Below, piece by piece: positions 1-64,000 of a DNA stretch of 64,000 nucleotides; positions within the stretch are counted from its first letter, which is position 1, and every line of letters starts with the position of its first letter. Made by a program: the position numbers and the translations under genes. The notes under the pieces are model-generated. The model ran no database searches and was not told the origin of the DNA. It worked only from the letters and a program-made list of their open reading frames with translations. This DNA is from Corynebacterium sp. sy039 (GTDB lineage Bacteria > Actinomycetota > Actinomycetes > Mycobacteriales > Mycobacteriaceae), in the NCBI RefSeq assembly GCF_007904105.1, contig NZ_CP042325.1, forward strand, positions 1,736,001-1,800,000. The letters run 5' to 3'.

Positions 1-475
1 TACGCATACGCTCAATTTCTCGCGCTTGAATCTCCAAATCAGATACTTGTCCGCGCGCCCCCTCAGTAGCAGGCTGATGTATCAGCACACGAGAGTTTGG
101 CAATACTGCACGCTTTCCTGGAGCACCAGCAGCAAGCAATACCGCAGCAGCTGATGCTGCTTGGCCAAGACATACAGTACGCACATCTGGACGCACATAT
201 TGCATAGTGTCATAGATTGCCATGAGAGATGTAAAGGAACCACCAGGTGAATTGATATACATGGTGATGTCACGATCAGGATCGAGTCCTTCAAGAACGA
301 GTAGCTGTGCCATGATGTCGTTGGCAGAAGTATCATCTACCTGCACACCAAGGAAGATAATGCGCTCCTCGAATAATTTGGCATAAGGATTGGTTTCTTT
401 TGTGCCATAAGCTGATTGCTCAATAAAAGATGGCAATACATAACGTGAGCTAGGCATCTGCATAGCGTTGTTCAT
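1..475 (-). CDS. clpP2: ATP-dependent Clp protease proteolytic subunit ClpP2 (3' end outside window)
   Basis: Serine peptidase subunit that forms the mixed ClpP1P2 tetradecamer and degrades proteins delivered by ClpX or ClpC in the cytosol. The visible 158 N-terminal residues contain the ClpP core FEERIIFLG, the INSPGGS strand, the catalytic serine in GQAASAAA and the catalytic histidine in IHQPA. The catalytic Asp would lie beyond the window edge. The N-terminus ([17 protein letters not shown]) is typical of actinobacterial ClpP2. An AAGGAGA ribosome binding site lies just before the ATG. The gene sits 32 bases behind clpP1 and is surely cotranscribed with it. Assignment as ClpP2 rather than ClpP1 rests on gene order and N-terminal similarity to mycobacterial ClpP2. 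Confidence 0.93.
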
Positions 476-507
476 AGTGGAATTCTCCTTGATATGTTCT
501 GTAGATA

Positions 508-1080
508 CTAATTAGCTATTGATCCCTGAGCGGAAGTAATCACATGATCGACAAGACCATATTCTTTTGCCTGCTCAGCGGTAAACCAACGATCTCTGTC
601 AGAATCTTTTGTAATTTGTTCCACACTCTGACCAGTATGCTCTGCGATTAGCTCTGCCATAACTTTCTTAGTCTGCGCAAATTGCTCAGCCTGAATCGCA
701 ATATCCGCAGCAGTACCACCCACACCTGCCGAGGGCTGGTGCATCATAATGCGCGCATTGGGCAGCGCAAAGCGCTTACCTTTGGTACCACCAGAGAGGA
801 GGAATTGCCCCATTGATGCAGCAAGACCCATGCCATAAGTAGCAATATCGCATGGCGAGTATTTCATGGTGTCATAAATTGCCATACCAGCAGTAACAGA
901 GCCACCTGGGGAGTTAATGTAAAGAGAAATATCGCGATGAGGGTCTTCTGCAGAAAGCAAAAGAATCTGCGCGCATAGCTTATTAGCTATCTCATCATTG
1001 ACTTCTGTTCCCAAGAAGATAATACGATCACGCAACAGGCGATCAAAAACAGAATCACCTACAGCTGGATTTTGGTTCAT
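508..1080 (-). CDS. clpP1: ATP-dependent Clp protease proteolytic subunit ClpP1
   Basis: Partner of ClpP2 in the essential actinobacterial Clp protease. The protein is 190 residues. The catalytic triad is complete: Ser89 in GLAASMGQ, His114 in MMHQPSAG and Asp163 in DRDRWFTA. The INSPGGS substrate-binding strand is at about 55-61. AAGGAGA precedes the ATG. It is first in a clpP1-clpP2 operon, downstream of tig. A ClgR-like operator lies about 85 bases upstream, matching the known ClgR activation of this operon in C. glutamicum. Confidence 0.96.
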
Positions 1081-1163
1081 GGTGTCTCCTTAAATTTTTA
1101 TAAAAATGCTTAATGCAAGCAATGAGATTAACAATACCAACGCTCTCGACCAAACAAGTCCTT

Positions 1164-1181
1164 GTTCGCTCACAGCGTTGA
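1164..1181 (-). promoter_or_regulatory. Candidate ClgR operator upstream of clpP1P2
   Basis: Read on the minus strand, TCAACGCTGTGAGCGAAC matches the ClgR consensus as I recall it (CGC and GCG half-sites separated by five bases, AT-rich flanks) with one mismatch in the centre. It is about 85 bases before the clpP1 start, suitable for an activator. Seen: the motif and its position. Inferred: ClgR binding. Confidence 0.55.
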
Positions 1182-1252
1182 TGAGTCACTGCTGGCGGTA
1201 TAGTCAGTCGGTACAGACCAGCGATAGACAAAAGAGTTATACGCAAAGCACA

Positions 1253-1284
1253 AAGACCTACCCGCCACCTGGCACGTAGGTCTT
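1253..1284 (-). terminator. Hairpin downstream of tig
   Basis: A perfect 9-bp stem (AAGACCTAC / GTAGGTCTT) with a 14-base loop lies 29 bases past the tig stop codon. The U-tract is weak, so efficiency is uncertain. It separates tig from the clpP1 promoter region. Confidence 0.55.
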
Positions 1285-1312
1285 CGTAGAGTGTAACGCT
1301 CACGTATAAAAC

Positions 1313-2680
1313 TTATTCTGCAGCGTCATTCTCTTTGGATTCCGCCTCTGCTTCAGTTTCCTCACCGAAGTAGATATTAGGGTCGATTGTGTTACCCTCA
1401 TCATCTGTCACAGATGCGCGGGTAAGTACGGCAGCCATTGCCTTACCACGACGAACATCAGCAAAAAGCTGAGCGATCTGACCTGATTGCTGCAACTGCG
1501 CCACAAACTGGTTTGGATCCATGCCATAAGAGCGTGCAGTAAAGAGAATGTGGTCAGTAAGCTCCTCTTGGGATACCTCTGGCTGTTCTTGTTCCGCAAC
1601 AACATCAAGGAATAGCTGGTTACGAACTGACTCAGCAGCTGCCTCACGCGCCTGAGCCTCGAACTCTTCACGAGTAGTGCCCTGCGCCTCAAGGAGGGAA
1701 TTCACTGCCTCGTCGTCGTGAGCAAGTTGTCCCATAACCTGATGCAACTGGGCATGAGCCTGCTCCTCGACGATTGCCTCAGGCAACTCGAAACTCGTTT
1801 GAGCAAGTGCAGCTTTGAGGACTTCGTCGCGAATAGCTGCAGCCTGAGCAGCCTTAGCCTGCTCTGCAACTCGAGAGCTCACTGACTCACGTAGCTGCTC
1901 CACAGTGTCAAACTCAGACGCAGTCTGAACGAACTCTTCATCAAGCTCAGGAAGCTTGCGTTCCTTAGTTTGCTGCACATGAACAGTCAATGTCGCCTTC
2001 TTACCAGCGTGTTCACCATCTTTAATCGTGGTAGTGAACTCAGCAGACTCACCAGTCTTAAGACCACGAAGTGCAGTATCTAGACCATCAAGCAAGGAAC
2101 CATCGCCAACACGGTAAGAAAGCCCCTCTGCCTTGGTGTCTTCAACAGTTTCGCCTTCAACATCAGCAGCTGAAAGATCAATGATGGCATAGTCATCAGT
2201 CTTGAGCTTACGACGAGTATCTTTAAGCTCAGCAAAGCGCTCACGCAAACGATCAATCTCTGCGTCCACAGCCTCTTCATCAGTCTTGAGTGCCGGAACA
2301 GTCACAGAAATCTGAGAGAAATCAGGAACGGTAATCTCTGGGCGAACATCTACCTCAGCAACGAACTCAACAAGCTCACCATCTTCAATCTTGGTAACGT
2401 CGATGGTTGGCTGTGCAAGCACCACAAGCTCGTTTTCCTCAACAGCCTGCTGGTAACGAGATGGGAGCATATCGTTGACAACTTGCTCCAATACAGGACC
2501 GCGACCCACGCGAGCGTCGATAAGCTGACGTGGTGCCTTGCCTTTACGGAAACCAGGAATGGTAATCTGCTGGGCAATAGCACGGTATGCTTGATCTACT
2601 TCGCCTTGCAATTCCTCGAAAGGCACTTCAACGGTGAGCTTAACGCGGGTATCGCTCAGCTTCTCGACGGAACTCTTCAA
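1313..2680 (-). CDS. tig: Trigger factor (ribosome-associated chaperone, peptidyl-prolyl isomerase)
   Basis: Binds nascent chains at the ribosome exit tunnel. It has the N-terminal ribosome-binding domain with signature GFRKGKAP at about residues 44-51, a central FKBP-like PPIase domain (about 160-240) and the helical C-terminal chaperone arms. The acidic tail is typical of actinobacteria. The TTG at 2680 is chosen because it gives the family N-terminus [12 protein letters not shown] and lies 9 bases after AGGAGA. An upstream in-frame GTG at 2689 directly abuts the AGGAGA with no spacing and is unlikely. The length is 455 residues, usual for the family. It lies upstream of clpP1P2, as in M. 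tuberculosis. Confidence 0.95.
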
Positions 2681-2724
2681 CGGAGTCACTCTCCTGTGTG
2701 TAATAGAAAAATATGAACCTAAAT

Positions 2725-2773
2725 AAAACTATCACCCTCACCCAAAAAATACTTGGATGAGGGTGATAGTTTT
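2725..2773 (-). terminator. Strong hairpin terminator after tRNA-Pro
   Basis: A perfect 16-bp inverted repeat (2725-2740 / 2758-2773) with a 17-base loop begins directly at the tRNA-Pro 3' end and is followed on the minus strand by TTTTATTT. It ends only 45 bases before the tig start. The tig promoter must therefore be very close, overlap the hairpin, or tig may depend partly on read-through. Confidence 0.85.
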
Positions 2774-2850
2774 TGGTCGGGACGACAGGATTTGAACCTG
2801 CGACCCCCTGCTCCCAAAGCAGGTGCGCTACCAAACTGCGCCACGTCCCG
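2774..2850 (-). tRNA. tRNA-Pro (anticodon TGG)
   Basis: A 77-base cloverleaf. Acceptor CGGGACG pairs with CGTCCCG, the anticodon stem CCTGC/GCAGG holds loop TTTGGGA (anticodon TGG), and the T-loop is TTCAAAT. Discriminator A and CCA are encoded. It is followed directly by a terminator. Confidence 0.96.
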
Positions 2851-3141
2851 GCATACATCAACACTAATGATTATTAGCTTATAGAGCTACAACACAATAG
2901 TGCGCGGTACGGATTAAGACTATAACTCATAACAACGTAAAAAAGCTAATCGCCAGTATAAGCCCCTAAATACCGCAGCAGAACGATACGAAAACAATGG
3001 GACAAAGACACACTCAAACAACTCAACTATGACTACTTCTTCTCAGTGTGCAATGCCATTATCAGGGCAATTAACAGGCATTTTGTTTCTTAGGAATCTC
3101 GTACAGTACCATAAGCTGCAGTGTGTAACTCTTTACTCACT

Positions 3142-3214
3142 GGGGCTATGGCGCAGTTGGTAGCGCATCACACTGGCAGTGTGGGGGTCACGGGTTCGAA
3201 TCCCGTTAGCTCCA
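3142..3214 (+). tRNA. tRNA-Ala (anticodon GGC)
   Basis: A 73-base cloverleaf. Acceptor GGGGCTA/TAGCTCC, anticodon stem TCACA/TGTGG with loop CTGGCAG (anticodon GGC), T-loop TTCGAAT. CCA is not encoded. It stands alone between divergent regions and is followed by a terminator hairpin. Confidence 0.95.
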
Positions 3215-3260
3215 CGTATGTACTCATGCACTCAGCTTTTGCAAGGTTTGAGCACGAACC

Positions 3261-3315
3261 AAACCTCTCAGGTTACGCGTTTTACCTAGTCGGATACGCA
3301 AACCGAGAGGTTTTC
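3261..3315 (+). terminator. Terminator after tRNA-Ala
   Basis: AAACCTCTC pairs with GAGAGGTTT, with further GGTT/AACC pairing after one mismatch, followed by TTTTCTTTTCC. It ends the tRNA-Ala transcript. Confidence 0.8.
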
Positions 3316-3593
3316 TTTTCCTGATAGCAGGTGAGATTAGGGGTCACACCCCATCCAATACGGCAGGTGAATCACCAAGACCATAAAGAGAAAACACGTG
3401 TTGTGAGCATTGGCGGGAAAACATAAAAGATAGCAGTTTCCCTCAAGGACTCATACTCTGCGAGCGAGACAATGACGACTGGTTCATGGCCTCCATAATC
3501 CACCTCTACGCATAAGAATCAAAGTACCTATAGACTGATTGATACCTCAAGAGAAAACCATAATCCCCCACTTTATAAAGACGAGAAGACAAC
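3316..3593 (+). other. Intergenic stretch before the ATP-grasp gene
   Basis: No supported coding sequence or RNA gene was found here. It presumably holds the promoter of the downstream ATP-grasp gene, but no convincing -35/-10 pair or operator stands out. Confidence 0.5.
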
Positions 3594-4742
3594 ATGACAA
3601 AGCAGAATATCCTTCTTGCCATCGAAGCTATGTCTGAGTTGGATGAAATGGCCTCAGCTGCAACAAAATATGGCTATAGCCTACGCGTTTTGGCGGAAAA
3701 TCCGAATCACTATGGCGATACCTGCGCAGAAATAGTTAAGTTCCCCACTCGAGATCGCGCACAACTCGAAAATTATGTGAAAGAGAATCAGTCAAGCATT
3801 GCCCAAGTCTTTAGCGTTACAGATACTTGGGGCGTTATCGCATCCACAATGCGAGATTCCTTTGGATACTATCAATTCAGCGATACCTCAAAGTTAAAGT
3901 TTTTTAGAGACAAGGAGTCAGTTCAACAAAAACTAATTTCTTCCGGTCTGGCATCCACGTCGCAAGACTGGCCAAAGATTATCAAACCACGCGGCGGTAC
4001 CGGAAAAATTGGAATTCATCTCGTTGAATCCGAGGCAGAGATGTCCGCATTTTCTTCAGAGGCAGAACTACATCTCGAGGATTACCTCGAGCAAGATTTT
4101 TACTTCGGCCCTACCTATTCTGCTGAGGTGTGGCGTGATGGATCATCAGAGATATTATTTGGCATTACAAATCGCATTCTGTCCCAACCACCGTTTTTTA
4201 CAGAACGCGTGAAGTCGTTTCCGTGGGACGCTTTCTCTCCTTGGGAAAAAGATGTAGAAAATTGGGTTTTCGATATATTGAGAGCTCTCGACTATGACCT
4301 CGGTTTAGCTCACATAGAGTTCATCGAAACAGCTACGGGGTTTGAGCTGGTTGAAATAAATGCTCGAATGGCAGGAGCACTCATCACACCTGGAATACTC
4401 AAGACAACAAATTTTAACCCTTATGCAATGGCAGTTAATCAGGCACTAGGCGCACCACTCGACTCCCCCACTCACCGGGAAATAAAAGGTGGATTCTCAC
4501 ACGTAAGCCTGTACGCTTCACAAACTGGAACCCTAGATTCTGTGCAAGGAATTGAGAACATCAAGCGTTACCCCGGAAACCCAGAATGGTTCCCCTTACG
4601 AAACCAAGGAGATATTATCACTGAGGTGGGCACCTACCGATCGAGAATCGGGAACCTGTGTGCAACAGCCAAAACAGCTTCCCTAGCTCAAGATAGAGCA
4701 ATTTGTGCAGCGCAGTCGATTAAGATGACCATTCTTGCGTAA
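3594..4742 (+). CDS. ATP-grasp family carboxylate-amine/thiol ligase of unknown substrate
   Basis: ATP-grasp enzymes activate a carboxylate as acyl-phosphate and join it to an amine or thiol. In this 382-residue protein the nucleotide-binding lysines and glycine-rich loop are at about 128-141 (KIIKPRGGTGKIG). An acidic hinge strand LEDYLEQDF is at about 161-169, and metal-binding residues lie in AHIEF (Glu242) and ELVEINARMAG (Glu254, Asn256). The N-terminal part resembles a pre-ATP-grasp Rossmann-like domain. It is a single-gene unit between tRNA-Ala and a YcaQ-like gene. No peptide, siderophore or biotin pathway genes lie nearby, so the substrate cannot be named. The ribosome binding site is poor. 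Family is secure, function unknown. Confidence 0.8.
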   Translation: MTKQNILLAIEAMSELDEMASAATKYGYSLRVLAENPNHYGDTCAEIVKFPTRDRAQLENYVKENQSSIAQVFSVTDTWGVIASTMRDSFGYYQFSDTSKLKFFRDKESVQQKLISSGLASTSQDWPKIIKPRGGTGKIGIHLVESEAEMSAFSSEAELHLEDYLEQDFYFGPTYSAEVWRDGSSEILFGITNRILSQPPFFTERVKSFPWDAFSPWEKDVENWVFDILRALDYDLGLAHIEFIETATGFELVEINARMAGALITPGILKTTNFNPYAMAVNQALGAPLDSPTHREIKGGFSHVSLYASQTGTLDSVQGIENIKRYPGNPEWFPLRNQGDIITEVGTYRSRIGNLCATAKTASLAQDRAICAAQSIKMTILA

Positions 4743-4828
4743 GGATCTCCTGCTAAAACGCTTTGTCTTATACTTTTAATCCACAATGTTGCTCCCACAA
4801 CACCTCCATAATTTGAGGACGCAAAATC

Positions 4829-5983
4829 ATGACACATAAGCCCATACCCCCGCAGCTGTACCTTAGCCTTTCCGACGCACGCGCAATTGCTGTAGCAGCA
4901 CAAGGATTGGGAGGTAAACAACGCAATACCGATCTGCTCACCACCATCGAACGCTTAGGGTGTGTCCAGATTGATCCGCTCCGACCAGTGTTGCGCTCAC
5001 ATGAGTTGGTACTCTTAGCGCGTGGTGTACCAGCTGAAAATATCCAATCTATTTTTACCCAACAAGCAGGATTATTCGAGACGTGGGGGCACGCGCATTC
5101 ATTATTAGCGCTAAGTATGTGGCCACGTCTTGAATGGCAACGCGCTCACATTCGTGACAAGGGATTATCTGGTCCTGCAATAGACAAGAAATTAGCAGCA
5201 GAAATAGCACAGCGCATTGCAGATTCCGGACCTGCAACAGTTGCCGAGTTAGGCAAACTCAACGGAAAAGGATGGGAGCGTTCTAGTCCCATTAAAACTG
5301 CGTGTGAATGGTTGCTGAGTATCGGAGAATTAGTGGTTGTAGATAGAAATGATAAATGGCAAAGAATCTACCGGACACCACAGCAAGCAGACCTTCCGGT
5401 TTATAGCAGACTTGATTGTGATACTAGCCTGAAAGAAACAGTAGCTATTGCTATCAAAGCACTAGGTATTGCCACCGAGGATCACATCCGCGATTACATC
5501 AGAATCCCAAAAACCTTAGCTATCCAGGATCATATTCTTAGTGTAGGAGCAGTGCCAACGCGTGTAGCAGACAGCACGGCGATATGGTACCTCGATACAC
5601 ACTACCGTGATTTTTCCCCTCACACTGTGACTGAGCAATCACCTACGCATGATCTTGATAGCATTACTGCTTTGTCTCCTTTTGATTCATTAATTTGGAC
5701 ACGTGGCAGACAAAAAGCACTTTTTGGAAAAACGTATTTACTCGAGGCATATAAACCGGCTCTTAAAAGGACTTTTGGTTATTATGGTTTGCCTCTGCTT
5801 TTGGGTGACGAACTGATCGGTCGTGTTGCGGCACGAAATACACAGGGGACTCTTTCCTTAGAAAACTTCGAGGTCGATCCAGGAGTACCCTTTGATGAAG
5901 CCAAGGAAATAGTAAAGAGGAAACTAGAAAAATGGACTGGTTTACCTGGTGATAGTACGTGGAAAGATTTTACAGGCAAGTAG
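4829..5983 (+). CDS. YcaQ/AlkX-family winged-helix DNA glycosylase-like protein (HTH_42)
   Basis: This family contains monofunctional DNA glycosylases that unhook interstrand crosslinks or bulky alkyl lesions (E. coli YcaQ, Streptomyces AlkZ). The 384-residue protein shows the N-terminal winged-helix region and a Q-I-D motif at Gln47-Asp49, matching the catalytic QxD of the family. The hallmark SPFDSLIWTRGR segment and KRTFGYYGLPLLLGD strand-loop are in the C-terminal half. GAGGAC precedes the ATG. It is followed by the AlbA_2 gene with its own promoter. The fold family is clear. Activity on crosslinks is inferred from the conserved motif. Confidence 0.85.
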   Translation: MTHKPIPPQLYLSLSDARAIAVAAQGLGGKQRNTDLLTTIERLGCVQIDPLRPVLRSHELVLLARGVPAENIQSIFTQQAGLFETWGHAHSLLALSMWPRLEWQRAHIRDKGLSGPAIDKKLAAEIAQRIADSGPATVAELGKLNGKGWERSSPIKTACEWLLSIGELVVVDRNDKWQRIYRTPQQADLPVYSRLDCDTSLKETVAIAIKALGIATEDHIRDYIRIPKTLAIQDHILSVGAVPTRVADSTAIWYLDTHYRDFSPHTVTEQSPTHDLDSITALSPFDSLIWTRGRQKALFGKTYLLEAYKPALKRTFGYYGLPLLLGDELIGRVAARNTQGTLSLENFEVDPGVPFDEAKEIVKRKLEKWTGLPGDSTWKDFTGK

Positions 5984-6006
5984 CTAAACTGAGCTGGCAT
6001 AGCTGA

Positions 6007-6019
6007 TATAGTTTCGTGC
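6007..6019 (+). promoter_or_regulatory. -10 element for a leaderless transcript (AlbA_2 gene)
   Basis: TATAGT at 6007-6012 is followed by seven bases and then the ATG at 6020. There is no Shine-Dalgarno sequence, so transcription probably starts at the A of the start codon. Confidence 0.6.
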
Positions 6020-7444
6020 ATGGTAGCTGATTTCTCTGTCGAAGGCACTGCATATGAGTTCAAGGTTGCAGTTGAACGCACTAAACCACGTAGCTGGTTA
6101 AAAACTGTATCCGCTTTTGCTAATACCACAGGTGGTGTCATCATTTTTGGCATTGACGACACCACACACAGCATCATCGGGCTGAACAATCCTCAATCAG
6201 ATACTGAATTTATTAGTCAACTCATTAGGGCACGTATTGAACCAATTCCAACTTTCGACATAAAGCATGAGCGTCACGATAATGCGACTCTTCTTAAAGT
6301 CCACATTTACCCAGATATGAATACACCACATTATTATCGCGGGGATGGACGTCGTGAAGCATATATACGGCTTGGTGACCGCAGCGAGTTAGCACCTATA
6401 GAGATTCTTAATGAACTAATTTTACGAGGAAAAAACGAGACATACGACTCCCTGATATCCAATTTTCCTTTTACCAATGGCAGTTTCACGGTCTTGAAAG
6501 CTATCTATGCAGAGGCTACCGGCAATAAGTTTAGCGACTCTGATTTCTCTTCTTTTGGTTTGGTAGATACCAGCGGGCAAATGCTCACTAATGCAGGCGC
6601 TTTATTAGCAGACGAACCGCTCATGAAACATTCTCGGGTATTTTGTACTCGGTGGGCAGGTTTAGCAAAAGACGATGCTCTCGACGACATGGAACTTTCT
6701 GGCGGTCTGCTGTTTCTCTTAAGGGAAGCTCGTGCTTTTGTCATGCGACACAACACAACCCCTTGGCAGAAAAAACCAGAAAGTCGTTCTGACCAACCAA
6801 GCTATGCACAACGCGCAATTACTGAATCCCTAGTTAATGCACTTATCCATCGAGATTATCTGCTCAACGGAACAGAAATTAATGTGGATATTTACGATGA
6901 TCGTATGGTCATATCATCTCCAGGAGCCATGTTTCAGGGTGGCACGCTACCTGATGACCCATTGACAGATGAAGTAAAGAGCAGACGACGGAACCCAGTG
7001 ATAGCTGACTTATTTCATCGAGTTGGACTCATGGAACGCCGCGGTAGTGGTTTACGCAGAATTTGCCGCGAAACTGAGCAGCAAAGCAATTTCCGCCCAG
7101 AACATATGCCTCACTTTAGTAGCAAAGATGATATTTTTGCTGTGACATTGGCGGATATGAATTACCAGACCCCTCAAGTCACCCCCCAAGTCACCCCCCA
7201 AGTCACCCCCCAAGTCACCCCCCAAGTCACCCCCCAAGTCACCCCCCAAGTCGCTCAGTTACTTAATACACTCGGCAACGAAGAGCTATCTAGTGCCGAG
7301 CTCATGGAAGCGCTCGGTCTATCCGATCGCAAACATTTCCGCGCAGCGTATCTCAACCCTGCAATCAAAGCTGATCTCGTGGCACTTACCATACCGGACA
7401 AGCCCAATAGCCGCCTGCAAAAATACCGGAGACACAACTATTAG
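6020..7444 (+). CDS. AlbA_2 (Schlafen-like) domain and ATP-binding helix-turn-helix protein, COG2865 type
   Basis: Putative DNA- or RNA-binding regulator. Residues about 10-120 form an AlbA_2 domain (SAFANTTGGVIIFGIDD at 31-47). About 260-350 is a HATPase_c_4-like domain (YAQRAITESLVNALIHRDY, then an RRGSGLRR motif). Residues 384-411 are seven perfect TPQV units, and the C-terminus (412-474) looks like a winged helix. TPQV-type linkers are common in this family, but length varies. The upstream YcaQ gene ends 36 bases before, and this gene has its own leaderless-type promoter. Targets are unknown. Such genes are often accessory and sometimes placed in defence islands, but no partner is present here. 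Confidence 0.8.
   Translation: MVADFSVEGTAYEFKVAVERTKPRSWLKTVSAFANTTGGVIIFGIDDTTHSIIGLNNPQSDTEFISQLIRARIEPIPTFDIKHERHDNATLLKVHIYPDMNTPHYYRGDGRREAYIRLGDRSELAPIEILNELILRGKNETYDSLISNFPFTNGSFTVLKAIYAEATGNKFSDSDFSSFGLVDTSGQMLTNAGALLADEPLMKHSRVFCTRWAGLAKDDALDDMELSGGLLFLLREARAFVMRHNTTPWQKKPESRSDQPSYAQRAITESLVNALIHRDYLLNGTEINVDIYDDRMVISSPGAMFQGGTLPDDPLTDEVKSRRRNPVIADLFHRVGLMERRGSGLRRICRETEQQSNFRPEHMPHFSSKDDIFAVTLADMNYQTPQVTPQVTPQVTPQVTPQVTPQVTPQVAQLLNTLGNEELSSAELMEALGLSDRKHFRAAYLNPAIKADLVALTIPDKPNSRLQKYRRHNY
7169..7252 (+). repeat. In-frame tandem repeat, 12-bp unit x 7 (TPQV)
   Basis: The unit CAAGTCACCCCC is repeated, seven TPQV codon blocks in all. Only one base differs (CCT in the first unit). 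Near-identity at DNA level implies recent slippage or expansion. A 12-bp change keeps the reading frame, so copy number would tune linker length without inactivating the gene. Confidence 0.95.
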
Positions 7445-7528
7445 GGCACAGATCCTGCCCATAAGTTGATCCCCTAGTTAGAGCCATACTAACTAGGGGA
7501 TCAATCAGAAAACTATACAAGCTACAAC

Positions 7529-8293
7529 TTATTTGGTTGCTGCCTCGACCCAGCCTTCCATGCGACCATTCTCGCCAGTATATTCTTCGCCATTGATGAA
7601 GATACGTGGTGAGGAAACGCCATCATGCTCTTTATCGAGAGTGTCATAATTTGCCAATGCTACTTTGCGATAGGATTCTTTCTCGCTACCGCTCTTAATC
7701 GTCTTCACAACGTCGCTAGAAGTACCGTAATCTGCAGCGAGCTTGGATAGTTGTTCCTCATCTACTGAGCCATAAATGTCACTCTGGTTTTCCAATAGAT
7801 ACTTGCGGAAATTCCAATAAGCGTCGCCTTCTTGCGCTTTAGCCACAACATAGGCAGCGGTACCAGCTTTAGTTGCGTGGCCGTTGATCGTCGTAAGTGC
7901 TTCTCTGCCTGGTTTGGATTCAGCCATGCCGTCGAGGAAGTTCAGTGAACGAATATGCACAATTATCTTGCCGTCTTCGATTGCTTTCTTCATGGCTTCA
8001 TCTGTGGCAGTGGCCAAGTCGGCACAGTGTGGGCACGCAAAATCCTCATAGACCTCAACGTTTTTTGCATCCGCTGCTGCTTTATCGGACTTAAGCACCA
8101 CAGCATTGTCGGCAAAGGATACGTTGAACCCCACAGATTCTGTATTTTGCGCAATACGCTCGCTATTTGCTTTTTTACCGTCAATCACAATGTAGGCAAC
8201 TACGGCAATGATAACTACCAGCAATGCCACAATAGCCCAAACGAAACCATGTGATTTTTCATTTGGGTTTTTAACTTTAGAACTTGAACTCAT
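7529..8293 (-). CDS. Membrane-anchored DsbA-like thiol-disulfide oxidoreductase
   Basis: Extracytoplasmic thioredoxin-fold enzyme expected to oxidise or isomerise disulfides in exported proteins. The 254 residues start with a basic cytosolic N-terminus and one transmembrane anchor at about 17-38. The active site CPHC is at 87-90 in EDFACPHCADL, with a cis-Pro loop SSPRIF near residue 228. It is 61 bases downstream of a MauE/DoxX gene on the same strand, and such pairs commonly work together in electron supply to the thiol enzyme. The exact substrate is not indicated. Confidence 0.87.
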   Translation of the reverse strand: MSSSSKVKNPNEKSHGFVWAIVALLVVIIAVVAYIVIDGKKANSERIAQNTESVGFNVSFADNAVVLKSDKAAADAKNVEVYEDFACPHCADLATATDEAMKKAIEDGKIIVHIRSLNFLDGMAESKPGREALTTINGHATKAGTAAYVVAKAQEGDAYWNFRKYLLENQSDIYGSVDEEQLSKLAADYGTSSDVVKTIKSGSEKESYRKVALANYDTLDKEHDGVSSPRIFINGEEYTGENGRMEGWVEAATK

Positions 8294-8354
8294 TTTTCAA
8301 CCTTGCTTTTCTTTCCACAAGTTATCTAAACCGACCTTAGCAAAAAGCTAAGGA

Positions 8355-8843
8355 TTAGGCATATATCGCAAATTTCTTGAATGGGCGATAATAAGTCCAC
8401 AACGAGAAGAATATGAACAACACATCACGTGCAATGGTGAGAGCATAATCCATACCTACGCCGGGGTCAGCGTCTTTGGGACCAAAGCAGCCACAGTCAA
8501 TAACCAACCCTCGCTGCCACGCTTGAGCAATACCGATAATGAAAAGTACCAGTACAAACGTCGAAACCAGCGAAGAATGACGCAAGAAAATACCAAAGAG
8601 CAATAACACTCCACCTGCTATTTCTAATGGCGCAATGAGATAACTCAAATAATTCGACCAGGTAGCACCAAAGATGTCATATGCCCTGATTGCCTGTGCT
8701 TCCGCAACCCGCTCACCTAATTTTGTGAACCCAGCTACCAACCACACCAATGCCATAGCAAAGCGCGAAATAAAACTAATAACATCTAAAATCAGCTTTT
8801 TATTGTCGCGCTTTACATCTGCTTTTTCTACAGTATTCGTCAC
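8355..8843 (-). CDS. MauE/DoxX-family membrane protein
   Basis: The 162-residue protein has four predicted transmembrane segments and a DCGCFG motif at 116-121, characteristic of the MauE branch. MauE proteins help form disulfides or supply electrons for periplasmic thiol enzymes. The next gene on the strand is a DsbA-like oxidoreductase, supporting a joint role in envelope disulfide chemistry. A short hairpin (CCTTAGC/GCTAAGG, 8335-8353) lies directly after the stop and may reduce expression of the downstream gene. Function is inferred from family and pairing. Confidence 0.82.
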   Translation of the reverse strand: MTNTVEKADVKRDNKKLILDVISFISRFAMALVWLVAGFTKLGERVAEAQAIRAYDIFGATWSNYLSYLIAPLEIAGGVLLLFGIFLRHSSLVSTFVLVLFIIGIAQAWQRGLVIDCGCFGPKDADPGVGMDYALTIARDVLFIFFSLWTYYRPFKKFAIYA

Positions 8844-8890
8844 AAGTTAAACCCTATAGCAATTTTCTGCTCACGACGAACCATCACTAG

Positions 8891-10540
8891 CTAACCCTTT
8901 TGCAAAACCTCAGAAACAAGGGCTTTAGCTTCTTCCTGCACCACCTGCACATGGTCACTTCCGTGGAAAGACTCCGCATAAATCTTATATTTGTCCTCTG
9001 TCCCCGAAGGTCGTGCCGCAAACCATGCATTTTCGGTGGTTACTTTCAAGCCCCCAAGAGGCGCACCATTACCTGGCGCAACCGTAATTTTTGCAGTAAT
9101 CGGCTCGCCACCAAGTGTTTGTGCAGTTACTTGCTGCGCTGATAGGTGTTTGAGTAGTGCTTTTTCTTGGCGCGTAGCTGGAGCATCAGTGCGTTTATAG
9201 GCAGGTGCACCATGTTGTGCTGCCAATTGAGCATAGCGTTGCGATGGACTAAGCCCAGTAGCTGCGGTTATTTCTGCGGCAAGCAAGTCCAAAATTATGC
9301 CATCTTTATCCGTTGACCATGTGCTACCGTCGTGGCATAAGAATGAGGCTCCTGCTGATTCTTCCCCACCAAAGCCCAGCGTACTGTGCATAAGACCGGG
9401 CACAAACCACTTAAATCCAACTGGCACTTCTACGAGAGTTCTCTCTAGTTGAGCAACCACTCGATCAATCATCGACGAGGACACCAGAGTCTTTCCTACC
9501 TGCATATCTTTGGACCACCTCGGGCGGTGGGTAAAAAGATAGTCAATGGCTACTGCGAGGTAATGATTAGGGTTGATCAGCCCACCATCGGGAGTAACAA
9601 TGCCATGTCGATCTGCGTCAGCATCATTGCCGGTTGCTAGGTCGAACTTGCTGCGTTGTGCCACTAATGAGGCCATGGAATCTGGGCTGGAACAATCCAT
9701 GCGGATTTTGCCATCTGTATCGAGTGTCATAAAGCGCCAGGTGGCGTCGACAAGCGGATTAACTACGCTAAGGTTAAGCCGGTGTGTATCGGCGATTGCT
9801 TGCCAATAGTCCACGGATGCGCCTCCCATAGGGTCAGCGCCAATAGAAAGCCCTGACTCGCGAATCAGATCAATATCAATGACCTGGGGTAAGTCTTGAA
9901 CATAGGAGTCGAGATAATTGTATTTGTGTGCTCGTGGGTCTAATACGCCGCTCACTGGTACTCGCTTGACCGAGCTTGCTTGGGCATTGTCATGCAAAAT
10001 CTCATTGGCGCGACGGGCAATCGCGTCTGTGGCGTCAGTATCAGCTGGACCACCGTGAGGAGGGTTGTACTTAAAGCCGCCGTCGCGAGGCGGATTATGC
10101 GAGGGGGTAATGATAATGCCATCAGCGTATTCATGTGTAGCTTTGCCTTGGTTATAGCGCACGAGGGCATGGGATAGCGAGGGTGTAGGTGTGTAGCGTC
10201 CTCGGTCGTCGACAAAAACTGGAATCTTATGTGCCAGCAATACTTCAAGTGCAGAAATCATTGCCGGCTCGCTCAGCGCGTGGGGGTCGCGTCCAATGAA
10301 TAATGGACCGCCTATGCCCTGGGCACTGCGATATTCTACGATGGCTTGGGTGATCGCTAAGATATGGCTCTCGTTGAAAGCGCAGTCTAGAGAGCTGCCC
10401 CTATGCCCTGACGTGCCAAAAACCACGTGGTGATCGGGGTTAGTCATATCGGGGGTGCGTGTGTAATAGGCGGTGACTAATTGTGCAACATCAATTAAGT
10501 CTTGTGGTTGTGCTTGTTGGCCAGCACGCTGGTGAGCCAT
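8891..10540 (-). CDS. pgm: Phosphoglucomutase (alpha-D-glucose phosphate specific)
   Basis: Interconverts glucose-1-phosphate and glucose-6-phosphate, feeding trehalose, glycogen and arabinogalactan precursors. The 549-residue product has the phosphoserine loop TPSHNPPRDGG (Ser147), the metal loop GNDADADRHG, the sugar-binding GGEESAGASF and the phosphate-binding RPSGTEDKYKIYAES near the C-terminus. The ATG at 10540 is chosen because AGGAGG lies eight bases upstream and the protein begins AHQRAGQQAQPQDLIDV, typical of the family. An in-frame upstream start would add 15 unrelated residues. It is divergent from the crcB pair. Confidence 0.95.
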   Translation of the reverse strand: MAHQRAGQQAQPQDLIDVAQLVTAYYTRTPDMTNPDHHVVFGTSGHRGSSLDCAFNESHILAITQAIVEYRSAQGIGGPLFIGRDPHALSEPAMISALEVLLAHKIPVFVDDRGRYTPTPSLSHALVRYNQGKATHEYADGIIITPSHNPPRDGGFKYNPPHGGPADTDATDAIARRANEILHDNAQASSVKRVPVSGVLDPRAHKYNYLDSYVQDLPQVIDIDLIRESGLSIGADPMGGASVDYWQAIADTHRLNLSVVNPLVDATWRFMTLDTDGKIRMDCSSPDSMASLVAQRSKFDLATGNDADADRHGIVTPDGGLINPNHYLAVAIDYLFTHRPRWSKDMQVGKTLVSSSMIDRVVAQLERTLVEVPVGFKWFVPGLMHSTLGFGGEESAGASFLCHDGSTWSTDKDGIILDLLAAEITAATGLSPSQRYAQLAAQHGAPAYKRTDAPATRQEKALLKHLSAQQVTAQTLGGEPITAKITVAPGNGAPLGGLKVTTENAWFAARPSGTEDKYKIYAESFHGSDHVQVVQEEAKALVSEVLQKG

Positions 10541-10672
10541 TGCGTTCCTCCTAGAGAACCTTAAACAGAAGTCACTTTCCATCATGCGCGCTCTGGGATA
10601 ACTTTTCCAGAGCTAATCGTGTTTATTTTTCTCGTTGCATTCTCCGCGCCCCACTTACTCCCCTTTTTGGCT

Positions 10673-10685
10673 TATACTTTGTGCG
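10673..10685 (+). promoter_or_regulatory. -10 element for leaderless crcB1
   Basis: TATACT at 10673-10678 lies seven bases before the ATG at 10686. No fluoride riboswitch structure can be recognised in the short space from pgm. Confidence 0.55.
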
Positions 10686-11060
10686 ATGAAAGAAGTGCTC
10701 AAAGAAATGGCAGTAGTAGGTTGCGGTGCTGCACTAGGCGCCTTAAGCCGCTATGCGATTGGCGTTTATGCTGCCAGTTTTGTCTCGTTAAGCCCAGCAC
10801 TCATAACAATGGGGATCAATATCATCGCTTGTTTTCTCATGGGATATCTCAAACCAGCATTGTTTTGGGGCACGGGTTTCCTTGGCGGCTTGAGCACTTT
10901 TTCCACCTTTATCTTTGTGCTCGCCGCTCACAGCACTGATCTCACTTTCCTTGGTTATTATTTCTTTGCGACGACCCTCCTATGTATTTCCCTGTGGCTT
11001 CTAGGAAACATTCTGCACACCAAACACCCCAAGCACACCAAGCGGAGGACTCATGCTTAA
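10686..11060 (+). CDS. crcB1: Fluoride ion channel subunit CrcB/Fluc (first of pair)
   Basis: Small four-helix membrane protein that exports fluoride as a dual-topology dimer. The sequence has the Fluc signatures GALSRYAIG near the N-terminus, a conserved Asn in TMGINIIACFLMGY and the GFLGGLSTFSTF loop in helix 3. The ATG at 10686 fits a leaderless transcript, and the upstream in-frame extension is not Fluc-like. It overlaps the second crcB gene by eight bases. Paired genes normally produce an antiparallel heterodimer. Confidence 0.92.
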   Translation: MKEVLKEMAVVGCGAALGALSRYAIGVYAASFVSLSPALITMGINIIACFLMGYLKPALFWGTGFLGGLSTFSTFIFVLAAHSTDLTFLGYYFFATTLLCISLWLLGNILHTKHPKHTKRRTHA

Positions 11061-11430
11061 TGTCTTTGTTCTCATCGGTGGGGCATTCTGCGGCGGCGCA
11101 CTACGTTATGCGATGAAGAAATATGCGCAGCACAAGCATATTCGCTCATTGTGGGCAACGCTCTTAGCCAATGCAGTGTCATGTTTTGTGCTCAGTCTTG
11201 CAGTCCACGCACAAACTTCCGACGATCACGCACTATTCTTTCAACTCTTCTGTGTTGTTGGGTTCTGTGGTGCCCTATCCACCTGGTCTACCTTGGCACA
11301 AGAATTAGGCAGCTTGGTGAAATCACATTCTTATACATTGTGCGCGGGCTATTTTTCCCTCACCTGTATCTGCTCTGTGGGAGCTTATGTGCTTGGCAGT
11401 CCCATTGCCGCCGCAATTTTCGCTACCTGA
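11053..11430 (+). CDS. crcB2: Fluoride ion channel subunit CrcB/Fluc (second of pair)
   Basis: The 125-residue partner of the preceding gene. It shows GGALRYAMKK, the helix-2 Asn in LLANAVSCFVL and the helix-3 break GFCGALSTWSTL. The start overlaps the end of crcB1, with GGAGG-like sequence (AAGCGGAGGACTC) inside crcB1, giving translational coupling. Its 3' end overlaps the convergent kinase gene by 46 bases. Fluoride export is inferred from family. Confidence 0.92.
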   Translation: MLNVFVLIGGAFCGGALRYAMKKYAQHKHIRSLWATLLANAVSCFVLSLAVHAQTSDDHALFFQLFCVVGFCGALSTWSTLAQELGSLVKSHSYTLCAGYFSLTCICSVGAYVLGSPIAAAIFAT

Positions 11431-11942
11431 GCAAGGTAGTTATCCCCCGTCATCTGGGGCGGCGATAAACAATAATCAACTGTGAGTTTTTCTAATTCGG
11501 CACAATGGTGTTCCTCTTGGCGTGCCCACATATCCCACCACGGCGCATAGTAAGGGTCACGTGCTAAGGCTCGTTTTTTCCGTAACTGGGCAGGAGCGTG
11601 TAGTACCACGCTGATGTAGTCACCGCGTTGTTTTGCAGCTACTAAAGAAGCCGCGGTTATCGCACCTACTCCTTCGATAATCATGGGGCGATCCGCGGCC
11701 AAAGGCACTCGGGTGCTCACAGTACTGTTATGCCAATCCCATTTTGGATAGCTGGGGTTGTGGGGTGCGAGTACATCAGTAGCAACAAGTTTGGCACCGT
11801 GCGCTAGTCCGGTCCAGCCTGGATAAAACTCGTCGAGCTGCACCAGCTGCCAGCCATGAGTGTGCCCTCTACGCGCTAATTCTGTGGCGAAGGTGGTTTT
11901 ACCGGAACCGGACCGACCGTCGATAAGCACAGTACGGATCAT
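11385..11942 (-). CDS. P-loop NTP-binding protein, uridine-kinase-like
   Basis: A 185-residue P-loop kinase-like protein. Walker A GRSGSGKTT is at 9-17, a LDEFYPGW segment resembling the substrate-binding DxFY motif of uridine/nucleoside kinases is at about 36-43, and basic LID-like residues RKKRALARD are near 122-130. The substrate is not clear. The start codon overlaps the stop of the upstream ecfT gene (ATGA), so it is translated with the ECF transporter. A link to thiamine or nucleoside salvage is possible but unproven. It converges on crcB2 with a 46-base overlap. Confidence 0.75.
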   Translation of the reverse strand: MIRTVLIDGRSGSGKTTFATELARRGHTHGWQLVQLDEFYPGWTGLAHGAKLVATDVLAPHNPSYPKWDWHNSTVSTRVPLAADRPMIIEGVGAITAASLVAAKQRGDYISVVLHAPAQLRKKRALARDPYYAPWWDMWARQEEHHCAELEKLTVDYCLSPPQMTGDNYLAQVAKIAAAMGLPST

Positions 11943-12700
11943 GACATTCCTAAAAAACTAAACGTGCCAGCATAGTAGGCAGAAACTAGTGCGATAACGG
12001 GCATGAGTATGCAGGCTATCAGCACGATAAAGTCTCTGGTATGCAGGCGTGCTGGACGTGCCCAGGTACGTTTAATGTCAGTGCGACCAAAACCTCGGGC
12101 TTCCATAGCTGTGGATAGTTTTGCCCCCCGACGCAGTGCTGAAACTAACACGCTAAAGGACATTCCCAACGCAGTACGTATTTTATTCTGCTGAGCGACA
12201 CCTCGTGATCTCCTGGCACGCCTGATACTTGCAGCATCATCACTTACCAAACTGATCAACCTGGTTGCCGACACCGCCGCAATGATGAACCGAGCAGGTA
12301 AATGTAGTATTTGTGCCAGCCCGTCCCCAAGATCGGTGGGATCAATGCGGGCAGAAAGTACCACGACTGGCAGACCAAATGCAAGAACCCGCAGCATGAT
12401 GGCAATGCTAAGTGCAATGGAATTATCAGTGATGTGCATGCTCAGAAAAGAAAAATACTCCTTGCCCCCTGGGCGCGCATAGAGCAACATTGATATACCT
12501 GTGAGTGGCGTAATGATCAATAAGGGAATACTGCGACGTATGAGGTAGCCAAAGCGTACGCCGCATATTGGCGCTGCGATGCAACTCAGAATGATGGCGA
12601 TGGTTGCAGAGAGCCAGTCAATGCTGAGCAGCAATGGTGTGGTAGCAAGCGCAATGCCGATGATTCTGGTCACGGGGTTCACCGGGGCAAGTACATTCAT
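11939..12700 (-). CDS. Energy-coupling factor transporter transmembrane protein EcfT
   Basis: The T component couples ATP hydrolysis by the A subunit to the S component. The 253-residue polytopic protein has the coupling-helix motifs SRGV (in RRARRSRGVAQQ) and MEARGFG (in STAMEARGFGRT), the two Ala-Arg-Gly signatures of EcfT. It overlaps the ATPase gene start/stop by four bases. With YkoE as S component it corresponds to the YkoC position of the ykoEDC thiamine-type system. Confidence 0.92.
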   Translation of the reverse strand: MNVLAPVNPVTRIIGIALATTPLLLSIDWLSATIAIILSCIAAPICGVRFGYLIRRSIPLLIITPLTGISMLLYARPGGKEYFSFLSMHITDNSIALSIAIMLRVLAFGLPVVVLSARIDPTDLGDGLAQILHLPARFIIAAVSATRLISLVSDDAASIRRARRSRGVAQQNKIRTALGMSFSVLVSALRRGAKLSTAMEARGFGRTDIKRTWARPARLHTRDFIVLIACILMPVIALVSAYYAGTFSFLGMS

Positions 12701-14097
12701 GAGTTATTCCTTGGCGCGTGACTGGGGGTTCGGCTGGCAGATGCGTGCGGGGTACCTGCTATGTGAGAAGGAGTGTGAAGAGGATCAATGTGAATGTGTT
12801 TGTCGCCTAGGGTAGCGATGAATTGTTCATCATGGGTAATGGAAAAAATGCTCACGCCTTCGTCATTGAGTTCGCGTAGTAACTGAGTAAGTGCTGCAAA
12901 TGTGGCGGGGTCTTGTCCGAATGTTGGTTCGTCAAGTACGAGCAGTTCAGGTTTGCCCATCAGTGCTGTTGCCACTGATAATCGTCGTTTTTCGCCACCG
13001 GATAAGGTAAAAGGGTGTGCGTCACGTACGTGGTCAAGCCGTAATCTATGTAGTAATTCTTCTGCTCGCTCACTACTCCCGCTCAGCAATAAATCTTCTG
13101 CCACAGTTCTTGCTAAAAATTGGTGTTCTGGATTTTGGAATACCGTGCCGATTCGGTGCACCAACTGGGCAGATTTCCACTTGTGTGGCGGGGTGTGCAG
13201 TCCTTTGGCTATTTTCTCATGCACAAGCAAAGTTCCTACTCTAGGAGCGTCGATTCCCGATAACACCATCGCGAGTTGAGTTTTTCCTACCCCATTGGGC
13301 CCAGTAAGCACAGTGGAAGCCCCCAGCGGAACGTCGAAAGTATGCTCGCGATTAGTAATAGTACGCACGTGTTGCACCTGAATGAGCGGTTCAGCCTGAG
13401 CGCGCTCTGGTTGAGCGGGGGGCAGGGTCAGTGCTTGGGGCAGGTGCTCCGGGGGGAGCTCGTGAATGCCGTGCTTGTCAAGTGATAAAAACCGTGTGGC
13501 AAGGTTGTGCCATAGTGCGGTGCGGTGCTCTACAATCAGCACAGTAACATCACGATTACTCAGCAGCTTTTCGACGGCAGCGCGTACTTCTTGGCGACCT
13601 TGAGGATCAATGTTAGCGGTGGGTTCGTCGAGGATAATAATATCTGCTCCCATAGCAATGACCCCTGCCAACGCTAGACGCTGCTTTTGCCCACCGGAAA
13701 GATAGCGGGTTGGCGTGTCAAGAGGCATATCGAGTCCAACAAGAGTCAATGCCTCATGTACTCGGTGCCATATGCTCGCAGTTGGCATACCGAGATTTTC
13801 ACACCCAAACGCCACGTCATCACCTACTCGGGATGCAATGACCTGCGAATTTGGGTCTTGGAGCACTAAACCTACAAGTCCAGCAACCTCTAAACTACCG
13901 GACTGTTCGCCTTCTTCTGCCCCGCCGAGCACCCCGGCTATTGCACTGAGCAAGGTGGATTTTCCAGCACCCGACGCTCCGCTAAGCAATATGCACTCGC
14001 CTCGGTTAATGCGAAAACTGAGGGGAGAAAAAGCTGGATCTTTTCTTGTGGCATGACGCCAAGAAAAGTTCTTTGCCTCGATGACGCACTCTGACAC
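12697..14097 (-). CDS. Energy-coupling factor transporter ATPase, two fused ABC domains
   Basis: Tandem ABC ATPase of 466 residues. Domain 1 has Walker A GASGAGKST, signature LSGGQKQR and Walker B ADIIILDEPT. Domain 2 has Walker A GPNGVGKTQ, signature LSGGEKRR and LLVLDEPTFGQD. This fused arrangement matches YkoD of the thiamine/HMP ECF transporter. The start is a GTG 33 bases after ykoE. A Ser/Pro/His-rich tail follows domain 2. It powers uptake through EcfT and YkoE. Confidence 0.93.
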   Translation of the reverse strand: MSECVIEAKNFSWRHATRKDPAFSPLSFRINRGECILLSGASGAGKSTLLSAIAGVLGGAEEGEQSGSLEVAGLVGLVLQDPNSQVIASRVGDDVAFGCENLGMPTASIWHRVHEALTLVGLDMPLDTPTRYLSGGQKQRLALAGVIAMGADIIILDEPTANIDPQGRQEVRAAVEKLLSNRDVTVLIVEHRTALWHNLATRFLSLDKHGIHELPPEHLPQALTLPPAQPERAQAEPLIQVQHVRTITNREHTFDVPLGASTVLTGPNGVGKTQLAMVLSGIDAPRVGTLLVHEKIAKGLHTPPHKWKSAQLVHRIGTVFQNPEHQFLARTVAEDLLLSGSSERAEELLHRLRLDHVRDAHPFTLSGGEKRRLSVATALMGKPELLVLDEPTFGQDPATFAALTQLLRELNDEGVSIFSITHDEQFIATLGDKHIHIDPLHTPSHIAGTPHASASRTPSHAPRNNS

Positions 14098-14130
14098 TAT
14101 GTGCTACCTGTCGTTGTTTTTCTACTCGGT

Positions 14131-14718
14131 TTATACTCGACCGCGTAGTTCTCGACCAACAGCAAAGCGGTCAAGGGCACCGGTTTTTGCCAGTGCTTGC
14201 ACCAAGTAAAAACCGACAATACCGGCGAGGATCATTCCAGAGATGATGAGGCAAACAAGATAAATAATATTAAAACTCAGCGATAATGCTGCGTTTCCGC
14301 TAGTGAATAGTTCCAAAATAAAAGCACCAACACCAGCGCCAGCACCAGCTAGCATAGCGGCACTGAGCTTGAAGTTTTTGTAGACAAATAATAAGAAAAT
14401 TAATTCTGCCCCTAGTCCTTGTGCCAGACCAGAATAAATAGTGCTGATTGCCCACTGGCTGCCAAGAAGCATGGACACAATGGATGCAAAGGTTTCTACA
14501 TAGAGGGCAGCACCTGGTTTACGGATGACTAGCCCGCCGACTACTCCGCCGATGAGCCAGATTCCTGTGGTAAGCCCGCCTAATCCGGGAGTAAGTGCAT
14601 CCATAACCTTGAACCAGGCGTATCCTGCCGAGTTCCACAATACAAAGATGAATCCGCAGGCAAGCCCGAGAACACTGGCAATAACAATATCAATAACGCG
14701 CCATTGAGTAGTGCGCAT
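14131..14718 (-). CDS. ykoE: ECF transporter S component, YkoE family (thiamine or HMP uptake)
   Basis: Substrate-binding membrane subunit. The 195-residue protein has five to six hydrophobic segments and YkoE-like motifs (VIDIVIASVLGLACGFIF, ending FAVGRELRGRV). It is first in the operon ykoE-ecfA-ecfT-kinase and directly follows a TPP riboswitch. This supports thiamine or its hydroxymethylpyrimidine part as cargo. The start ATG follows AGGGAGGAAACT, whose AGGGA is part of the riboswitch 3' end. Confidence 0.92.
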   Translation of the reverse strand: MRTTQWRVIDIVIASVLGLACGFIFVLWNSAGYAWFKVMDALTPGLGGLTTGIWLIGGVVGGLVIRKPGAALYVETFASIVSMLLGSQWAISTIYSGLAQGLGAELIFLLFVYKNFKLSAAMLAGAGAGVGAFILELFTSGNAALSLSFNIIYLVCLIISGMILAGIVGFYLVQALAKTGALDRFAVGRELRGRV

Positions 14719-14812
14719 AGTTTCCTCCCTAGCGCCGGAATTAACCGGATCAGGTTCTTACGGTTCGCCTTATCTGGCGTCTCAGCATATATAGCACCCG
14801 TGTTGACTATGC
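14715..14812 (-). promoter_or_regulatory. TPP riboswitch controlling ykoE operon
   Basis: The minus strand carries the conserved TPP aptamer parts in order: CACGGGTGCT, GCTGAGACGCC, GGCGAACCGTAAGAACCTGATCC and GGCGCTAGGGAGG. Outer bases GCATAGT (14806-14812) and ACTATGC (14715-14721) can form a 7-bp closing helix. The 3' strand of that helix includes the ykoE ATG (14718-14716), and the Shine-Dalgarno overlaps the aptamer end. Control is therefore probably translational: ligand binding closes the helix and hides the start. Aptamer identity is secure. The outer helix is my inference. Confidence 0.92.
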
Positions 14813-15022
14813 AGATCAGGTTTCGCAAAACACCTCAGGTTCTTATTAGGTTCTAGTCCCTTGAGTGCTCTGGAAAAAATGATCCACAATGGTTTTTGAG
14901 TGTAGCACTCGATGTGACTACTCCCCAACATAAAACTAGGTATGCTCCCCCATAAAGTCCCCACAAAATACAGGTATGATGAGTGAGAAACTTCTTTTCT
15001 GATTTGCTGAAAGGTTCTTGCT

Positions 15023-15850
15023 GTGACTGCTCGTCCCATCTCTGCCCTGCCCACCCCTAGTATTTCTGCTCGTGCTCTGGTAACTGGGGCGAGCCAAGGA
15101 ATTGGAATGGCGCTGGCACGTGGACTTGCGCGCATGGGGCATAATCTCATTTTGGTAGCGCGTCGCAAAGAAGTCCTAGAGGAGTTTGCAGCTGAACTAG
15201 AAAAACGTCATGCTATTAGCGCAGAGGTCTATGCTTGTGACCTTGCAGATAGTGCACAGCGCCAAGAACTCATTGCGCATATTGCAGAACAAGAAATCAA
15301 TATCATTATCAATTCTGCTGGTATCGCTAGTTTTGGTCCTTTTATTGAGCAACAGTGGGATTATGAAACACAGCAATTTGAGCTTAACGCCACAGCGGTT
15401 TTTGAGCTCACTCATGCAGTATTACCAGGCATGATTGAACGTGGTAATGGCGCTATTTGTAATGTGGGTTCTGCTGCTGGAAATATCCCTATTCCGAATA
15501 ATGCCACCTATGTGCTCACTAAAGCAGGAATCAATGCTTTTACCGAGGCTTTGCACTATGAACTCAAAGGCACAGGGGTAAGTTGTACTCTCCTTGCTCC
15601 AGGTCCAGTACGTGAGGCTGTGGTTCCAGAATCTGAGCAGTCGATCGTCGATAAGGTCGTGCCTGATTTCTTATGGACAACCTATGAGTCTTGCGCAGAA
15701 GAAACTTTAGCAGCTATGGCAAAGGGGCGTCGTCGAGTAGTTCCTGGACCTTTGTCTAAGGCCATGAATGTTATTTCTTCGGTGGCGCCAACAGCAATTT
15801 TGTCACCGATTATCGGTAATTTTTATAAGAAAATGGGCAATGACGCTTAA
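15023..15850 (+). CDS. cmrA: Short-chain dehydrogenase, mycolate-precursor reductase CmrA
   Basis: CmrA (Rv2509 in M. tuberculosis) reduces the 3-oxo mycolate precursor to mature mycolic acid in Corynebacteriales. The 275-residue protein has NADPH motif TGASQGIG (21-28), NSAG (97-100) and the catalytic Ser150, Tyr163 and Lys167. The C-terminal tail matches membrane-near SDR members. It starts with GTG, preceded by GAAAGG. The following orn and tRNA-His reproduce the mycobacterial gene order, which supports the specific assignment. Confidence 0.85.
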
Positions 15851-15890
15851 GTCCCCTGCCCCCTACTCACTCTATGATTCAAGGATTCTA

Positions 15891-16541
15891 ATGACTATCT
15901 CCCCCGAAACACCGGATCAGCCGCTTGCCGACAAAGACAATCGCTTAGTGTGGATTGATCTCGAGATGACTGGTCTTGATGTCCACAAGCACACCATCGT
16001 CGAAATAGCAGCACTCATTACCGACGCCAACCTGAACATTCTTGGTCAAGGTCTTGATTTGGTTATCCATGCTGATGAGCAGCAACTAGCCCACATGGAT
16101 AGTTACGTCACTGATATGCATACCTCGTCTGGTCTTCTAGCAGAGATACAGCGTTCGACGCTGACCTTAGAAGAAGCCGAGCAACGCGTTATCGAGCTTA
16201 TCCATACTTATTGTGGTACTGAACATCCTATGCCATTAGCAGGCAATTCCATTGCTGTCGATCGTTCTTTTATCCGCGAATATATGCCTAAACTCGATAG
16301 TGTGCTGCATTATCGCATGATTGACGTTTCTTCATTCAAGGAATTGGCAAAGCGGTGGCAGCCTCAGGTGTACTATCACCAGCCGCAAAAAGCACTGAGC
16401 CATCGCGCGCTCACTGATATTGTGGAATCTGTCCGCGAACTTGCTTATTATCGTGAGGCTTTATTAAAAGAGAGCACGGATACACAAAGCGCACAGGCAG
16501 CTAGTGACAGCGTTACCGAGGCCTACCAGCATTTTTTGTAA
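15891..16541 (+). CDS. orn: Oligoribonuclease
   Basis: 3'-5' exonuclease that degrades 2-5 nt RNAs and pGpG to mononucleotides. The DEDDh residues are visible: Asp23 and Glu25 ([10 protein letters not shown]), Asp124 (IAVDRSF), His171 and Asp176 ([10 protein letters not shown]). The 216-residue length is typical plus a short C-terminal tail. The ATG at 15891 is preferred: it follows AAGGA, and the DEDDh domain begins shortly after. A longer in-frame start inside cmrA would add 41 unrelated residues. It lies 40 bases behind cmrA. Confidence 0.95.
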
Positions 16542-16593
16542 ATTAACTACTTTGCGTTAGTATAGACCTCGCTGCAAAAATTCCAGCAGCAAT

Positions 16594-16670
16594 GGTGGCT
16601 GTAGTTCAGCTGGTAGAGCACCAGGTTGTGATCCTGGGTGTCGCGGGTTCGAGCCCCGTCAGCCACCCCA
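16594..16670 (+). tRNA. tRNA-His (anticodon GTG)
   Basis: The cloverleaf has an extra 5' G (position -1) opposite discriminator C, the histidine identity element. Acceptor GTGGCTG/CAGCCAC, anticodon stem CCAGG/CCTGG with loop TTGTGAT, T-loop TTCGAGC, CCA encoded. It lies downstream of orn as in mycobacteria. Confidence 0.97.
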
Positions 16671-16674
16671 AAGA

Positions 16675-16705
16675 AACCCCGATATTCAGAATGAATATCG
16701 GGGTT
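16675..16705 (+). terminator. Terminator after tRNA-His
   Basis: A perfect 14-bp stem (AACCCCGATATTCA with its complement) with a 3-base loop, five bases after the tRNA. It is also positioned to end the convergent lipoprotein transcript, whose stop is at 16709. Confidence 0.88.
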
Positions 16706-16708
16706 GTC

Positions 16709-17215
16709 TCATTGTTCGCTCCAACACACATCAATGCCCAAACCATAGGTAAAGGTTTCACCTAAATCAGGTCGATACGTTGCTAGGCGTCGATAAGCAC
16801 GCTTACCATCACACATTCCAAGGTCATATGCGACCACTGCGTGCGCTAAAAAAGGGCTTTCGGCAAGAGCCATCCCAGGAATCTGTGCCAAGGCCATACC
16901 CGTGCCCTCAGCAATCTCACCACCCCAACTATCCCAGACAATATCACTGATAATGCCGCTAGAAGAACCACCATTATTGGTATAGGTAGGACGAGCTACA
17001 CCATAGCCAGTTGAACGATCATCATTAGACCCAAGAACAATACTTTCACTTTCTGCGTTCTCGATTGTGCTATTCACAGCAAATTGCGCTACCTCCTGCT
17101 GCCCATTCTGAACGTGTTTATCTTGTTCTTGGGCACACGAGGTTAGTGCGAGAACGCTCACACCACATATGCATATACTCAGTAGCGGTAACCTACATAG
17201 ATTTTTCTTGTTCAT
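16709..17215 (-). CDS. Putative lipoprotein of unknown function
   Basis: 168 residues with a lipoprotein signal peptide: basic MNKKN start, hydrophobic core and lipobox LTSC with Cys27 as lipidation site. The mature part is polar and Asn/Ser-rich near 50-85, then has a conserved-looking segment with two cysteines (GMCDGKRAYRRL and GIDVCWSEQ) that may form a disulfide. The ATG at 17215 overlaps the last 23 bases of the antiporter gene. A longer reading frame upstream is inside that gene and is not plausible. I do not recognise the family. Confidence 0.75.
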   Translation of the reverse strand: MNKKNLCRLPLLSICICGVSVLALTSCAQEQDKHVQNGQQEVAQFAVNSTIENAESESIVLGSNDDRSTGYGVARPTYTNNGGSSSGIISDIVWDSWGGEIAEGTGMALAQIPGMALAESPFLAHAVVAYDLGMCDGKRAYRRLATYRPDLGETFTYGLGIDVCWSEQ

Positions 17216-18536
17216 GCTTGTCTGCTCTTTGCTTTTCTCGGCTTGGCTTTTTATGCACCGCTGCTCGCCCAACAGCAGCTGCCAATAGTGGAAAGACCAA
17301 CACTGTTGCTGCTCCAGCAGCGACCAGCAATGATCCATATTGAGCACTGATGATATGCGAATGTGTTGCAACTTCTGTTACAGCAACAATGATGGGCAAC
17401 CCAGTAGCAGAATAGAAACCTACCTGCACTTTGTCCTGCCAAGTCTCTAGCTGAGTGTCCTTGGCGAAGAAAAGCTCCTGAATCATAATCGGCACACCAC
17501 GAGTCAGCAGAATCACTGCCACTAGGATAATCGGCGCAAATGGCGCTTGTGCTACAGCACCAATATCAATTCCCATCCCAGACACTACGAAAAACACTGG
17601 GATGAGTAATCCGTAGCCCAGCACGTCGAGACGCTCTTCTAGCGCAGAACGCAGATTCTCCGGCACTAATTGCTTGAGGATAATACCGGCAGCAAACGCC
17701 CCAAGCACCACGTCGAGTTGGAATACCGCAGCAGCAGACATCAAAATTGCCAGCATGAGTAGCACTGCACGCACGACTGTTTGGTTAGTAGCGCTCGCCC
17801 CATCGATCATGGCACGACGCACCCAAGGCGCAAAGAACCGTACAGTACGTGGCAAAAATGCGACAAATAAGGCAATGAGGAAGAAGAGCGCGAGCACAAT
17901 CGCCGTGAGAAAAGTGCTACGAGTAGAAAGCAGCAGTGCCATCGCCATGATAGGCGCAAGTTCGCCGATGGCACCATGAATCATCACCCGACGACCAATC
18001 GGTGTTGCTAACCAGCCTTGTTGTTTCAGAATCGGCATAAGCGTACCTAGTGCGGTAGAGGTCAATGCGATCGCTAATACAATTGCCGCTGATGTGTCAT
18101 CAGCACCTACTACAAGTAAGGCACCAAAAAAGCTAAAGACCATGCAGACTACCCAGGTTATCAGGGCACTTTTACCTGCTTTATCTTTCATGGTGTCCAG
18201 GTCTATCTCGAACCCGGCAAGCAAGAATAAAAGCCCCAGCCCTAGTTCTTTGAGCATATCAATGCTGGAATCATTGCGTGCCAAACCTAATACATGGGGT
18301 CCGATAATCACACCCAGCACGAGTAAAAACACCACAGCAGGAATATGTTTTCTTGTTGCCCACGACAGAATAGGTGCGGCTAAAGCAGCAGCCATGATCC
18401 AGGCGAAAGATACCAGAGCGTGCGTGCCTGTTTCAGCAGTGTTAGCACTAGCGCTAAGCATAAAATCCATAGATGCAGACGGCACAGAAGATGCAGCAGA
18501 AGGGACAAACAAAAATTGTGGTACGAGCATGACCAC
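17193..18536 (-). CDS. Cation:proton antiporter, Kef/CPA2 family
   Basis: Polytopic transporter of about 447 residues with 11-13 hydrophobic segments and no C-terminal RCK/TrkA domain. The LLFLLAGFEIDL and HGAIGELAPIMAMALL motifs mark the CPA2 exchanger fold. It probably exchanges Na+ or K+ for H+. The start is uncertain. TATACT lies 7-8 bases before a GTG at 18536, suggesting a leaderless mRNA. An ATG at 18530 is the alternative, and a TTG at 18560 lies upstream of the -10. The downstream lipoprotein gene overlaps by 23 bases and may be coupled. Confidence 0.85.
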   Translation of the reverse strand: MVMLVPQFLFVPSAASSVPSASMDFMLSASANTAETGTHALVSFAWIMAAALAAPILSWATRKHIPAVVFLLVLGVIIGPHVLGLARNDSSIDMLKELGLGLLFLLAGFEIDLDTMKDKAGKSALITWVVCMVFSFFGALLVVGADDTSAAIVLAIALTSTALGTLMPILKQQGWLATPIGRRVMIHGAIGELAPIMAMALLLSTRSTFLTAIVLALFFLIALFVAFLPRTVRFFAPWVRRAMIDGASATNQTVVRAVLLMLAILMSAAAVFQLDVVLGAFAAGIILKQLVPENLRSALEERLDVLGYGLLIPVFFVVSGMGIDIGAVAQAPFAPIILVAVILLTRGVPIMIQELFFAKDTQLETWQDKVQVGFYSATGLPIIVAVTEVATHSHIISAQYGSLLVAAGAATVLVFPLLAAAVGRAAVHKKPSREKQRADKHEQEKSM

Positions 18537-18600
18537 TATTATGTAGTATAAACTCCACAAAAACTAAGTATGGCAACCTTATAGCACACCAAAGTGATAG

Positions 18601-19791
18601 CTATTGGGCATTATTCGGCTGCGCATTACCTGCTTTCCATGTCTCCCACGGGATATTCCAACTACCCAAGCCATCATATCCACTCATAAAGCCACCAATG
18701 GTGTTCTTTACTGTGACGATATCTCCACGCTTAACTAAGCCTTGGAACCATTGTGCATTATCAGTTGAGACATTGATACAGCCATGTGATGTGTTTTGTA
18801 CTCCTTGTGCCCATACTGACCAAGGCGCAGCATGAACATAAATGCCATCATAAGACATTTGTGAAGCATACTTCACCTTTGTTTTGTATCCTCCGGCTTC
18901 CAAAGATAATCCATAAGTGGTCGAGTCCATGACCATCTCTGGGTTCAGGTCGCCGATCATATACACGCCATTGGGGGTTGGCCACTGGCTTGATCCCATA
19001 GATATTGGGATGCTACGCAATAGTTCACCGTTCTTGTAGACGGTCATAGTTTTAGTGTTATCATCAGCGATTGCTTCTACGCGATCGCCAATGGTGAAAT
19101 TATTGGTGACATCAGCGGTGCCATAAATATCATCACCAATGTTGACGCCATAGAGATCTGCTGCCACGTGCACTTTGGTTCCTGGTGCCCAGAATTCTCG
19201 TGGACGCCAGCGTAATTCATTAGAGGCAATCCAATAGAATGCCCCCTCTACCTTTGGTTCCGTCGTAATTTTTATCGCGTCTTGCACTGCTTTGCGGTTG
19301 GCTACGTCATAACCGAATACAAAGTTAATAGTTTGACCAACCCCTACCACAGAATCCGGCAGAGGTGTCATGGATAATGCGACTGTGTCATAAGGAGACA
19401 CGGTAGAAAAGGAAGTATGGAGTTCTTTGCCATTATTGTCGACGGCTGCAATGGTATAGGTGCGACCATAGCCTAGTGGTTCAGCAGATTTCCACTCTTT
19501 TTTATCGTCGGAAAGCTGGGCGGCAACCACTTTGCCATTCTCGTTGGTCATAGTGACCTTTTTTAGACCATCACCACGAGATGTAACCGAGATAATCTCT
19601 TTAGGGTTAATGTCTGTCTCTCCGTCTTTCACACTTGCAGCAGGAGCAAGTTTTTGCCGAGGAGCTTGTGAAGTTTTTACTGTGTTATGAGCTGTGTTTG
19701 CAGTATCAGCACTGCCATGTGAACAAGCACTAAGCGTGAAAGATAAACAAAGAAAAGCTGCTGCTATACGCTTAATACTGCTATGAAACAC
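18601..19791 (-). CDS. L,D-transpeptidase lipoprotein (LdtB/LdtMt2 type)
   Basis: Forms 3-3 peptidoglycan crosslinks outside the membrane. The 396 residues begin with a lipoprotein signal (lipobox LSAC, Cys23), followed by two Ig-like/Big_5 domains (about 60-250) and a YkuD catalytic domain with HGCIN active site (SHGCINVS, Cys338) and upstream YVHAA histidine. The domain order equals mycobacterial LdtMt2 (Rv2518c), which also lies near cmrA and orn. It is transcribed alone, with its promoter in the 160 bases before the gene. Confidence 0.93.
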
Positions 19792-19950
19792 TAGATACTT
19801 CCCTTAATTATTAAAACTATATGTGCTTATGAATAATGGGTTCAGAACCACTATCCTACGAGCATTCTCCTCTATATATCCTTATACTCAGCAACTTGTT
19901 ACACAGATGTTATACGCGTGCTCATTGCTTATTGCTCTGCGACGAAACCA

Positions 19951-21129
19951 TCACGATAAATGAGCAGCCATACTCAAGAAATCTGGTCGCAACTGGGTAT
20001 CACCACTTAAGGCCAGACGTGCAGCAAGCTGCCCAAAATAAGGCGCAAATTTCATACCAGTGCCCGACATTCCCACAGCAATGCTAAAAGACTGATCTGG
20101 TTGAGTATCAATAATTGCATGACCTGTGGAGGTAAAACCATCATGATGCATACTCAACCGTGCCACATCTGGATAGAAATCTGTCACTGTCTCTGCTACT
20201 CGTTGCGCAAAGGCGTTGAGCACCTGGTCGGATACCGTCGCAGGTATATCATCTGGATGTGTGGCACGTACCTCAGACAATAGTTCCGTGGAGAACTTGA
20301 CACTAAACCCATCTATGCTGGGCGCGCCATAGATGTGGAAACTTGTCCCGTCAGCATGAGGCTTGTCGTAGAGAAAAATGGGCAATGTGTCAGGCAAGAA
20401 TGCAGCGGGTGTTCGGGGCATGAACCACGTCAGTACGAGTGGTCGCACTGTAATGGCTGCACGCAATTCGGGGAATAATTCACCCGCCCACGATCCTAGG
20501 GTAAAAATAGCGTGTCGTGCTTTGACAGTGCCGCGATCGGTACGCAGCACAATGCCCTCACAGCCATGCTTATCGACGCCTATCACTTTGGTGTGTGTCC
20601 ATAACTGTGCTCCATTGTTGAGCGCTTGTTGCGTGGCTGTTGCCACAGCTACCTCAGGTCGAATGGCGCCACCTTGTGGGTCGAGAATGCCGATGTCAGT
20701 GTCGTCAATGCTAAATTGTGGAAAGCGTTGCCGTAGTTGTTCAGCATTAAAGTATTCATGAGGTAATGCAAACTCGTCGATTGCCTCCTGCGTTGCGACT
20801 ATAGTGCGATAATCAGCCGGACCGATACTTAAGGCACCAATGGGCAAAAAGACATCTCGCCCAGATTTTTCATTCAGATCCAACCACAATTGGCGTGCTT
20901 GTTGCGCAAAAGAGACGAATTCTTGTCCCTCTTTAAGTGCTACGCGAAAAAGTCGAGACTCCCCGGTATAGCTGCCACGAGTATGGATACGACCAAACTG
21001 CTCAATGCCTAAAATTGTGCTGCCCGCGGGCGCCAATTCTGATAATTGCCACAGTGCCATCGACCCCATTGTTCCCACACCTACAACGGCATAATCAACC
21101 TCTACCACCCTGCTAGGTTGCACGTCCAT
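19951..21129 (-). CDS. FAD-dependent amine/sarcosine oxidase-like protein (SolA/MSOX family)
   Basis: Flavoprotein expected to oxidise a secondary amine or N-methyl amino acid. The 392-residue protein has the dinucleotide motif GVGTMGS (17-23) and the C-terminal FAD motif GMSGTGMKFAP. The cysteine that covalently holds FAD in MSOX and SolA is absent. The aligned site is His in HHDGFTSTGHAIID, and the only Cys in the protein is in the middle (HGCEG). FAD may be non-covalent or bound otherwise. GGAGA precedes the ATG. It follows an ornithine-cyclodeaminase-like gene by 63 bases, with an amino-acid permease divergent, so the three likely form one catabolic pathway. Confidence 0.85.
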   Translation of the reverse strand: MDVQPSRVVEVDYAVVGVGTMGSMALWQLSELAPAGSTILGIEQFGRIHTRGSYTGESRLFRVALKEGQEFVSFAQQARQLWLDLNEKSGRDVFLPIGALSIGPADYRTIVATQEAIDEFALPHEYFNAEQLRQRFPQFSIDDTDIGILDPQGGAIRPEVAVATATQQALNNGAQLWTHTKVIGVDKHGCEGIVLRTDRGTVKARHAIFTLGSWAGELFPELRAAITVRPLVLTWFMPRTPAAFLPDTLPIFLYDKPHADGTSFHIYGAPSIDGFSVKFSTELLSEVRATHPDDIPATVSDQVLNAFAQRVAETVTDFYPDVARLSMHHDGFTSTGHAIIDTQPDQSFSIAVGMSGTGMKFAPYFGQLAARLALSGDTQLRPDFLSMAAHLS

Positions 21130-21192
21130 TTATGTTTTCTCCTTTTGGTTTTCTGCTTTTGCCAATCAACAATCAATTAGTTTTATGCCAAT

Positions 21193-22341
21193 CTATGCCA
21201 ATTCAGGGGTGTGCCATATGTTGAGCCATGTGCCAATGCCTAACTCACGCGCACGATCGTATACATAGGACGCCCAGGCAACATCTTCGACAGGCATACC
21301 GCCAACAGAGAAGATAATCACCTCTTCTTCGCTGGTACGCGCAGGTTTTTCGTTGGTAATGATCTGCCCTATATCCGTGACTATTCCAGGAGTAAGGTCA
21401 CCGTCTTGTTCCATTTGTAGGAACTTCACTCCAATGATTCCAACGTCCTCGAAAGCCTGAGGGCTGTATTCTTCTAGCCATGCTTCATAGAGTCCTCTAT
21501 TGTCTACCACCATGCGTACTTTTCCAGAGCTGAGGTATTCATTATTAAAGTTCGCACAACCCGGAGCTGTAATGAGAGCACCAGCTTTGATCCATTCAGC
21601 TTCAATCATGGGATAATTTGCAGAGCCTGCTGCAGCTGTGGAGCATACGCTGACTATATCGGAGTCACGCACTGCTTCTTCTATTGTTTCTGCCGTGATA
21701 ATGGTAGTAAACTGCGGCAGTGTTTCTTTGACCCACGCGATAAAAGAACGAAGTGAATCTGCACCACGACCTTTAACTTTGAGAGTATTTAGCCCAGGTC
21801 GCGCGGCAACAAAAGCCTCGAGAGCTGTCTTGCCCATGACTCCAGGGCCAATAATGCTTACTACTTTGGCATCTTCTCGGGCTAAATACCGTGCGCCTAC
21901 TCCGCTAATTGCGCCAGTGCGATAGGAGGACAATAGATTAGCGCTCATAATGGAAAGTGGTGCCCCTGTCACCGCGTCGTTAAGCACGAACATATGAATT
22001 GAGCGTGGTAAACCATGATTGCGATTTTCGACGTTAGAGCCATACCATTTCACGCCTGCTCGGTGGAAAGAACCGCCTAGATATGCTGGCATTGCCATGA
22101 ATCGACGATCGGTCGCATCGAGCGGCATCTGTGGATGTGGGGAAGATTCTGGGAATACCACCATTGCCCCGTGTGAATTATTATTTTTCCCAGCCATGCG
22201 ATAGTCCTCGACGCTAAGGCATCTAAAAACTTCTTCCATTGTGTCTACGCACGCTGGCATATCTGTTACGCCAGCGGCAATCATGTCTGGTTCGCTGAGG
22301 AATAAGGTATCGAGTCGAGTATGTGCTGAGGTCTGCGACAT
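21193..22341 (-). CDS. Ornithine cyclodeaminase/mu-crystallin family protein
   Basis: NAD(P)-dependent family that includes ornithine cyclodeaminase, alanine dehydrogenase and ketimine reductases. The 382-residue protein (from ATG 22341) has the Rossmann motif IGPGVMGKTALEAF and the substrate lysine segment RAGVKWYGSN. The ATG follows AAGGGGAAAG. An in-frame TTG 45 bases earlier is less likely. I recall that some databases label close relatives as tyramine oxidase subunit B, which would fit the neighbouring amine oxidase-like gene, but I cannot check. It is first gene of the two-gene operon and divergent from the permease. Confidence 0.83.
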   Translation of the reverse strand: MSQTSAHTRLDTLFLSEPDMIAAGVTDMPACVDTMEEVFRCLSVEDYRMAGKNNNSHGAMVVFPESSPHPQMPLDATDRRFMAMPAYLGGSFHRAGVKWYGSNVENRNHGLPRSIHMFVLNDAVTGAPLSIMSANLLSSYRTGAISGVGARYLAREDAKVVSIIGPGVMGKTALEAFVAARPGLNTLKVKGRGADSLRSFIAWVKETLPQFTTIITAETIEEAVRDSDIVSVCSTAAAGSANYPMIEAEWIKAGALITAPGCANFNNEYLSSGKVRMVVDNRGLYEAWLEEYSPQAFEDVGIIGVKFLQMEQDGDLTPGIVTDIGQIITNEKPARTSEEEVIIFSVGGMPVEDVAWASYVYDRARELGIGTWLNIWHTPELA

Positions 22342-22422
22342 AATGGCTTTCCCCTTCTTTGTGTTCTTTTCATTTTGGTTATGCAACCTTGTGCTCTGCG
22401 TAGGTTGTGTAACTTAAACTTA

Positions 22423-22452
22423 CCCATATTCTATAGGTTGATAGAATATGGG
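22423..22452. promoter_or_regulatory. Perfect 12-bp palindrome in divergent promoter region, candidate operator
   Basis: CCCATATTCTAT and ATAGAATATGGG are separated by six bases, between the OCD-oxidase operon and the permease gene. No U-tract follows, so it is more like a protein-binding site than a terminator. Related ATCTAT sequences recur near 22558-22575. No regulator gene is adjacent. Confidence 0.6.
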
Positions 22453-22665
22453 GGTAATAATATGCAATCTGGAGAATATCTTAAATATGCGGATCTTCCA
22501 GCACATTTATTAACTATCACATGACAGTTAAACGGGGGTGAGATCCTTTTGCCTATTGATCTATAGAAAAATCTATGTAGCATAACTCCCACAGAGCATT
22601 ACCACCATGACTCATCATGTGCCCTCAAGCACTACAAGCCGACAAGCAAGGAATAGGACAAGAAG

Positions 22666-24150
22666 ATGTCACTCAAACCTTTGCCACAGACAACAGCACG
22701 TATTACACCCCACAAAGCAAAAACATCAGAGCTGAATCAAGGAACACTAGGAGTAGGCTCTATCGTCTTCATGGTCATTGCCGCCGCCGCACCACTAACA
22801 GTGATCGGTGGCGCACTTCCCATTGGCATCGCAACTGGCAATGGTGCCGGCTACCCCGCCATGTACGCACTCAGTGGCATCGTTCTCATGGTTTTTTCCG
22901 TTGGTCTTGTCACAATGTCCAGGAGAATAAGCGAACCAGGAGCGTTCTTTTCTTATGTTGAATCCGCCAGTAACCGCCGCTGGGGAATCGGCACCGCTTT
23001 CCTAGCCATGCTCACCTATACTGTCGTGCAATTTGCAATATACGCCTACCTTGGCGCACAGCTATCACTTCTCCTCACCCACATTGGAGTTAATCTCCCC
23101 TGGTGGATACCAACACTAACGATTGTGGCTATCGTCGGTTTCCTAGGCTATCGCGACATTGAATTATCCTCCAAAGCTCTCGGCGCAGCGCTCATTGCAG
23201 AAATCGCCATAACGCTCATCGTCGTCGTTGGAATTATCCTCGCAGGCGGCTCTAACGGTTTAAGCGCAGAAACATTCACCCCACAAGCAATAATGTCCGG
23301 CACCCCAGGTGTTGGACTCATGCTGGCATTCGCAGGCTTTATTGGCTTTGAGTCCACAACAGTTTTTCGCAATGAAGCTAAAAACCCTGATCGCACTATT
23401 CCTCGAGCCACATACATAGCCATTGCGATCATTGGATTGTTATACACTCTTTCCGGCTGGGCTATCGTCGAGGCATGGGGTGCAGAGAACATTGCTGCCA
23501 TTGCAGCGGAAAACCCCGAAGAAATGGTCATCATCACCGCTACCCGATATGTTGGCCCCTGGGCAGGAGTAGCAGTGCAAATTCTCTTACTCACCAGCCT
23601 ATTTGCCGCAGCTTTATCCTTCCACAATGTCCTGACCCGCTATCAACACGCAATCGCGAAAAAAGGATGCCTGCCACAATCAGTATCCCTAGTCCACCCT
23701 ATCCACAATTCACCGCATATTTCTTCGCTGCTACAAACACTGACTATTGTTGTATTCACCCTGTGCTCACTTATCGCAGGCCTTGACCCAGTTCTAGAGA
23801 TATTCACCTGGTTTAGTGGACTAGCAACTTTCGCCATCGTGGTACTCATGATCATGGTAGACATCGCCATCATCAAGTATTTCCGCTCTCATCCAGCCGG
23901 CAAAGATCCCTTTTTCCACCGCATTGGTGCCCCTTGTCTCTCCCTTATCGGACTCAGCGTGGCATGCTTTTTCATCACCGCAAATCTCGTCAGTCTCGTC
24001 GGCGGCGACAGTCAAGTTGCCTGGGCACTAGCCTTATCTGTACCACTGAGCGTCGGCAGTGGTTGGCTATGCGCTGCCCTTACTCCAGATCCCACTATGC
24101 AGCTTCTCACCCCCGAGGAACTCCCAAAAAACTACGCCAAACACGCATAA
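22666..24150 (+). CDS. APC-superfamily amino acid/amine permease
   Basis: A 494-residue membrane protein with about 12 transmembrane segments. It has the APC N-terminal motif GTLGVGSIVFMVIAAAAPLTVIGG and the segment AFAGFIGFESTTVFRNEAKNPDRTIPRA typical of the AAT/EAT branch. It probably imports the substrate used by the divergent OCD-like and oxidase genes. AAGAAG precedes the ATG. The substrate cannot be read from sequence. Confidence 0.9.
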   Translation: MSLKPLPQTTARITPHKAKTSELNQGTLGVGSIVFMVIAAAAPLTVIGGALPIGIATGNGAGYPAMYALSGIVLMVFSVGLVTMSRRISEPGAFFSYVESASNRRWGIGTAFLAMLTYTVVQFAIYAYLGAQLSLLLTHIGVNLPWWIPTLTIVAIVGFLGYRDIELSSKALGAALIAEIAITLIVVVGIILAGGSNGLSAETFTPQAIMSGTPGVGLMLAFAGFIGFESTTVFRNEAKNPDRTIPRATYIAIAIIGLLYTLSGWAIVEAWGAENIAAIAAENPEEMVIITATRYVGPWAGVAVQILLLTSLFAAALSFHNVLTRYQHAIAKKGCLPQSVSLVHPIHNSPHISSLLQTLTIVVFTLCSLIAGLDPVLEIFTWFSGLATFAIVVLMIMVDIAIIKYFRSHPAGKDPFFHRIGAPCLSLIGLSVACFFITANLVSLVGGDSQVAWALALSVPLSVGSGWLCAALTPDPTMQLLTPEELPKNYAKHA

Positions 24151-24277
24151 TTTGACTAGCTATACGACGCTCCCCACAGTCCTGAACAGGTGATTTTACT
24201 TTAACCGTCACATGAGTTATATTTTTCTTCGTTGTAAAACACTCTATGGGCGCAAGCTCTTGAAATTTTGCAGCATT

Positions 24278-24350
<73 letters not shown>

Positions 24351-24356
24351 CTCAAG

Positions 24357-24394
24357 AAAAGACCTTAGCTGGAATTATTCCGTTAAGGTCTTTT
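24357..24394 (+). terminator. Terminator after tRNA-Lys
   Basis: AAAAGACCTTA pairs perfectly with TAAGGTCTTTT across a 16-base loop, followed by GCTTTCC. Confidence 0.85.
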
Positions 24395-24490
24395 GCTTTC
24401 CCACTTTTCTCTTTATCTTATCCTTTTCACCATGCACTTATATTGTATAAAAGTGCTTTATTTTTTCATTAAGGAAAAAAGTAAGAATTG

Positions 24491-24522
24491 TTTTTGTAAA
24501 AAAAGCCATTTTTTTACAAAAA
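24491..24522. promoter_or_regulatory. 14-bp perfect inverted repeat upstream of fic, candidate operator
   Basis: TTTTTGTAAAAAAA and its complement TTTTTTTACAAAAA flank GCCA. It lies about 70 bases before the fic start in an AT-rich region. The Fic protein has a C-terminal winged helix, so autoregulation is plausible. A weak bidirectional terminator is an alternative. Confidence 0.5.
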
Positions 24523-24591
24523 GGAACATTATTCAGTATTCTTTATAGTGAAAATAGTCAATTATGCAGATTTTATGGAGGGAGTAACGAT

Positions 24592-25833
24592 ATGTCGCAC
24601 AACTACCGCCCCCTCAAAACAATTTTTCACGAAACACGTACAAATACATACGCTGTAGTAGACGATGCGCTAAGTAAACGACGTGAATCTGCGTCGACGA
24701 TGAAGTGGAACTACCACATAAAAGACGAACCTATTTTTGTCATGATGACGACACAAATATGCCGCATAATAGATGAAATATGGCAGCAGGAACTCAAAAT
24801 TTCACAGCTCTGGGACACCTTGCCGCTCGCTGCACAGCAACACTACATCTATACCCTCATGATCAGTGAGATCATAGCTACCAATGAAATCGAAAATATC
24901 CACTCCACACGAAAAGACATAACAGATGCTCTAGAACTTGCCCGGACATCTCCCCAAACTCACAAGCCTTTCCAAGAAATGGCACATACTTTCCTCATGC
25001 TTTTTGGGGCAAGTGAAAGCAATACACTACGCTACCCTCGCACTATGGCAGAGCTACGACAGCTATACGACGAACTTCTCGCGGAAGAAATTGCTGACCA
25101 TGATATGCCAGATGGACATTTTTTCCGTGCCGATTCAGTCTATATTTCTAACGCACAAGGAACAGTCCATGCCAGTGTAACCGATGAAGCTCATATCATC
25201 AACAATATGCATTCCATGCTAGATTCTGCACAGGATAACCAGGGATCTTGTCTTGTTAATGCAATGGTTGAGCATTTCATGCTAGAACACACTCACCCGT
25301 TCTATGACGGAAACGGTCGCTTTGGGCGTTTTCTCCTCAGCCTGCGTTTAGTTTCTTTATTATCTGCACCAACCGCATTGTCACTTTCTGCACAACTCCT
25401 TGAGAAAAAAGCACTGTATTATAAAGCGTTTCAGGACGCTGAGCATCCACTCAATCATGCTGAACTAACTTTTTTTGCAGAAAAAATGTTACTGTTCACA
25501 CGTGAGGCACAAACCCGCCTCTACAAAGAGCTACGTGAGAAAAAAGCGTCTTTCGAGATTCTGCAATCCCAGCTACAAGAATTACAATCTGCTGGCACCA
25601 TTGCATATGACAAATACCAATCCGCTATCCTTTTCATTCTCGGTCAAGCCTATCTATTCGGACCTCGCTCCGGAGTCAAACTAGAAGATATTGCGCACAA
25701 TCTAAAACGGACAAAACATACTATTCGCCCTTACCTGAACGAACTACAGCGAAAAGGTCTGATAGATATTATCGAAAAACGACCACTCATTTTTCAGCTA
25801 TCCCAACAAGGAATTACCAAATTAGGGTTGTAA
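24592..25833 (+). CDS. Fic family protein (AMPylator-type, class II) with C-terminal winged helix
   Basis: Fic enzymes transfer AMP or another NMP to a hydroxyl of a target protein. The 413-residue protein has the complete motif HPFYDGNGRFGR (235-246) and an N-terminal inhibitory helix sequence TNEIEN (97-102), the (S/T)xxxE(G/N) signature of self-inhibited class II Fic proteins with Glu101 as inhibitory residue. About 360-413 is a winged helix (LEDIAHNLKRTKHTIRPYLNEL). GGAGGGAG lies before the ATG. It is alone, without a separate antitoxin, just after tRNA-Lys, in a locally AT-rich stretch that suggests acquisition. The target is unknown. Confidence 0.9.
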   Translation: MSHNYRPLKTIFHETRTNTYAVVDDALSKRRESASTMKWNYHIKDEPIFVMMTTQICRIIDEIWQQELKISQLWDTLPLAAQQHYIYTLMISEIIATNEIENIHSTRKDITDALELARTSPQTHKPFQEMAHTFLMLFGASESNTLRYPRTMAELRQLYDELLAEEIADHDMPDGHFFRADSVYISNAQGTVHASVTDEAHIINNMHSMLDSAQDNQGSCLVNAMVEHFMLEHTHPFYDGNGRFGRFLLSLRLVSLLSAPTALSLSAQLLEKKALYYKAFQDAEHPLNHAELTFFAEKMLLFTREAQTRLYKELREKKASFEILQSQLQELQSAGTIAYDKYQSAILFILGQAYLFGPRSGVKLEDIAHNLKRTKHTIRPYLNELQRKGLIDIIEKRPLIFQLSQQGITKLGL

Positions 25834-25885
25834 AATCCATTGACTTCCTACCCCAAGATAGCCACCATCAACTACACTACTGTGC

Positions 25886-26450
25886 ATGAGAGCCTTAGTT
25901 ATCGTCGATGTCCAAAAATGATTTTTGCCCTGGCGGTTCCCTTGCCACCGAACGCGGTGGACAAGTTGCACACGATATTGCCCAACTAATCGACACCCAC
26001 GCTGATCGTTATAGCCACATCATTGCCACCAAAGACTGGCATATCGACCCAGGGGCACATTTCAGCGAAACCCCCGACTACAAGGATTCTTGGCCTACCC
26101 ACTGCGTCGCCAATTCTGCAGGTGCACAATTTCACCCTAGCCTAGAGCGACAAGCGCACCGTATTGAAGAAACATTCCGCAAAGGTCAATACAGTGCTGC
26201 ATATTCCGGCTTCGAGGGAACTAGCGCCTCAGAAGAACAACCCTTAGCCCAATGGTTACGCACAAGAGGTGTTGAGATTATTGATGTCGTCGGCATTGCA
26301 ACTGATTATTGCGTCAAAGCCACTGTACTCGACGCTCTAGCCCAAGGATTAGAAGTGCGTATTCTCAGCGATCTATGTGCACCCGTGTATGAAGAAACCG
26401 CCCAAGACGCCATCGCAGAAATGCTCAATGCAGGGGCACAAATAGCTTAA
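25886..26450 (+). pseudogene. pncA: Nicotinamidase/pyrazinamidase PncA, disrupted by a +1 frameshift in an A5 run
   Basis: Nicotinamidase converts nicotinamide to nicotinate for NAD salvage. The first codons from ATG 25886 read MRALVIVDVQ, including catalytic Asp8. A run of five A (25914-25918) then shifts the frame into TGA at 25919. Four A would give the family sequence DVQNDFCPGG. The rest of the gene is intact in the other frame: metal ligands in TKDWHIDPGAHFS, catalytic Lys in FRKGQYS, catalytic Cys in ATDYCVKATV. A start at 25908 would lack Asp8 and be inactive. TACACT lies seven bases before ATG 25886, supporting that start. It could be a true mutation, a switchable homopolymer or a sequencing error. 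Confidence 0.85.
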
Positions 26451-26502
26451 GGCGCCCCTCATCACAAGGAGCGCCTATGCCAACAGTCAATATGAGAAAG
26501 GC

Positions 26503-26778
26503 TTAGCGATTAGCCAATAGCTTCTGGATTTCTTTGAGATCCTTGCGCTTCTTACGAGAACGTGCCACACCAATAACAATGAGAGCTGCTACAGCAGCAC
26601 CAACACCTGCAAGAATTTTCTGTACTTGAGGATCTTGTATTTTAGTGGTCGCCTGGCTCTTAGCATCTTGGATAAGATGCTGTGGTTTGCTGCGATCTGC
26701 AATCTCATCTAAGGTGCTCGCAAGCTGCTTACGAGTACGCTCAATATCGCGTTGAATATCTTCAATATTGCGTGCCAC
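26503..26778 (-). CDS. DUF3618 small membrane protein
   Basis: A 91-residue protein. The N-terminal DUF3618 motif NIEDIQRDIERTRKQLASTLDEI is a likely amphipathic coiled coil. It is followed by one transmembrane helix at about 56-73 and a basic C-terminus. GTG start with AGGAGAG upstream. It is divergent from bcp, as Rv2520c is next to bcp in M. tuberculosis. Function is not known. Such proteins are thought to be envelope associated. Confidence 0.85.
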   Translation of the reverse strand: MARNIEDIQRDIERTRKQLASTLDEIADRSKPQHLIQDAKSQATTKIQDPQVQKILAGVGAAVAALIVIGVARSRKKRKDLKEIQKLLANR

Positions 26779-26915
26779 GGATTTTCTCTCCTCAGTAAAA
26801 CGTTTTTCTCTGGTTCCACATTACCGTAAGAACACACATCTGCGCTGTCTCAGAAACGAAAAATATCTGTGTTTCTCAAAATCCGCTACACCACGCTATG
26901 CGTTATTGTTGAAAT

Positions 26916-27389
26916 ATGGACAACGCAAATCGATTAGAACAAGGCGACAAAGCACCCGAGTTCACCCTCCCCAATGACTCTGGCAGCACCACTTCTTTGG
27001 CAGATTACGCAGGCAAACGCGTTCTCGTGTACTTCTATCCTCGCGCTAATACCCCTGGTTGCACCAAAGAAGCCTGCGATTTCCGCGATAACTTAACTGC
27101 ACTCAATGACCTTGGCATAGACGTCGTAGGTATTTCACCAGATAAACCAGAAAAACTTGCCCAATTCCGCGAAGATCACCAACTCAATTTCCCTTTGCTT
27201 TCCGACGAAGACAAAAACATCATGAAAGCCTATGGCGCTTTTGGCGAGAAAAAGAATTATGGGAAAGTTGTGCAGGGTGTTATCCGCTCCACGTTCCTCA
27301 TCGAACCAGACGCAACTATTGGTTTGGCTAGTTATAATGTAAAAGCTACTGGACACGTAGCACGGCTGATTCGCGATCTTAACAACTAG
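26916..27389 (+). CDS. bcp: Thioredoxin-dependent thiol peroxidase Bcp
   Basis: Atypical 2-Cys peroxiredoxin that reduces hydrogen and organic peroxides in the cytosol. The 157 residues contain the peroxidatic motif PRANTPGCTKEAC with Cys49 and resolving Cys54, as in the Bcp/PrxQ alpha-2 group. TATTGT lies six bases before the ATG and no Shine-Dalgarno is present, suggesting a leaderless transcript. It precedes the TetR regulator by about 16 bases. Confidence 0.95.
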   Translation: MDNANRLEQGDKAPEFTLPNDSGSTTSLADYAGKRVLVYFYPRANTPGCTKEACDFRDNLTALNDLGIDVVGISPDKPEKLAQFREDHQLNFPLLSDEDKNIMKAYGAFGEKKNYGKVVQGVIRSTFLIEPDATIGLASYNVKATGHVARLIRDLNN

Positions 27390-27405
27390 ACTTACTCTAA
27401 TGCGT

Positions 27406-28062
27406 ATGAGCGAGAACAAGACACCCCCCGGGTCAGGGGCAGAAAATATCCTTCTGCCCCGACGTCGCCCTGCGCAACAACGTTCCCGCGAGCGCTTTTC
27501 TAAAATACTTATCACTGCGCGCCAAGTATTGGTGGATGTCGGAGTTGAGTCCTTTACTTTCGACGAAGTGGCAAAGCGCGCAGAACTGCCCATTGGTACG
27601 CTCTACCAATACTTTGCCAATAAATATGCTCTCATCTGCGAATTAGATCGAGAAGATACTGCTGCAACCTTGGAGCAAGTGCATCGCTTTGCCGAACAGG
27701 TACCAGGATTGCAGTGGCCCGACTTTTTGGATGAATTGATTGAACACCTCGCACAGATGTGGCATGCCGACCCATCTCGGCGCGCTGTATGGCACGCGGT
27801 ACAATCCACACCTGCTACTCGTGATACTGCAGCTGCAACCCAACGCCCCTTACTCGACATTTTGGCGCAGGTGCTCACGCCTCTTTCCCCAGGCATGAGC
27901 GACGCTATGCGCGAAGAAATGGCACGGCTACTTATTCATACGGTAATTCCGCTACTCAATTATGCAGTGCATAATGCGACTGACGACGAATCCTTCAACC
28001 GTATCATCAGCGAAATTAAAAGAATGATCGTTGCTTATCTTTTTGCGGTTGCTACGTCTTAA
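27406..28062 (+). CDS. fasR: TetR-family regulator, probable FasR (fatty acid synthesis repressor)
   Basis: 218 residues with an N-terminal TetR helix-turn-helix (FTFDEVAKRAELPIGTLYQYFANKYAL at about 46-72) and a helical ligand-binding domain. In C. glutamicum, FasR senses acyl-CoA and represses fas and accessory genes, and lies between bcp and acpS near fasA. The same order here supports this identity. The ATG at 27406 is chosen because TACTCT ends seven bases before it. An ATG at 27400 would be too close to that -10. It converges with acpS, with three bases between stops. Confidence 0.8.
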   Translation: MSENKTPPGSGAENILLPRRRPAQQRSRERFSKILITARQVLVDVGVESFTFDEVAKRAELPIGTLYQYFANKYALICELDREDTAATLEQVHRFAEQVPGLQWPDFLDELIEHLAQMWHADPSRRAVWHAVQSTPATRDTAAATQRPLLDILAQVLTPLSPGMSDAMREEMARLLIHTVIPLLNYAVHNATDDESFNRIISEIKRMIVAYLFAVATS

Positions 28063-28065
28063 TGC

Positions 28066-28458
28066 TCAGTGTTCTGCTAGCTCTAGCACGCATACTGCCA
28101 TTGCGTATTCACCGTCATGGCTGATACTTACCTGGGCTTGGTCGATGCCGCTTACCTGTGCAAGCTGCTTGGACAATCTAATCAGAGTTCTGCCATAGGC
28201 ATCATTAGTGACGATGATCTGTGCCCAATCAATCTGGCTTAGCAGGGGTTTTTGTCCAAAGCGTGACTGCGACCATGCTTTCACAAAAGCCTCTTTTGCT
28301 GCCCATTTCCCTGCCAAGGATTCTTCACGCTGTGGTTTCTGCGCCGCTAGTCTTAGTTCTAGGGGGCTAAAAACCTTGGCGAAATGCGACCCTGGCATAG
28401 CCAATTGCTCAGCAAAAGCAGGGATATGCACAATATCAGTGCCAACAAACACACTCAT
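28066..28458 (-). CDS. acpS: Holo-[acyl-carrier-protein] synthase
   Basis: Transfers 4'-phosphopantetheine from CoA to the ACP domain of the type I FAS encoded just upstream. The 130-residue protein has the magnesium-binding Asp8 in VGTDIVHI and Glu56 in GKWAAKEAFVKA. The ATG at 28458 is supported by TATTCT seven bases upstream (leaderless) and by the family N-terminus. An upstream in-frame extension would overlap the -10. Unlike fungal FAS, actinobacterial FAS I lacks its own PPT domain, so this gene is needed. Confidence 0.93.
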   Translation of the reverse strand: MSVFVGTDIVHIPAFAEQLAMPGSHFAKVFSPLELRLAAQKPQREESLAGKWAAKEAFVKAWSQSRFGQKPLLSQIDWAQIIVTNDAYGRTLIRLSKQLAQVSGIDQAQVSISHDGEYAMAVCVLELAEH

Positions 28459-28484
28459 GATTTTTAGAATAGGAGACGCACGGT

Positions 28485-28507
28485 GCGTGTGCTTACACAG
28501 CACACGC
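28485..28507 (-). terminator. Hairpin between fas and acpS
   Basis: GCGTGTGC and GCACACGC form a perfect 8-bp stem with a 7-base loop, 69 bases past the fas stop. It lacks a U-tract in the fas direction. It may end or slow the fas transcript before the acpS promoter. Confidence 0.45.
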
Positions 28508-28576
28508 TTTTATCCGTCTTCTTTTTCTTGCTCTTATATTTCCCTTATGTCCTTAGGTTGTACTCCTATTGGTTCC

Positions 28577-31500
28577 CTATGGCTGTGCACGCAGCACACC
28601 ATCTTGCAAGCGGGTATGCGTGCTCAATAGCATTTCACTTTCATATTGTTGTGTTTTATGCGACGGTGTCCCGGTGCTGGCAACAGCACCAAGATTACGG
28701 TTAACTGGACGTTCATAGAGCGCAGCACCACCATACATCGCAGATAATATCCGCAAATAACCAGCATAAAGCCGTTGTTGTGCCTGCTCATAGTGCCGCG
28801 TTGCTGCTGTTTCTCCTTGCTCTTGTCTTAGTGCTTCATAGAATGCCTCCGCATGCACAATTGCTACTAATGCAGAGACGTGACCGAAACCAAGAGAAGT
28901 AAGCAAACCGGCTTTTGGTGGGTTGTGGGCTAAATTGAGTGGTTGACTCAACCATACCAAGTACTCGTACTCTGCCAGCGCTGGATCGACGCAATCCAAA
29001 CTATAATTTGCTGGGACAAGCGCCGAGTTAAGCACTTGTGTCAGACCGATTGCTTGGAATGCGGCGGCACCACCTTTGGCATGACCGGTCACAGTTTTTT
29101 GCGAAATCACATAAAGCGGATTGCCTTCGCTTCTGCCTAGTGCTCGGGCAAGTCGCTCGTGCAATTGCGACTCATTAGGGTCATTTGCCGTGGTAGAGGT
29201 GTCATGCTTGGACACTATCGCTATATCATCTGGGTGAACTCCCAACTGGGCAAGCCCACGATATAGCCGCGATTGCTGCCCACCACGTGCTGCACCTAAT
29301 GCTCCCAAACCTGGTGCTGGGATTGATGTGTGTGCACCATCGGCAAAGGATTCCGCATAAGCAATGACTCCTAAAACAGGAAGTCCCAATTGTGCTGCAA
29401 GCCGTGCCCTCGCTACCAATATCGTGCCTCCACCAGCTGATTCAATGAAACCAGCTCGTCTGCGATCATTGGCGCGGGAAAAATAGCGGTCTGGGATACC
29501 TTTATCGCGTAACTGTTGGGAGTCAGCTGTTGCTGCCATATCACCAAAGCCAGTGATTCCTTCCACAGAGAGATCATCAAAACCACCAGCGACGACAAAA
29601 TCAGACTTGCCAAGTGCAATTTTATCTACGGCTTCTTCAAGGGATACTGCTGCGGTAGCGCAGGCTGCCGTCGGGTGTACCATTTGACCATAGCCACCAA
29701 TGTAGGATTGCATGACATGAGCTGCGATAACATTGGGTAATGCCTCTTGCAGAATGTCATTTTGCCGTGCGTTGCCCAATAGTCCATCGATATAAAGCGA
29801 GTGCATTGCGCTGGTACCGCCTAAGCCGGTGCCTTGAGTAGATGACACTGCACCAGGGTGTACATGAGCTAATAATTCTGCTGGGCTAAAACCAGAGGAT
29901 AAAAACGCATCGACGGTACACACAAGGTTCCATACGGCTAACCGATCCAGATTATCAATCATATCTGCTGGTATGCCATAGACTGCTGGGTCAAAACCTT
30001 CTGGAATCTGCCCACCAACAAATCGACTCATTGCCATACGACGCGGCACCTGGACAGCAGAACCCGCTTTTCTCGTCACACGCCATTCATCAGTATCTGC
30101 TTCATACACAACCTGAGTCGACTCAGGCGCAGAATTGACAAAGCTGTAGGCTTCTTCCTCAGTAGAAACGCTAAACGATAGATCCTGATCAAGATAGATT
30201 GTGGTCAATTCTGGGGCAAGGTTCGACACCATATCACCATCATCATGGTATTGGCGCACCCCTACTCGACCTAATACTTCCTCACGGAACCGAGGATAAA
30301 TGTCACTTTCTGCAATGTACTCGTCGTTGCGGTCATACCAACCAGGTTCGGGGTTAGTATCCCAATGGATAAGCCCCATAGACCACGCCAGTTCTGCAAC
30401 ACCAGCTGCACTGAGTTCCCCGCTCATTTCTGCCTCAAAGCGCGTCCGCGATGAACCCCACGGTCCTAGTTCCCCAGCCCCAACAATCACGATCATATCG
30501 TCGAGAGACTGCGTTACTTGTCCAGAGAAATCTGGACGAACCATGTCGAATTTAGCCATATTAGGCAATGCAGGCAACAGTCGTGACTGCGTATTGTGTT
30601 CCTCGTGAGCATCCTGGGTGTCTGTTCCATTGGATGCACTACGCATTTTCTGAGCTAGACCTGCTAGGTCTATGTCTTTTTCTGCCAATCCACCAGTGTA
30701 GTCAGCAACTATTGGCATGGTGGCTGCCTGGGTACGCGCCTGGGCAGTAACATTGTCCATGATATTGCGCGCCATTTCATCGGTACTATATGTGCGCACT
30801 CCTTGAGCTTCTACTGCCGCGACCAGCGGATCGTTGCCCGCCATAAGACCTGTACCGCGTACCCAACCAATGAGAATATGCGCTATCGACGTACGCTCAC
30901 GCCATAATGGTTCTGCGTGCCAGCGCTGCACGAGAGCGTCGAGAGCTGCTTTGGCTTCACCATAAGCTCCATCGCCACCGAACTTGCCACGATTAGGTGA
31001 ACCCGGTAACACAATGTGGAGCGTGCCATGCACATTTGTGTCTGCACCTAGTGCCGCCAATTGTGCAATAAGCCGCTCAACTCCCCAGAGCAACACGCGC
31101 ATTTGTGATTCTGCTTGTGGCCCTGCATCTGCGAGGGTGCCATGTACCTTTGGGGCTGCAAATGGGAATAGTAGTGTTGGGTATAAGGCTGGCTTAATCA
31201 GCTGCGAACTGCCATTGACGGTGTGGCGTTGCTGTGTGCCAATCCATTGGGCAAGTGCATCAATATCACGATAAGAAGCAATGTTGGCAGGAACAACCCA
31301 TAAACACGCTGAGCCACGTGCATTTTCTCGATAAAGCTGCTTGTAGAAATCCATGCGTTCATGGCTAAGCGAAGATGTTGTCGCAATCACTGTTGCGCCT
31401 TGGGCAAGCAACTGCGCTACTACTGCTGCAGCAATGGAGTGCGGCGATGCACCAGTGACCACGGCAACGTCTTCACTGTGGGGTAATGCTTGGGTATCTT

Positions 31501-34500
31501 GCGCTTGGGCAGCTAGCTCATGCAAACCAAAATATGCTGCTTGTGCTGCGGCAGCTTTTCCAGCACCGGTAATATCCACGGCAGATGCTGCTAATTCACC
31601 AAGGGCAACGCGGCTGATATCTTCTCGTGCTGATGCCCACCTGTCGTCTAGTTGAACTGCTTTCTCAGGTTGGAAACATGGTTGGGTTTGTCGTATCCAA
31701 TCCGTACCAAGTTCTTGTGTAACAGCCGCATAGAGCTGGGCATTTTCCTCATCTCGCGTGCGGTCGTGGACTTCGGACTGTGCTGCACTGGGATCGGTTA
31801 ATCCTAGTGCACGCAATAATGTACGTGCAGTGTGTGCTAATACTCCTTTGTCGCCGGTTATGGCAGATAGTGCCTCGGTGGAAATAACCTCATGGGCGCT
31901 GTTTGTGGCAGGTGCAGTTGCTGGTGCGACGCTTACCCCAAGGCGAACAGCGATAGTGTTGATCGCTGCGTCGATAAGCTGGTCTAGTTCTTGGGTGTTC
32001 TTCGGAGCAACTGGTAGTAACGTAGCTAATTCGCCACCGCGCAATGACGCGCCTTCGCGCGTGGCTATGGTTAGTTCTGCATGAACATTGTCTATCCACC
32101 CTTGTCCTAATTGCCACACTGTGCTGATACGCTCTGCAATGTAGTGGGGACGTTGTGAAGCAGGTCCGGTGAGTCTGCGCAATGCATCAGAAATTGCATC
32201 GCCAAGCACAGAACCAAATGGTTGATAGCCTTTTGCCATGCTCGCCACTGTCTGAGCAAGCTCATCTAGTGGAGCGTCAGCTGCACCATCGATAGCGCCA
32301 AGATTAAACTCCACGCCGAGGTCTAGGAGCAGCTGGTTGCGTCGAGATGATACGCCTTCGACGAGCGTCTCAATAGAGTCAGCTGCTGTTATTTGTTCAG
32401 GACGCACTTTTGTCCATAGTGCTACGAGCATACGCGTCGCATCGGCAATACTAAATTCAATATCAGCTGGTGGTGACGCTGGTGCAGCAGGCGCGGGCTC
32501 TGCTTGCGGAACTACCTGGGCATAAGCACTAGGTTCTTGTGCAATGTTGTGTGCTGTTTCAGCAGTGTCATCGTGGGGTGTTGTATTTTCTATCACGCGT
32601 AGTTGTTCATCTTTGGCAAAGATGCGCAGCTGATCTCGTTCTACATTGAGCACTTCTAACTCTGGCTTTTCGACGCTATGCTCAGGCAGGCTAAGCGTCT
32701 GCCCCATTAAGTTGGCAAGTGTTGGTGCTGATCCCACGCCTACTTCAATGTAGTGTTCGATACCTAGCCCACCTTGTTCCGGGGCACGCATGACGAGTTC
32801 TTGAGTCTCAATCCAGCGCACTGGTGAGGCAAATTGCCATGCTAAAAGCTCAATGAGTATGAGTCGCCCTAAGGCAGTGGGGTTGCTCAGGTGTGCGTCG
32901 AAATGCTTATGTACCTCTGCCAGGATGGGGGAATCAACAACGTCGAGTATGGCGGCTACGAACTCTTTACTGAGTGCGAAAGGACGCGCCACCAAGTTAG
33001 GAATATACCGATCTACTAGGACTGAGAGGTCAAGATCTGCGGGAATTAGCTGGTCGAGGTGTTCTCGGAAATCATCTACGCCCCCAAGCAAATGGCTGGA
33101 GTGGAACGGCACATCAATACCAGGGATAAGGATAAATGCGCGTTCGCCAGGTGCTCGTTGTTGGGTTTTTTCTTCTAAAATTTTCAGACCACGGTAGGTT
33201 CCTGCCACGGCGTATTGTCGACCAGCGACGTTATAGTTAACGATCTCTAAAAACTCACCAGATTCGGCGGCAATACCACGCACGTAATCAAATACTTCTG
33301 CAGCATTTAACCCCATCTTGTGTGGTCGCAACGCAGCCAGCCCAAAATTAGAGTTACCAGCTGCATCTCTTTCCACCAGTCGGTGCATAGTAAGCCCTCG
33401 ACGATACACAATGGCAAGAATTGCCTCAAGAGGAATAACCTGCGCATAGGCAGCAAGCGCATTGTATTCACCAACGGAATGACCAGCAAAACACGCTTGT
33501 TCATCAAGCACCTGAGCCTCGCGTAATTGCGCCACCTGTGCAATCGCTAAGGTAGCCATTGCTACCTGGGTAAATTGGGTTAGGAACAACACGCCTTGAG
33601 GGTGCGCAAATTTTTCGCCGTCGACGATCACCTCGTGCGGATTATTCTGCACAATTTCTAGCACAGAGAAGCCAAGCTGTGTGCGTGTGTAGAGATCTGC
33701 TTGATCCCATAGGGAACGCGCTGCTGCTGATTCTTGGCGTGCTGCCATACCCATGCCTTGGGATTGGATGCCTTGACCAGGGAACACATACATGGTCTTG
33801 GGGGCTGCCATGATGGCGGTGGCTTTGAGAACTATTTTCTCCCCATTGTCTACTGTGATGGTGATTTCGCGTATCTCACCATATCCTGGGCGAGTATCGA
33901 ATCCCACGCGATATACCTCTACTTCGAGCTGCTGCCCTGGCAGAATTGGTGCCAGCATAGTGCTCTTGTACTCCCGTATCTGTGCTGGTGCAGTGCCATG
34001 TTCACTATCGCCTGAGGTTGCTACTAATTGGGCAATCGCCGAGGTCCACATACCGTGCACAATAACGCCTTGAGATAATCCAGCTAGGCGAGCTGCAATA
34101 TCGCTGACGTGTATGGGATTGTGGTCGCCAGATACCGCGGCAAAAGGTGCCATAGAACTTGGTGCGTTTAGCACTGCATGGGCACGCACAGCACGCGGGG
34201 TCTGTACTTGGTGCGTGGTTTTTTCTTCTTCAGGTAATGCGTGTTTTCCTTTACGACCACGCACAATAAAGCGTTCTGTGAGCCTTGCTACTGTTTCTTG
34301 TTCTTGGCTTTCTTGTCCGTCTTGGTGGTCTTTGCGACCTTCACTGTCGTTATCATCTTTATTATTTTTGCCAACAGTAAGTTCAGCACGAACTTCTATT
34401 AACCGCCCCAAGGCAGTATCTGCTACGTGTTCAACATGAGCAGATACGTCGATATTGCTGTGCTGTGTTGGTACTTGTTGGCACATTTCTATGCGGTGTT

Positions 34501-37500
34501 CTAGATGGACGAGTGACAACATTCCTTCTGAAACTCGTGCATCTGTTTTCCCTGGTATGTGTGCTTCTTTCACTGCGGCGAAAATTGCCGGCCATGCTAA
34601 ACCTACGAGCACATCAGGAGCAGTGGTTGCTGGACTGAGTGAATGTGGCAAACAGGAAGCTAGTACATTGTGGTAGTCAGCGCGTGTGGTGTCGTCGAAA
34701 GTGGCACGCCAATGCACGTGCCCGGTCTGTGTATCAACCTCACCGAGGGTACCGCCGGCAGCAATGCGGATAAGCTCATCCATTGCTTGCTCAGCGTCAG
34801 TAGTGGTAACAACTGGAACCGCATTTCGTGGGCTGGTTGCTAATAGCTCAAGGCGAATTTCTAGCTCTGGCGTAGCCTGTTGAGCGTTTACCTGGCTTGG
34901 GCGGTGCAGTGGAATACGAAGGAGTGCGTGCTCTGCGTCTTCTATGGTCAATTGTGCGCCGGTTCCAGCGTGATAAGCCTCCTGGGCTGTGTTATCAATG
35001 CGCCAAGTATCTGGAGCACCGATAAGAGCAGTAAGGGAGGACATATGTCGTCCAGCCCAATAGGTGCCTGTTGCATGGATAATCCGCTCGAGGATTGTGG
35101 TTTCTTGCTGCTGAGGAGCTACACCTTGTTGTTCTAGGGCTTGAATTGTATTGCGATTAAAGCGTGCAAATAATTCAGCTACTGGCTCATTGAGTTGTGT
35201 GATTCCAGAAACCGCGGCAATTCCTGGGATAATCGCTACTTGATCAGCATCATAGCGATCATCGTGGGATTGCCACAATGAGTCAGATCGCCACCAACCA
35301 CGCACATCTTTGTCAATGATTGGCACAAAGTTCACTGGTTTTCCTGCTGACCTGGCAAGCTGCAAGAACCAGGCGCGATCCGCAGGGTGCAAAATATGCG
35401 TGGTGTCGTACATTGCTGTGAGCTTTTCGACGATATCTCGTGGATCATCGTCAGCACTGAGGGTTATTGCAGCTGCAAAACTGCCATGATCGACGTCGCT
35501 AAGCCGCGATTGGGTGCGGTCAATCATGCGGCTAAAGCGAGTGAACCAGCTGTGATCCTGCCATGTGTTTGTTCCTGCTTGGGGGCCGGAGAGTTCGAGA
35601 TAACGCTCAAGCCATTGGGCATAGGTCATGGAGTCGAGGTCACCAAAATAAGGTTTAGCAGTTTTATTGATTGCAGCAATGATCTCTGCTTTTCTTTGCG
35701 CAATGCTTTCTGCGTCGCCTGCAAGCTCATCAAGCAAGCGTCCTGCTTTGGCAAAGGAATTGTCTATTTCGTGGATGTCAGCACCAAGTTGGGAGCGCCC
35801 AGAGGTCATTCCGCCTCGTGATTGCCCTGGACGAACCCATGTATCACTGCCTTGGGTAGCGACCAGTAATTCTTTTACGCTATGGCTTGTTTTTGCTTCT
35901 TTTGTTGCCATAGCAGCGGTACCAAGAAGAATGCCGTCTACTGGCATGGCGGGAAACTCATACTTCTTAGCCCACTCGCCGGTGAGATAGTGGCTTGCTT
36001 GTTCTGGTGTGCCGATACCGCCTCCGACGCAAAGAATGAGGTTTTCTTGTTCTCGAATATCGCTATATGTAGCCAGGAGTAGATCGTCTAGGTCTTCCCA
36101 TGAGTGGTGACCACCTGCTTTACCACCTTCGACCTGCATGATAATAGGTAGTTCTGGGGTGGCTTTGGCAATCGCAATGACCTGCTGAATTTGTGTTATT
36201 GCACCAGGCTTAAATGCTATCCAGGAAAAGCCTCGTGCTCTTAAATCACGCAGGAGTGCCACTGCTTCATCTTTATCTGGAATACCAGCGCTAATGACGA
36301 TTCCGTTAATTGGTTTTCCTTGAGCTCTGGCTTTAGGGATGAGTGCTTTTCCGGCGATATGTAGTTGCCATAGTTTTGGATCTAAGAACATGGAGTTGAA
36401 TTGTGCATTCACTCCGGGTTGTAGAAGCTGGGTTAATTTTTCCAGATTGTGTTGCGCTATTTCCGGAGTTACTTGACCGCCACCAGCAAGCTCTGCCCAA
36501 TGTCCAGCATTGGCGGCAGCGGCAACAATTTCTGGGTCTACCGTTGTCGGGGTCATGCCAGCTAATAGGATGGGGCTACAACCAGTAAGTTCGGTGAATT
36601 TCGTTGCCAGACGAACCTCGGTGTTTTCATCGTCACGGACAAGTCGTGGCAAAAAGTTACTGTAGGGTTGAGCTACGTGTGGTGCGGCACCTACGTCGAA
36701 AAGCTGCTGTTGTCCTTTTTCTGTGCTCACGCATAAGGAGCGGGCACCTGTGCCAATCAACAACGCATTGGTGATTTTCTCTACCCCGGTATCAGGTCCT
36801 ACGTCGAGGAACCACCGGATGCCTTGACGCTGAGCGTGTTCGACGGTCTGCTGCCAATCAACAGGGGTGAGCATCACCGCTTGTGCTGCTTGACGAGCAA
36901 GTTCGTAATCAACGCCTATGTGCTTAGCCCAGGCTACTACTTGCTCAACTCCCTCAAGCATTGCTGGGTGATGAAACCCAGCGGAGATATTCAAGGGAGT
37001 GATTTTTGGCTTAACTGTGTACTGCTCCCCATACTGCGCTAGGTAGGCAATGACCTTCTCATTGTCTTTTGGTCGACCTACTATTACATATTTTTTGCGC
37101 CCATTGCATAGCCCAATGACAGGACGTATCTGCTGGTCAGTGTGCGCACAACTTTCTTCGATAGCGTGCACTAGCTGTGTCCGAGAGATCCCGTCGACAG
37201 CGATCATAGGTACAGCACTGCCTACCTGCACTAATCCCGTTTGTTGTGCTCTGCGGGTGATCGCAGCTCCAATAAGCTGGGCGATTGCTAAAATTTCTGC
37301 TTTGCGTTCTGGCTGTTCATAGGCATAAACCGCCAATACTCCCTGCGAATGACCCAGTGCACTGACCGCTTGGGCGCTCGGCAGACCTTGTGCTTCCAAG
37401 AGGGAAAGAAGTGCAATCTGACTCAGATAAATACCTGGTACGCTACTGGCCGCATGATTCACATAGTCGGGCACATGATGTTCCTGTTCTTGGGTACGCC

Positions 37501-37759
37501 ATGCCCATTGGATTGGTTGAAAACCATGTGGTCGTATCCTGAGCAATTCTCCAGCAACGGGAGCTAATAATTCATGTGCACTTTCGACGATTTCCGAGAG
37601 TTCTTTATCTGCGCCCTGGGCTAAGCACTGCGCTAGGGTACCCAACCACGGAACACCTTGACCAGCAAATACAAGTGCATATGGGTGCTGGACAAAAGTG
37701 TCTATCAAGCGATAATTCCAAGAGCTATCGACCAATTCGGTTATCTTAGAAGTTGCCAC
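28577..37759 (-). CDS. fas: Type I multifunctional fatty acid synthase
   Basis: Cytosolic megasynthase of 3060 residues making C16-C18 acyl-CoA for phospholipids and mycolates. Domains in order: acetyltransferase (GHSQG, Ser138), enoyl reductase (LAGMTPTTVDPEIV, about 400 onward), MaoC-type dehydratase (FAAVSGDHNPIH, about 1210), malonyl/palmitoyl transferase (GHSVGEY, Ser1428), ACP (GVSSRRNQ, probable phosphopantetheine Ser1804), ketoreductase (VVTGASPHSIAAAVV, about 2095) and ketosynthase (TAACATAAVSLEEA, Cys2700). No C-terminal PPT domain is seen. GTG start after AGGAGA. acpS and the FasR-like gene lie downstream. Confidence 0.98.
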   Translation of the reverse strand: MATSKITELVDSSWNYRLIDTFVQHPYALVFAGQGVPWLGTLAQCLAQGADKELSEIVESAHELLAPVAGELLRIRPHGFQPIQWAWRTQEQEHHVPDYVNHAASSVPGIYLSQIALLSLLEAQGLPSAQAVSALGHSQGVLAVYAYEQPERKAEILAIAQLIGAAITRRAQQTGLVQVGSAVPMIAVDGISRTQLVHAIEESCAHTDQQIRPVIGLCNGRKKYVIVGRPKDNEKVIAYLAQYGEQYTVKPKITPLNISAGFHHPAMLEGVEQVVAWAKHIGVDYELARQAAQAVMLTPVDWQQTVEHAQRQGIRWFLDVGPDTGVEKITNALLIGTGARSLCVSTEKGQQQLFDVGAAPHVAQPYSNFLPRLVRDDENTEVRLATKFTELTGCSPILLAGMTPTTVDPEIVAAAANAGHWAELAGGGQVTPEIAQHNLEKLTQLLQPGVNAQFNSMFLDPKLWQLHIAGKALIPKARAQGKPINGIVISAGIPDKDEAVALLRDLRARGFSWIAFKPGAITQIQQVIAIAKATPELPIIMQVEGGKAGGHHSWEDLDDLLLATYSDIREQENLILCVGGGIGTPEQASHYLTGEWAKKYEFPAMPVDGILLGTAAMATKEAKTSHSVKELLVATQGSDTWVRPGQSRGGMTSGRSQLGADIHEIDNSFAKAGRLLDELAGDAESIAQRKAEIIAAINKTAKPYFGDLDSMTYAQWLERYLELSGPQAGTNTWQDHSWFTRFSRMIDRTQSRLSDVDHGSFAAAITLSADDDPRDIVEKLTAMYDTTHILHPADRAWFLQLARSAGKPVNFVPIIDKDVRGWWRSDSLWQSHDDRYDADQVAIIPGIAAVSGITQLNEPVAELFARFNRNTIQALEQQGVAPQQQETTILERIIHATGTYWAGRHMSSLTALIGAPDTWRIDNTAQEAYHAGTGAQLTIEDAEHALLRIPLHRPSQVNAQQATPELEIRLELLATSPRNAVPVVTTTDAEQAMDELIRIAAGGTLGEVDTQTGHVHWRATFDDTTRADYHNVLASCLPHSLSPATTAPDVLVGLAWPAIFAAVKEAHIPGKTDARVSEGMLSLVHLEHRIEMCQQVPTQHSNIDVSAHVEHVADTALGRLIEVRAELTVGKNNKDDNDSEGRKDHQDGQESQEQETVARLTERFIVRGRKGKHALPEEEKTTHQVQTPRAVRAHAVLNAPSSMAPFAAVSGDHNPIHVSDIAARLAGLSQGVIVHGMWTSAIAQLVATSGDSEHGTAPAQIREYKSTMLAPILPGQQLEVEVYRVGFDTRPGYGEIREITITVDNGEKIVLKATAIMAAPKTMYVFPGQGIQSQGMGMAARQESAAARSLWDQADLYTRTQLGFSVLEIVQNNPHEVIVDGEKFAHPQGVLFLTQFTQVAMATLAIAQVAQLREAQVLDEQACFAGHSVGEYNALAAYAQVIPLEAILAIVYRRGLTMHRLVERDAAGNSNFGLAALRPHKMGLNAAEVFDYVRGIAAESGEFLEIVNYNVAGRQYAVAGTYRGLKILEEKTQQRAPGERAFILIPGIDVPFHSSHLLGGVDDFREHLDQLIPADLDLSVLVDRYIPNLVARPFALSKEFVAAILDVVDSPILAEVHKHFDAHLSNPTALGRLILIELLAWQFASPVRWIETQELVMRAPEQGGLGIEHYIEVGVGSAPTLANLMGQTLSLPEHSVEKPELEVLNVERDQLRIFAKDEQLRVIENTTPHDDTAETAHNIAQEPSAYAQVVPQAEPAPAAPASPPADIEFSIADATRMLVALWTKVRPEQITAADSIETLVEGVSSRRNQLLLDLGVEFNLGAIDGAADAPLDELAQTVASMAKGYQPFGSVLGDAISDALRRLTGPASQRPHYIAERISTVWQLGQGWIDNVHAELTIATREGASLRGGELATLLPVAPKNTQELDQLIDAAINTIAVRLGVSVAPATAPATNSAHEVISTEALSAITGDKGVLAHTARTLLRALGLTDPSAAQSEVHDRTRDEENAQLYAAVTQELGTDWIRQTQPCFQPEKAVQLDDRWASAREDISRVALGELAASAVDITGAGKAAAAQAAYFGLHELAAQAQDTQALPHSEDVAVVTGASPHSIAAAVVAQLLAQGATVIATTSSLSHERMDFYKQLYRENARGSACLWVVPANIASYRDIDALAQWIGTQQRHTVNGSSQLIKPALYPTLLFPFAAPKVHGTLADAGPQAESQMRVLLWGVERLIAQLAALGADTNVHGTLHIVLPGSPNRGKFGGDGAYGEAKAALDALVQRWHAEPLWRERTSIAHILIGWVRGTGLMAGNDPLVAAVEAQGVRTYSTDEMARNIMDNVTAQARTQAATMPIVADYTGGLAEKDIDLAGLAQKMRSASNGTDTQDAHEEHNTQSRLLPALPNMAKFDMVRPDFSGQVTQSLDDMIVIVGAGELGPWGSSRTRFEAEMSGELSAAGVAELAWSMGLIHWDTNPEPGWYDRNDEYIAESDIYPRFREEVLGRVGVRQYHDDGDMVSNLAPELTTIYLDQDLSFSVSTEEEAYSFVNSAPESTQVVYEADTDEWRVTRKAGSAVQVPRRMAMSRFVGGQIPEGFDPAVYGIPADMIDNLDRLAVWNLVCTVDAFLSSGFSPAELLAHVHPGAVSSTQGTGLGGTSAMHSLYIDGLLGNARQNDILQEALPNVIAAHVMQSYIGGYGQMVHPTAACATAAVSLEEAVDKIALGKSDFVVAGGFDDLSVEGITGFGDMAATADSQQLRDKGIPDRYFSRANDRRRAGFIESAGGGTILVARARLAAQLGLPVLGVIAYAESFADGAHTSIPAPGLGALGAARGGQQSRLYRGLAQLGVHPDDIAIVSKHDTSTTANDPNESQLHERLARALGRSEGNPLYVISQKTVTGHAKGGAAAFQAIGLTQVLNSALVPANYSLDCVDPALAEYEYLVWLSQPLNLAHNPPKAGLLTSLGFGHVSALVAIVHAEAFYEALRQEQGETAATRHYEQAQQRLYAGYLRILSAMYGGAALYERPVNRNLGAVASTGTPSHKTQQYESEMLLSTHTRLQDGVLRAQP

Positions 37760-38106
37760 GATATTGTTCTCCTATTGAACGTTGAGCGCACATAAATATC
37801 TTATGCTGCTACTTAGTTTAGTTCCCCTCTGTGATCCAGCAGATTCATGCTGAGTTCCCCCATTGTTAGCACACGAGTACGACATATGGAGCAAACACCA
37901 CAAAAAGTTTTCCATATGAAACATTTTGCCAAAACATGAGGAAAGTGTCATATATTTTGTTTCTTCCACCTAAGTATTACCCCCGTCAATGCGCTCAACA
38001 GGGAGAATGATCAGCAGTCTGATACCCCAACGCGCTTTCATGCCCTACATATTCCACGGCTTTACCCATTGCCCCTTAATTTATCCCCTTTTACCCCTTA
38101 ACCCCC
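37760..38106. other. Intergenic region upstream of fas
   Basis: No coding sequence or RNA gene is supported. It must contain the fas promoter and probably a FasR operator, but I could not identify the operator with confidence. Runs of C and T near 38084-38106 precede the tRNA-Leu terminator. Confidence 0.5.
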
Positions 38107-38139
38107 AAAGGTTGCTCAACGAGATATTGAGCAACCTTT
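38107..38139 (-). terminator. Hairpin terminator after tRNA-Leu
   Basis: A perfect 13-bp stem (AAAGGTTGCTCAA / TTGAGCAACCTTT) with a 7-base loop, six bases after the tRNA end. Confidence 0.8.
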
Positions 38140-38145
38140 TTATTG

Positions 38146-38227
<82 letters not shown>

Positions 38228-38408
38228 ATGAGCAGAAAGTCTACCGCATTTCCATAAGTTTTACTAATGCACACGTCATAAGGGTTTTCTTAGAGAAAAG
38301 CAGATTGTAAGTCTATGAAAGTTGAGAAAAATCAAAGCAAAAAATTTTGATAAAAAGCATTGACCAAACTGCAAAATAACAATATGCTGGTTTCATCGAT
38401 CTCAGCCG

Positions 38409-38430
38409 TTGACCCTCCAGCTACGTGGAG
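38409..38430 (+). promoter_or_regulatory. MerR-type operator-like palindrome next to TTGACC
   Basis: TTGACC is followed directly by CTCCA, six bases and TGGAG, the layout of MerR-family operators lying between -35 and -10. At 19-bp spacing there is GCCGGA rather than a -10 hexamer, and no MerR gene is near. It may be a decayed or cryptic site. Confidence 0.3.
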
Positions 38431-38520
38431 AGCGCCGGACGACTGAGGTCAAACCATTTTGATATAACTCAGCAGCACCCAGTACAGCTCTTTTCTAAAT
38501 TAAGAGTAGACTTGTCTCTC

Positions 38521-38961
38521 GTGAGTTCTGCATACCCTAGCGATAGCGATTCAGTGCCACCACGGCGGTTTAAGGTGCGACTATGGCATCTGCTGTTCCT
38601 TATGGTGCTTGTTACTGCCACTATTTTCTTGGCATGGTGGCAATGGACTCGTTTTCGCTCTGGTTCTGGCACCTTCCAAAATCTTGGCTACGCCCTACAG
38701 TGGCCTTTCTTCGGCGCATTTTTTGTCTACGCTTATCGCAAGTTTGTTGAGTACGAAAATATCCGTTATCAGCAAGATATCCAAGATGAGCAGGAGTCTA
38801 CGGAGCATGACTCTACTGCAGCGACTACCCTAGCCCGTCGCAAGTCAGGCGATGAAGCCGATGACCGTTTTACTGAGTTATTGCCTCAGCGCCAACAGCT
38901 CAGCGTCGAAGAGTTTAATGCGTTGAATAAGCCGCGTCGTGGTCATAGTAGCGGAACCTAA
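38521..38961 (+). CDS. Conserved membrane protein of unknown function, partner of DUF3817 protein
   Basis: 146 residues with two predicted transmembrane segments (LWHLLFLMVLVTATIFLAWW and LGYALQWPFFGAFFVYAYR) and a charged cytosolic tail. The GTG start at 38521 is chosen because TAGACT ends eight bases before it and no Shine-Dalgarno is present. An earlier GTG at 38425 is upstream of this -10. It lies 34 bases before the DUF3817 gene, and the pair is conserved next to rdgB in related actinobacteria. I cannot assign a function. Confidence 0.75.
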   Translation: MSSAYPSDSDSVPPRRFKVRLWHLLFLMVLVTATIFLAWWQWTRFRSGSGTFQNLGYALQWPFFGAFFVYAYRKFVEYENIRYQQDIQDEQESTEHDSTAATTLARRKSGDEADDRFTELLPQRQQLSVEEFNALNKPRRGHSSGT

Positions 38962-38995
38962 TCACCTCATATCCATTTTTCAAGGAGCACTCAAC

Positions 38996-39346
38996 ATGAC
39001 TCATCAGATTCACCCTGAACGCAAGCGCCGTGTCCGCCAAGCACTCTCTTTCTTTTCCATTGCTGCTTGGTGCACTGGTATCTTTTTGCTCATTCTCGTA
39101 GCGCGCATGATTGCTGAATATATTTTCCATATGGACTTACCCACATGGACAAAATATGTAGCCCAGGTTCACGGTGGTTTGTATATGATCTATCTGGTCA
39201 CCACACTCAATCTAGGTACCATTGCACGGTGGCAGCCAACCAAATGGCTGATCACCGCAATCGCTGGCACAATCCCATTTTTATCTTTCTTCGTGGAGCA
39301 TTCACGCCGCAAAGAAATCACCCAGGCGTTTCAGCTAGACAGCTAG
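38996..39346 (+). CDS. DUF3817 membrane protein
   Basis: 116 residues, three hydrophobic segments, with the DUF3817 features (KYVAQVHGGLYMIYLVTTLNL and final HSRRKEI). AAGGAG lies eight bases before the ATG at 38996. It resembles Rv1342c in sequence type and position, converging on rdgB with a 4-base gap. Related domains occur in some membrane transport proteins, but no function is established. Confidence 0.83.
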   Translation: MTHQIHPERKRRVRQALSFFSIAAWCTGIFLLILVARMIAEYIFHMDLPTWTKYVAQVHGGLYMIYLVTTLNLGTIARWQPTKWLITAIAGTIPFLSFFVEHSRRKEITQAFQLDS

Positions 39347-39350
39347 GCAT

Positions 39351-39986
39351 CTAGTCTGCGCTTATCTCCTGCTGCGCTAGCTTTTGGATTATCGGAATGA
39401 GTTGGCGCAATGCTCGCCCTCGGTGCGATATTTCATTCTTCTCCTCGCTACTGAGTTGAGCTGAACTGCGCTGGGTACCCGCAACGTCCTCTTCTGCTGG
39501 CACAAAAAGTGGGTCATAGCCAAAGCCATTTTCACCAGATTCTTCGCGTAAAATTCGCCCTTCCCAGCGTCCTTCCACCACGTGCTCTGCACCATCAGGA
39601 GTAACCAAAGCACATACCGAAACAAAAGCAGCTTGTCGACGCTCATCTGGAACATCAGCTAACTGATCCAAAAGTAAAGCATTATTGGACTCGTCTGTAT
39701 GCCCTGCCCCTGACCACCGCGCGGACAAAATACCAGGCATTGCATTCAAGGCAGCCACTTCTAAACCAGAATCATCTGCAACACTGATCAGACCAGTGTG
39801 TGCCACCCCTGCACGTGCTTTGATGAGCGCGTTTTCGGCAAAACTGCTGCCGTCTTCTTTGGGTTCTGGATAGCTGGCAACGTGTGACAGTGGAACTACT
39901 GTTACTCCGTTAATGCCTGCACCATCAATGATATTTTGCAGCTCAATAAGTTTCTTTTTGTTATTCGACGCTAATAGAATCTGCAC
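39351..39986 (-). CDS. rdgB: XTP/dITP pyrophosphatase (RdgB/HAM1 family)
   Basis: Removes non-canonical purine nucleotides (ITP, dITP, XTP). The 211 residues have the N-terminal LLASNNKKKLIEL nucleotide motif, catalytic region EDGSSFAENALIKARA and VADDSGLEVAALNAMPGILSARW, and GFGYDPLFVP. Residues 170-182 include a short insertion with Ser/Gln. It is 10 bases behind rph, forming a pair conserved in mycobacteria and corynebacteria. Confidence 0.95.
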   Translation of the reverse strand: MQILLASNNKKKLIELQNIIDGAGINGVTVVPLSHVASYPEPKEDGSSFAENALIKARAGVAHTGLISVADDSGLEVAALNAMPGILSARWSGAGHTDESNNALLLDQLADVPDERRQAAFVSVCALVTPDGAEHVVEGRWEGRILREESGENGFGYDPLFVPAEEDVAGTQRSSAQLSSEEKNEISHRGRALRQLIPIIQKLAQQEISAD

Positions 39987-39996
39987 AATTCTTTCC

Positions 39997-40764
39997 TCAT
40001 TGTTCTATTGCTTCGTGCTTATACCTAGTCAATCCCAAGGCTGCTTTTTGCGCAGCAATAAGTTCTTCACATCCTTTTTGGGCATAATCAAGCAATTCCG
40101 TTAGCTGCGCCCGAGTAAAGGTATTGTGCTCACCAGTACCTTGAATTTCCACAAATTCACCGCTTTGTGTCATGACAACGTTCATGTCTACTTCGGCTCG
40201 GGAATCTTCTTCATAAGGCAAGTCAAGGCATACTGTGCCGTCGATTAAGCCCACTGATACCGCTGCCAGTGGCTCGAGGAGTGGCTCACCAGGCACTACA
40301 CCTGCTGCTTTAAGATGAGAGATGGCGTCGGCAAGCGCGACATAAGCACCGGTGATGGAAGCAGTGCGAGTGCCACCATCAGCTTGGAGGACATCACAGT
40401 CGATGTTGATGGTGTTTTCCCCTAGTTCGCGCAGATCAACAGCGGCACGGAGACTGCGACCGATGAGTCTGGAAATCTCGTGAGTGCGTCCTTTTACTTT
40501 GCCTTTCATGGACTCGCGTGGCATTCGCTCGTGCGTTGCCGCAGGTAGCATGGAGTATTCTGCAGTGAGCCAGCCTTCGCCGGAATCTTGCTTAAAGCGA
40601 GGAACGCCATACTCTACCGACGCGGTACACATGACACGCGTGTTACCAAACTCCACGAGCACACTACCAGCAGGGTTGGTGGTAAACCCTCGGGTAATTT
40701 TCACGGTTCGCATTTGATCTGGACGACGCCCGTCGGCACGGCTAAAAGTATGAGAATCAGTCAT
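39997..40764 (-). CDS. rph: Ribonuclease PH
   Basis: Phosphorolytic 3'-5' exonuclease that trims tRNA precursors. The 255 residues show [12 protein letters not shown], the RNA-binding [11 protein letters not shown] and [25 protein letters not shown] region, and catalytic [20 protein letters not shown]. The C-terminus is complete. A TAGGCT hexamer six bases before the ATG suggests leaderless transcription. It is followed by rdgB. Confidence 0.96.
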
Positions 40765-40808
40765 GCTGCCAGCCTACCCTAGTGCGGGGACACACTCAGC
40801 ATAAGTTC

Positions 40809-41579
40809 CTAGAGCTCTAGTTCGTAGCCGCTTATCCCCAGTTCAACCGGACCGTCGAATTCTTTGCGAGCAGCGTCGAGGCTTTCTTGCGGATCACACC
40901 ACGGTGGGATATGCACGAGAACCAAACGCTTAGCACCAGCTAGGCGTGCGATTTCACCAGCTTCTTTACCGCTGAGATGCATATTGGGAGCTTTGCCCTC
41001 ACCAGTTGCGCCCCAGGTCGCCTCGCAGAAAAACACATCTGCTTCTTTGGCACATTCAATGAGTTGTTCAGTATAGGCAGTATCACCTGAGTAGGCGATG
41101 ATTTTTCCGCTGCTGCGGTGTTGCAGGCGAATGCAATAGGAGTCTATGGGGTGAATAGCGCGAAATGGTGTGAGGGAGAAATCGTCGATAAGCTCTGGTT
41201 TTCCCAGCTGCCACGGGCTGAACTCGAAAGTATCAGACATATCATCAACGTCGTCAACGCTATCACTACTTAATCGCCCTAAATGAGTGGGGCTATCTTC
41301 GGGACCTAAACATATATGCTTGCGCTGTGCCGAAGCATGGGGGTGAAAGCGCCGCCATACCATGAGGCTGGGAAAATCTAGGCAATGGTCAGCGTGCAAA
41401 TGGCTGAAAATGATATGCGCATCACTGGGGGCATGGACTTGCTGCAATTTTGCGAACACACCAGGTCCAAGATCCATAAGAATAGCGGGATTGCCCTCAG
41501 TACGAATGAGATACCCTGAAGCAGGGTTGCCTGGCTGCCCGACACTGCCAGAACTACCTAAGACAGTTATCTTCATCAT
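40809..41579 (-). CDS. MBL-fold metal-dependent hydrolase, Rv1339-like (atypical cyclic-nucleotide phosphodiesterase group)
   Basis: 256 residues. The metal-binding motif SHLHADH is at 59-65 (His60, His62, Asp64, His65), with later ligands in YSGDTAY and LVLVHIPPW. The ribonuclease-Z-like fold without the exosite matches Rv1339, described as an atypical class II cAMP phosphodiesterase. GGGAAGG precedes tandem ATGs. It lies between murI and rph, exactly as in M. tuberculosis. Activity here is inferred by orthology. Confidence 0.85.
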   Translation of the reverse strand: MMKITVLGSSGSVGQPGNPASGYLIRTEGNPAILMDLGPGVFAKLQQVHAPSDAHIIFSHLHADHCLDFPSLMVWRRFHPHASAQRKHICLGPEDSPTHLGRLSSDSVDDVDDMSDTFEFSPWQLGKPELIDDFSLTPFRAIHPIDSYCIRLQHRSSGKIIAYSGDTAYTEQLIECAKEADVFFCEATWGATGEGKAPNMHLSGKEAGEIARLAGAKRLVLVHIPPWCDPQESLDAARKEFDGPVELGISGYELEL

Positions 41580-41631
41580 CGCACCTTCCCTTGTGGACTA
41601 CTGTTGCTATCTAGTTTCAACGCTAGTCGCG

Positions 41632-42468
41632 TTACATATTACCAAGCTGTTCTATGTTCATAACGTGAGGTGATAAAAAGCGTGAAGCCAAGTGAGCAAA
41701 AAGTTCTGGGTCACCAGTGGAGCCGAAACTTCGCATTGGTGGCTCAGCTGCCGCTGAAGCAAGCATATCGTGTTGCGTTAAAGTGCGCATAACATCTTTG
41801 GCGGTTTCTTCCGCACTAGACACCAAGGTCACATGATCGCCAATGGCCAACTGGATAACACCAGAGAGCAAAGGATAGTGCGTACAGCCAAGAACGAGCG
41901 TATCCACGCCTGCGGCTTGGAGGGGTTCCACATAGGCTTGTGCCACCCCAAGAATCTGCCTACCTGCGGTAATGCCACGCTCCACAAAATCCACAAAGCG
42001 TGGGCACGCCTGCACAAAACACTCCACTTGCGGGTTTACCGAAAAAAGCTCTTGATACGCACCAGAGTTGATTGTGCCTTCGGTGCCAATTACTCCCACT
42101 TTGCCATTGCGAGTTGTGGATACCGCACGACGAACAGCCGGCGAAATAACCCCCAGCACCGGTATATTATGGCGCTCACGAACATCACGCAAAGCTGCCG
42201 AGGTAGCAGTATTGCACGCAATGACAATCATTTTGCAGCCGCGTCGCACCAGCTCATCAGCAATTTTTAGAGAAAGCTCTCGCACCTGCGCAATAGGCTT
42301 TGAGCCATAGGGAGAATGCGCAGTATCCCCGATGTAGATAACAGACTCATGAGGTAGCTGCTCCATGATAGTACGGGCGACGGTCAACCCACCCACACCA
42401 GAGTCAAAAATACCGATTGGAGCCTGGGCAGTAATAGCGAGTTGTTGCTCGCCTTGTGCCGTACTCAT
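41632..42468 (-). CDS. murI: Glutamate racemase
   Basis: Provides D-glutamate for peptidoglycan. The 278 residues contain [10 protein letters not shown] (acid near residue 22), ACNTATS with catalytic Cys85 and LGCTHYP with catalytic Cys195. The ATG overlaps the rhomboid stop by four bases (ATGA), so the two are translationally coupled. Confidence 0.96.
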
Positions 42469-43184
42469 CGCAACTCACCATACCCTCGCTGTGTTGATTC
42501 TTGTGTTGCTCGTTGTGCTTTGCGCGCAGGTGGATCGTCGGAAGTAAGAATAGCGCCAGCGCACAATCCGCCTAGAGCGCCAAAGAAGTGTGCTTGCCAA
42601 CTCACGCCTTGAGTACCAGGTAAAACACCCCACATAAGCCCACTGTAGAGCAGGATCAAAACAAAACCCATGACGGATTGAGAAAAACTACGATTAAAAA
42701 AGCCGCGCACAATGAGATATAGCAACCAGCCATAAATTATTCCAGACGCACCAACATGGACTGTGCCTACCCCGCCAAGTAACCAAGTACCAAGACCCGA
42801 TATGAGGCATACAATTGCGGTGACTTCAAGAAACACTCGGTGCCCTGATAGCCCAATACACCAACACAACACCACCCCGACGCTGAGATTAGAGATCAAA
42901 TGGGCAATATCAATATGGATAAATGGGGCGGTAAAAATATGCCAAATCGCCGAAAAATCTAACGGTCGAATGCCAAATGCAGCAATGATGGCATTGTTAT
43001 TCATGAGTTTGCCGAAGAAAAAAACCATGCACATGATGATGGGAAAACCCACGGCATACGACAGTGCTGTGGCAGTATGAAAACGAGATGCCCACCCCCG
43101 ACGCGCTGGCTGCCGCCCTGGTTGCGGCTGCGGGGTGTGCTGCAGATTATGCTGTGGCACTTGCTGAAAAAATGGCGAGTTCAT
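42465..43184 (-). CDS. Rhomboid family intramembrane serine protease
   Basis: 239 residues with about six transmembrane helices. Catalytic dyad Ser147 in [10 protein letters not shown] and His199 in [11 protein letters not shown], and the L1-helix motif HLISN (95-99). A polar Gln/Pro-rich N-terminus is cytosolic. The ATG at 43184 is chosen because TAGAAT lies seven bases upstream (leaderless). Earlier in-frame starts overlap the -10. It corresponds to Rv1337 in order before murI. Substrates are unknown. Secreted proteins from the neighbouring locus are not obvious substrates because they lack transmembrane segments. Confidence 0.9.
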
Positions 43185-43297
43185 CACGACCATTCTACCC
43201 ACTTGGGCAACTTTTCTGTAGCACGTGCGAAATTTTGGCACCGTATCCACACGCATGCATAGAGCATGTATAGAAATGTATAAATGTATAGAAGAAA

Positions 43298-43341
43298 CCC
43301 ACCCCTGAGATAGGTAGAAAAACCTTAGCTCAATGGGTGGG
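43298..43341 (-). terminator. Terminator after first secreted-protein gene
   Basis: CCCACCC pairs with GGGTGGG, with inner TGAG/CTCA and AGGT/ACCT pairing. It lies directly behind the stop at 43349. Confidence 0.75.
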
Positions 43342-43348
43342 ATAAAAA

Positions 43349-45042
43349 TTACGCTACGCGCAGATGTCCGCCAGTAGTTACTTTAGGACGGTCTTTCTTC
43401 GCTACAGTCTTAGCCTGCTTAGCGACGTTATCCTTTACGCTTTCAGAGATAACAGTCTTAGGTGCAGGCTTAGATTCAGCAGGTTCTACCGCTGTGGTAA
43501 CAACCTCACCCTGCTCAACCTCAGTGTCTGTATCAGGCAACGTTGGTGGAACAACAGGCTTCACCGGTTCCTCACGTTCCTCAGGACGATCAACCGGCTT
43601 CACAGGTTTCTCCTGCTCAGGCTCCTGTGGTTCTTCAGAAGGAGTAGGTTCCTGAGTTTCCTCACTTGGAGTTGGCTCCTCAGACTCCCCAGGTTCCTCG
43701 CTAGAGGTTGGCTCCTCAGACTGCTCAGGTTCCTCAGAATCAGTTGGTTCTTCAGTTTCCTTAGAAGGCTTAGCAGGACCAACCTCCTCATCCTCTTCAG
43801 TCACAGGAGTAGACTCCTCATCAGGACAAAGAGTAATATGCTGGAAGCCCTGGTCGCAGTTATCCTCACCACCAAGCAACGAACCATAATAATTCACGGC
43901 AGGATTCAAGTAAAGGCTAAATGTCTTCACATACTGTCGGTAGCGATCACCACCAGACTCAATATCAGTGCCAATCGTGTCAAACCGATCAGTGTTACGA
44001 GTAACAGCACAGGTACCCACACTCGTTAAACCATGCTTCGTACCTTGCTCAGCATACAAAGCAGCAATCTTCTCATTCTCCAAAGCGATTTCTTTGTTGC
44101 GCTGCTCAATCTCTGCTTTACGAGCTGAAGATGCAGACTCATCCTCCGGAATCATTGGGATAGAGACAGGAGGTAATTCACCCGTACGACCCCACACATA
44201 TTCTTTCAGATTCAAGCAACCCTCTTCAGTGCTACCAGGTCCACCACCCTCAGCAGAGCACTTCCACAACATATTATCCGCACGAATCGGCACATACGTA
44301 TCATCACCAACAGCCTCCACAGTACCGGTGACCTCGAAAGTGAATACACCCACTGTGTTCAAGCCGATTTGGTAGAAATCCCAATCAGGCTGATCAGCAA
44401 AAGAAGAGCGCTGAACACCATATATACCCTTGTTACCATCAGCTAAAGTGTTATTATCAGCTAAAGAACCATAAGGATTCTTCACAAACGACGACACTTT
44501 ATACGTGTCATTATCAGTAAGCTCTGCTATCGAATCAACGATCGGAACCTGATAGTCCACTGCCTTGGCAGGAACATAACTATCATTCTCATGGGTAATG
44601 ATATTTGCTTCAGGTAGCGGATTACCATCTGCATCTTCCCACTGAGTTTCCCGGAGATGCCCTTTGCCATCATCAACTGGTCGCATGTAAATATCAGGCA
44701 TATGCGTGAGTTTGATGGATACATCTTTGACTGTAGATGGGATCATAATCTGCGCACCACTAGTAGTTTGGATGTGATCCCCAGAAAAAACCAATGGTGA
44801 CAATTGCACTTGCCACGTGACCTGTGTTTCATCCCCCACTTGTTTCACACAGGTCGAACCAGTGTCACAGTTCGCACCACCCCACGAACCAAAAACACTA
44901 TCAGCACCACCGCGCTGGATACCATCATCAGAACCGCCAGGACCAGCGGCTAATACTGAGGGGGGGGGGATAGAAAACCCGCACCAAGCATACCAACGGC
45001 AACCACTACCGCAGCACGCTTAGCAAAACGTTGTAAAAACAT
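43349..45042 (-). CDS. Phase-variable secreted Cys-rich protein, paralogue 1; currently OFF by frameshift in a C10 tract
   Basis: From ATG 45042 (AGAGGAAAT upstream) the frame encodes signal-peptide sequence MFLQRFAKRAAVVVAVGMLGAG, runs into ten C (44960-44969) and stops at TAG 44950 after 30 codons. One more C restores SPPPSVLAAGPGG and a 564-residue protein. The body from about residue 65 holds a domain with seven cysteines (WGGANCDTGSTC, DNCDQGFQHITLC), then a long Glu/Ser/Pro repeat region and a basic C-terminus KDRPKVTTGGHLRVA. No LPXTG or membrane anchor is present. Strongly similar to the next gene, with which it shares leader and 3' end. The family is not recognised; adhesin or shield function is only a guess. 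Confidence 0.85.
44960..44969 (-). repeat. Homopolymer C10 (minus strand) in signal-peptide coding region
   Basis: Ten G on the plus strand, in codons 25-28 of paralogue 1. Length modulo 3 decides the frame: 11 reads through, 10 stops three codons after the tract. The equivalent site in paralogue 2 has 11. Confidence 0.95.
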
Positions 45043-45152
45043 ATTTCCTCTTACTTTTCTTCCTAGGAAAAAGAACAAAAACACTTTCCAAGCCATCCTC
45101 AGCCACAAAATACAAAGCTGAGAAAAACCTAAAAGCGTTTCCCATCATAACC
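45043..45152 (-). promoter_or_regulatory. Conserved leader of paralogue 1, copy of 46664-46762
   Basis: Both secreted-protein genes share about 100 bases upstream of the ATG, including CTTGGAAAGTG, GTTCTTTTTCCTAGGA and a TATGAT hexamer (minus strand; 45144-45149 and 46754-46759) that could be the -10. This implies a recent duplication and common regulation with a leader of roughly 90-100 bases. Confidence 0.6.
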
Positions 45153-45166
45153 CAAGCAACACAGAA

Positions 45167-45193
45167 AGTCCTAGCACCAATGGTGCTAGGACT
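45167..45193 (-). terminator. Terminator after second secreted-protein gene
   Basis: A 12-bp perfect stem (AGTCCTAGCACC / GGTGCTAGGACT) with a 3-base loop, 25 bases past the stop at 45218. It lies just upstream of the paralogue 1 leader. Confidence 0.78.
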
Positions 45194-45217
45194 CTTAAAA
45201 AACTTAAGAAACAAAAA

Positions 45218-46663
45218 TTACGCTACGCGCAGATGACCACCCGTGGTTACTTTAGGACGGTCTTTCTTCGCCACAGTCTTAGCCTGCTTAGCGACGTTAT
45301 CCTTCACACTTTCAGAGATAACAGTCTTAGGTGCAGGCTTAGACTCAGCAGGTTTACCTTGCTCAGATTGAGCAGATGGTACAAACTTACTCTCAGAAGA
45401 AACAGGTTCTTCACTAGAACTAGGTTCTCCAGGCCCCTGCGCTTTCTTAGAAGATGTAGGTTCCTCAGACTCCTGTGGTTCTTCGCTAGAGGTTGGCTCC
45501 TTAGTTTCCTTAGAAGGCTTAGCAGGACCAACCTTTTCAGGCTCTTCAGAAGGAGTAGGCTCTTCAGACTCTACAGGCTCCTCACTAGGTGGAATCTCAG
45601 ACTCCTCATCAGGGCACAGCGTAATATGCTGGAACCCCTGATCACAGTTATCCTCATCACCATTGAGCGAACCATAAAAATTCACCTGAGGAAGTAAGTA
45701 AAGGTTAAACATATCCCGATACGCATGATGCTTCCCCTCGGCAGCCTCCTCAATATCACTACCAATAGTGTCAAAACGATCCGTATTCTGCGTTACCGCA
45801 CACGCACCAACACCAGTCAAACCATCAACTTTCCCCTGCTTCTTATATAGTTCGACAATCTTGTTACGCGTTTCCTCAGACTGCTCAGCAGTTGTCACAG
45901 GAGGCAACTCACCAGTACGAAACTCCACTTTCTCTTTTAGGTTATGGCAGTCTTCCTCCGCGCTACCAGGGGTAACACCCTCAGATCCGCACTTCCATAG
46001 TGCATTCTCAGCCCGAATCGGAACATAAGTATCCGCACCAACTGCTTCCACAGTACCAGTGACCTCAAAGGTGTAAATACCGTTTCCTAGCAACCCAGCT
46101 TGATAGAAATCCCAATCAGGTTGGTTCTCAAAAGTAGAAGGCTTCACGCCATACGTCGTAACAGAATCTTCAACTTCACTCAACGAACCATAAGGGTTCT
46201 TCACAAACGACGCTATATAGTATGTTTCATCATCAGGCACTTCCTCCATTGAATCAACAATCGGAACCTGATAATCTACCTCCTGCACAGGATCATAGTC
46301 CTCAGTCTCCTGTGGAGATTCATCTGGCATATGCGTCAACTTAATTGACACATCTTTCACCGTGGATGGAATCATGATCTGCGCACCACGAGATGTTTGG
46401 ATGTGATCATCAGATGATACTAATTTAGCTAGCTGCACCTGCCACGTGACTTGCTTTTCATCCCCCACTTGCTTTACACAGACCGAACCCGTATCACAGT
46501 TCGCACCACCCCACGAACCATGAACATTATCAACAGTCTTTTGGTAGCCGTCGCTACCGCTACTACTGGCTAATACCGAGGGGGGGGGGGCTAGAAAACT
46601 CGAACCAAGCACACCAACGGCAACCACAGCCGCAGCACGCTTAGCAAAACGATTCAACAACAT
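45218..46663 (-). CDS. Phase-variable secreted Cys-rich protein, paralogue 2; ON with a C11 tract
   Basis: 481 residues from ATG 46663 (AGGAGAG six bases upstream). The signal peptide MLLNRFAKRAAAVVAVGVLG continues through a proline run encoded by C11 to a likely cleavage after SVLA. The mature core (about 40-350) carries seven cysteines and motifs shared with paralogue 1: QIMIPSTVKDVSIKLTHMPD, SFVKNPYGSL, TFEVTGTVEAVG, RTGELPPV, NTDRFDTIG. Residues about 355-440 are Glu/Ser/Pro repeats (SEEP, TPSEE) suited to a wall-spanning stalk. It ends with KDNVAKQAKTVAKKDRPKV and TTGGHLRVA. No sorting signal is seen. Function unknown. Confidence 0.88.
   Translation of the reverse strand: MLLNRFAKRAAAVVAVGVLGSSFLAPPPSVLASSSGSDGYQKTVDNVHGSWGGANCDTGSVCVKQVGDEKQVTWQVQLAKLVSSDDHIQTSRGAQIMIPSTVKDVSIKLTHMPDESPQETEDYDPVQEVDYQVPIVDSMEEVPDDETYYIASFVKNPYGSLSEVEDSVTTYGVKPSTFENQPDWDFYQAGLLGNGIYTFEVTGTVEAVGADTYVPIRAENALWKCGSEGVTPGSAEEDCHNLKEKVEFRTGELPPVTTAEQSEETRNKIVELYKKQGKVDGLTGVGACAVTQNTDRFDTIGSDIEEAAEGKHHAYRDMFNLYLLPQVNFYGSLNGDEDNCDQGFQHITLCPDEESEIPPSEEPVESEEPTPSEEPEKVGPAKPSKETKEPTSSEEPQESEEPTSSKKAQGPGEPSSSEEPVSSESKFVPSAQSEQGKPAESKPAPKTVISESVKDNVAKQAKTVAKKDRPKVTTGGHLRVA
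46580..46590 (-). repeat. Homopolymer C11 (minus strand) in signal-peptide coding region
   Basis: Eleven G on the plus strand encode GCC-CCC-CCC-CCC at codons 25-28 of paralogue 2 and keep the frame open. It is the same site as the C10 tract in paralogue 1. Confidence 0.95.
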
Positions 46664-46762
46664 TATTTCTCTCCTAGGAAAAAGAACAAAAAACACTTTC
46701 CAAGCCCTCCCAACCACAAACACAAAGCTGAGAAAAACCTAAAAGCATTTCTCATCATAACC
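46664..46762 (-). promoter_or_regulatory. Conserved leader of paralogue 2, copy of 45043-45152
   Basis: Near-identical to the leader of paralogue 1 apart from small indels in A runs. It contains the shared TATGAT candidate -10 at 46754-46759. Confidence 0.6.
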
Positions 46763-46812
46763 ACAAAACCGTCGAATAAACCAGCTCAACGTCGCAAAGC
46801 CAGCATAGTTTC

Positions 46813-47835
46813 TCACAGGAGCAACTCTCGATACGCTGGCACTTCATACCCCGGCTGAGCATTGCGCACCGCCGACACAATTGCCTGAGCTACTACACTC
46901 GCCACCTGACTAGAAAGCGCATACATATCCTCATCAGATACACCCTGCCCACTACCTGTAGACATACAAAACAATGTATCCCCATCTAATGGCGAATGAG
47001 CTGGTCTAATTGCAATGGCAATACCGTCATGCCCCACCATTGCTAGACGCTTTGCCTGCGCTTTCGTTAGCGGTGCGTCGGTAAGCACTACCCCAATTGT
47101 GGTGTTCAACTTACTGGCCAAAGGTTTTAATTGCGTATAACGCTTAATGTCCACCTGCTCGCATACGGGCACCGACTCACATTCCTGAGCTGCCCACAAG
47201 GTTCCAGTAGTGGGATTGATAACACTTCCGACTGGGTTAGCCACAATAATGGCACTCAGTGTCCAACCACCAACTGTGCGCGTACTAAGCCCTACCCCAC
47301 CTTTCAGCACCCCTGCGGTAGCACCACAACCAGCACCAAAACAAGAATGTTCTGGTAGTGCCTGCTCCTGTTTACCAGCTGCTACGGACAAAGCTGCCTG
47401 CACCGCGTCATACCCATGTTGTGCTTGCGGGCGAGTTTTACCATCCCCGACCAATAAATCAAAAATAACCGCCGCGGGCACAATAGGCACAATAGGTGTG
47501 GTGAGCGCACCAGGGATAACAGGAAAACCAATATGTGCTTCTTCTAAAGCGCACGTAGCGCCATCAGCTGCTGCTAGTCCATAGGCAGAACCGCCACACA
47601 ACAACACAGCGTGTACTCTTTGCACTGTATTTTCTGGACGCAGTAGGTCAGTCTCACGCGTACCAGGTCCGCCACCACGCACATCAACTGCACATATTGC
47701 AGACTCAGGCGCTACCACTGCCGTACACCCTGTACTACCTAAACTTGTGTGCCCGAAATAAATACCGGCTACCTCACTGGTGGCGCCTATACTCTCTGCA
47801 CTATGCCGACTATCTGCACCGGCAGCCGCACTCAC
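46813..47835 (-). CDS. P1 family peptidase (DmpA/NylC-like Ntn hydrolase, Rv1333 type)
   Basis: Self-processing N-terminal-nucleophile fold enzyme acting on small peptides or amides. The 340 residues contain the family GGSAYGLAAADG motif near 80-91, the WTLSAIIVANPVGSVINPTTG central segment and a likely autocleavage site before Thr in LDGDTLFCMSTGSG. The start GTG overlaps the stop of the DUF2017 gene. Same position as Rv1333 in the Rv1330-1333 cluster. Substrate not known. Confidence 0.87.
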   Translation of the reverse strand: MSAAAGADSRHSAESIGATSEVAGIYFGHTSLGSTGCTAVVAPESAICAVDVRGGGPGTRETDLLRPENTVQRVHAVLLCGGSAYGLAAADGATCALEEAHIGFPVIPGALTTPIVPIVPAAVIFDLLVGDGKTRPQAQHGYDAVQAALSVAAGKQEQALPEHSCFGAGCGATAGVLKGGVGLSTRTVGGWTLSAIIVANPVGSVINPTTGTLWAAQECESVPVCEQVDIKRYTQLKPLASKLNTTIGVVLTDAPLTKAQAKRLAMVGHDGIAIAIRPAHSPLDGDTLFCMSTGSGQGVSDEDMYALSSQVASVVAQAIVSAVRNAQPGYEVPAYRELLL

Positions 47836-48374
47836 GGCATATCCCCCATCATGGCGGTGAGTAAACTGTCTTGATTATATGCAAGCCATTCCACAATCTG
47901 TTCCCGCTGCATAAGCTCTTGTGTAGGTACTTCGCTGGCAGAGAGGAAAAGTCGAATATCGTTGAGTCCGGCCAGCCACGCGTGTGCTTCTTCTTCGCTG
48001 ATGTTGATATGCACGCCTCCATCAGGTCCGAGCGCATCAACAATAACTCTCAGGTGCTCTAATTTAGCGCGCGTGATGTCATGCTCGTGTAAAGAGCGCA
48101 GCAGAGCATTATCGCCTTCGTACTCCTCATCACAATCACGCTCAAAATCTGGTAGTAACCGAGCAAGCCCGGGATCACTCGGGGCTTCTTTATGCCCACT
48201 GATTATGCCGGTAAGCTCGGCCAGTTCATCTTGTGGTGCTGATTGTGCACGAGCAATCAGTGCTTCGCTTACTGTGGCTGCCAATTCCCCCAGGACTTCT
48301 CGCTCCATTGGCTCTAGCACGCAACTATATTTTGCGCCACGCACCAGGGATCTCTTCTTCTTCCAGTCTTGCAT
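47832..48374 (-). CDS. DUF2017 family protein
   Basis: 180 residues, acidic, mainly helical, with the DUF2017 pattern (LEPMEREVLGELAATVSEAL and HINISEEEAHAWLAGLNDIRLFL). It lies between clpS and the P1 peptidase, like Rv1332. Conserved linkage to ClpS suggests a role near protein quality control, but this is unproven. Overlaps the next gene by four bases. Confidence 0.85.
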   Translation of the reverse strand: MQDWKKKRSLVRGAKYSCVLEPMEREVLGELAATVSEALIARAQSAPQDELAELTGIISGHKEAPSDPGLARLLPDFERDCDEEYEGDNALLRSLHEHDITRAKLEHLRVIVDALGPDGGVHINISEEEAHAWLAGLNDIRLFLSASEVPTQELMQREQIVEWLAYNQDSLLTAMMGDMP

Positions 48375-48393
48375 AGCTTTACCCTGCTTGGTT

Positions 48394-48735
48394 TTATCCT
48401 GCCTGCTGCATCGTCGCCCATAATCCAGCGGTATGCAGTTTCTTTACATCGGCTTCGATTTTATCTTTTTCTCCGCTAGAGACTACTGCTTTGCCTTCGG
48501 TGTGTACCTGCATCATCAGTTCCATAGCGCGTTTTTTGCTATATCCGAGCACAGTTTGGAACACATAGGTCACATAGCTCATCAAATTGACGGGATCATC
48601 CCAAACAATGCACATCCACGGCAGGTTCTCTGCGGTTTCTATGTCAATATCGACCAGTTCATCAAGCTCTGGAGTAGCCAAGGGCATACTTGCCGTCGGA
48701 AAGCTCAATTCTTGTGATTTCATGCCACCCATCAT
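48394..48735 (-). CDS. clpS: ATP-dependent Clp protease adaptor ClpS
   Basis: N-end rule adaptor that delivers substrates with bulky N-terminal residues to ClpC/ClpA. The 113 residues have the core [20 protein letters not shown] and [22 protein letters not shown], including the Asn-Asp region and metal/His site of the binding pocket. The N-terminal 35 residues form a variable extension. Two ATGs are possible (48735 and 48732), and a third at 48723. Divergent from pncB; same cluster as Rv1331. It works with the ClpP1P2 encoded at the start of this window. Confidence 0.94.
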
Positions 48736-48824
48736 GCCACAGTTATCCGCGCTTTATCATGTGATAACCCCTAAGAAAACCTTATGGTGGCTATCTCCGG
48801 CTCAGCGGTCTAAACTACTTGCTT

Positions 48825-50144
48825 GTGACCAAAGAAACAGTCCAAGAATCAACAGCCCTTCTGACTGATATGTATGAGCTGACCATGCTCCAATCAGCGC
48901 TTGTCGACGGCACGGCTCATCGTTCCAGCGTCTTTGAGGTATTTGCCCGACGCCTCCAAAACGAACGACGCTATGGGGTTGTTGCTGGTACCGCTCGAGT
49001 TTTAGAAGCACTCTCGCGGTTTCAATTCACCCAAGAACAACTCGATTCCCTCACTTTCTTGGACGACAAAACCCTCGACTACCTCAGCAACTATCGCTTT
49101 ACCGGCGATATCGACGGCTATCGCGAAGGCGAACTCTACTTCCCATACTCCCCTATATTGACCGTGCGGGGTAGCTTTGCCGAATGTGTCATTTTAGAAA
49201 CTCTCATTTTGTCTATTATGAACACTGACTCCGCCATCGCCTCTGCCGCAGCCCGCATGGTAACCGCTGCAGACGGACGCCCCATCTTAGAAATGGGCTC
49301 GCGTAGAACTCACGAACACGCAGCAGTAAGCGCTGCAAGAGCAGCATATCTTGCCGGTTTCATGGGCACCTCCAACCTCCAAGCCGCACACAAATACGGT
49401 ATCCCCAGCTCAGGTACCGCAGCGCACGCCTGGACACTTCTCCACGTCAATGAAGACGGCACCCCTAATGAAGAAGCCGCATTCCGCTCCCAAGTAACAA
49501 CCCTAGGCACCGACACCACCTTACTAATCGACACTTTCGACATCACCCAAGGGGTACGCAACGCCATTGCCGTTGCTGGTACTGAACTTGGTGCCGTTCG
49601 CATTGACTCAGGTGATCTTGGGGTTATGACTCGCAAAGTGCGCCAAGAACTAGACAGCCTTGGCGCTTATAACACTCGGATTGTGGTCAGCTCTGACCTC
49701 GACGAATACGCCATTGCTGGATTACGAGGTGAACCAGTAGATTCCTTTGGCGTAGGTACCTCAGTAGTTACCGGTTCTGGTGCCCCCACCGCAGCTATGG
49801 TATACAAGCTCGTCGAGGTAGACGGGCACCCAGTGGCAAAGCGCTCCCGAGGCAAAAAGACAGTCGGTGGGGCAAAACGCGCTGCTCGTGCGCACCGGGC
49901 TACAGGCACTGCCGTAGAAGAACTCATCTTCCCATTCGACGCAGAACTACCTAGCGTAGGTAATCTTGATGTACGCCCACTGACTATTCCGCTTATTCGT
50001 GATGGGGAGATCGTCGAGGGGCTGCCTACGTTGGAACAATCCCGCGCATACTTAGCTGAACAGCTCATTACTCTGCCGTGGGAAGGGCTCGCCTTGTCTA
50101 AAGATGATCCAGTGCTTACCACGCGTTTCCTTGGGTTTGAGTAA
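48825..50144 (+). CDS. pncB: Nicotinate phosphoribosyltransferase
   Basis: Preiss-Handler enzyme joining nicotinate and PRPP. The 439 residues contain LLTDMYELTMLQS, the phosphohistidine region GSRRTHEHAA, IDTFDITQGVRNAI and RIDSGDLG phosphate loop. GTG 48825 is chosen because TAAACT lies eight bases upstream and no ribosome binding site exists; a TTG six bases earlier is less likely. It depends on nicotinate, and the window's pncA, which would supply it from nicotinamide, is frameshifted. Confidence 0.94.
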   Translation: MTKETVQESTALLTDMYELTMLQSALVDGTAHRSSVFEVFARRLQNERRYGVVAGTARVLEALSRFQFTQEQLDSLTFLDDKTLDYLSNYRFTGDIDGYREGELYFPYSPILTVRGSFAECVILETLILSIMNTDSAIASAAARMVTAADGRPILEMGSRRTHEHAAVSAARAAYLAGFMGTSNLQAAHKYGIPSSGTAAHAWTLLHVNEDGTPNEEAAFRSQVTTLGTDTTLLIDTFDITQGVRNAIAVAGTELGAVRIDSGDLGVMTRKVRQELDSLGAYNTRIVVSSDLDEYAIAGLRGEPVDSFGVGTSVVTGSGAPTAAMVYKLVEVDGHPVAKRSRGKKTVGGAKRAARAHRATGTAVEELIFPFDAELPSVGNLDVRPLTIPLIRDGEIVEGLPTLEQSRAYLAEQLITLPWEGLALSKDDPVLTTRFLGFE

Positions 50145-50150
50145 TGCCCT

Positions 50151-52130
50151 ATGGCTGATTCCGAAGCTGACTACGCTCACACCACCCAAGCGCTCCTTGA
50201 TACTGCAGTAAGCGCTATCGGTGGCGCACCCCGACCTGGGCAAAATACTATGGCACAGGCAGTAAGCAAAGCGTTTCACACCCAGCGCCACCTGGCAGTA
50301 CAGGCTGGTACCGGCACCGGAAAATCATTGGCATATTTGGTTCCTGCCATTGAATACGCGCATGAAACCAACTCCACTGTGGTGGTGTCTACCGCAACTA
50401 TTGCCCTACAAAACCAATTAGTGAATCGGGATCTGCCACGCCTGCGCGAGGCATTGCGCACGCAACTATCCCGCGACCCTAGTTTTGCGCTTATCAAAGG
50501 GCGTTCGCACTATGTGTGTCTCAATAAACTGCATGCCCCTGAGGATCTCGAGGCGCAAGCTGAGTCGCTCATCGAACCAGAGCAGCTCAGCAACATGGGC
50601 GAACAAATCCTTGAGCTGCGCACATGGGCAGCAGAAACCGACACAGGAGATCGCGCAGATTTAGAGATCAGTGTTTCTGACCTGGTATGGAAACAAGTCA
50701 GTGTGAGTGCCCAGGAGTGCGTCGGAGCCAAAAACTGTCCCCATTCCCAGGATTGTTTCTCAGAAAAGGCACGCCTGCGCGCGCATGACGTCGATATTGT
50801 GGTGACTAATCACTCACTGCTTGCCATTGATTCGCTTTTCGACGCCAATGTATTACCCGAACATGATGTGGTTGTTCTGGATGAGGCACATGAGCTAAGC
50901 GATCGGATCACTGCTGCTGCCGCTGATGAACTCAGCGCCACTGCCTTGTCTATGGCCGCTCGACGCGCAGAAAAACTGGGCGCACAGGTAGAAAAACTCT
51001 TGGAGGTCATCAAAGAATGGTCTGCCGAATTAGAGCGCACCCAGGCTGGTCGCTTATTAACGCTGCCCACATCTTTGCTGCATAGTTCTCAGGCCCTCAG
51101 GCAACGCATTGACCAATGCTGCCGCACTATTTCTGCTGCTCCTGCTAATGAGGCAGCGGATCACCCTACTCGTCATGCAGAGCGTTTGAGCCTGGCTAAT
51201 GTGTTGCAAAGCCATAGTGATTGTTTCACTCGAGCTTTTGAGTCTTTAACTGCCAAGAACAGCACTACTGATGAGCCAGATCGTGATGTGGTATGGGTTA
51301 GCCATGATGATCGTCGAGGTAGCGTATTACATATTGCACCTTTGGCCGTATCCGATTTATTGGGCAGCCATCTTTTTGCGCGCAAAACGGTGGTTCTGAC
51401 CAGCGCAACCTTGAGCATTGGTGGTAATTTCAACGCAATGGCAGCGCATTGGGGGCTGCCTGCTGGGAAATGGGATGGTATTGATGTTGGCACGCCTTTC
51501 CACCCAGAAAAAGCAGGTATTTTGTATTTGCCTACGCACTTGCCGCTGCCGGGTCGGGATGGGTTGAGTCCAGAAACTCTCGACGAAATCCATGAGCTTA
51601 TCATGGCAGTTGGTGGGCGTACTCTCGGATTATTTTCCTCGCGTAGCGCAGCGGTAGAAGCAGCCCAGGCGATGCGTACCCGATTACCTTTTGATGTGCT
51701 GTGCCAGGGTGATGATGCTACTTCGGCACTGATTAGGAGATTCAGTAAGGAAGAAAATACGTGTTTGTTTGGCACGCTAAGCCTATGGCAAGGTGTTGAT
51801 GTTCCCGGATCATCGTGCTCTCTGGTGATTATCGATAAAATACCTTTTCCTCGCCCCGATGATCCGCTGCTGCAAGCGCGCAAAGAGAATGCCGACCAAC
51901 AACGCAGAAATGGGTTTATGGAGGTATCGGCTACTCATGCTGCATTGCTAATGGCGCAAGGGGCTGGTCGTTTGCTGCGTAGTATTGATGACCGAGGCGT
52001 GGTAGCTGTGTTGGATAAACGCATTGTGCTCAAAAGCTATGGTTCTTTCATTCGTGCCTCTATGCCAAGTTTCTGGCGCACCAGTGATCCCACAGTAGTA
52101 CGTGGGGCATTAAAGCGGCTTAGGCCTTAA
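50151..52130 (+). CDS. dinG: ATP-dependent DNA helicase, DinG/XPD-like (Rv1329c type)
   Basis: Iron-sulfur superfamily 2 helicase for repair of recombination or R-loop structures. The 659-residue protein has Walker A QAGTGTGKS (51-59), the DEAH box VVLDEAHEL, four cysteines suited to a 4Fe-4S cluster (YVCLNKL, QECVGAKNCPHSQDC) and C-terminal motif VI QGAGRLLRSIDDRG. It follows pncB by six bases, as in mycobacteria, and is likely cotranscribed. Confidence 0.93.
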   Translation: MADSEADYAHTTQALLDTAVSAIGGAPRPGQNTMAQAVSKAFHTQRHLAVQAGTGTGKSLAYLVPAIEYAHETNSTVVVSTATIALQNQLVNRDLPRLREALRTQLSRDPSFALIKGRSHYVCLNKLHAPEDLEAQAESLIEPEQLSNMGEQILELRTWAAETDTGDRADLEISVSDLVWKQVSVSAQECVGAKNCPHSQDCFSEKARLRAHDVDIVVTNHSLLAIDSLFDANVLPEHDVVVLDEAHELSDRITAAAADELSATALSMAARRAEKLGAQVEKLLEVIKEWSAELERTQAGRLLTLPTSLLHSSQALRQRIDQCCRTISAAPANEAADHPTRHAERLSLANVLQSHSDCFTRAFESLTAKNSTTDEPDRDVVWVSHDDRRGSVLHIAPLAVSDLLGSHLFARKTVVLTSATLSIGGNFNAMAAHWGLPAGKWDGIDVGTPFHPEKAGILYLPTHLPLPGRDGLSPETLDEIHELIMAVGGRTLGLFSSRSAAVEAAQAMRTRLPFDVLCQGDDATSALIRRFSKEENTCLFGTLSLWQGVDVPGSSCSLVIIDKIPFPRPDDPLLQARKENADQQRRNGFMEVSATHAALLMAQGAGRLLRSIDDRGVVAVLDKRIVLKSYGSFIRASMPSFWRTSDPTVVRGALKRLRP

Positions 52131-52149
52131 TGCTTGGTATGCTTATCCA

Positions 52150-52683
52150 ATGAGTTCGATGAATTCTTGGACAGTTCCAGTCAGCGTGCTAAACGACGGC
52201 GACCTCATTCTTCGCCCGCTGCGTAGCGCAGATGCCGATGCGGTATTCCAGTGTTGCACCGATACGCGTATGCGTGCGTTTATTTCACTTCCTGATCCTT
52301 ATACTGTGGAACACGCACGCGATTATGTTGAGAGTCCAGCTTTGCGCTGGGCGTTATCAGATCCTGAGGATAACTACCTGGGTTCTATTGAGTTGCGTGT
52401 TCTTGATGAGCAAGCGAGACGCGTTGATGTTGGGTATAACACTGCGCCGTGGGCACGCGGTCGTGGGTTGCAGACTCGAGCGTTGAAGTTAGTGCTTGCT
52501 CATGCTTTTGCTCATGGTGTGCATCGCGTGGAAATTTATTGCCGGGTGGATAATCAGGCTTCGCGTCATGTCGCCGAGCAAGCTGGTGCTGAGTTAGAAG
52601 GTATTTTGCGCCAGCATAACTACCACAATGGTAGCTACTATGACATGGCATTATATGCGCTTATCAATCCTGGCGCGGTTTAG
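52150..52683 (+). CDS. GNAT family N-acetyltransferase, RimJ/RimL type
   Basis: 177 residues with the GNAT fold: N-terminal LILRPLRSADADAVFQCC, acetyl-CoA loop PWARGRGLQTRALKLVL (Q/RxxGxG/A-like) and VHRVEIYCRVDNQASRHVAEQAGAELEG. It may acetylate a ribosomal protein or small molecule. TATGCT lies six bases before the ATG, so transcription may be leaderless. Its stop overlaps the convergent PTH2-like gene by four bases. Confidence 0.87.
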   Translation: MSSMNSWTVPVSVLNDGDLILRPLRSADADAVFQCCTDTRMRAFISLPDPYTVEHARDYVESPALRWALSDPEDNYLGSIELRVLDEQARRVDVGYNTAPWARGRGLQTRALKLVLAHAFAHGVHRVEIYCRVDNQASRHVAEQAGAELEGILRQHNYHNGSYYDMALYALINPGAV

Positions 52684-53465
52684 CATTGTGATAGTGTTAG
52701 CGGTCGCGGCGCTGCGCACACTGTGACCGACCCTGGTGCGATTTCGGTAAAGCCGGCATCTTGTACGCGTACTGGTGCTTGGTCGCACGCCAGGCGGAAT
52801 TGTTGCGCATCGACTTCTCGAACTGTGCAGGCAAAATTATTGTGCTGCCACTGCAGGATGTGGGCATAGGATAATTCTGCTGCCAGCAGCATTGCCCCAT
52901 GTCCGACTTGTGCCGCAGTCTTGCCCATAGTCATGCCCAGACTGCGATCCACATAAATAACAGGCAAATCTTCCGCTGGGGGTTGTGCCACAGGCTCATA
53001 CGGCACATCCGTACCATGTATTTGCAATTTAGCAATCTGTGCGGGTACTTCAGCTACTGCACTGGGCACAAAGGCACGCACTTGTGCCTGTCCACTTTCG
53101 ACGCTCACCCCAGGTAATACGTGCACTTTGTGCCATGCACTCCCTCGCGCTCTTCTGGCGACTTTCCGAATCCGGTGCGTGTACCAGCGCTCTAGGGCTT
53201 GTGCCCAGGCGCCATCGTGTCCAGCTTGCGGGGCAAGGCATACTGCCACTACTGCTTGTGCGCTAGCGGCAAGCACATCCGCCCGAGGTGGCGGCTGTTG
53301 TTTAGGCAGGTGGAGCACCATTTGCATGGCTTGAATAGTGCTCGGATCATCTGGGTTTTCCAGTAGCTCTGTCTGGTATTCCTGGTCATTCGCCCTAGGA
53401 CGACCTGAATAACGTCCTTGACAATGCAGTGCTAATCGACGATGAGCAATGGCAAGTGTATCCAT
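52680..53465 (-). CDS. PTH2-domain protein, probable peptidyl-tRNA hydrolase
   Basis: 261 residues. The C-terminal half (about 165-255) has the PTH2 signature MTMGKTAAQVGHGAMLLAAEL, corresponding to the K-x-A-A-Q-x-x-H active site of archaeal-type peptidyl-tRNA hydrolases. The N-terminal 160 residues are Ala/Arg-rich, without a recognised domain. The role in recycling peptidyl-tRNA is inferred; a bacterial Pth is expected elsewhere, so this may have a specialised task. Convergent with the GNAT gene. Confidence 0.75.
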   Translation of the reverse strand: MDTLAIAHRRLALHCQGRYSGRPRANDQEYQTELLENPDDPSTIQAMQMVLHLPKQQPPPRADVLAASAQAVVAVCLAPQAGHDGAWAQALERWYTHRIRKVARRARGSAWHKVHVLPGVSVESGQAQVRAFVPSAVAEVPAQIAKLQIHGTDVPYEPVAQPPAEDLPVIYVDRSLGMTMGKTAAQVGHGAMLLAAELSYAHILQWQHNNFACTVREVDAQQFRLACDQAPVRVQDAGFTEIAPGSVTVCAAPRPLTLSQC

Positions 53466-53509
53466 AATGTGTCCGTTTTCTCTGGGGTTTCCTGTGCTCT
53501 CTGGGGTTG

Positions 53510-54784
53510 TTAGTCCAGCGGTACCCGCTGGTAGCTGCTGCCTCCTTGGGCTTCTTCCTCTGCTGCTTCGATTTCATTGCGCGTTATGCCGAGCATATGC
53601 AGTACCTCGTCGAGGAACGGTGAATTAACTGAGGTATCTGCAATTTCACGCAATGCTGGTTTAGCGTTAAATGCAATGCCGAGTCCCGCTGCCGAGATCA
53701 TGTCAATGTCATTTGCGCCGTCGCCCACGGCAACGGTTTGACGCATCTCGAGTCCTGAGTCCGCCGCAAACTCACGCAAAAACTCTGCTTTTGCTTCTCT
53801 ATCGACGATTTTTCCAACGACTCGCCCAGTCAACTTGCCATCAACAATCTCTAGGGTATTGGCGCGGACATAGTCCAGCTCTAGGTCGGCGGCAAGACCA
53901 TCAAGCACTTGGATAAACCCACCAGAAACCACTGCTGTTTTATAGCCAAGCCGCTTTAGTGTGCGAATCGTCGTGCGTGCTCCTGGGGTGAGCACAATGG
54001 CGCGCGCGACTTCATCAATGACACGTGCATCTAGGCCTGCCAGGGTTTTTACTCGCTCGCGTAAGGACTGCTCGAAATCTAATTCACCACGCATTGCTTT
54101 TTCAGTTACCTGAGCAACTTCTTCTTCTTTGCCAGCATAGGCTGCCAACATCTCGATGACTTCGCCAGTAATCAGTGTGGAGTCGCAATCAAAGCAGATG
54201 AGGCGTTTATTGCGACGTGCTAGTCCGGCTCGCTCGATGGCAATATCTACCCCTAGTTCGCCGGTTAATTGTGCGAGTGCTTTGCGCAGTGGAATGGCGC
54301 CGCCTATTTCTGGGTTCGCCACTGTCACTTTGAGTTCTAACCCTGTGACCGGGTAGTCTGCTATGCCTCGGATTGTGTCGATATTTGCCCCATAATCAGC
54401 GAGGGTTTGCCCAATGCGAGACAGGGCTAATGCCTCCACGGGATCTCCCAAGACCACTATTTCATGGGTTGATCGTGGTCGTGATGATTGCGCTGTTTCT
54501 TGCAATTCTAAGGTGATGCTTTGCCCATAGGCTTTGAGAGTTTCGGTCAGACCTTGTTCGAGATTCTCAATTGTCTGTGGATTAACACCTACGAAAGCCG
54601 CCAAGGAGAGGAAACCTCTAAATTGTGATTGTTCCACGTCGAGCACTTGAACATCATGTGAAGCTAGCACTCGGAAGAACGCTGCGGTAACACCTTGTCG
54701 ATCTGCTCCAGCAGCTGTGACGACGGCAGGAATATATGATTCTTTGAGCGATACGCTAGGACGTAAATTTTTTTTAACTGACAC
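53510..54784 (-). CDS. serB: Phosphoserine phosphatase SerB with tandem ACT domains
   Basis: Last step of serine synthesis. The 424-residue protein has two N-terminal ACT-like domains (VVTAAGADRQGVTAAFFRVL and IVVLGDPVEALALSRIGQ, about 20-170) and a HAD phosphatase with DCDST nucleophile motif (ICFDCDSTLITGEV), SGGF motif and GDGANDIDM. ACT domains imply feedback by serine. GTG 54784 is preferred, with AAAGAG upstream; a longer frame adds 13 unlikely residues. Preceded by ctaD on the same strand. Confidence 0.93.
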   Translation of the reverse strand: MSVKKNLRPSVSLKESYIPAVVTAAGADRQGVTAAFFRVLASHDVQVLDVEQSQFRGFLSLAAFVGVNPQTIENLEQGLTETLKAYGQSITLELQETAQSSRPRSTHEIVVLGDPVEALALSRIGQTLADYGANIDTIRGIADYPVTGLELKVTVANPEIGGAIPLRKALAQLTGELGVDIAIERAGLARRNKRLICFDCDSTLITGEVIEMLAAYAGKEEEVAQVTEKAMRGELDFEQSLRERVKTLAGLDARVIDEVARAIVLTPGARTTIRTLKRLGYKTAVVSGGFIQVLDGLAADLELDYVRANTLEIVDGKLTGRVVGKIVDREAKAEFLREFAADSGLEMRQTVAVGDGANDIDMISAAGLGIAFNAKPALREIADTSVNSPFLDEVLHMLGITRNEIEAAEEEAQGGSSYQRVPLD

Positions 54785-54821
54785 GAGGTACTCTTTTCGA
54801 TATTTAATCGAGATGTAGCAC

Positions 54822-54864
54822 AACGACCTCCATCTTTGCGGAGTGCTTAAAGATGAAGGTCGTT
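54822..54864 (-). terminator. Terminator hairpin after ctaD
   Basis: A 16-base stem with one mismatch (AACGACCTCCATCTTT / AAAGATGAAGGTCGTT) lies 47 bases past the ctaD stop and just before serB. Confidence 0.75.
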
Positions 54865-54910
54865 GAGAATTATTTAAGTCAAGGAATGAAACGCTGTTGA
54901 GCTAACCGAC

Positions 54911-56644
54911 TTAAACCAGTTCTTCTTGTTTCTTCTTAGTCACTGGTTCAGTGTGATGCCCCACGTGTGCTTCTCGACGCATACGCTCAACCATGTGAGG
55001 ATAATGCAACTCGAATGCTGGACGCTCGGAACGAATGCGTGGCATTGACGTGAAGTTGTGGCGTGGTGGCGGACATGAGGTTGCCCACTCAAGAGAGTTA
55101 CCGTATCCCCAAGGATCATCAACGGTAACGATTTCGCCATAGCGCCATGACTTAAAGACATTCCACACGAATGGGATAACTGACATACCCAACAGGAATG
55201 AGAACACTGTTGAAACTTGGTTCAAGGTAGTAAAGCCATCGGTGTCAAGGTAATCAGCATAACGACGAGGCATACCCATGTTACCGAGCCAGTGCTGTAC
55301 GAGGAAGGTTCCGTGGAACCCGATAAAGGTGAGCCAGAAGTGAACTTTGCCTAGGCGCTCGTCGAGCATACGACCAGTGATCTTAGGGAACCAGAAGTAC
55401 ACACCAGCACAAGCAGCCAACACAACCGTACCAAAGAGGGTGTAGTGGAAGTGTGCAATGAGGAAGTAAGACTCAGAAAGGTGGAAGTCTAGTGGAGGAG
55501 ACGCGAGCATAATACCGGTCAAACCACCGAAGAGGAAGGTAACGAGGAAGCCCATCACCCAGATCATTGGAGTCTCCCAAGAGATATGACCCTTCCACAT
55601 TGTTCCCAACCAGTTGAAGAACTTAACACCAGTAGGAACGGAGATAAGGAAGGTCATGAAGGAGAAGAATGGCAAGAGCACAGCGCCGGTAACGAACATA
55701 TGGTGCGCCCACACTGCCATAGACAAGGTAGCGATAGATAGGGTTGCGAATACCAGACCGATATAACCGAACATTGGTTTACGGGAGAATACTGGAATAA
55801 TCTCAGACACAATACCGAAGAATGGCAAGGCAAGAACATATACCTCAGGGTGTCCGAAGAACCAGAATAGGTGTTGCCACAATACAGCGCCGCCATTGCC
55901 TGGATCATAAATGTGACCACCGAGTTTGCGGTCGTAGAGTACGCCCAATGCCGCTGCAAGAAGCAATGGGAAGATCATGAGCACAAGCACGGATGCCACA
56001 AAAATGTTCCAGCTGAAAATTGGCAAACGGAACATTGTCATACCAGGTGCACGCAAGCAGATCAACGTGGTGATCATGTTAATTGCAGATGCCACAGTAC
56101 CAACACCGGTAGCACCCACACCTACGATCCACATATCTGAGCCGATTCCTGGTGAGTGAATAGAATCAGCAAGTGGCTGGTACATGGTCCAACCGAAGTC
56201 TGCAGCACCACCTGGGGTAAGGAACCCAGCAAGCATTGCCACAATACCAATCTGGGTAATCCAGAAACCAAAAGCATTTAGACGAGGGAATGCCACATCT
56301 GGTGCACCGATTTGCAGTGGCAAAACATAGTTAGCAAAACCCCACACGATTGGCGTACCGAATGCCAAAAGCATGACGGTTCCGTGCATGGTGAAAAGCT
56401 GGTTGAACTGTTCATTTGATAGGAATTGCAATCCTGGTGAGAACAACTCAGCACGGATAAGCAAAGCCATTAAACCACCAACAAAGAACCACACGAAAGA
56501 CATGACGATATACATAACGCCAAGTAGTTTATGGTCGGTGGTGGTAAGCATTGTCCAGGCTAATGAGCCTTTTCGACCATTACCAGCTGGCGCAGGTCTG
56601 GTTGGCTCTGAGTAATCCTCACGCCGTGGCGCCACATAGGTCAT
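54911..56644 (-). CDS. ctaD: Cytochrome c oxidase subunit I (aa3 type)
   Basis: Catalytic haem-copper subunit of the aa3 oxidase. 577 residues with twelve transmembrane segments. It shows the haem a ligand in TMHGTVML, the proton-channel and copper-B region [17 protein letters not shown], the His pair in WAHHMFVTG and haem ligands in [13 protein letters not shown]. The C-terminus is a charged cytosolic tail. AGGAGG eight bases before the ATG. Placed between serB and nrdF as in C. glutamicum; other subunits are not in the window. Confidence 0.97.
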
Positions 56645-57016
56645 ACGTTCCTCCTGACTAAGAGGGCTACCATCTTTTAGCGAAAAGTAAGCAGCCCAAA
56701 AATACGCTGCCTTTATCTTATTGCAGCATAAATGTTTAATCCAGCCATTTCTTGACTAAGATTTCCTTAATTTTATCCCGAATACCTCACCGAAGAGAAA
56801 CTGAGCGCATCATTTTTCCTGGAAAAAACCATAAGTCCACGCCCGATATAAATCTTTCCCATAGCTTTCCCAACACCACCCACCAAAAAATAGTGATAGG
56901 TAACACATTTTTCACTGCACTCCCCCGCTCTTTTTACCCCACACCAACCTCCCCATTTCCCCCTAACAGTAATCAATCCAAAGGTTGATAAGTGCAGGCT
57001 ATGGCCATATACACCG
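56645..57016. other. Intergenic region between nrdF and ctaD
   Basis: No coding sequence or RNA gene is supported. The part next to ctaD must hold its promoter. A pyrimidine-rich stretch (about 56920-56965) has no assigned role. Confidence 0.5.
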
Positions 57017-57066
57017 ACGACGCCCACCCGTTATTTCACAATGGATGTACTACGGGTGAGCGTCGT
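57017..57066 (-). terminator. Hairpin after nrdF
   Basis: ACGACGCCCACCCGT pairs with ACGGGTGAGCGTCGT with a single mismatch, 20 bases past the nrdF stop. Loop of 20 bases and no clear U-tract. Confidence 0.65.
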
Positions 57067-57086
57067 TAAGCAGTGGAGAGATGGTA

Positions 57087-58403
<1,317 letters not shown>

Positions 58404-58422
58404 TTAGCCAAACCTATCCCAA
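58404..58422 (+). promoter_or_regulatory. DtxR-box candidate 1 upstream of ftn
   Basis: TTAGCCAAACCTATCCCAA matches the 19-bp DtxR consensus (TTAGGTTAGCCTAACCTAA) at 13 positions. It lies eight bases before a second candidate. Confidence 0.5.
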
Positions 58423-58430
58423 AAATGCAC

Positions 58431-58449
58431 TTAAGCTGCGCTTACCTTA
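58431..58449 (+). promoter_or_regulatory. DtxR-box candidate 2 abutting the ftn -35
   Basis: TTAAGCTGCGCTTACCTTA matches the DtxR consensus at 12 of 19 positions. It ends one base before the -35 hexamer and is centred at about -47, an activator position. DtxR activation of ftn is known in C. glutamicum. Confidence 0.55.
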
Positions 58450-58450
58450 G

Positions 58451-58479
58451 ATGACAGCTGCCACAACTAGGCTTAATAT
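58451..58479 (+). promoter_or_regulatory. ftn promoter, leaderless transcript
   Basis: ATGACA (-35, 58451-58456), 17-base spacer, TAATAT (-10, 58474-58479), then seven bases to the ATG at 58487. The near-consensus layout predicts transcription starting at the start codon. Confidence 0.75.
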
Positions 58480-58486
58480 CTGTGGC

Positions 58487-58972
58487 ATGAGTATCAATGA
58501 AAAGCTGGCTACAGCACTAAATAATCAAGTAACCGCAGAGCTAGAAGCATCTCTTATTTACCTTCAGCTCTCTTATGTTCTCGACGACCTTGGCCTCTCC
58601 GGAATGCGCGACTGGATGAAAGCTCAGCACGCTGAAGAACTTGAGCACGCACAGGCTTTCGCTCAGCACTTGCTCGATCGTGACTACACCCCACAAATCG
58701 GCGATATTCAGCCACCAAAGGTAGATGTCAACGGTCCAATTGACGCATTTGAGGCAGCTCTTGCTCATGAGCAGAAGATCTCTGGTCTTATCCGTGAGCT
58801 GGCAGCTCTTTCTGATTCTGTTAAGGATTATGATTCTCGCCCACTGCTCGACCACTTCCTCAACGAGCAAATCGAAGAAGAATCCACAGTGAAAGAAATT
58901 CTTGACCGCCTGCGTATCGCAGATTCCGGTTCAGGTATTTTGCGGATCGACGCTGAGCTTGGCGCTCGCTAA
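58487..58972 (+). CDS. ftn: Ferritin
   Basis: Non-haem iron storage protein forming a 24-mer. 161 residues of four-helix ferritin with ferroxidase residues in NQVTAELEASLIYLQLSYV, MKAQHAEELEHAQ and LNEQIEEE. An upstream in-frame ATG at 58451 is rejected because it is the -35 element itself. The gene lies between nrdF and nrdE on the opposite strand. Two DtxR-like boxes upstream suggest induction when iron is sufficient. Iron storage next to ribonucleotide reductase genes is conserved in corynebacteria. Confidence 0.95.
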   Translation: MSINEKLATALNNQVTAELEASLIYLQLSYVLDDLGLSGMRDWMKAQHAEELEHAQAFAQHLLDRDYTPQIGDIQPPKVDVNGPIDAFEAALAHEQKISGLIRELAALSDSVKDYDSRPLLDHFLNEQIEEESTVKEILDRLRIADSGSGILRIDAELGAR

Positions 58973-58992
58973 TCCCTGGCATAAACAAACCC

Positions 58993-59030
58993 AAGGGCGT
59001 GCACCTCACCACGAGGTACACGCCCTTTTT
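58993..59030 (+). terminator. Terminator after ftn
   Basis: AAGGGCGTG-C-ACCTC pairs with GAGGT-A-CACGCCCTT with one mismatch and a 5-base loop, followed by TTT. It can also stop the convergent nrdE transcript. Confidence 0.9.
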
Positions 59031-59091
59031 GCCGTTGCAATGCGATTAGGTCCGCTGCATAACGCTATACGACAACTAGCGTTTTAAGCGC

Positions 59092-61254
59092 TTATAGCAT
59101 ACAAGAAACGCAGCCCTCCACAGCGGTTCCTTCCAAAGCTACCTGACGCAAACGGATGTAGTACAAGGTCTTAATTCCTTTACGCCATGCGTAAATTTGC
59201 GCTCGGTTAATATCGCGAGTAGTAGCAGTGTCCTTGAAGAACAAGGTCAATGACAGACCTTGGTCAACATATTTGGTTGCTACTGCGTAAGTGTCGATAA
59301 CCTTTTCATAGCCGATCTCATAGGCGTCAGCGTAATACTCCAAGTTATCGTTGTTCATATGCGGTGCCGGATAGTACACGCGACCAATAATGCCCTCTTT
59401 ACGAATCTCAATTTTAGAGGCAATAGGGTGAATCGACGAGGTCGAGTTATTGATATAAGAAATCGAACCGGTCGGTGGCACAGCTTGAAGATAGCGATTA
59501 AAGATACCATCGCGCATGACATCTTCTTTTAGTGCCTGCCAGTCCTGAGCACTTGGGGTATGAATAGATGAGTTAGCGAAAAGTTGCTTTACTTTCTCAG
59601 TCTTTGGCTCAAACTCTGCTGGGTCAAAGCGATCAAAATATGCTCCAGAAGCATATTCAGAATCAGCGAACCCAGCAAAAGGCTGCCCATGTTCTTGCGC
59701 CAATTTATGGGAGGCACGCAAACATTGGTAGAGCACTGCGGCAAAGTAGGCATTGGTAAAGTCCAGACCTTCTTCAGAGCCATAGTGAATATGCTCTCTA
59801 CCCAAATAACCGTGCAAGTTCATTTGCCCTAGCCCAATGGCATGAGCTGCGTCATTGCCTTTTTTGATGGAAGGCACAGAGTTGATTGCAGTCTGCGCAG
59901 ACACCGCAGTCAAACCACGAATAGCGGTTTCGATGGTGGTGGCGAAGTCGGGTGAATCCATAGCCATTGCGATATTAAGGGAGCCAAGGTTACAAGAAAT
60001 ATCCTCGCCTACCTGCGCGTAGCTGAGATCATCATTGAAATAAGAGGCGGTATTTACCTGAAGAATCTCGGAACACAGGTTAGACATATTGATACGTCCA
60101 GCAATAGGGTTCGCCTTATTGACTGTGTCCTCAAACATAATGTAGGGGTAACCAGACTCAAACTGAATTTCCGCAATTGTTTGGAAGAACTCTCGCGCAT
60201 TGATTTTCTTCTTACGAATGCGTGGATCTTCCACCATTTCCTCATAGTGCTCCGTGATGGAAATATCAGCAAAAGGCTTACCATAGACGCGCTCGACGTC
60301 GTATGGCGAGAAAAGGTACATATCATCATTGCGCTTGGCCAGCTCAAAGGTGATATCCGGGATTACCACGCCGAGAGAGAGAGTCTTGATACGGATTTTC
60401 TCATCAGCATTTTCACGCTTGGTATCCAAGAAGCTGAGGATGTCAGGGTGGTGCGCACTCAGATACACCGCACCTGCACCTTGGCGCGCGCCTAATTGAT
60501 TTGCGTAGGAGAAAGAGTCTTCCAATAGCTTCATCACGGGAATAACACCAGAAGACTGGTTCTCAATGTGCTTAATTGGCGCTCCTACTTCACGCAGGTT
60601 AGATAGCAATAATGCGACGCCACCACCGCGCTTTGAGAGCTGTAGTGCGGAGTTAATCGAGCGTCCAATGGATTCCATATTGTCTTCGATACGCAAGAGG
60701 AAACACGATACTGGTTCACCACGTTGTGCTTTGCCGGAGTTGAGGAATGTTGGCGTTGCAGGTTGGAATCTACCAGCCATAATTTCGTCGACGAGGTTTT
60801 GCGCTAGCGTGGTGTCCCCGTCGGCAAGCGTGAGCGCTACCATGCACACGCGATCCTCAAAACGCTCTAGGTAGCGGGTTCCGTCGAAGGTTTTGAGAGT
60901 ATAAGAGGTGTAGTACTTGTATGCGCCAAGGAATGTTGGGAACCGGAACTTGTGCGCATATGCCTGCTTGAACAGCTGCTTAATGAAGGCGAATTCGTAT
61001 TTTTCGATCACTTCTGGGTCGTAGTATTTATTGGTGACCAGGTAGTCGATTTTTTCTTCAAGATCATGGAAGAATACGGTGTTTTGGTTGACGTGCTGCA
61101 AGAAGAATTGATTTGCTGCTTCGCGGTCTTTATCAAATTGGATATTGCCCTCAGCGTCGTAGAGGTTGAGCAATGCGTTAAGCGCGTGGTAATCCAATTG
61201 TTCCTGGCGGCTAGCAGGCTCTGCGACGGTTCGACCTAGATTTGCTGCGTTCAT
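59092..61254 (-). CDS. nrdE: Class Ib ribonucleotide reductase, alpha subunit NrdE
   Basis: Catalytic subunit that reduces ribonucleoside diphosphates. 720 residues with NrdE N-terminus, active-site cysteine regions [22 protein letters not shown] and [30 protein letters not shown] phosphate region, and redox-active C-terminal CVSCML. It lacks the long ATP cone of class Ia. Four bases behind nrdI. Works with NrdF and the reductant NrdH. Confidence 0.97.
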
Positions 61255-61257
61255 ATT

Positions 61258-61722
61258 TTAGGAAACCTTTTCTTTTCTTGATTGTGGTGGTGTTGGTGTG
61301 TGTTCTAGTCCTAAGCGCTGAGCATGAGCGAGAAGACCGACTCTGACTACTCGCACATCTTCATCTGTGCCCATAAGCTCGAAACGATAAATAAAAGGCA
61401 CGTTGCATTTTTTCGCGATAATATCCCCAGCCTTTGCGAAGTCTGCGCCAAAGTTGGTGTTTCCCCCGGCAATCACTGCCCGCAAAAACGAGCGATTGCG
61501 TTCATCGTTTAAGAACCGAATCACTTGCACCGGCACTGGGCGTGATATGGCTCCGCTTATCGACGCTCCCCCACCGTAGGTAGGGCATATCAGCACATAG
61601 GGTTCGCGTATTTCTAGGGGCTGTTCTGCAGAATGCAACGGGATGCGCTGCGCCGGAAAACCGAGCTTTTCGACGAAACGCTTTGTGTTTTCCGTGGCAG
61701 AGGAAAAGTAAACGATGAGCAT
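61258..61722 (-). CDS. nrdI: NrdI flavodoxin-like protein for class Ib RNR
   Basis: FMN protein that delivers superoxide for assembly of the Mn2-tyrosyl cofactor of NrdF. 154 residues with [17 protein letters not shown] phosphate loop and [18 protein letters not shown] region. GAGGAG lies before the ATG. It is separated from nrdH by a small hairpin and from nrdE by three bases. Confidence 0.95.
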
Positions 61723-61770
61723 ACGCGACTCCTCTTCTGCTTCTTCTGCTTAGGAATAGACCGGAAATAG

Positions 61771-61788
61771 AAAAGCCCCTGTTGGGGC
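61771..61788 (-). terminator. Intercistronic hairpin between nrdH and nrdI
   Basis: GCCCC and GGGGC with a 4-base loop, followed on the minus strand by TTTTC. It could be a partial terminator or a 3' stabiliser giving more nrdH than nrdIE transcript. Confidence 0.6.
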
Positions 61789-61801
61789 AAAAAGATGGCG
61801 C

Positions 61802-62035
61802 TTAGGCAACTTGCGCTGCGAGGGTGCGAATGCGCTCTGGGCGGAAACCTGACCAGTGCTCGCCATTAGCCTCTACGACAGGGGCTTGGAGGTATCCGAG
61901 TGCCATTACGTAGTCGCGAGCCTCATCATCAACGCTAATGTCGATGAGTTCATAGTCAAGACCTGCGCGGTCAAGTGCCTTTTTGGTGGCGTTGCATTGA
62001 ACACAAGCTGGTTTGGTGTACACAGTAATCGACAT
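61802..62035 (-). CDS. nrdH: Glutaredoxin-like NrdH redoxin
   Basis: Electron donor for NrdE. 77 residues with CVQC active site (10-13) in MSITVYTKPACVQCNATKKAL and the C-terminal WSGFRPERIRTL signature that allows reduction by thioredoxin reductase. ATG 62035 follows AAGGAAT. It is first in nrdH-nrdI-nrdE and preceded by two NrdR boxes. Confidence 0.95.
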   Translation of the reverse strand: MSITVYTKPACVQCNATKKALDRAGLDYELIDISVDDEARDYVMALGYLQAPVVEANGEHWSGFRPERIRTLAAQVA

Positions 62036-62116
62036 TGGGTATTCCTTACGTTCTCCTCGCACCAGCAGATATGCCTTGGCACCTTGCTGCTGGTTCTCAC
62101 TAGCAATCGAGATTAA

Positions 62117-62132
62117 ACACTATACTTTGTGT
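62117..62132 (-). promoter_or_regulatory. NrdR box 1 overlapping the nrdH -10
   Basis: ACACTATACTTTGTGT, close to the NrdR consensus (ACAC-w-AtATaT-w-GTGT). On the minus strand it overlaps TATAGT, a probable -10 with TTGCAT upstream. Confidence 0.75.
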
Positions 62133-62148
62133 CGGAAGTATGCAACAT

Positions 62149-62164
62149 ATACTATATATAGTAG
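62149..62164 (-). promoter_or_regulatory. NrdR box 2, 32 bp from box 1
   Basis: ATACTATATATAGTAG has the perfect core CTATATATAG. The start-to-start distance of 32 bp equals three helical turns, the usual spacing of NrdR pairs, so cooperative repression of nrdHIE is likely. Confidence 0.75.
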
Positions 62165-62387
62165 TTACATGGATGAAATTCCCAGCATGGCACTTAAGCA
62201 GCCCCCAGATATAGCGATAATTTTCGTTAAAGAAATTACATCGGTGTTGTTTGCCCTTTGTTGCCATATCACCATTTGCCCAGTTCAGCGCATGATTGCC
62301 GTTTTTGAGGGAACAGAAAAATATCGATAGTGTGACACTAAACATAGTTTTTATATTTTGTGCGATTTTCTGGAGTTTTCTGGTTAA

Positions 62388-62426
62388 TAAAAAATCGCCT
62401 TAACTACACATAAGTAGTCAAGGCGA
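62388..62426 (-). terminator. Terminator after rpmJ
   Basis: TCGCCTTAACTAC pairs with GTAGTCAAGGCGA with one mismatch and a 6-base loop. The minus strand then runs into TTTTTTATT. Confidence 0.9.
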
Positions 62427-62442
62427 TAATGCAAAGCTGAAA

Positions 62443-62565
62443 TTAGCCCTGGCGAGCCTTAAAACGTGGCTCTTTCTTGTTGATCACATAAACTTTGCCA
62501 CGGCGACGCACAACCTGAGCGCCAGGCTTGTTCTTCAGCGACCGAAGGGATTTACGAACCTTCAT
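62443..62565 (-). CDS. rpmJ: 50S ribosomal protein L36, zinc-independent (C-minus) paralogue
   Basis: A 40-residue protein: [20 protein letters not shown], then [20 protein letters not shown]. It aligns with L36 throughout but has none of the three Cys and one His that bind zinc in the standard form. AAAGGAG precedes the ATG. Such C-minus copies usually replace zinc-binding L36 in zinc shortage and are controlled by Zur. I did not find a certain Zur site. Another rpmJ in the spc operon is expected elsewhere. Confidence 0.93.
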
Positions 62566-62727
62566 TGGGCGCTCCTTTCTTGAATCATAAAAGCGAAGCC
62601 AGCAAAGCATGAGACTTCACAATACTTATACAGTAGATAGAACACGGATAAATAAATCTATCTACGACACGAAGAAACATCGTATTACAGTCGCGCCCTA
62701 AATACAAAATACTACTAGGATAAAACC

Positions 62728-63609
62728 ATGAATACTCACAACCCTTCCCCAAGCCCCGCTACTACCACCAGCACAAATAAAGAAAAAGGGCGCAGTCTAC
62801 AAGAAAAAATTATCCAAGAGTTAGATATCGCTCCCGCTTTCGACCCACAAACAGAAATCACCAAGCGCATCAATTTCCTCTGCGACTATCTCAGCACCAG
62901 CGGAGCTTGCGGCTTTGCCCTCGGCATCTCAGGCGGCCAGGATTCGACCCTGGCTGGAAAACTGGCACAGAAAGCCGTCGAAAAGCTGCGAAAGGAAGGC
63001 AAAGAAGTAGCTTTTTGGGCGATACGCTTGCCATACGGAGTACAAGCCGATGAAGCTGACGCGCGTACCGCACTAGAGTTCATTGCTCCAGATCACAGCA
63101 TTGTCATCAATATCAAAGACGCTACCGACGCTGCCGTCGCCGCAGCAAGTGCCGCACTAGAACAACCACTGAGCGACTTCAACAAAGGCAATATCAAGGC
63201 ACGCCAACGCATGATTGCCCAATACGCCATCGCAGGCGAAAAGAAACTGCTCGTCATTGGCACTGACCATGCCGCAGAAAATATCACCGGTTTCTTCACC
63301 AAGCATGGCGACGGCGCCGCCGACATTATCCCCCTCTTTGGACTCAACAAGCGCCAAGGCGCAGCACTACTCCAAGCACTCGGCGCACCAGAATCTACCT
63401 GGAAGAAAGTCCCCACCGCCGACCTAGAAGATAATCGCCCCGGACTCCCCGACGAAGAAGCCCTTGGCGTGAGCTACCACGACATCGACAACTACCTAGA
63501 AAACCAAGAAGTGCCAACACACAGCCGTGAACGCCTAGAACAACTCTGGTATGCAGGTGAACACAAACGCCACCTACCCGTTGCACCTGGTGATACATGG
63601 TGGCGCTAG
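62728..63609 (+). CDS. nadE: Ammonia-dependent NAD+ synthetase
   Basis: Amidates nicotinate adenine dinucleotide to NAD. 293 residues with PP-loop [39 protein letters not shown] and [24 protein letters not shown]. The absence of an N-terminal glutaminase domain means ammonia is the donor. The first 20 residues are Ser/Thr-rich and variable. AGGAT precedes the ATG. It completes the salvage chain with pncB. Confidence 0.95.
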
Positions 63610-63627
63610 GCACCCAAACATACGCAA

Positions 63628-63678
63628 AACCCCAATCCTTAGCGGTGATCACTCGACCGACCGCCACAGATTGGGGTT
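63628..63678. terminator. Bidirectional terminator between nadE and third secreted-protein gene
   Basis: AACCCCAATC pairs with GATTGGGGTT, with inner AGCGGT/ACCGCC-like pairing. It serves both convergent genes. Confidence 0.8.
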
Positions 63679-63702
63679 CACGTGTAAATGCAGTAACTAG
63701 TT

Positions 63703-64000
63703 TTACGCTGCGCGCAGATGTCCGCCAGTAGTAACTTTAGGACGGTCTTTCTTCGCTACAGTCTTAGCCTGCTTAGCGACGTTATCTTTCACACTTTCAG
63801 CGATAACGGTCTTAGGTGCAGGCTTAGATCCTGGTTTAGAATCGACAGGTTTATCCTGCTCAGGTTGTTCAGGATTGCCCTCAGGCTCTACCACTGTAGT
63901 AACAACCTCACCCTGCTCAACCTCTGTGTCTGTGTCAGGCACAGTTGGTGGAACAACAGGAATCTTAGGCTCCTCACGTTCTTCAGGACGCTCACCAGGC
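63703..64000 (-). CDS. Third secreted-protein paralogue, C-terminal part (5' end outside window)
   Basis: About 98 C-terminal residues are visible. They start PGERPEEREEPKIPVVPP, continue with VPDTDTEVEQGEVVTTVVEPEG and end KKDRPKVTTGGHLRAA. This is nearly identical to paralogue 1 over the same region, including the DTDTEVEQGEVVTT segment. It shows the family has at least three members on this chromosome at two sites about 17 kb apart. Whether it also has a poly-C tract cannot be seen here. Confidence 0.88.
   Translation of the reverse strand, partial: PGERPEEREEPKIPVVPPTVPDTDTEVEQGEVVTTVVEPEGNPEQPEQDKPVDSKPGSKPAPKTVIAESVKDNVAKQAKTVAKKDRPKVTTGGHLRAA

Follow-up and report, generated by a model that had tools for sequence, protein, structure and literature searches.

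Pure poly-C tracts in the signal peptides of a corynebacterial family of exported proteins, probably acting as on/off switches

The gene pair m11 and m10

The window, the whole stretch of DNA that was analysed (64 kb), lies in a Corynebacterium genome of 2.24 Mb assembled as a single contig. It contains two adjacent paralogues, m11 (gene B) and m10 (gene A), both encoded on the minus strand and both carrying a cytosine tract at the same position of the signal peptide. From upstream to downstream in the direction of reading, the locus consists of the following features.

46664..46764, minus strand: upstream block of m11, conserved in the family (20-gene alignment)
45218..46663, minus strand: m11, exported protein of 481 aa with a C11 tract, frame open, ON by frame (sequence, ORF)
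46580..46590, minus strand: C11 tract (G11 on the plus strand) within the m11 signal peptide, ...SSFLAPPPSVLA/SS..., with the cleavage site (slash) judged by eye
45605..46567, minus strand: folded, beta-rich domain of m11 (structure model, mean pLDDT 82.7)
45218..45604, minus strand: Ser/Glu/Pro-rich tail of m11, ending RPKVTTGGHLRVA (sequence; motif common to 20 of 20 tract genes)
45164..45195, minus strand: terminator-like hairpin between m11 and m10, AGTCCTAGCACC...GGTGCTAGGACT (folding)
45043..45153, minus strand: upstream block of m10, the same conserved block as in m11, with TATGAT at 45149-45144 (20-gene alignment)
44970..45042, minus strand: start codon (ATG 45042) and first part of the m10 signal peptide, 5' of the tract (sequence)
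44960..44969, minus strand: C10 tract (G10 on the plus strand) in the m10 signal peptide (run scan)
44950..44952, minus strand: TAG met by the m10 start-codon frame after 30 codons, OFF by frame (sequence)
43349..44959, minus strand: rest of m10, open past the tract for 536 codons and out of phase with the start codon (ORF reading)

The reading frame of m11 is open from ATG 46663 to 45218. The start-codon frame of m10 yields MFLQRFAKRAAVVVAVGMLGAGFLSPPPQY and then meets the TAG at 44952-44950; its post-tract frame has no ATG, GTG or TTG upstream before a stop. The codon that receives the first two cytosines of the tract is GCC in m11 and TCC in m10. An earlier note on this DNA had described a C10 and a C11 tract at the same signal-peptide position of two adjacent paralogues (44960-44969 and 46580-46590), a C11 gene that reads through and a C10 gene that ends at a TAG after 30 codons, and all three descriptions hold. 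The pair that it presented as a two-gene system is likewise real, but constitutes only two of 20 tract-bearing paralogues.

The upstream block of m11 contains TATGAT at 46759-46754, a possible -10 element on sequence grounds that the consensus promoter scan did not list, and a purine-rich stretch precedes the ATG. The intergenic hairpin (-30.3 kcal/mol over an 88-base stretch, z -4.9, equalled by none of 200 shuffled sequences) was not listed by the terminator pattern scan and may act as a terminator. As this hairpin lies between the genes and each gene has its own conserved upstream block, m11 and m10 are probably separate transcription units. The two proteins of the window matched no Pfam family and no LPXTG entry (Pfam, NCBIfam), and the sole NCBIfam match was at chance level, with E 0.93 and 8.4 bits where the cut-off is 625. 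A sequence search of the PDB at E 0.01 gave no match.

Tract genes across the genome

A profile search identified 21 paralogues in the genome. Twenty of them, spread over ten clusters and all co-oriented with replication as judged from GC skew, carry a pure C9-C11 tract at the same signal-peptide site, and the conserved upstream block is present at each copy of the 20-gene alignment. In the 21st paralogue, the tract is interrupted and the usual tail lies in another frame. All 20 tract genes end in VTTGGHLR followed by two small residues (VA, AA, SA or VV), then nothing; the combination of LPXTG, hydrophobic stretch and charged tail known from MSCRAMM-type adhesins is absent from their C-termini. 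VTTGG(H/I)L occupies the position at which some distant relatives have a sortase-type anchor.

C10 is the commonest tract length (14 of 20), a count to be read with the caveat that homopolymer lengths are a weak spot of assemblies. By frame, 5 of the 20 tract genes are ON and 15 OFF: all four C11 genes have an open frame and 15 of the 16 C9 and C10 genes a closed one, the exception, m14, being open with C10 because its upstream part has a different length. The OFF copies retain frames of 478-550 codons open past the tract. Since the mature frame lacks a start codon before the tract in 13 of 13 C10-OFF genes, the OFF state is clean, except for internal starts further down. With m14 left out for its differing upstream length, the ON fraction (4 of 19) is statistically compatible with one third (P = 0.19) and thus gives no hint that expression is selected for or against.

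A second class of tracts, G11-G13, precedes the genes of seven large exported proteins at a distance of about 50 bases; VTTGG(H/I)L is a C-terminal motif in six of these seven, as in all 20 proteins of the first class. The earlier picture of two genes with four expression states is therefore too narrow, as there are 20 tract genes and a promoter-region class, and its description of the exported proteins as abundant finds no support. Genome-wide, we counted 33 G/C runs of at least 10 (Markov models fitted to the window, orders 1 to 5, give an expectation of 0.1 to 2.2), 37 of at least 9 and 42 of at least 8, with 20 of the 42 falling in one protein family. The two most numerous sets of long G/C runs are located at exported-protein genes. 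Beyond its two tracts, the 64 kb window contains no G/C run of at least 7 and no A/T run of at least 9. Elsewhere in the genome, a G10 lies near the start of an ORF adjoining a ShbA/SigD-type sigma gene, and an hsdM gene carries a C9.

Switching and competing explanations

We consider it likely, at a probability of roughly 0.85, that these genes form a slipped-strand phase-variable family of exported proteins that works like the Opa proteins of Neisseria. The run of about ten cytosines in each signal peptide is probably a random on/off switch. Slipped-strand mispairing at replication would alter the tract by one base per step, and each change would bring the start codon into frame with the mature part of about 500 codons or take it out. 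The product of each gene would thus alternate between an exported protein and a short peptide, of 30 residues in the case of m10. Having a conserved upstream block of its own, each gene would switch without regard to its siblings. We further infer the rate and reversibility of slippage, a surface location and a role as adhesin or variable antigen.

Several properties of the sequences bear on this proposal. Of the 881 proline codons in the mature parts, 15 are CCC, while the tracts use only CCC, and paralogues have diverged to a median dS of 0.79 over conserved domain windows, as computed from the 181 usable pairs out of 190. Because CCC is rare in the mature parts and 20 of 20 tracts are pure despite a dS of about 0.8, the tract itself looks to be under selection. 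Fourfold-site identity, compared across 19 genes with m14 left out, reaches 0.89 over the signal peptide as against 0.61-0.76 over the mature parts; as the signal-peptide cassette is more alike than the rest, part of the tract purity could reflect recent gene conversion. Tract lengths of 9, 10 and 11 occur among copies with one or two mismatches in 84 flanking bases, no pair of copies with zero mismatches being present. With every pair pooled, ON and OFF alike, conserved windows and tail give a dN/dS of 0.22-0.23, which, together with the open frames of the OFF copies, suggests that these copies are expressed often enough for selection to act on them.

By protein records, the close isolates are sp. 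sy017 and SY003. P0002 of SY003, which along its length shares 90% identity with m1 (C11 and ON here), reads MRVFYPPPSVLA, a peptide that, among the lengths 8-12 tried, only C9 yields; it is the one orthologous tract-length difference that can be read directly from protein records. In P0027, an orthologue of m14 with 97% identity, the same readable phase is retained (PPPSVLA), so variation is not seen in every copy. P0013 and P0027 were the only records retrieved with residues 1-60 of the ON protein (2 matches among 161 candidates). Ten of 12 sy017 and SY003 records start past the tract. We discarded such gene-caller starts as evidence for an OFF state in other isolates; they are uninformative on ON or OFF because the ON genes of the present genome are not listed at full length either. 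Of these records, we therefore rely only on P0002, whose translation runs through the tract. As family records often start past the tract, database entries lack the signal peptide, and the proteins appear there as hypothetical, with no export signal.

It could be argued that the tracts truly share one length and one phase and that their differences are homopolymer miscalls of the assembly. Homopolymers of such length are indeed error-prone, C10 makes up 14 of 20 tracts, and Scholz et al. voice the same concern for such tracts in the available part of their paper (PMC4746626). Against this, runs of 12 and 13 were called elsewhere in the genome, other ORFs of the window are long (one of 3060 aa), the SY003 record implies a C9 at the orthologue of a C11 gene, and miscalling leaves the purity of the tract in 20 copies unexplained; we regard an artefact as very improbable. 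A silent archive, in which OFF copies donate sequence by gene conversion to a few expressed copies and the tract is an ancestral relic, fits the 15 of 20 copies that are OFF and the cassette that is more conserved than the rest, as conversion would give. However, the OFF copies keep their 478-550 codon frames open at a pooled ON and OFF dN/dS of 0.22-0.23, each copy keeps its own upstream block, and a relic tract would decay into mixed proline codons, so that we deem this explanation unlikely, if slightly less so than miscalling. Gene conversion and switching can coexist.

Transcriptional slippage or ribosomal frameshifting on C9-C11 might alternatively provide some full-length protein from every copy, with the tract setting the level. 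RNA polymerase can slip on homopolymers of this length, which speaks for such leakage, but does so less on C runs than on A/T runs; among the three alternatives this is the least improbable, and still an outside chance. Leakage and DNA-level switching can coexist as well.

We tentatively envisage, at less than even odds, a two-tier stochastic coat. About 20 mid-size C-tract proteins would be switched at translation and seven large G-tract proteins at transcription near the promoter, with switchable regulators (the sigma-adjacent G10 ORF, the C9 hsdM) perhaps on top and VTTGG(H/I)L perhaps a new surface-retention signal of mycolate envelopes. Such a coat would represent a leader-repeat repertoire larger than that of Opa, in an actinobacterium.

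Known systems and wider context

Opa proteins are outer-membrane beta-barrels, and the genus Corynebacterium possesses a mycolic-acid envelope. In Neisseria gonorrhoeae, about 11 opa genes carry CTCTT repeats in the leader peptide and change at about 1 in 1000 per cell per generation, according to the available part of PMC3745409. As far as that text goes, the two systems share a multigene exported family in which a signal-peptide-coding repeat sets the frame of the mature part (20 of 21 copies here). The present family differs in its homopolymer C in place of the CTCTT pentamer, its 20 copies and its Gram-positive host, and it has no known receptor.

On the best reading, the family makes use of homopolymer switches for which Propionibacterium acnes offers a precedent. 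The portion of PMC3224659 at hand describes such switches there (a C tract causing a frameshift, a G tract upstream of the start) in secreted adhesin candidates with low-complexity C-terminal repeats. P. acnes is likewise an actinobacterium and, to the extent of that account, both switch types match the first and second class here, with single genes there versus a family of 20 copies and a set of seven here. Its tract-length variation follows clades and is read as slow accumulation, in the available part of PMC4746626; the same pattern here would favour inherited states over a fast switch. With Opa leader repeats and actinobacterial adhesin-candidate homopolymer switches in print, the earlier note's suggestion of an undescribed system finds no support in the strict sense.

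The phasome loci of Campylobacter jejuni are mostly unrelated genes, unlike the present case, where 20 of the 42 runs of at least 8 fall in one protein family. Strain NCTC11168 has 29 poly-G/poly-C loci with combinatorial multi-locus states, a number of long G/C tracts per genome similar to that found here, by the accessible part of PMC4965091. The same paper cautions that PCR leads to overestimates. Long homopolymer tracts with indels are also documented for the actinobacteria Gardnerella and Mycobacterium, and no comparable paralogous signal-peptide family is described in the available parts of these reports (PMC11287997, PMC11898584). For Corynebacterium, such a family was not found in the open-licence PMC literature as judged by titles and abstract openings.

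A MutS_V domain was not found in the genome by a search that, as a control, registers it in 11 of 14 genomes; NucS is present. The NucS of M. smegmatis leaves indels of 1-2 bases unrepaired, as stated in the available part of PMC11551767. If the tracts switch, neighbouring cells could wear different protein coats, and a Gram-positive actinobacterium would have independently built a counterpart of Neisseria Opa, exploiting a mutation class left alone by NucS repair (as tested in M. smegmatis). Switching would furthermore allow combinatorial expression to be counted at 20 loci in a bacterium that lacks a detectable MutS, permit direct measurement of what NucS-type repair does to homopolymers and hint at a new envelope-retention signal.

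The tract with its flank was found in one of 242 Corynebacterium species genomes searched. G/C runs of at least 9 number 60 in G020, 53 in G008, 37 in the genome studied here, 35 in G021 and 33 in G120, so that of the 241 other genomes only G008 and G020 exceed its count. Many of the 16 places listed for each of these two sit in dense clusters or near contig ends. Five stretches from G005 have 54-62% GC and runs of 9-14, nine from G021 have 71-76% GC and runs of 9-13, and in neither set do the runs share a context.

Signal-peptide C tracts of m11, m10 and their paralogues

The two adjacent minus-strand paralogues of the window, m11 and m10, share a signal peptide in which a C run lies between the hydrophobic core and the cleavage site. 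Their layout is as follows (window positions):

46663-45218, minus strand: m11, C11, frame open, 481 aa
45042, minus strand: ATG start of m10, C10, with TAG at 44952-44950 after 30 codons
to 43349, minus strand: m10 after the tract, open frame of 536 codons

The sequence bears out the earlier note on the common tract site, where C11 reads through and C10 stops after 30 codons. Elsewhere in the 64 kb window, no G/C runs of at least 7 were found. We infer that m11 and m10 are separate transcription units, since a terminator-like hairpin (-30.3 kcal/mol, z -4.9) lies between them and each is preceded by its own copy of one conserved block that contains TATGAT.

The same note had read the pair as two phase-variation switches with four expression states. 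The kind of system appears to be right, but the scope was too small, as 20 genes rather than two carry the tract. The genome, a single contig of 2,236,339 bases, contains 42 G or C runs of at least 8, 33 of them at least 10; for the latter, window-trained Markov models (order 1-5) predict 0.1-2.2. A or T runs of at least 9 number seven. Twenty of the 42 G/C runs share one site in one gene family, here m1-m20 (class 1). These genes are arranged in ten clusters of one to three, and all 20 follow the GC-skew arms and are therefore co-oriented with replication. A profile search of the genome identified 21 family members. The 21st copy (1976124-1977158), flanked by two others, has an interrupted tract (always readable) and ends early, with the usual tail in a different frame; P0013, a database record from isolate sy017, has the same truncated form.

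By reading frame, five of the 20 genes are ON (contig positions):

611298: C11
1782590: C11, in the window
1975781: C11
1978849: C11
1918209: m14, C10, with an upstream part of different length

The 15 OFF genes comprise 13 with C10 and two with C9. With m14 left out, the reading-phase fraction of 4/19 does not differ from one third (P 0.19). No ATG, GTG or TTG precedes the tract in the mature frame of any of the 13 C10-OFF genes; of the C9 copies, one likewise has none and the other has a GTG and a TTG.

Maintenance, variation and origin of the tracts

Proline is encoded by CCC in only 15 of 881 proline codons of the 20 mature parts, while the full codons within the tracts are all CCC. The paralogues are old, judged by a mean amino-acid identity of 0.70 between mature parts (range 0.47-0.92). 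Conserved windows gave a median dS of 0.79 (dN/dS 0.23; 181 of 190 pairs usable), variable windows 0.94 (0.54; 166) and the tail 0.50 (0.22; 188), with ON and OFF pooled. Because CCC is this rare in the mature parts, the paralogues are old and the OFF copies retain full frames, the tract does not look like a relic. Gene conversion or constraint on the DNA may also contribute to its purity, since fourfold sites agree more often in the signal peptide (identity 0.89) than in the mature parts (0.61-0.76). Tract length varies even between copies with one to two mismatches per 84 flanking bases.

Twelve family records are named Corynebacterium sp. sy017 or SY003. They are 66-99% identical to the best copy here, so the repertoires of these isolates and of this genome overlap and are not identical. 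Over its whole length the SY003 record P0002 shares 90% identity with m1, and its first mature residues are the same. Translated across the tract it reads MRVFYPPPSVLA, which among lengths 8-12 only C9 yields, whereas the m1 tract here is C11. As a control, m20 has C9 here and its record P0011 reads likewise. In P0027, an m14 orthologue (97% identical), the phase is unchanged. Ten of the 12 records begin after the tract; these starts were dropped as evidence for OFF states, since searching with residues 1-60 recovered no full-length tract protein except P0027, even for the ON genes of this genome.

Of 242 Corynebacterium species genomes, six have m11 homologues, this one included. The tract-plus-flank pattern occurs 20 times here and in none of the 241 others, and no G/C run of at least 7 was found in the signal peptides of copies from the other five homologue-bearing genomes. 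Both the signal-peptide tract and the family expansion are thus derived features of this lineage. Outside this genome, a family gene with a tract upstream occurs once: one of two family copies in G241 has C10 about 190 bases before its start (L061:3988-3997) and no signal-peptide tract, a possible upstream switch in a related species. Another Corynebacterium, G005, has 24 G/C runs of at least 9; GC content is 54-62% in the five stretches read (L081-L085), four of which have no frame of at least 150 codons open across the tract, and these may be promoter-type tracts of its own.

Proposed switching and related systems

Replication slippage is the likely source of length change at C9-C11. This genome has NucS, and no MutS_V domain was found in it (the control was positive in 11 of 14 genomes). 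Mycobacterium smegmatis NucS leaves 1-2 base indels unrepaired, which the authors of that work tie to phase variation (PMC11551767); this blind spot would, by analogy, carry over to Corynebacterium. Tracts of this kind vary by clade in P. acnes (PMC4746626), which counts against a fast switch. On balance, we regard the family as a candidate phase-variable system.

The literature offers several parallels. In Opa, CTCTT leader repeats set the frame of about 11 genes (PMC3745409); the likeness lies in leader repeats setting frame across a multigene family, although the family here is no Opa member. Of 54 variable tracts in P. acnes, 96% are G/C (PMC4746626), and both switch types are published there, but for single genes: PPA2127 carries a cytosine tract at its 5' end, and PPA1880 a guanine tract in its putative promoter spacer (PMC3224659). 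Poly-G/C loci number 29 in C. jejuni NCTC11168 (PMC4965091). As far as literature searches tell, the novelty lies in the combination of a leader-tract family of 20 copies with a Corynebacterium host.

Upstream G tracts, a shared C-terminal motif and single tracts

A second class consists of G11-G13 tracts located 49-51 bases before the start codons of seven genes for large exported proteins of 632 to 1971 aa (L031, L067-L071), at contig positions:

56863, 63032, 65143, 265652, 309938, 553244, 2111722

Their flanks are near-identical, and a flank pattern matching six of the seven loci is found in none of the 241 other genomes. A TGGACA-like hexamer before the tract and TA(C/T)TCT after it are candidate promoter elements. 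The tracts themselves are candidates for promoter-type switches. The 1971 aa protein contains DUF7507 repeats; the 632 aa protein has no Pfam match. In six of the seven proteins the C-terminus is RVTTGG(H/I)L followed by a short tail, the exception being the ORF at 2111722, and the VTTGG ending is common to all 20 class 1 proteins (window 45218-45260 in m11). In two distant relatives, P0032 and a copy in G087, a sortase-type or hydrophobic C-terminal stretch stands in its place. VTTGG(H/I)L is a candidate surface-retention motif.

Other tracts occur singly. At 445845 (L034:3018-3962), a G10 occupies codons 10-13 of an ORF adjoining a ShbA-type sigma factor gene (NF007230) and is in frame at present. 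By position only, after the sigD-rsdA order, this ORF may encode an anti-sigma factor; a switchable one, if true, would be unusual. At 959545 (L042), a coding-strand C9 lies at residue 543 of an hsdM-like ORF (TIGR00497) that stops just past it. A 249-codon ORF follows in a different frame and has no family match (the two pieces were searched separately); this is a possible phase-variable type I methyltransferase. Seven further single G10/C10 tracts lie upstream of or near gene starts:

745757 (L038), 918305 (L040), 944294 (L041), 977539 (L043), 1051760 (L044), 2040129 (L055), 2149687 (L058)

The genes at these seven sites, most of them named by eye, are lipoprotein-like, MFS transporter, ABC-type, 691-aa membrane protein and transposase-like.
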